A stretch of DNA of 8,372 nucleotides from an uncultured Streptomyces sp. (lineage in GTDB: Bacteria; Actinomycetota; Actinomycetes; Streptomycetales; Streptomycetaceae): contig CAMLJW010000221.1 of the NCBI GenBank assembly GCA_946480485.1, positions 1 through 8,372 on the forward strand, given 5' to 3'. Below are positions 1-8,372 of this stretch, one piece after another (the stretch's first letter is position 1; each line of letters begins with the position of its first letter). The position numbers were made by a program, and so were the translations under genes. The notes under the pieces were generated by a model. That model had not been told where the DNA came from, did no database searches, and worked only from the letters and a program-made list of their open reading frames with translations.

Positions 1-78
1 ATGCAGGGCAACGTACTCGCCGCCTTCGGCGCGCACTTCACCGACTGGGTGTTCAAGCGCTATGCCGATGTCTTCTGA
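1..78 (+). CDS. 3' end of an upstream gene, possibly glutamine-synthetase-like ligase
   Basis: Only the last 25 codons are inside the window; the frame is open from base 1 and stops at TGA 76-78. The ATG at base 1 is probably internal, because 25 residues are too few for a gene of this operon. The residues AHFTDWVFKRYADVF fit the pattern I remember for the C-terminus of glutamine-synthetase-family ligases (Phe, five residues on Thr-Asp-Trp, then Arg-Tyr four and five residues after Trp). They also partly resemble the end of the next protein (TFMDWVIESW), so a second GATase paralogue is the alternative. The stop overlaps the start of the next gene by 17 bases, so the two are co-transcribed and probably translationally coupled. 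That a coding region ends here is fairly sure; the family is a guess from very little sequence. Confidence 0.55.
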   Translation: MQGNVLAAFGAHFTDWVFKRYADVF

Positions 79-808
79 GACCGGCGAGCCGCAGACGACC
101 CGACCGACCGGCCGGCCCAGGCAAGCGGTCCTGGTCACGCACGAGGCCTGCGGCGCCGACGACACCGGCGCGGTCCGGCGGCTCCTGGCGGACCGCGGCT
201 TCACCGTCACCCACCACTCCGTCTTCCCGCACGGAGAGATCCGCGACCCGGACCTGGCACTGCCCGCCCCCGCGACCGCCGACCTGGTGATCGTCTTCGG
301 CTCCTTCGCCCACGCGTGGGAGCGGCAGCACCAGGACTGGGTGGCGGCCGAGGTCGGATGGGTGCGACGCGTGGTGGAACTGGACGTTCCCTATCTCGGC
401 ATCTGCTTCGGGGGCCAGCTCCTGGCCAGTGCCTGGGGCGGTCGCGTGGAGCCCGGCGACGGCTACGAGATCGGGATGCTGACGTTTCCGACGGGGCCTC
501 ACTGCCCGGTCCCGGGCGGTCCCTGGTTCTCGTGGCACAGCGACCGCGTGGTGCTCCCACCTGACGTCACCGTCTGGTCCCGTAGCGACTTCGGGCCGCA
601 GATCTTCACGCGCGGCCGGGCCATCGGCGTCCAGTTCCATCCGGAGATCACCCGCGCCCTGGTCGACTCGTGGATCCGCGCCGAGGAGATCTCGCTGGAC
701 AAGGCCCACGGGTCGATGAGACTGCGCGATGCGGTGGACGCCGGCATCGGGGCCTCGCAGACGAACCTCGGCACGTTTATGGACTGGGTGATCGAATCAT
801 GGACATGA
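62..808 (+). CDS. Class I glutamine amidotransferase-like protein (GATase1, GMP-synthase-like)
   Basis: A 248-residue cytosolic protein with a single GATase1 domain at about residues 21-200 and no fused synthetase domain. The nucleophile elbow is GICFGGQLLA with Cys115, and the rest of the triad lies in QFHPE (His193, Glu195). WHSDRV at 158-163 is typical of GMP-synthase-like GATases. Such domains hydrolyse glutamine or gamma-glutamyl amides; stand-alone members may hand ammonia to a partner or cleave a gamma-glutamyl compound. It overlaps the upstream gene by 17 bases and the next gene by 10, so it sits inside an operon. ATG 62 and ATG 68 are both possible starts, with no clear Shine-Dalgarno for either, as expected for a coupled start; conserved sequence begins near residue 21. 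The substrate is not visible. By analogy with the GATase-like gene of aniline-oxidation clusters it may hydrolyse a gamma-glutamyl amide. Confidence 0.85.
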   Translation: MPMSSETGEPQTTRPTGRPRQAVLVTHEACGADDTGAVRRLLADRGFTVTHHSVFPHGEIRDPDLALPAPATADLVIVFGSFAHAWERQHQDWVAAEVGWVRRVVELDVPYLGICFGGQLLASAWGGRVEPGDGYEIGMLTFPTGPHCPVPGGPWFSWHSDRVVLPPDVTVWSRSDFGPQIFTRGRAIGVQFHPEITRALVDSWIRAEEISLDKAHGSMRLRDAVDAGIGASQTNLGTFMDWVIESWT

Positions 809-1548
809 GCACGAGACCTCGTATCGCGATACCGGGCCGGTTCAGCCAGTCGGCCTCCGCCCTGCGGTTCCGGGCCGTGGTGAACGCGCAGGCTCTGCTG
901 GAGGCGGTGTGGGCCGCAGGAGGCGACCCCGTCACCCTGCTGCCCACCGACGCGACCACGCCCGCGGAGATCGCGGCGCGGCTCGACGGTTATGACGGAG
1001 TACTGCTCCCCGGCGGCGCCGACATCAACCCGGCCCTCTACGGGGCCGCTCCCGCTCCCGGCACCGACCCGCCCGACGACCTGCAGGACGGCTTCGACCT
1101 AGCCGTACTCCGCCACGCACTGGACCACACGGTGCCGTTGCTCACGGTCTGCCGAGGCACCCAGCTCCTCAACGCCTTCCTCGGCGGCACCCTGGAACAG
1201 GACATGGACGCCGGGCACCTCCACTTGGTGCAGAAGGTCACTCCGGTCGAGCCGGTCCTCTTCGGGCCGGATCCCATCCCGGTCAGCTGCTATCACCACC
1301 AGCGCATCGACACCCTGGCCGACGTGCTGGAACCGTTCGCTCACGCAGACGACGGGACGATCGAGGCGGTGCGGTACCGCACCGCCCCGGGCTGGGTCTT
1401 CGGAGTGCAGTGGCATCCCGAGGACACGGCCGCCACGGACCCCCACCAACAGCTCCTCCTCACCACCTTCGTGGAGGCAGCACGGGAATCGCATCCGAGA
1501 AACTCCGTCAACGAAGGAACGTCATGCACCCCGACGACATCGACCTGA
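799..1548 (+). CDS. Peptidase C26 family gamma-glutamyl hydrolase (PuuD-like)
   Basis: A 249-residue cytosolic enzyme of the C26 family, whose known members include PuuD (gamma-glutamyl-GABA hydrolase) and folate gamma-glutamyl hydrolase. Family marks are PGGADINPALYG (71-82), the nucleophile elbow VCRGTQLLNAFLGGTLEQD with Cys118, the HHQRID segment (166-171) and the triad residues His206 and Glu208 in GVQWHPE. The length is normal for PuuD. ATG 799 is preferred because GGGTGA at 786-791 lies about 7 bases upstream; ATG 805, in an ATGA overlap with the previous stop, is the alternative. The frame can be read further upstream inside the previous gene, but that part is not family-like. The gene is coupled to the GATase gene before it and overlaps the P450 gene by 25 bases. 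A role in removing a gamma-glutamyl group from an intermediate is inferred from family and context; the true substrate is unknown. Confidence 0.87.
   Translation: MDMSTRPRIAIPGRFSQSASALRFRAVVNAQALLEAVWAAGGDPVTLLPTDATTPAEIAARLDGYDGVLLPGGADINPALYGAAPAPGTDPPDDLQDGFDLAVLRHALDHTVPLLTVCRGTQLLNAFLGGTLEQDMDAGHLHLVQKVTPVEPVLFGPDPIPVSCYHHQRIDTLADVLEPFAHADDGTIEAVRYRTAPGWVFGVQWHPEDTAATDPHQQLLLTTFVEAARESHPRNSVNEGTSCTPTTST
1513..1518 (+). promoter_or_regulatory. Ribosome binding site fixing the P450 start
   Basis: GAAGGA lies 5 bases before ATG 1524. It rules out the longer in-frame reading that starts near 1410 inside the C26 gene, and it gives the P450 a normal N-terminus (MHPDDIDLTD). Confidence 0.7.
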
Positions 1549-2792
1549 CCGACCTCGACCTCTTCAAGGACGGAATCCCCCACGAGACATTCCGCACCCT
1601 GCGCGACCAGGCCCCCCTGTTCTGGAACGACGAGAGCGACGGGAACAAGGGCTTCTGGTCCGTCACCCGTTACGAGGACGTCGCGGCCGTGGACAAGGAC
1701 GCCGAGACGTACTCCTCGGAGCAGCAGGTCACGCTGGAGGAACTCGACGAGGAACAGCTCCTCGTCCGCAAGTCGTTGATCGACACCGACGGAGCCCGAC
1801 ACTGGGCGCTGCGCAAGCTGCTGATGCGGGAGTTCAGCCCCCGCGCGGTGGCGCTGTACAGCGACTTCCTGACGAAGCTGACCGAGGCGACCCTGGACCG
1901 TGCCCTGGCACTCGGCGAGTTCGACTTCGTCGAGCAGATCAGTGCCGACATTCCGATCCGCCTGCTGGCACGGATGCTCGACGTGCCGGTCGAGGACACC
2001 GACAAGCTGATCGACTGGGGCAACCAGATGATCGCGAACTCCGATCCCGACTACACGGACGTGCTCGCCGGCAGCCCCGAGTCGGAGCAGTACCGAAACC
2101 TGCCCTTCCGGTCCCCGGCCGCTCTGGAGGTCTTCGAGTACGGCTTCAAACTGGCCGCGCAGCGTAGGGGAGGCCCCGGGGCCGACCTGGTATCCAAGCT
2201 GGTCAACACCACCCCCGAGGATGGAGTCCCGCTCTCCGACCTGGACTACCAGAACTACTTCTCACTCCTGATCATCGCCGGCAACGACACCACCCGGCAC
2301 ACGATCTCGCACACCGTTCGGGCGCTCGCCTCCCATCCGCAGGCCTGGGCCGACCTCAAGGCGGATCCTTCCCTGGTGCAGAACGCGGTGGAGGAATTCC
2401 TCCGCTGGGCAAGCCCGATCCTCCATTTCCGCCGTACCGCGACCCGTGACGTCGAACTGCATGGTCAGCGGATCCGCGAGGGCGACAAGGTGGTGATGTG
2501 GTTCGGTTCGGCCAACTACGACGAGCGGAAGTTCCCCAACCCCCAGGTCTTCGACATCCACCGCAAGAACGCCGAGCACGTCTCGTTCGGCAAGGGCAGC
2601 CCCCACTTCTGCCTCGGCAACGCACTGGCGCGGCTGGAGATCAGGATCGTCATCACCGCGCTGCTTGAGAGGCTGGAGCGCATCGAGCTGCTGAGCGAGC
2701 CGAGGACGGTGCGTTCGAATCTTGTTCACGGCATCAAGAAGATGCCGGTGCGCGTGCACGCCGACCCGTCCTACCCAGGCGCCGCCGGCTGA
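1524..2792 (+). CDS. Cytochrome P450 monooxygenase, CYP124/125/142-like class
   Basis: A 422-residue soluble bacterial P450 of full length. Hallmarks in order: the I-helix oxygen-activation motif AGNDTT (252-257), the K-helix ExxR pair Glu291/Arg294 in EEFLRW, and the haem loop FGKGSPHFCLG (355-365) with Cys363 as thiolate ligand. The haem loop has one residue more than the common FGxGxHxCxG form; I remember this from the CYP124/125/142-like group, which hydroxylates lipid or isoprenoid-like chains, but similar loops occur elsewhere, so substrate class is not settled. It has no fused reductase and no ferredoxin gene is nearby, so redox partners must come from elsewhere. It is the last gene of the operon with the GATase and C26 genes. 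The context suggests either oxidation of a gamma-glutamylated amine or, given the isoprenoid operon downstream, of a prenyl compound. Confidence 0.93.
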   Translation: MHPDDIDLTDLDLFKDGIPHETFRTLRDQAPLFWNDESDGNKGFWSVTRYEDVAAVDKDAETYSSEQQVTLEELDEEQLLVRKSLIDTDGARHWALRKLLMREFSPRAVALYSDFLTKLTEATLDRALALGEFDFVEQISADIPIRLLARMLDVPVEDTDKLIDWGNQMIANSDPDYTDVLAGSPESEQYRNLPFRSPAALEVFEYGFKLAAQRRGGPGADLVSKLVNTTPEDGVPLSDLDYQNYFSLLIIAGNDTTRHTISHTVRALASHPQAWADLKADPSLVQNAVEEFLRWASPILHFRRTATRDVELHGQRIREGDKVVMWFGSANYDERKFPNPQVFDIHRKNAEHVSFGKGSPHFCLGNALARLEIRIVITALLERLERIELLSEPRTVRSNLVHGIKKMPVRVHADPSYPGAAG

Positions 2793-3038
2793 GGTGCCAC
2801 TGGCCCACGGCCCCATGTCCCCCGTGATACGCCGCGCTCAACGACTCGTCAGCCCGGACAGCGGACAGCTCCGGCCGGCCTGACGGGCCAGACGGAAGGC
2901 CAACATGGCAGCGCCCGCACAGAGAGGCCTTGCAAACAGATCGTTGCTCATTGTGCGGTTCGTTGGGCAGGCGGTGTTGGCCTACTGCCTTCTGGGCACC
3001 CAGCGCACGACCGACAACTGCGCTTCCGACAAACGACT

Positions 3039-3072
3039 TGCCTAGCCCCAATACCGGTATTGGGGCTAGGCA
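3039..3072. repeat. Perfect 34-bp palindrome (terminator or operator)
   Basis: The left arm TGCCTAGCCCCAATACC (3039-3055) is followed directly by its exact reverse complement (3056-3072), 17 bp per arm with no loop. Flanking bases do not extend the symmetry. In RNA it would form a very stable hairpin, so it could end transcription of the P450 operon, though there is no U tract. As duplex DNA it could equally be a large operator for a dimeric regulator, or the mark of a lost element. It lies 247 bases after the P450 stop and 167 before the next start. Confidence 0.9.
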
Positions 3073-3100
3073 GCCAGATGATCCGCAAGAAGCGGCCCAG

Positions 3101-3146
3101 GCGTCATCGCACATGCGCTCTATGAAGTCACTCGATGCGGTGACGC
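3101..3146. repeat. Imperfect inverted repeat upstream of the isoprenoid operon
   Basis: GCGTCATCGCA (3101-3111) and TGCGGTGACGC (3136-3146) are reverse complements at 10 of 11 positions, separated by 24 bases. It lies 94-139 bases upstream of ATG 3240, where a promoter or operator is expected. A regulator-binding role is only a possibility. Confidence 0.4.
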
Positions 3147-3226
3147 GCGCATGCGGCGCTGGCTGCGGAGTCATGCTGTGATCAGCACACCGCGAGACGG
3201 TGACTGCTACGCGTGAATGACGACGC

Positions 3227-3233
3227 AAGGGGG
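3227..3233 (+). promoter_or_regulatory. Strong ribosome binding site for the 93-aa gene
   Basis: AAGGGGG lies 6 bases before ATG 3240. This chooses ATG 3240 over the GTG at 3213, which has no such site, and it is the main evidence that the small frame is translated. Confidence 0.75.
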
Positions 3234-3239
3234 CAGAGA

Positions 3240-3521
3240 ATGGCACCTACTCCGCAGAGTGGACCACGTCCTGATGAGCAGGCGGTTCTCCTCGTGGCGG
3301 GCCTGGCAGATCTAGCGGTCAGCACCATCAGTGCGGCCGCTGGAACGGTGCAAGGACTCCTCCGGCGAGGCGACGGGCCGGAACTGGCTGAGGAAGCGCA
3401 ACAGGACCTGATGTCACGCGGGCGCCTCGCGCTCGACCGCAACGCCACTACGCCCGACGCGCATCTGGAGGTGCTGGCCCAGCACGCTCGTACCCGGCAG
3501 GCGGCTACCGGTGATCACTGA
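3240..3521 (+). CDS. Small hypothetical protein, first gene of the polyprenyl synthase operon
   Basis: A 93-residue protein I do not recognise. The N-terminus (1-13) is Pro-rich and probably disordered. Residues 14-42 form a hydrophobic or amphipathic stretch rich in Ala, Val and Leu (VLLVAGLADLAVSTISAAAG), ending in an Arg-Arg pair; it is less hydrophobic than a typical membrane helix but could lie on a membrane or on a partner protein. The rest (about 45-90) is charged and predicted helical. No cysteines are present and no catalytic motif is visible. The strong ribosome site and the 11-base overlap with the next gene support real translation and coupling to the polyprenyl synthase. It may be an accessory subunit or membrane adaptor for the synthase or oxygenase, but that rests on position alone. 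Confidence 0.7.
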   Translation: MAPTPQSGPRPDEQAVLLVAGLADLAVSTISAAAGTVQGLLRRGDGPELAEEAQQDLMSRGRLALDRNATTPDAHLEVLAQHARTRQAATGDH

Positions 3522-4566
3522 GGGCTGGGAAGCCGCCAAGTTCAAGGCGCGTATCGACGCTCTGTTGGCGGATTTCCTGGCGGAGGAGGCCGACCATCTG
3601 CTTGCGATCGACGATGTGCTGAAGCCGGTGGCGGAGCAGATGCAGTTGGTGGCCGGGCACGGCAAACGGCTGCGGGCAGCCTTCTGCTACTGGGGGTGGC
3701 GCGCAACCGGCCAACCCGACAGCGAGGCCCTGCTGCACGCGGCGGCCTCCATGGAACTGGTGCATGCCGCGGCGATCGTCCACGACGACATCATCGACGA
3801 CAGCCCGTTACGCCATAACCTGCCCACCGTCCACGTCGCCTTGCGGGCACCTGTTACGGGGCGACCGCGGCCACGGGCCGCCGCCCGTTCCCTGGCCATG
3901 CTGGTCGGGGATCACCTGATGGCACTGGCAGGTCATCTGTTCGCCACCAGCGGCCTGCCGGGTGCCTATCTCGCCCGCGCCAGACCCATGTGGGCGGAAC
4001 TGGCTCGTGAGCTCATCGCCGGGGAGTGCTTGGAGATCTTGAGCACGGGCACCAGCCCAAACACCGATGTATCCATGAAGGTCGTGCGCTACAAGACCGC
4101 GAAGTACACCGTCGAGCAGCCCCTGCTCATCGGCAGCCTGCTCGGCGGGGCTTCCGCCGGATTACGGGCTGGCTTGTCCGCTTACGGGCTGCCGCTGGGG
4201 GAGGCGTTCCAGCTACGTGATGACCTGCTGGGCCTTTTCGGCGAACCGGAGCGCACGGGCAAGGCCAGCCTGGACGACATCCGCAGTCGCCGGCCCACCA
4301 TGCTGCTGGCCAAGACCTGGCAGGCCGCCCTTCCTGCACAGCGAGAGCACCTCGCCGGCGTGCTGGGGCGCCGCGACCTCACCGATGAGCACCTGCATGA
4401 GGTGCGCGAGCTGATGGTGAAGCTGCAGGCGCCGGACCAGGTCGAGGAAATGATCGACGCCCGTGTTCAGGAGGCCGTCAGCCACCTTCACGCCCTCGAC
4501 ATCCCTCACCCTGCCCGGCAGGCCCTCGCCTCCCTCGCACGCTCTGCCACCGACCGCCGTAACTGA
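3511..4566 (+). CDS. Polyprenyl diphosphate synthase (trans-isoprenyl, GGPP synthase-like)
   Basis: A 351-residue all-helical enzyme that condenses isopentenyl diphosphate with an allylic diphosphate. GKRLR (51-55) binds the diphosphate. The first Asp-rich motif DDIID is at 92-96, within LVHAAAIVHDDIIDDS. K195-T196 lies in YKTAKYT, and the second Asp-rich motif is RDDLLG (236-241), with Gly where DDxxD has its last Asp; I recall this form from many actinobacterial GGPP synthases. Small residues before the first motif (A86-A88) favour a product of C20 or longer, but chain length cannot be read safely. The GTG start at 3511 has only a weak ribosome site and overlaps the previous stop by 11 bases, so translation is probably coupled. 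Two leucines are coded by TTA (3808-3810, 4162-4164), which implies dependence on the bldA tRNA. An MpaB-like oxygenase gene follows after 53 bases. Confidence 0.93.
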   Translation: MITEGWEAAKFKARIDALLADFLAEEADHLLAIDDVLKPVAEQMQLVAGHGKRLRAAFCYWGWRATGQPDSEALLHAAASMELVHAAAIVHDDIIDDSPLRHNLPTVHVALRAPVTGRPRPRAAARSLAMLVGDHLMALAGHLFATSGLPGAYLARARPMWAELARELIAGECLEILSTGTSPNTDVSMKVVRYKTAKYTVEQPLLIGSLLGGASAGLRAGLSAYGLPLGEAFQLRDDLLGLFGEPERTGKASLDDIRSRRPTMLLAKTWQAALPAQREHLAGVLGRRDLTDEHLHEVRELMVKLQAPDQVEEMIDARVQEAVSHLHALDIPHPARQALASLARSATDRRN

Positions 4567-4619
4567 CCCCCGAACGGCTCCCAGCTGATGCCGGGCGCCT
4601 GCCGGAAAGGACTGCATCG

Positions 4620-5792
4620 ATGACCTACACCGACGCCTCGATGGACGCCCTGCGTCAGTCCGGCGACGAACTCGCCGACGCTGTCGTCGCCACCCTCTTC
4701 GAACGGGAGGAGGTGGGCAAGTTCAACACGCTGATGCGTTACGTCTCCACCGCCGGAGCGCCCCTGCCCGATGGGCTGCCCGATGTCGCCCGCGAGTACC
4801 TCCAGGCCACCAGCGTGCCGCCGGACTGGGTGGACTGGACGGAGATGGAGAAGGCGCGTCTGTTCTTCATCGACAACAACGTGCACATCTCCACCGCGCT
4901 GTCGTTTGCCTCCATGCCCGCCTGCTACGTCGTCCCTCACGTGGCGAAACTACTCTCAGCCACGCACGGGCTGAACTACCCCTCCAAGCGGATGGCCGAG
5001 ACCGGCCAGTTCACCGTCTACCTCATGCAACCGGACGCCTTCGAAGCTGGCAGCCGCTTCATCCCCGCCGCGCAGAAGGTCCGCCTGCTGCATGCCTCCA
5101 TCCGTCATCACCTCAAGCGAGAGGAGCGCTGGGACACCGACGCGTTGGGGGTGCCGATCTGCCAGGAAGACATGATCGGCGGGCAGATGTTCTTCTCCAT
5201 GCTCGTCCTGGACAGCCTTCACCGCTTGAACATCCACATGTCCGTCGAAGGCGCCGAGGCGTACTTCTACGCCTGGCGGGTGGTCGGCGCTATCCTCGGT
5301 GTCGACCAGGACGCCATGCCCAAAACCCTGGAAGAGGCCCGGCAGTTCCTCGACCTGTACATGATTCGGCACATGGGCCCCTCCGACGAGGGCGTCCACC
5401 TGACCCGGCAGCTGATCGACCTCTACGAGGAAGTCGTTCCCGGCACCTTCTTCGACCCTATCGTCTCGGCCCTCATCCGCTACCTCATCGGTGACACCTG
5501 TGCGGACTGGCTCCAGGTGCCCCGCACCGCATGGGACAGCGTCGCCAAGCTCGCGCCCACCTTGCTCGGTGTTCTGGAAAACATTGAGGACCGCTCCCCG
5601 TTCGGCGCCTGGGCCCTGGACCGCCTGGGCCACCTCACCTCCGTCTTCGAGCTGTCCTCCCTCACACGCGGACGCGTCATGCATTACGCCATCCCCGAAC
5701 AGCTGAAGAAGGACTTCGGCGTCAGCGGCAACGTGCCCCGCACACACCGATGGACACCACCTGCTTCCACTCTGGGCGCCGCCGCGAGGTGA
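4620..5792 (+). CDS. MpaB/Lcp-like haem oxygenase (DUF2236, oxygenase MpaB family)
   Basis: A 390-residue protein of the family containing fungal MpaB, which cleaves the farnesyl chain of a mycophenolic acid precursor, and Lcp, which cleaves rubber. Family marks are KRMAETGQF (123-131), KVRLLHASIR (153-162), GVPICQEDM (177-185) and AYFYAWRVVGAILGVD (214-229). From memory of Lcp K30, His158 with Arg155 matches the haem ligand pair H198/R195, and R124, E127 and T128 match R164, K167 and T168, so the Lcp lysine is glutamate here. There is no signal peptide, unlike secreted Lcp; helices such as 191-204 are hydrophobic but I see no clear membrane anchor. AAAGGA at 4606-4611 gives a good ribosome site 8 bases before ATG. 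Coupling to a polyprenyl synthase gene suggests an isoprenoid substrate. The C-terminal tail (from about 371) adjoins mobile-element relics and may have been altered. Confidence 0.88.
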   Translation: MTYTDASMDALRQSGDELADAVVATLFEREEVGKFNTLMRYVSTAGAPLPDGLPDVAREYLQATSVPPDWVDWTEMEKARLFFIDNNVHISTALSFASMPACYVVPHVAKLLSATHGLNYPSKRMAETGQFTVYLMQPDAFEAGSRFIPAAQKVRLLHASIRHHLKREERWDTDALGVPICQEDMIGGQMFFSMLVLDSLHRLNIHMSVEGAEAYFYAWRVVGAILGVDQDAMPKTLEEARQFLDLYMIRHMGPSDEGVHLTRQLIDLYEEVVPGTFFDPIVSALIRYLIGDTCADWLQVPRTAWDSVAKLAPTLLGVLENIEDRSPFGAWALDRLGHLTSVFELSSLTRGRVMHYAIPEQLKKDFGVSGNVPRTHRWTPPASTLGAAAR

Positions 5793-5799
5793 AGCGGGT

Positions 5800-6163
5800 G
5801 CCGCTGACGCGCTCCTGCCGGAGTTCGATCGCGGTGCCGTCCCCGAAGGCCTGGTCACCCGGCGTCAGTTACGGGACATGAACCTCAGTCCGGGCGGCAA
5901 CGACGGTCCGGTCGCGATCCTGCGCTGCAAGTGGTGCTCCTACCGGCCGCAGTGGTCGTGCATCCACCCCACCCGGGGCTTCCTGCTCCGCGTCGACCTG
6001 GCCGTGCCCAAGCGCGCGCCCACGCTCGCTCAGGAATGGGCCCTGGACCGGGCGATGGCCGCGAGGCAGACCTGCGGCGACTGCCGGAGGCGTTTTTACA
6101 TCTGCCTCCAGGCTGCCGTATTGCATCGAATGCAACACATCTCGCAGTGCGCCAACTCGCTGA
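5800..6163 (+). pseudogene. RRQRL-motif zinc-binding protein, truncated and frameshifted
   Basis: The +1 frame from about 5800 reads a family I know from Streptomyces accessory DNA: LLPEFDRGAVPEGL, then TRRQLRDMNLSPGG, a Cys pair RCKWC, LLRVDLAVPKRAPTLAQEW, ALDRAMAARQTC and a second Cys pair CGDC followed by RRRFYICL. No ATG, GTG or TTG starts this frame between the mpaB stop and the conserved RRQL motif; ATG 5878 lies inside the motif, so the 5' end is missing. After CL (about 6108) the match moves to the +2 frame, which reads RLPYCIECNT with the expected third Cys pair (CIEC) and stops at TGA 6161-6163; the +1 frame instead runs on as unrelated sequence to 6255. The gene thus carries a net frameshift and a lost start. 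Intact members are thought to bind zinc; their exact role is not known to me. It contains a TTA codon (5869-5871). Confidence 0.78.
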
Positions 6164-6237
6164 GCTGCAGTTGGTGCCCAGGTTGGCGTCGGCTCGGTGG
6201 TTGGTTGGGATGCGCTGACCTGGCACCCGTTATTGAC

Positions 6238-6278
6238 TCAACGATGATGCGTTAGACGCATCGTGAGTGCTGCGTTGA
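6238..6278. repeat. Nested inverted repeats just before tnpA
   Basis: An outer pair TCAACG (6238-6243) and CGTTGA (6273-6278) encloses an inner hairpin GATGCG-TTAGA-CGCATC (6246-6262). It ends directly before the tnpA start at 6280. Tn554-type elements begin close to tnpA, so this may be the left end or a control site of the element; it is not shown to be either. Confidence 0.45.
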
Positions 6279-6279
6279 T

Positions 6280-6609
6280 ATGCCTGGAGCCGCGCGCCTG
6301 GTCCTCGCCGACGGAGTCGTGCACCTGGACCCCGAACCCGCCGTCTTGGAAGCGATGTTGGAAGGCTGGGCACTGCAGCAGCGCACGCGCTCCTTGAGGG
6401 AGTCGTGCAACGAACGATTAGGCCGGGCTCCGGTCTAGCTTTTCCACGAGTGGAACACGGTCACCCACACCAGCGAGTACGAGGGAGCCGCCGAACGGCG
6501 TCCGCTCACCTACGACGAAGTCCAGACCCTTTTCGACGCGCCGACGGCCGCGTCGAGGAGATCCGCACACGACGACGCAAGGGCTCACTCGCGGCCCTTC
6601 GCGACGCCA
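6280..6609 (+). pseudogene. tnpA: tnpA-like tyrosine recombinase (Tn554 family), degraded
   Basis: ATG 6280 opens a typical start of the Streptomyces TnpA-like integrase: MPGAARLVLADGVVHLDPE, then AVLEAMLEGWALQQRTRSL. At about 6393-6400 the text jumps to a more C-terminal part (NERLGRAPV, LFHEWNTVTHTSEYEG, ERRPLTYDEVQTLFDA), so an internal piece of very roughly 70 codons is deleted without loss of frame. TAG at 6436-6438 stands where I expect Gln (RAPVQLFHEW), consistent with a CAG to TAG change. After FDA (about 6540) one base is missing and the match continues in the +3 frame as DGRVEEIRTRRRKG, then SLAALRDA, ending near 6606. The catalytic C-terminal half with the Arg, His and Tyr residues is absent. 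At least four lesions show the gene is dead. Expected residues are from memory of the family. Confidence 0.8.
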
Positions 6610-6900
6610 AAGCAGCGACTCGGGCGCGTGACCCAGTCCCTGCCCAACGGCTACTGCGGCCTGCCGATGCAACGGACATGTCCGCAGGCCAATGCCTGCT
6701 TGACCTGCCCGATGTTTGTCACCACCCCCGAGTTCCTGCCGCAGCACCACGAGCAACGGCAGCAGCTGTTGCAGATCGTCTCGGCCGCCGAGGCCCGCGG
6801 CCAAGCACGCGTGGCCGAGATGAATCGCCAAGTCCTCGGCAACCTTGAGAAGATCATCACCGGTCTGGAAGACGCCCCCGGACAGCCGGAGCAACCCCCG
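6610..6900 (+). pseudogene. tnpB: tnpB-like recombinase (Tn554 family), C-terminal remnant
   Basis: In the +1 frame from about 6610 the sequence reads KQRLGRVTQSLPNGYCGLP, then MQRTCPQANACLTCPMF, TTPEFLPQHHEQRQQL and VAEMNRQVLGNLEKIITGLE. This is the C-terminal tail of TnpB-like site-specific recombinases as I remember them, including the Cys cluster C-x7-C-x5-C-x2-C, probably a zinc site. The whole catalytic domain is missing: the tail is joined to the tnpA remnant within 6606-6615. The frame has no stop before tnpC and runs into it; GTG 6628 could start a 236-residue read-through product, but there is no clear ribosome site for it. This is a deletion relic joining the 3' end of tnpB to the middle of tnpA. 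Confidence 0.75.
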
Positions 6901-7338
6901 ATGCGAGCTGAAAACAGCCAGCACATCGTTGACGCCGCCCGGCGCCGCAGCGAGTACACCCGCGCCAAGGCCGTCCAGGCCCTCCGCACCCTCGACGCGG
7001 CGGGTGAGCCGGTCACCTTCGAGACCGTCGCGAAACGTGCTGGCGTCTCCCGATCCTGGCTCTATACCCAGCCGGACCTGCGAGCGGAGATCGAGCGACT
7101 GCGGGCAGTACATAGCCGCGATCCCGCATCGCCCATTTTCTCACGCCAGCGCACCTCCGATGCTTCCCTGCTGCGACGACTCGAAGCCGCCAACACCCGC
7201 ATCCGGCGCCTCGCCGAGGAGAACCAGCGACTCCGCGAGCAACTTGCCCGCGCCCTCGGCGAACAACGCGCCGGCCGAACCAGAGGTGGATGTCGGCCCA
7301 GGCAAGGACCGTGTTCGGGCGATGTTCCAATGGCGTGA
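6901..7338 (+). CDS. tnpC: TnpC-like accessory protein of a Tn554-type element (DUF6262)
   Basis: A 145-residue protein matching the third gene of Tn554-type elements. Residues 1-35 are helical (NSQHIVDAARRRSEYTRAKA), 36-62 hold a helix-turn-helix (VTFETVAKRAGVSRSWLYTQ), and 86-122 a coiled coil (LLRRLEAANTRIRRLAEENQ). TnpC assists TnpA and TnpB and influences orientation and frequency of insertion in Tn554. ATG 6901 has GGAG 9 bases upstream (6888-6891), the expected position after the tnpB tail. The last 20 or so residues (RTRGGCRPRQGPC onward) do not look like the family and may come from loss of the original stop. With TnpA and TnpB destroyed it cannot support transposition by itself. The frame looks intact, but whether it is expressed is unknown. 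Confidence 0.72.
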   Translation: MRAENSQHIVDAARRRSEYTRAKAVQALRTLDAAGEPVTFETVAKRAGVSRSWLYTQPDLRAEIERLRAVHSRDPASPIFSRQRTSDASLLRRLEAANTRIRRLAEENQRLREQLARALGEQRAGRTRGGCRPRQGPCSGDVPMA

Positions 7339-7355
7339 TGTGGCTCGAAAAAAGA

Positions 7356-7979
7356 TCAGCCCACGCGATACTTGCCGAGCACGTGCAACACCCCTGCGAT
7401 CAGGAACTTTCCGCGGCCGCCCAACACCCCGTAGATCTCGACGAAGGCGTCTCTCGAATCCGGCACTGCCGCGATCCGCACGGTGAACGTACGTCTGCCG
7501 GTCAGCCGGTGGCTGTACCACATATCACGCTCGATGTCCGTTCCCGGCAGGGCCGCCTCGACGACCTCCCATTCGGAGTCCCCGAAGTCGTGCTCGGCGA
7601 AGTGTGCCAACACCTCACACAGCGGCCGTAGGTTCTCGCCGTAGATCCGCCGCTTGGCCATGGCACGAGTCCAGCCCACCGGGTACGCGTGGACGCCGTC
7701 CCAGACTCCCAGGCGCACGAGGCGGCGCTGACGACCTCTTTCGAACCGGGCGAACATCGCAAACCATCCGCCAAGCAGCACGCCCATGCCCAACGCCAGC
7801 AGAACGTCGCCCTCGAAGACAAGGAGGAAAAGGCCCCAGAAGAAGACCCCTGCCACAAGCCACACAACGAGTGGCCGCCTCGCTGCAAACGTCTGCGATC
7901 TAGTCGGAGGTCGTTGACCTCCGAGGACGCGGTCGAAAGCCCAGTAGGCACGCGCCAGATCCCCACCCTTGATCGGCAT
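7356..7979 (-). CDS. Hypothetical two-helix membrane protein
   Basis: A 207-residue protein I cannot assign. It has a short basic N-terminal region (1-35) and two membrane helices at about 36-55 (PLVVWLVAGVFFWGLFLLVF) and 58-77 (VLLALGMGVLLGGWFAMF), followed by a strongly basic stretch (ARFERGRQRRLVRL). That pattern suggests a hairpin with both ends in the cytoplasm. The C-terminal 110 residues form a mixed, soluble-looking domain (SEWEVVEAALPG, RRTFTVRIAAVP, DAFVEIYGVLGG) that may be mostly beta strands. Codon use with high GC at third positions supports a real gene. The start at 7979 has no good ribosome site: the only G-rich stretch is about 17 bases upstream, so a leaderless or later start is possible. 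It is convergent with tnpC, the stops being 17 bases apart, and nothing next to it hints at its job. Confidence 0.68.
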   Translation of the reverse strand: MPIKGGDLARAYWAFDRVLGGQRPPTRSQTFAARRPLVVWLVAGVFFWGLFLLVFEGDVLLALGMGVLLGGWFAMFARFERGRQRRLVRLGVWDGVHAYPVGWTRAMAKRRIYGENLRPLCEVLAHFAEHDFGDSEWEVVEAALPGTDIERDMWYSHRLTGRRTFTVRIAAVPDSRDAFVEIYGVLGGRGKFLIAGVLHVLGKYRVG

Positions 7980-8218
7980 GGCGGGATGGTAGCCCGTCCC
8001 CCGCTACAGAAGTAGGCCCCTGCTGTGCCTTCTCACCGATTGTGTGACTGAGGCAGCCCAGTGAGCTGCGGAGATGCAGGTAGCTGAGAATGCTGTGAGC
8101 TGTGGTTAATGCATCCTGACCTGCTGCGATGCGGGTTGGTTGAGAAGAGCGCAGGTGTAGCGAGAACTCTGGTGTGTTTGGGCGACGCAGGAACAGTTTG
8201 ATCTTGTTGATCGGGTCC

Positions 8219-8257
8219 GGGTGACGCTGAGTGGGCGACGGTGGGCCTCCGTCACCC
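8219..8257. repeat. Inverted repeat, 8-bp perfect arms
   Basis: GGGTGACG (8219-8226) and CGTCACCC (8250-8257) are exact reverse complements with 23 bases between. It could be a hairpin or a spaced operator near the window edge; no function is supported. Confidence 0.4.
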
Positions 8258-8268
8258 CTTGGCTTGTA

Positions 8269-8295
8269 TGACACTGCGTCAAGGTACCGGTGTCA
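8269..8295. repeat. Inverted repeat TGACAC / GTGTCA
   Basis: TGACAC (8269-8274) and GTGTCA (8290-8295) are separated by 15 bases that include GGTACC. This could be an operator for a gene outside the window. Six-base arms are short enough to arise by chance. Confidence 0.3.
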
Positions 8296-8372
8296 CTGCT
8301 GGGTTGTGTGGGCGCCGGGGCTCGGCGGCAGATGGTGGGGTCGTGTGGTCGGGGGCGGGTGAGCCCTGACGC

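Follow-up and report, generated by a model that had tools for sequence, protein, structure and literature searches.

HepS/HepT and HexA/HexB are two-component prenyl diphosphate synthases, each with a small, non-catalytic partner. MpaB of mycophenolic acid biosynthesis is a fungal, ER-bound protein that acts on the side chain of a meroterpenoid. Lcp proteins serve in rubber use and are secreted through Tat. In LcpK30, His198 is the proximal haem ligand, Arg164 and Thr168 lie on the distal side, and Asp56/Arg195 and Asp60/Arg202 are salt-bridge partners, according to two reports (PMC5522427, PMC6311187). Glu148 of Lcp is thought to act as the base in cleavage. Lys167, a distal ligand, is conserved in just 59% of Lcps (PMC5522427).

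The window analyzed here is the whole of an 8,372-nucleotide stretch of DNA from an uncultured Streptomyces sp. (contig CAMLJW010000221.1). Open reading frames and Pfam searches place three genes on its + strand at positions 3240–5792, in the arrangement that the preliminary description had proposed: a small protein of 93 aa, a trans-polyprenyl synthase (PPS), and a member of the PF09995 (MpaB/Lcp, DUF2236) family. The gene for the small protein (3240..3521) overlaps the 351-aa PPS gene (3511..4566, GTG start) by 11 nt (3511–3521), and a gap of 53 nt (4567–4619) separates the latter from the gene for the 390-aa, haem-globin-like oxygenase (4620..5792); the ORF coordinates thus return the same overlap and gap as that description gave. 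An alternative in-frame GTG at 3213, which would lengthen the small protein, is also listed as a start. With somewhat better than even confidence, we consider that these genes form an isoprenoid pathway complete in itself and served by a control region of its own, in which PPS, with the small protein as a probable partner, would make a linear prenyl diphosphate for the haem protein to oxidize.

A near-full-length relative of the oxygenase was identified in 49 of the 151 Streptomyces genomes in the genus sample (62–92% identity), and in all 49, down to 62% identity, both partners lay directly upstream on the same strand. Conserved adjacency, which the preliminary description had named as a check, is therefore not confined to one strain. 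When loci were ranked by oxygenase, the trio was adjacent in 79 of the best 80 of 229 confirmed loci. When the small protein led the search, 47 matches were returned, and among 16 loci fetched from the 17 weakest of these the trio was present in 15; in the exception (L159), PPS was matched only in part and the oxygenase was absent. The overlap between the small protein and PPS genes was 8, 11, or 14 nt in 77 of 83 loci. One record is present twice (L025 and L082), such that counts of 83, 84, and 91 include one duplicate; L082 was left out of the distance-matrix and pN/pS analyses. Matrices describing the pairwise distances of the three proteins correlate (r of 0.69–0.78, n = 82), and none of 500 permutations reached values as high. 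Across streptomycetes, the three genes sit side by side on a single strand and are inherited together. Conserved adjacency by itself is no proof that the PPS product is the substrate of the oxygenase.

Four loci (L085, L131, L132, and L133) with remote (29% identity) oxygenase paralogues and a PPS 3–8 kb away were classed as another system, based on Tat-like starts of the paralogues in L131 and L132 (judged by eye), other terpenoid-type genes that intervene between paralogue and PPS in L132, and differing synthases. In L131, the PPS sits downstream.

A housekeeping or membrane role would fit the strong conservation of the trio and the purifying selection on it (median pN/pS of 0.22–0.42 against the window sequence, n = 81). 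In such a role, PPS would supply a precursor of quinones or lipids for the oxygenase to protect or tailor, and the small protein would be a factor for the membrane or for chain length. However, genomes of the genus sample beyond the 49 carry at most scraps of the oxygenase, in a few cases, and matches at E <= 1e-60 were detected in just 6 of 396 phylum genomes. Since so many Streptomyces genomes are without the oxygenase, the cassette is dispensable, and we regard a housekeeping role as unlikely.

No neighbour family beyond the trio was conserved across loci, as judged by our own rough ORF caller (at least 80 aa, with a GC3 filter), which short or odd neighbours can escape. The preliminary description had remarked that no terpene cyclase or prenyltransferase is visible nearby, and neither is a conserved neighbour, which makes a linear substrate plausible. 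The same observation could be taken to mean that the oxygenase is itself the missing cyclase and starts an oxidative or epoxide-driven cyclization of the prenyl chain, since a dedicated PPS is accompanied by no terpene cyclase. The oxygenase is also the slowest-evolving member of the trio, as might be expected of a product-defining enzyme. Terpene cyclases may nevertheless work from elsewhere in the genome, and we know of no DUF2236 protein that acts as a cyclase; this explanation strikes us as decidedly improbable.

Neither the small protein nor three of its homologues had a Pfam match, and no NCBIfam family matched the small protein. Its database name is 'polyprenyl synthetase', yet it has no enzyme domain, and a search of its profile against the PDB yielded nothing credible (best E of 0.38). 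A weak AlphaFold model (pLDDT 73.4, pTM 0.36) predicts three helices at residues 11–44, 47–68, and 74–90. The overlap of its gene with that for PPS and the co-occurrence of the two suggest that the small protein is probably a partner subunit of PPS. The cassette resembles HepS/HepT and HexA/HexB in that a small protein gene adjoins the synthase gene, whereas the small protein is shorter than the HepS/HepT and HexA/HexB partners and lacks a Pfam family, and its role as partner is putative. As a partner, this small helical protein would set the assembly or chain length of PPS and would be made together with it by coupled translation.

PPS matched PF00348 (E of 3.6e-41; 141.5 bits against a cut-off of 27) with both Asp-rich motifs intact (DDIID at residues 92–96 and DDLLG at 237–241), and the Asp residues of both were kept in 83/83 close and 7/7 sister synthases. 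Positions -4 and -5 before the first motif were Ala in all of these synthases; at -6, 80 of the 83 close synthases have Ala and the other 3 have Cys. The closest solved relatives were a GGPP synthase (3lk5, E of 1.4e-48) and a (2E,6E)-farnesyl diphosphate synthase (8f8f, E of 1.2e-43), which share the pattern of the first motif and have DDLLG or DDVLG as the second. In 8f8f, position -5 is Trp, in contrast to Ala in the cassette PPS, for which a longer product is thus expected. The preliminary description had proposed a product of C20 or longer. The Ala residues at -4 and -5 suggest such a product, whereas the ranking of NCBIfam models does not favour C20: the best match was a model for farnesyl/geranyl diphosphate synthases (C10/C15), at 202.5 bits far below its cut-off of 600, and the GGPP synthase model scored 100.8 bits against a cut-off of 500. 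Judged by its active site, PPS would make an all-trans prenyl diphosphate with a chain of at least C20.

The oxygenase matched PF09995 (MPAB_Lcp_cat; E of 1.1e-17; 65.3 bits against a gathering cut-off of 23) and is related to the LcpK30 rubber oxygenase (E of 9e-27 to PDB 5o1l); rubber oxygenases were its only relatives found in the PDB. Residues R124, T128, and H158 correspond to R164, T168, and H198 of Lcp, and these equivalents were invariant in 91/91 cassette oxygenases and in 15/15 more. The salt-bridge pairs and Trp211 of LcpK30 (5o1l/5o1m) likewise have conserved equivalents, and D16, D20, R155, R162, and W171 were conserved in the same 91/91 and 15/15 sequences. The haem oxygenase announced in the preliminary description is thus upheld at the level of haem-site residues, and homology suggests that the protein binds b-type haem in an Lcp-like globin. 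The AlphaFold model obtained for this protein had a pLDDT of 45.9, too low for use. In the alignment, residue 15 of the oxygenase falls opposite residue 55 of Lcp, leaving no N-terminal extension for a Tat signal; with an N-terminus too short for a secretion signal, the protein is likely cytosolic. Unlike the Tat-secreted Lcps of rubber use, it is linked to isoprenoid synthesis. It shares its Pfam family with MpaB, which, compared by description, is likewise an oxygenase of biosynthesis with a prenyl chain as its target, although MpaB is fungal and ER-bound whereas the cassette protein is bacterial and, by its short N-terminus, cytosolic.

In the cassette oxygenases, Glu148 and Lys167 of Lcp are replaced. 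The position of Glu148 was occupied by a hydrophobic residue (V, I, A, L, or M) in 91/91 sequences and in 15/15 more, and that of Lys167 by Glu (83) or Ala (1) in 84 close sequences, by Asn in 7/7 sister sequences, and by Ala in 7/7 of a third group. These differences bear on the 'build-and-cleave' role put forward in the preliminary description. In a strict form of that role, an intracellular Lcp-type dioxygenase would cut the linear chain at a C=C bond, giving an aldehyde along with a ketone (geranylacetone or farnesylacetone, for instance). Kinship to rubber oxygenases and the retained Arg, Thr, and His favour cleavage; replacement of the putative catalytic base, together with an identity to Lcp remote enough to allow other chemistry, disfavours it. 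Loss of Glu148 weakens the case for cleavage without excluding it because Glu148Ala and Lys167Ala variants of LcpK30 cleave at about 20% of wild-type activity with unchanged products (PMC5522427). Cleavage is possible but unproven, and true build-and-cleave is in our estimation a doubtful, though serious, candidate. In the broader pathway that we favour, the oxygenase would be a cytosolic, b-type haem globin related to Lcp. It would bind O2 at a haem that is probably five-coordinate and oxidize a C=C bond or allylic position of the linear chain, or of an alcohol or hydrocarbon derived from it; the product would be an isoprenoid that carries oxygen or has been shortened (a nor-isoprenoid). We give about equal odds to oxidation that leaves the chain whole and to scission into an aldehyde and a ketone.

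Upstream of the cassette, and on its strand, the window also has a P450 gene (1524–2792) and two genes resembling class-I glutamine amidotransferases. They were left unmentioned in the finding of the preliminary description. Shared strand and proximity, with the P450 ending 447 nt upstream, would be consistent with a pathway common to these genes and the cassette in this strain. However, neither amidotransferase was matched in the 80 closest loci (E <= 1e-4), and the P450 had matches in only 4 of the 80 (26–35% identity). Of 101 genomes, only 4 matched the first amidotransferase at E <= 1e-30 (35–38% identity), and in G036, the sole cassette holder among these, match and cassette are on different contigs. 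A perfect inverted repeat of two 17-nt arms with no loop (3039..3072) also intervenes between the P450 module and the cassette, where it is perhaps a transcription boundary or operator, and the cassette has a motif of its own. The module was rejected as part of the system because it is not conserved with the cassette, and a shared pathway in this strain is very unlikely.

The cassette-linked motif, an interrupted inverted repeat with promoter-like character, lies about 110 bp upstream of the cassette (3128..3143, + strand) and is a putative promoter or operator; the window has the variant TCACTCGATGCGGTGA of the common form GTGATCACTCGATCGTGAGTTC. Its core was found in 72 of 80 upstream regions. 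A second conserved box, [A/G][T/C]GCT[C/G], is ATGCTG in the window (3173..3178, + strand). Its spacing of 45 nt, counted from where the motif core begins, is kept in 51 of the 72 regions with the core; the box is a possible -10 region. A motif matrix scored 76 of 84 upstream sequences above the 99th percentile of shuffled copies, a score that is not independent because the matrix was fitted to those same 84 sequences. The independent test was a scan of 150 genomes for the strict common form, which occurred as one copy each in 19 genomes and at the cassette in 17 of the 19; these 17 are among 47 cassette genomes in the scan, and the window, with its variant, lacks the strict form. The only two off-cassette sites lie in G136 and G088, in a region orthologous between them, where the motif precedes a gene for a secreted protein that by eye is phospholipase-A2-like. 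Because we estimate about 1.2 chance matches across 150 genomes, these sites were not taken to indicate a regulon.

More tentatively, and at appreciably less than even confidence, the cassette may represent a new, minimal class of bacterial isoprenoid pathway comprising a two-component prenyl synthase and a single cytosolic haem oxygenase of globin fold, taken over from rubber cleavage for biosynthesis. The oxygenase would act directly on the linear prenyl chain and alone set the product, whether a nor-isoprenoid, an oxidized linear terpenoid, or an oxidatively cyclized terpenoid, with no need for a terpene cyclase, prenyltransferase, or P450.

We found the cassette described nowhere in the literature searched, in which coverage of subscription papers and preprints was thin. 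The pairing of a prenyl-chain builder with an intracellular relative of the rubber-cleaving enzyme and a small protein suggests an apparently undescribed route in which a linear isoprenoid would be made and then oxidized. Carriage of an oxygenase relative with its partners by about a third of the sampled Streptomyces genomes, together with the high conservation of the oxygenase, indicates that the product should be useful to the cell. If the proposed pathway is correct, rubber-oxygenase chemistry would have an intracellular, biosynthetic branch, and terpene mining based on cyclases would overlook such pathways.

The cassette occupies the forward strand of the window and comprises a small gene encoding a 93-aa protein (3240-3521, +), a trans-polyprenyl synthase (PPS) gene (3511-4566, +), and an oxygenase gene of the MpaB/Lcp family (PF09995; DUF2236) (4620-5792, +). 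These coordinates reproduce both the 11-nt overlap between the small gene and PPS and the 53-nt spacing between PPS and the oxygenase reported in the preliminary description. Upstream, two genes resembling class-I glutamine amidotransferases or peptidase C26 (62-808 and about 799-1548, both +) precede a P450 gene (1524-2792, +), and a 447-nt gap separates the latter from the cassette; this gap contains a perfect 34-nt palindrome of two 17-nt arms without a loop (3039-3072). Among 101 genus genomes, only 4 gave a match to the first amidotransferase at E <= 1e-30 (35-38% identity), and no close relative was found in this sample (best match 38%). The run at 62-2792 possibly encodes a rare amine or gamma-glutamyl pathway. 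DNA from about 5777 to 7282 resembles Streptomyces plasmid genes (about 79-91% identity), and relatives or remnants of plasmid or mobile-element genes extend to 7338 (RRQRL zinc-binding protein, integrase/recombinase piece, and DUF6262 protein), and the cassette therefore adjoins mobile-element-like DNA in the window. The window is Streptomyces-like DNA, and all 23 plasmid records matching it were from Streptomyces. An open reading frame of 207 aa (7356-7979, -) gave no Pfam or NCBIfam hit (E <= 0.1).

Adjacency of the three genes was evaluated in three ways, each with its own bias: an oxygenase scan, a genus sample, and a search led by the small protein. Scanning of a genome collection confirmed 229 oxygenase relatives, and among the best 80 of these, all from Streptomyces, 79 had the small gene and PPS directly upstream; the sole exception (L053) has an apparent IS110-type transposase (identified by eye) just upstream of the oxygenase. 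In the genus sample, oxygenase matches (E <= 0.001) were detected in 72 of 151 genomes and near-full-length relatives (62-92% identity) in 49, one with the gene broken across two frames (L195). All 49 encode PPS within 400 nt upstream, immediately preceded by the small gene, with the three genes on one strand. In a search with the small protein, 47 of 147 order-level genomes gave a match; 16 of these, drawn from the 17 weakest, were fetched and the trio was present in 15, the exception (L159) having a match to 32% of PPS and no oxygenase match. The adjacency, which the preliminary description had marked for checking beyond one strain, is conserved. In a phylum sample, matches at E <= 1e-60 were detected in only 6 of 396 genomes, and a Kitasatospora protein was among the listed homologs. 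Based on these counts, the unit is a streptomycete cassette with patchy distribution and tight linkage. Two further genomes (L141 and L142) retain only a short C-terminal scrap of the oxygenase with neither PPS nor small gene nearby, a sign of past loss; a third scrap was observed in the genus scan alone (G022).

Clustering of rough ORF calls across the 80 loci recovered PPS in 75, the oxygenase in 72, and the small gene in 39, the last under-called owing to an 80-aa limit. No further conserved neighbor was recovered in these 80 loci, with the next family present in 11 (on the opposite strand in 8) and others in at most 6. In three loci, the gene immediately upstream of the cassette encodes an additional, distinct polyprenyl synthase (L033, 7364-8440; L070, 7327-8511; L165, 6897-7970), with 33-35% identity to the window PPS.

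A motif, GTGATCACTCGATCGTGAGTTC, recurs over 84 upstream regions (one a duplicate) at some 110 nt before the small gene, although in several, including the window (3128), only a diverged version is present. Another box, [A/G][T/C]GCT[C/G], is located 45 nt from the motif core start in 51 of 72 upstream regions and is also kept in the window (3173). A strict motif search of 150 genus genomes yielded 19 sites, at most one per genome, whereas the reversed control motif yielded none in the same genomes. Of the 19 sites, 17 are at the cassette, the remaining two being one orthologous site elsewhere. The search included 47 of the 49 cassette genomes, and 30 of these lacked the strict motif. The cassette thus appears to possess a dedicated promoter, and its regulator may be unlinked. 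The exact cassette motif at position 1501 of L171 and L179 (two genomes) precedes a gene whose secreted product resembles phospholipase A2 (identified by eye).

PPS matched PF00348 (141.5 bits), and the solved chains nearest to it carry the names GGPP synthase (3lk5) and FPP synthase (8f8f). The Asp residues of the first (DDIID) and second (DDLLG) motifs are retained in every cassette PPS relative aligned. An aromatic residue shortly before the first Asp-rich motif leads to a shorter prenyl product. The FPP synthase 8f8f aligns Trp at -5, whereas the window PPS (VHAAAIVHDD) has Ala, and all 83 close and all 7 sister relatives carry Ala at both -4 and -5; a product of C20 or longer would therefore be expected. 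The NCBIfam ranking counts against such a product, with a farnesyl/geranyl diphosphate synthase model first (202.5 bits; cut-off 600), followed by polyprenyl transferase (195.0; cut-off 450) and GGPP synthase (100.8; cut-off 500) models; none of the three reached its cut-off.

The small protein carries the database name 'polyprenyl synthetase', but searches gave neither a Pfam or NCBIfam match nor a credible hit among PDB chains. Its conserved core is AGLADL...RR.D...ARGR...PPAHLE.LA. In 77 of 83 loci its overlap with PPS measures 8, 11, or 14 nt, and in 2 it is 4 nt; the other four include three apparent overlaps of 92-101 nt, seemingly from starts mis-set by the script. Short overlaps of this kind typically point to translational coupling, and the small protein may be a partner subunit.

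The oxygenase aligns with the rubber oxygenase LcpK30 (phmmer E 9e-27, residues 15-323), placing H158, R124, T128, R155, R162, D16, D20, and W171 at Lcp H198, R164, T168, R195, R202, D56, D60, and W211, respectively. H198 is the proximal heme ligand of LcpK30 (PMC5522427), and another study describes DUF2236 proteins as presumably heme-bearing and Lcps as exported by Tat (PMC6311187). All eight residues are invariant in 84 close, 7 sister, and 15 further oxygenases, and the cassette oxygenase is predicted to bind heme. Because its start aligns near Lcp residue 41, the enzyme would lack the region bearing the Tat signal in Lcp. Against the window, the oxygenase had a median pN/pS of 0.22, compared with 0.42 (PPS) and 0.40 (small protein), although high pS renders these ratios rough. 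Among 14 remote paralogs, the heme His is present in 14, the Arg in 11, and the Thr in 4 (7 Ser, 3 Ala). Four remote paralogs (L131-L133 and L085; 29%) are encoded on the same strand as a PPS at a distance of 3-8 kb; those of L131 and L132 begin with a Tat-like MTRRHILG, and L132 also encodes a P450 and an ORF resembling a terpene cyclase (by eye). Remote family members occur in tandem pairs in L137, L138, and L139.

Lcp Lys167 is replaced by Glu in the window (E127) and in 83 of 84 close relatives (one Ala), by Asn in the sister group (7/7), and by Ala in a third group (7/7; L150-L156). The heme of LcpK30 Lys167Ala is reported to be five-coordinate, and by analogy that of the cassette oxygenase, its lysine gone, should be as well. 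The enzyme may cleave the chain, as first proposed. Lcp Glu148 is replaced by V108 in the window and by hydrophobic residues across all cassette proteins examined, which argues against simple Lcp chemistry, yet LcpK30 Glu148Ala retains about 20% activity (PMC5522427).

Each of the enzyme families is already known. As far as we can tell, the gene combination, the cytosolic Lcp-like branch with a changed active site, and the small partner have not been described in the literature searched. The data directly establish the gene architecture, its conservation, and the heme-site residues, from which chain length, heme binding, substrate, product, and the role of the small protein are inferred. Collectively, the best reading of the cassette is a build-and-oxidize pathway, in which the prenyl product of PPS would provide the substrate that the oxygenase would convert to an oxidized product.
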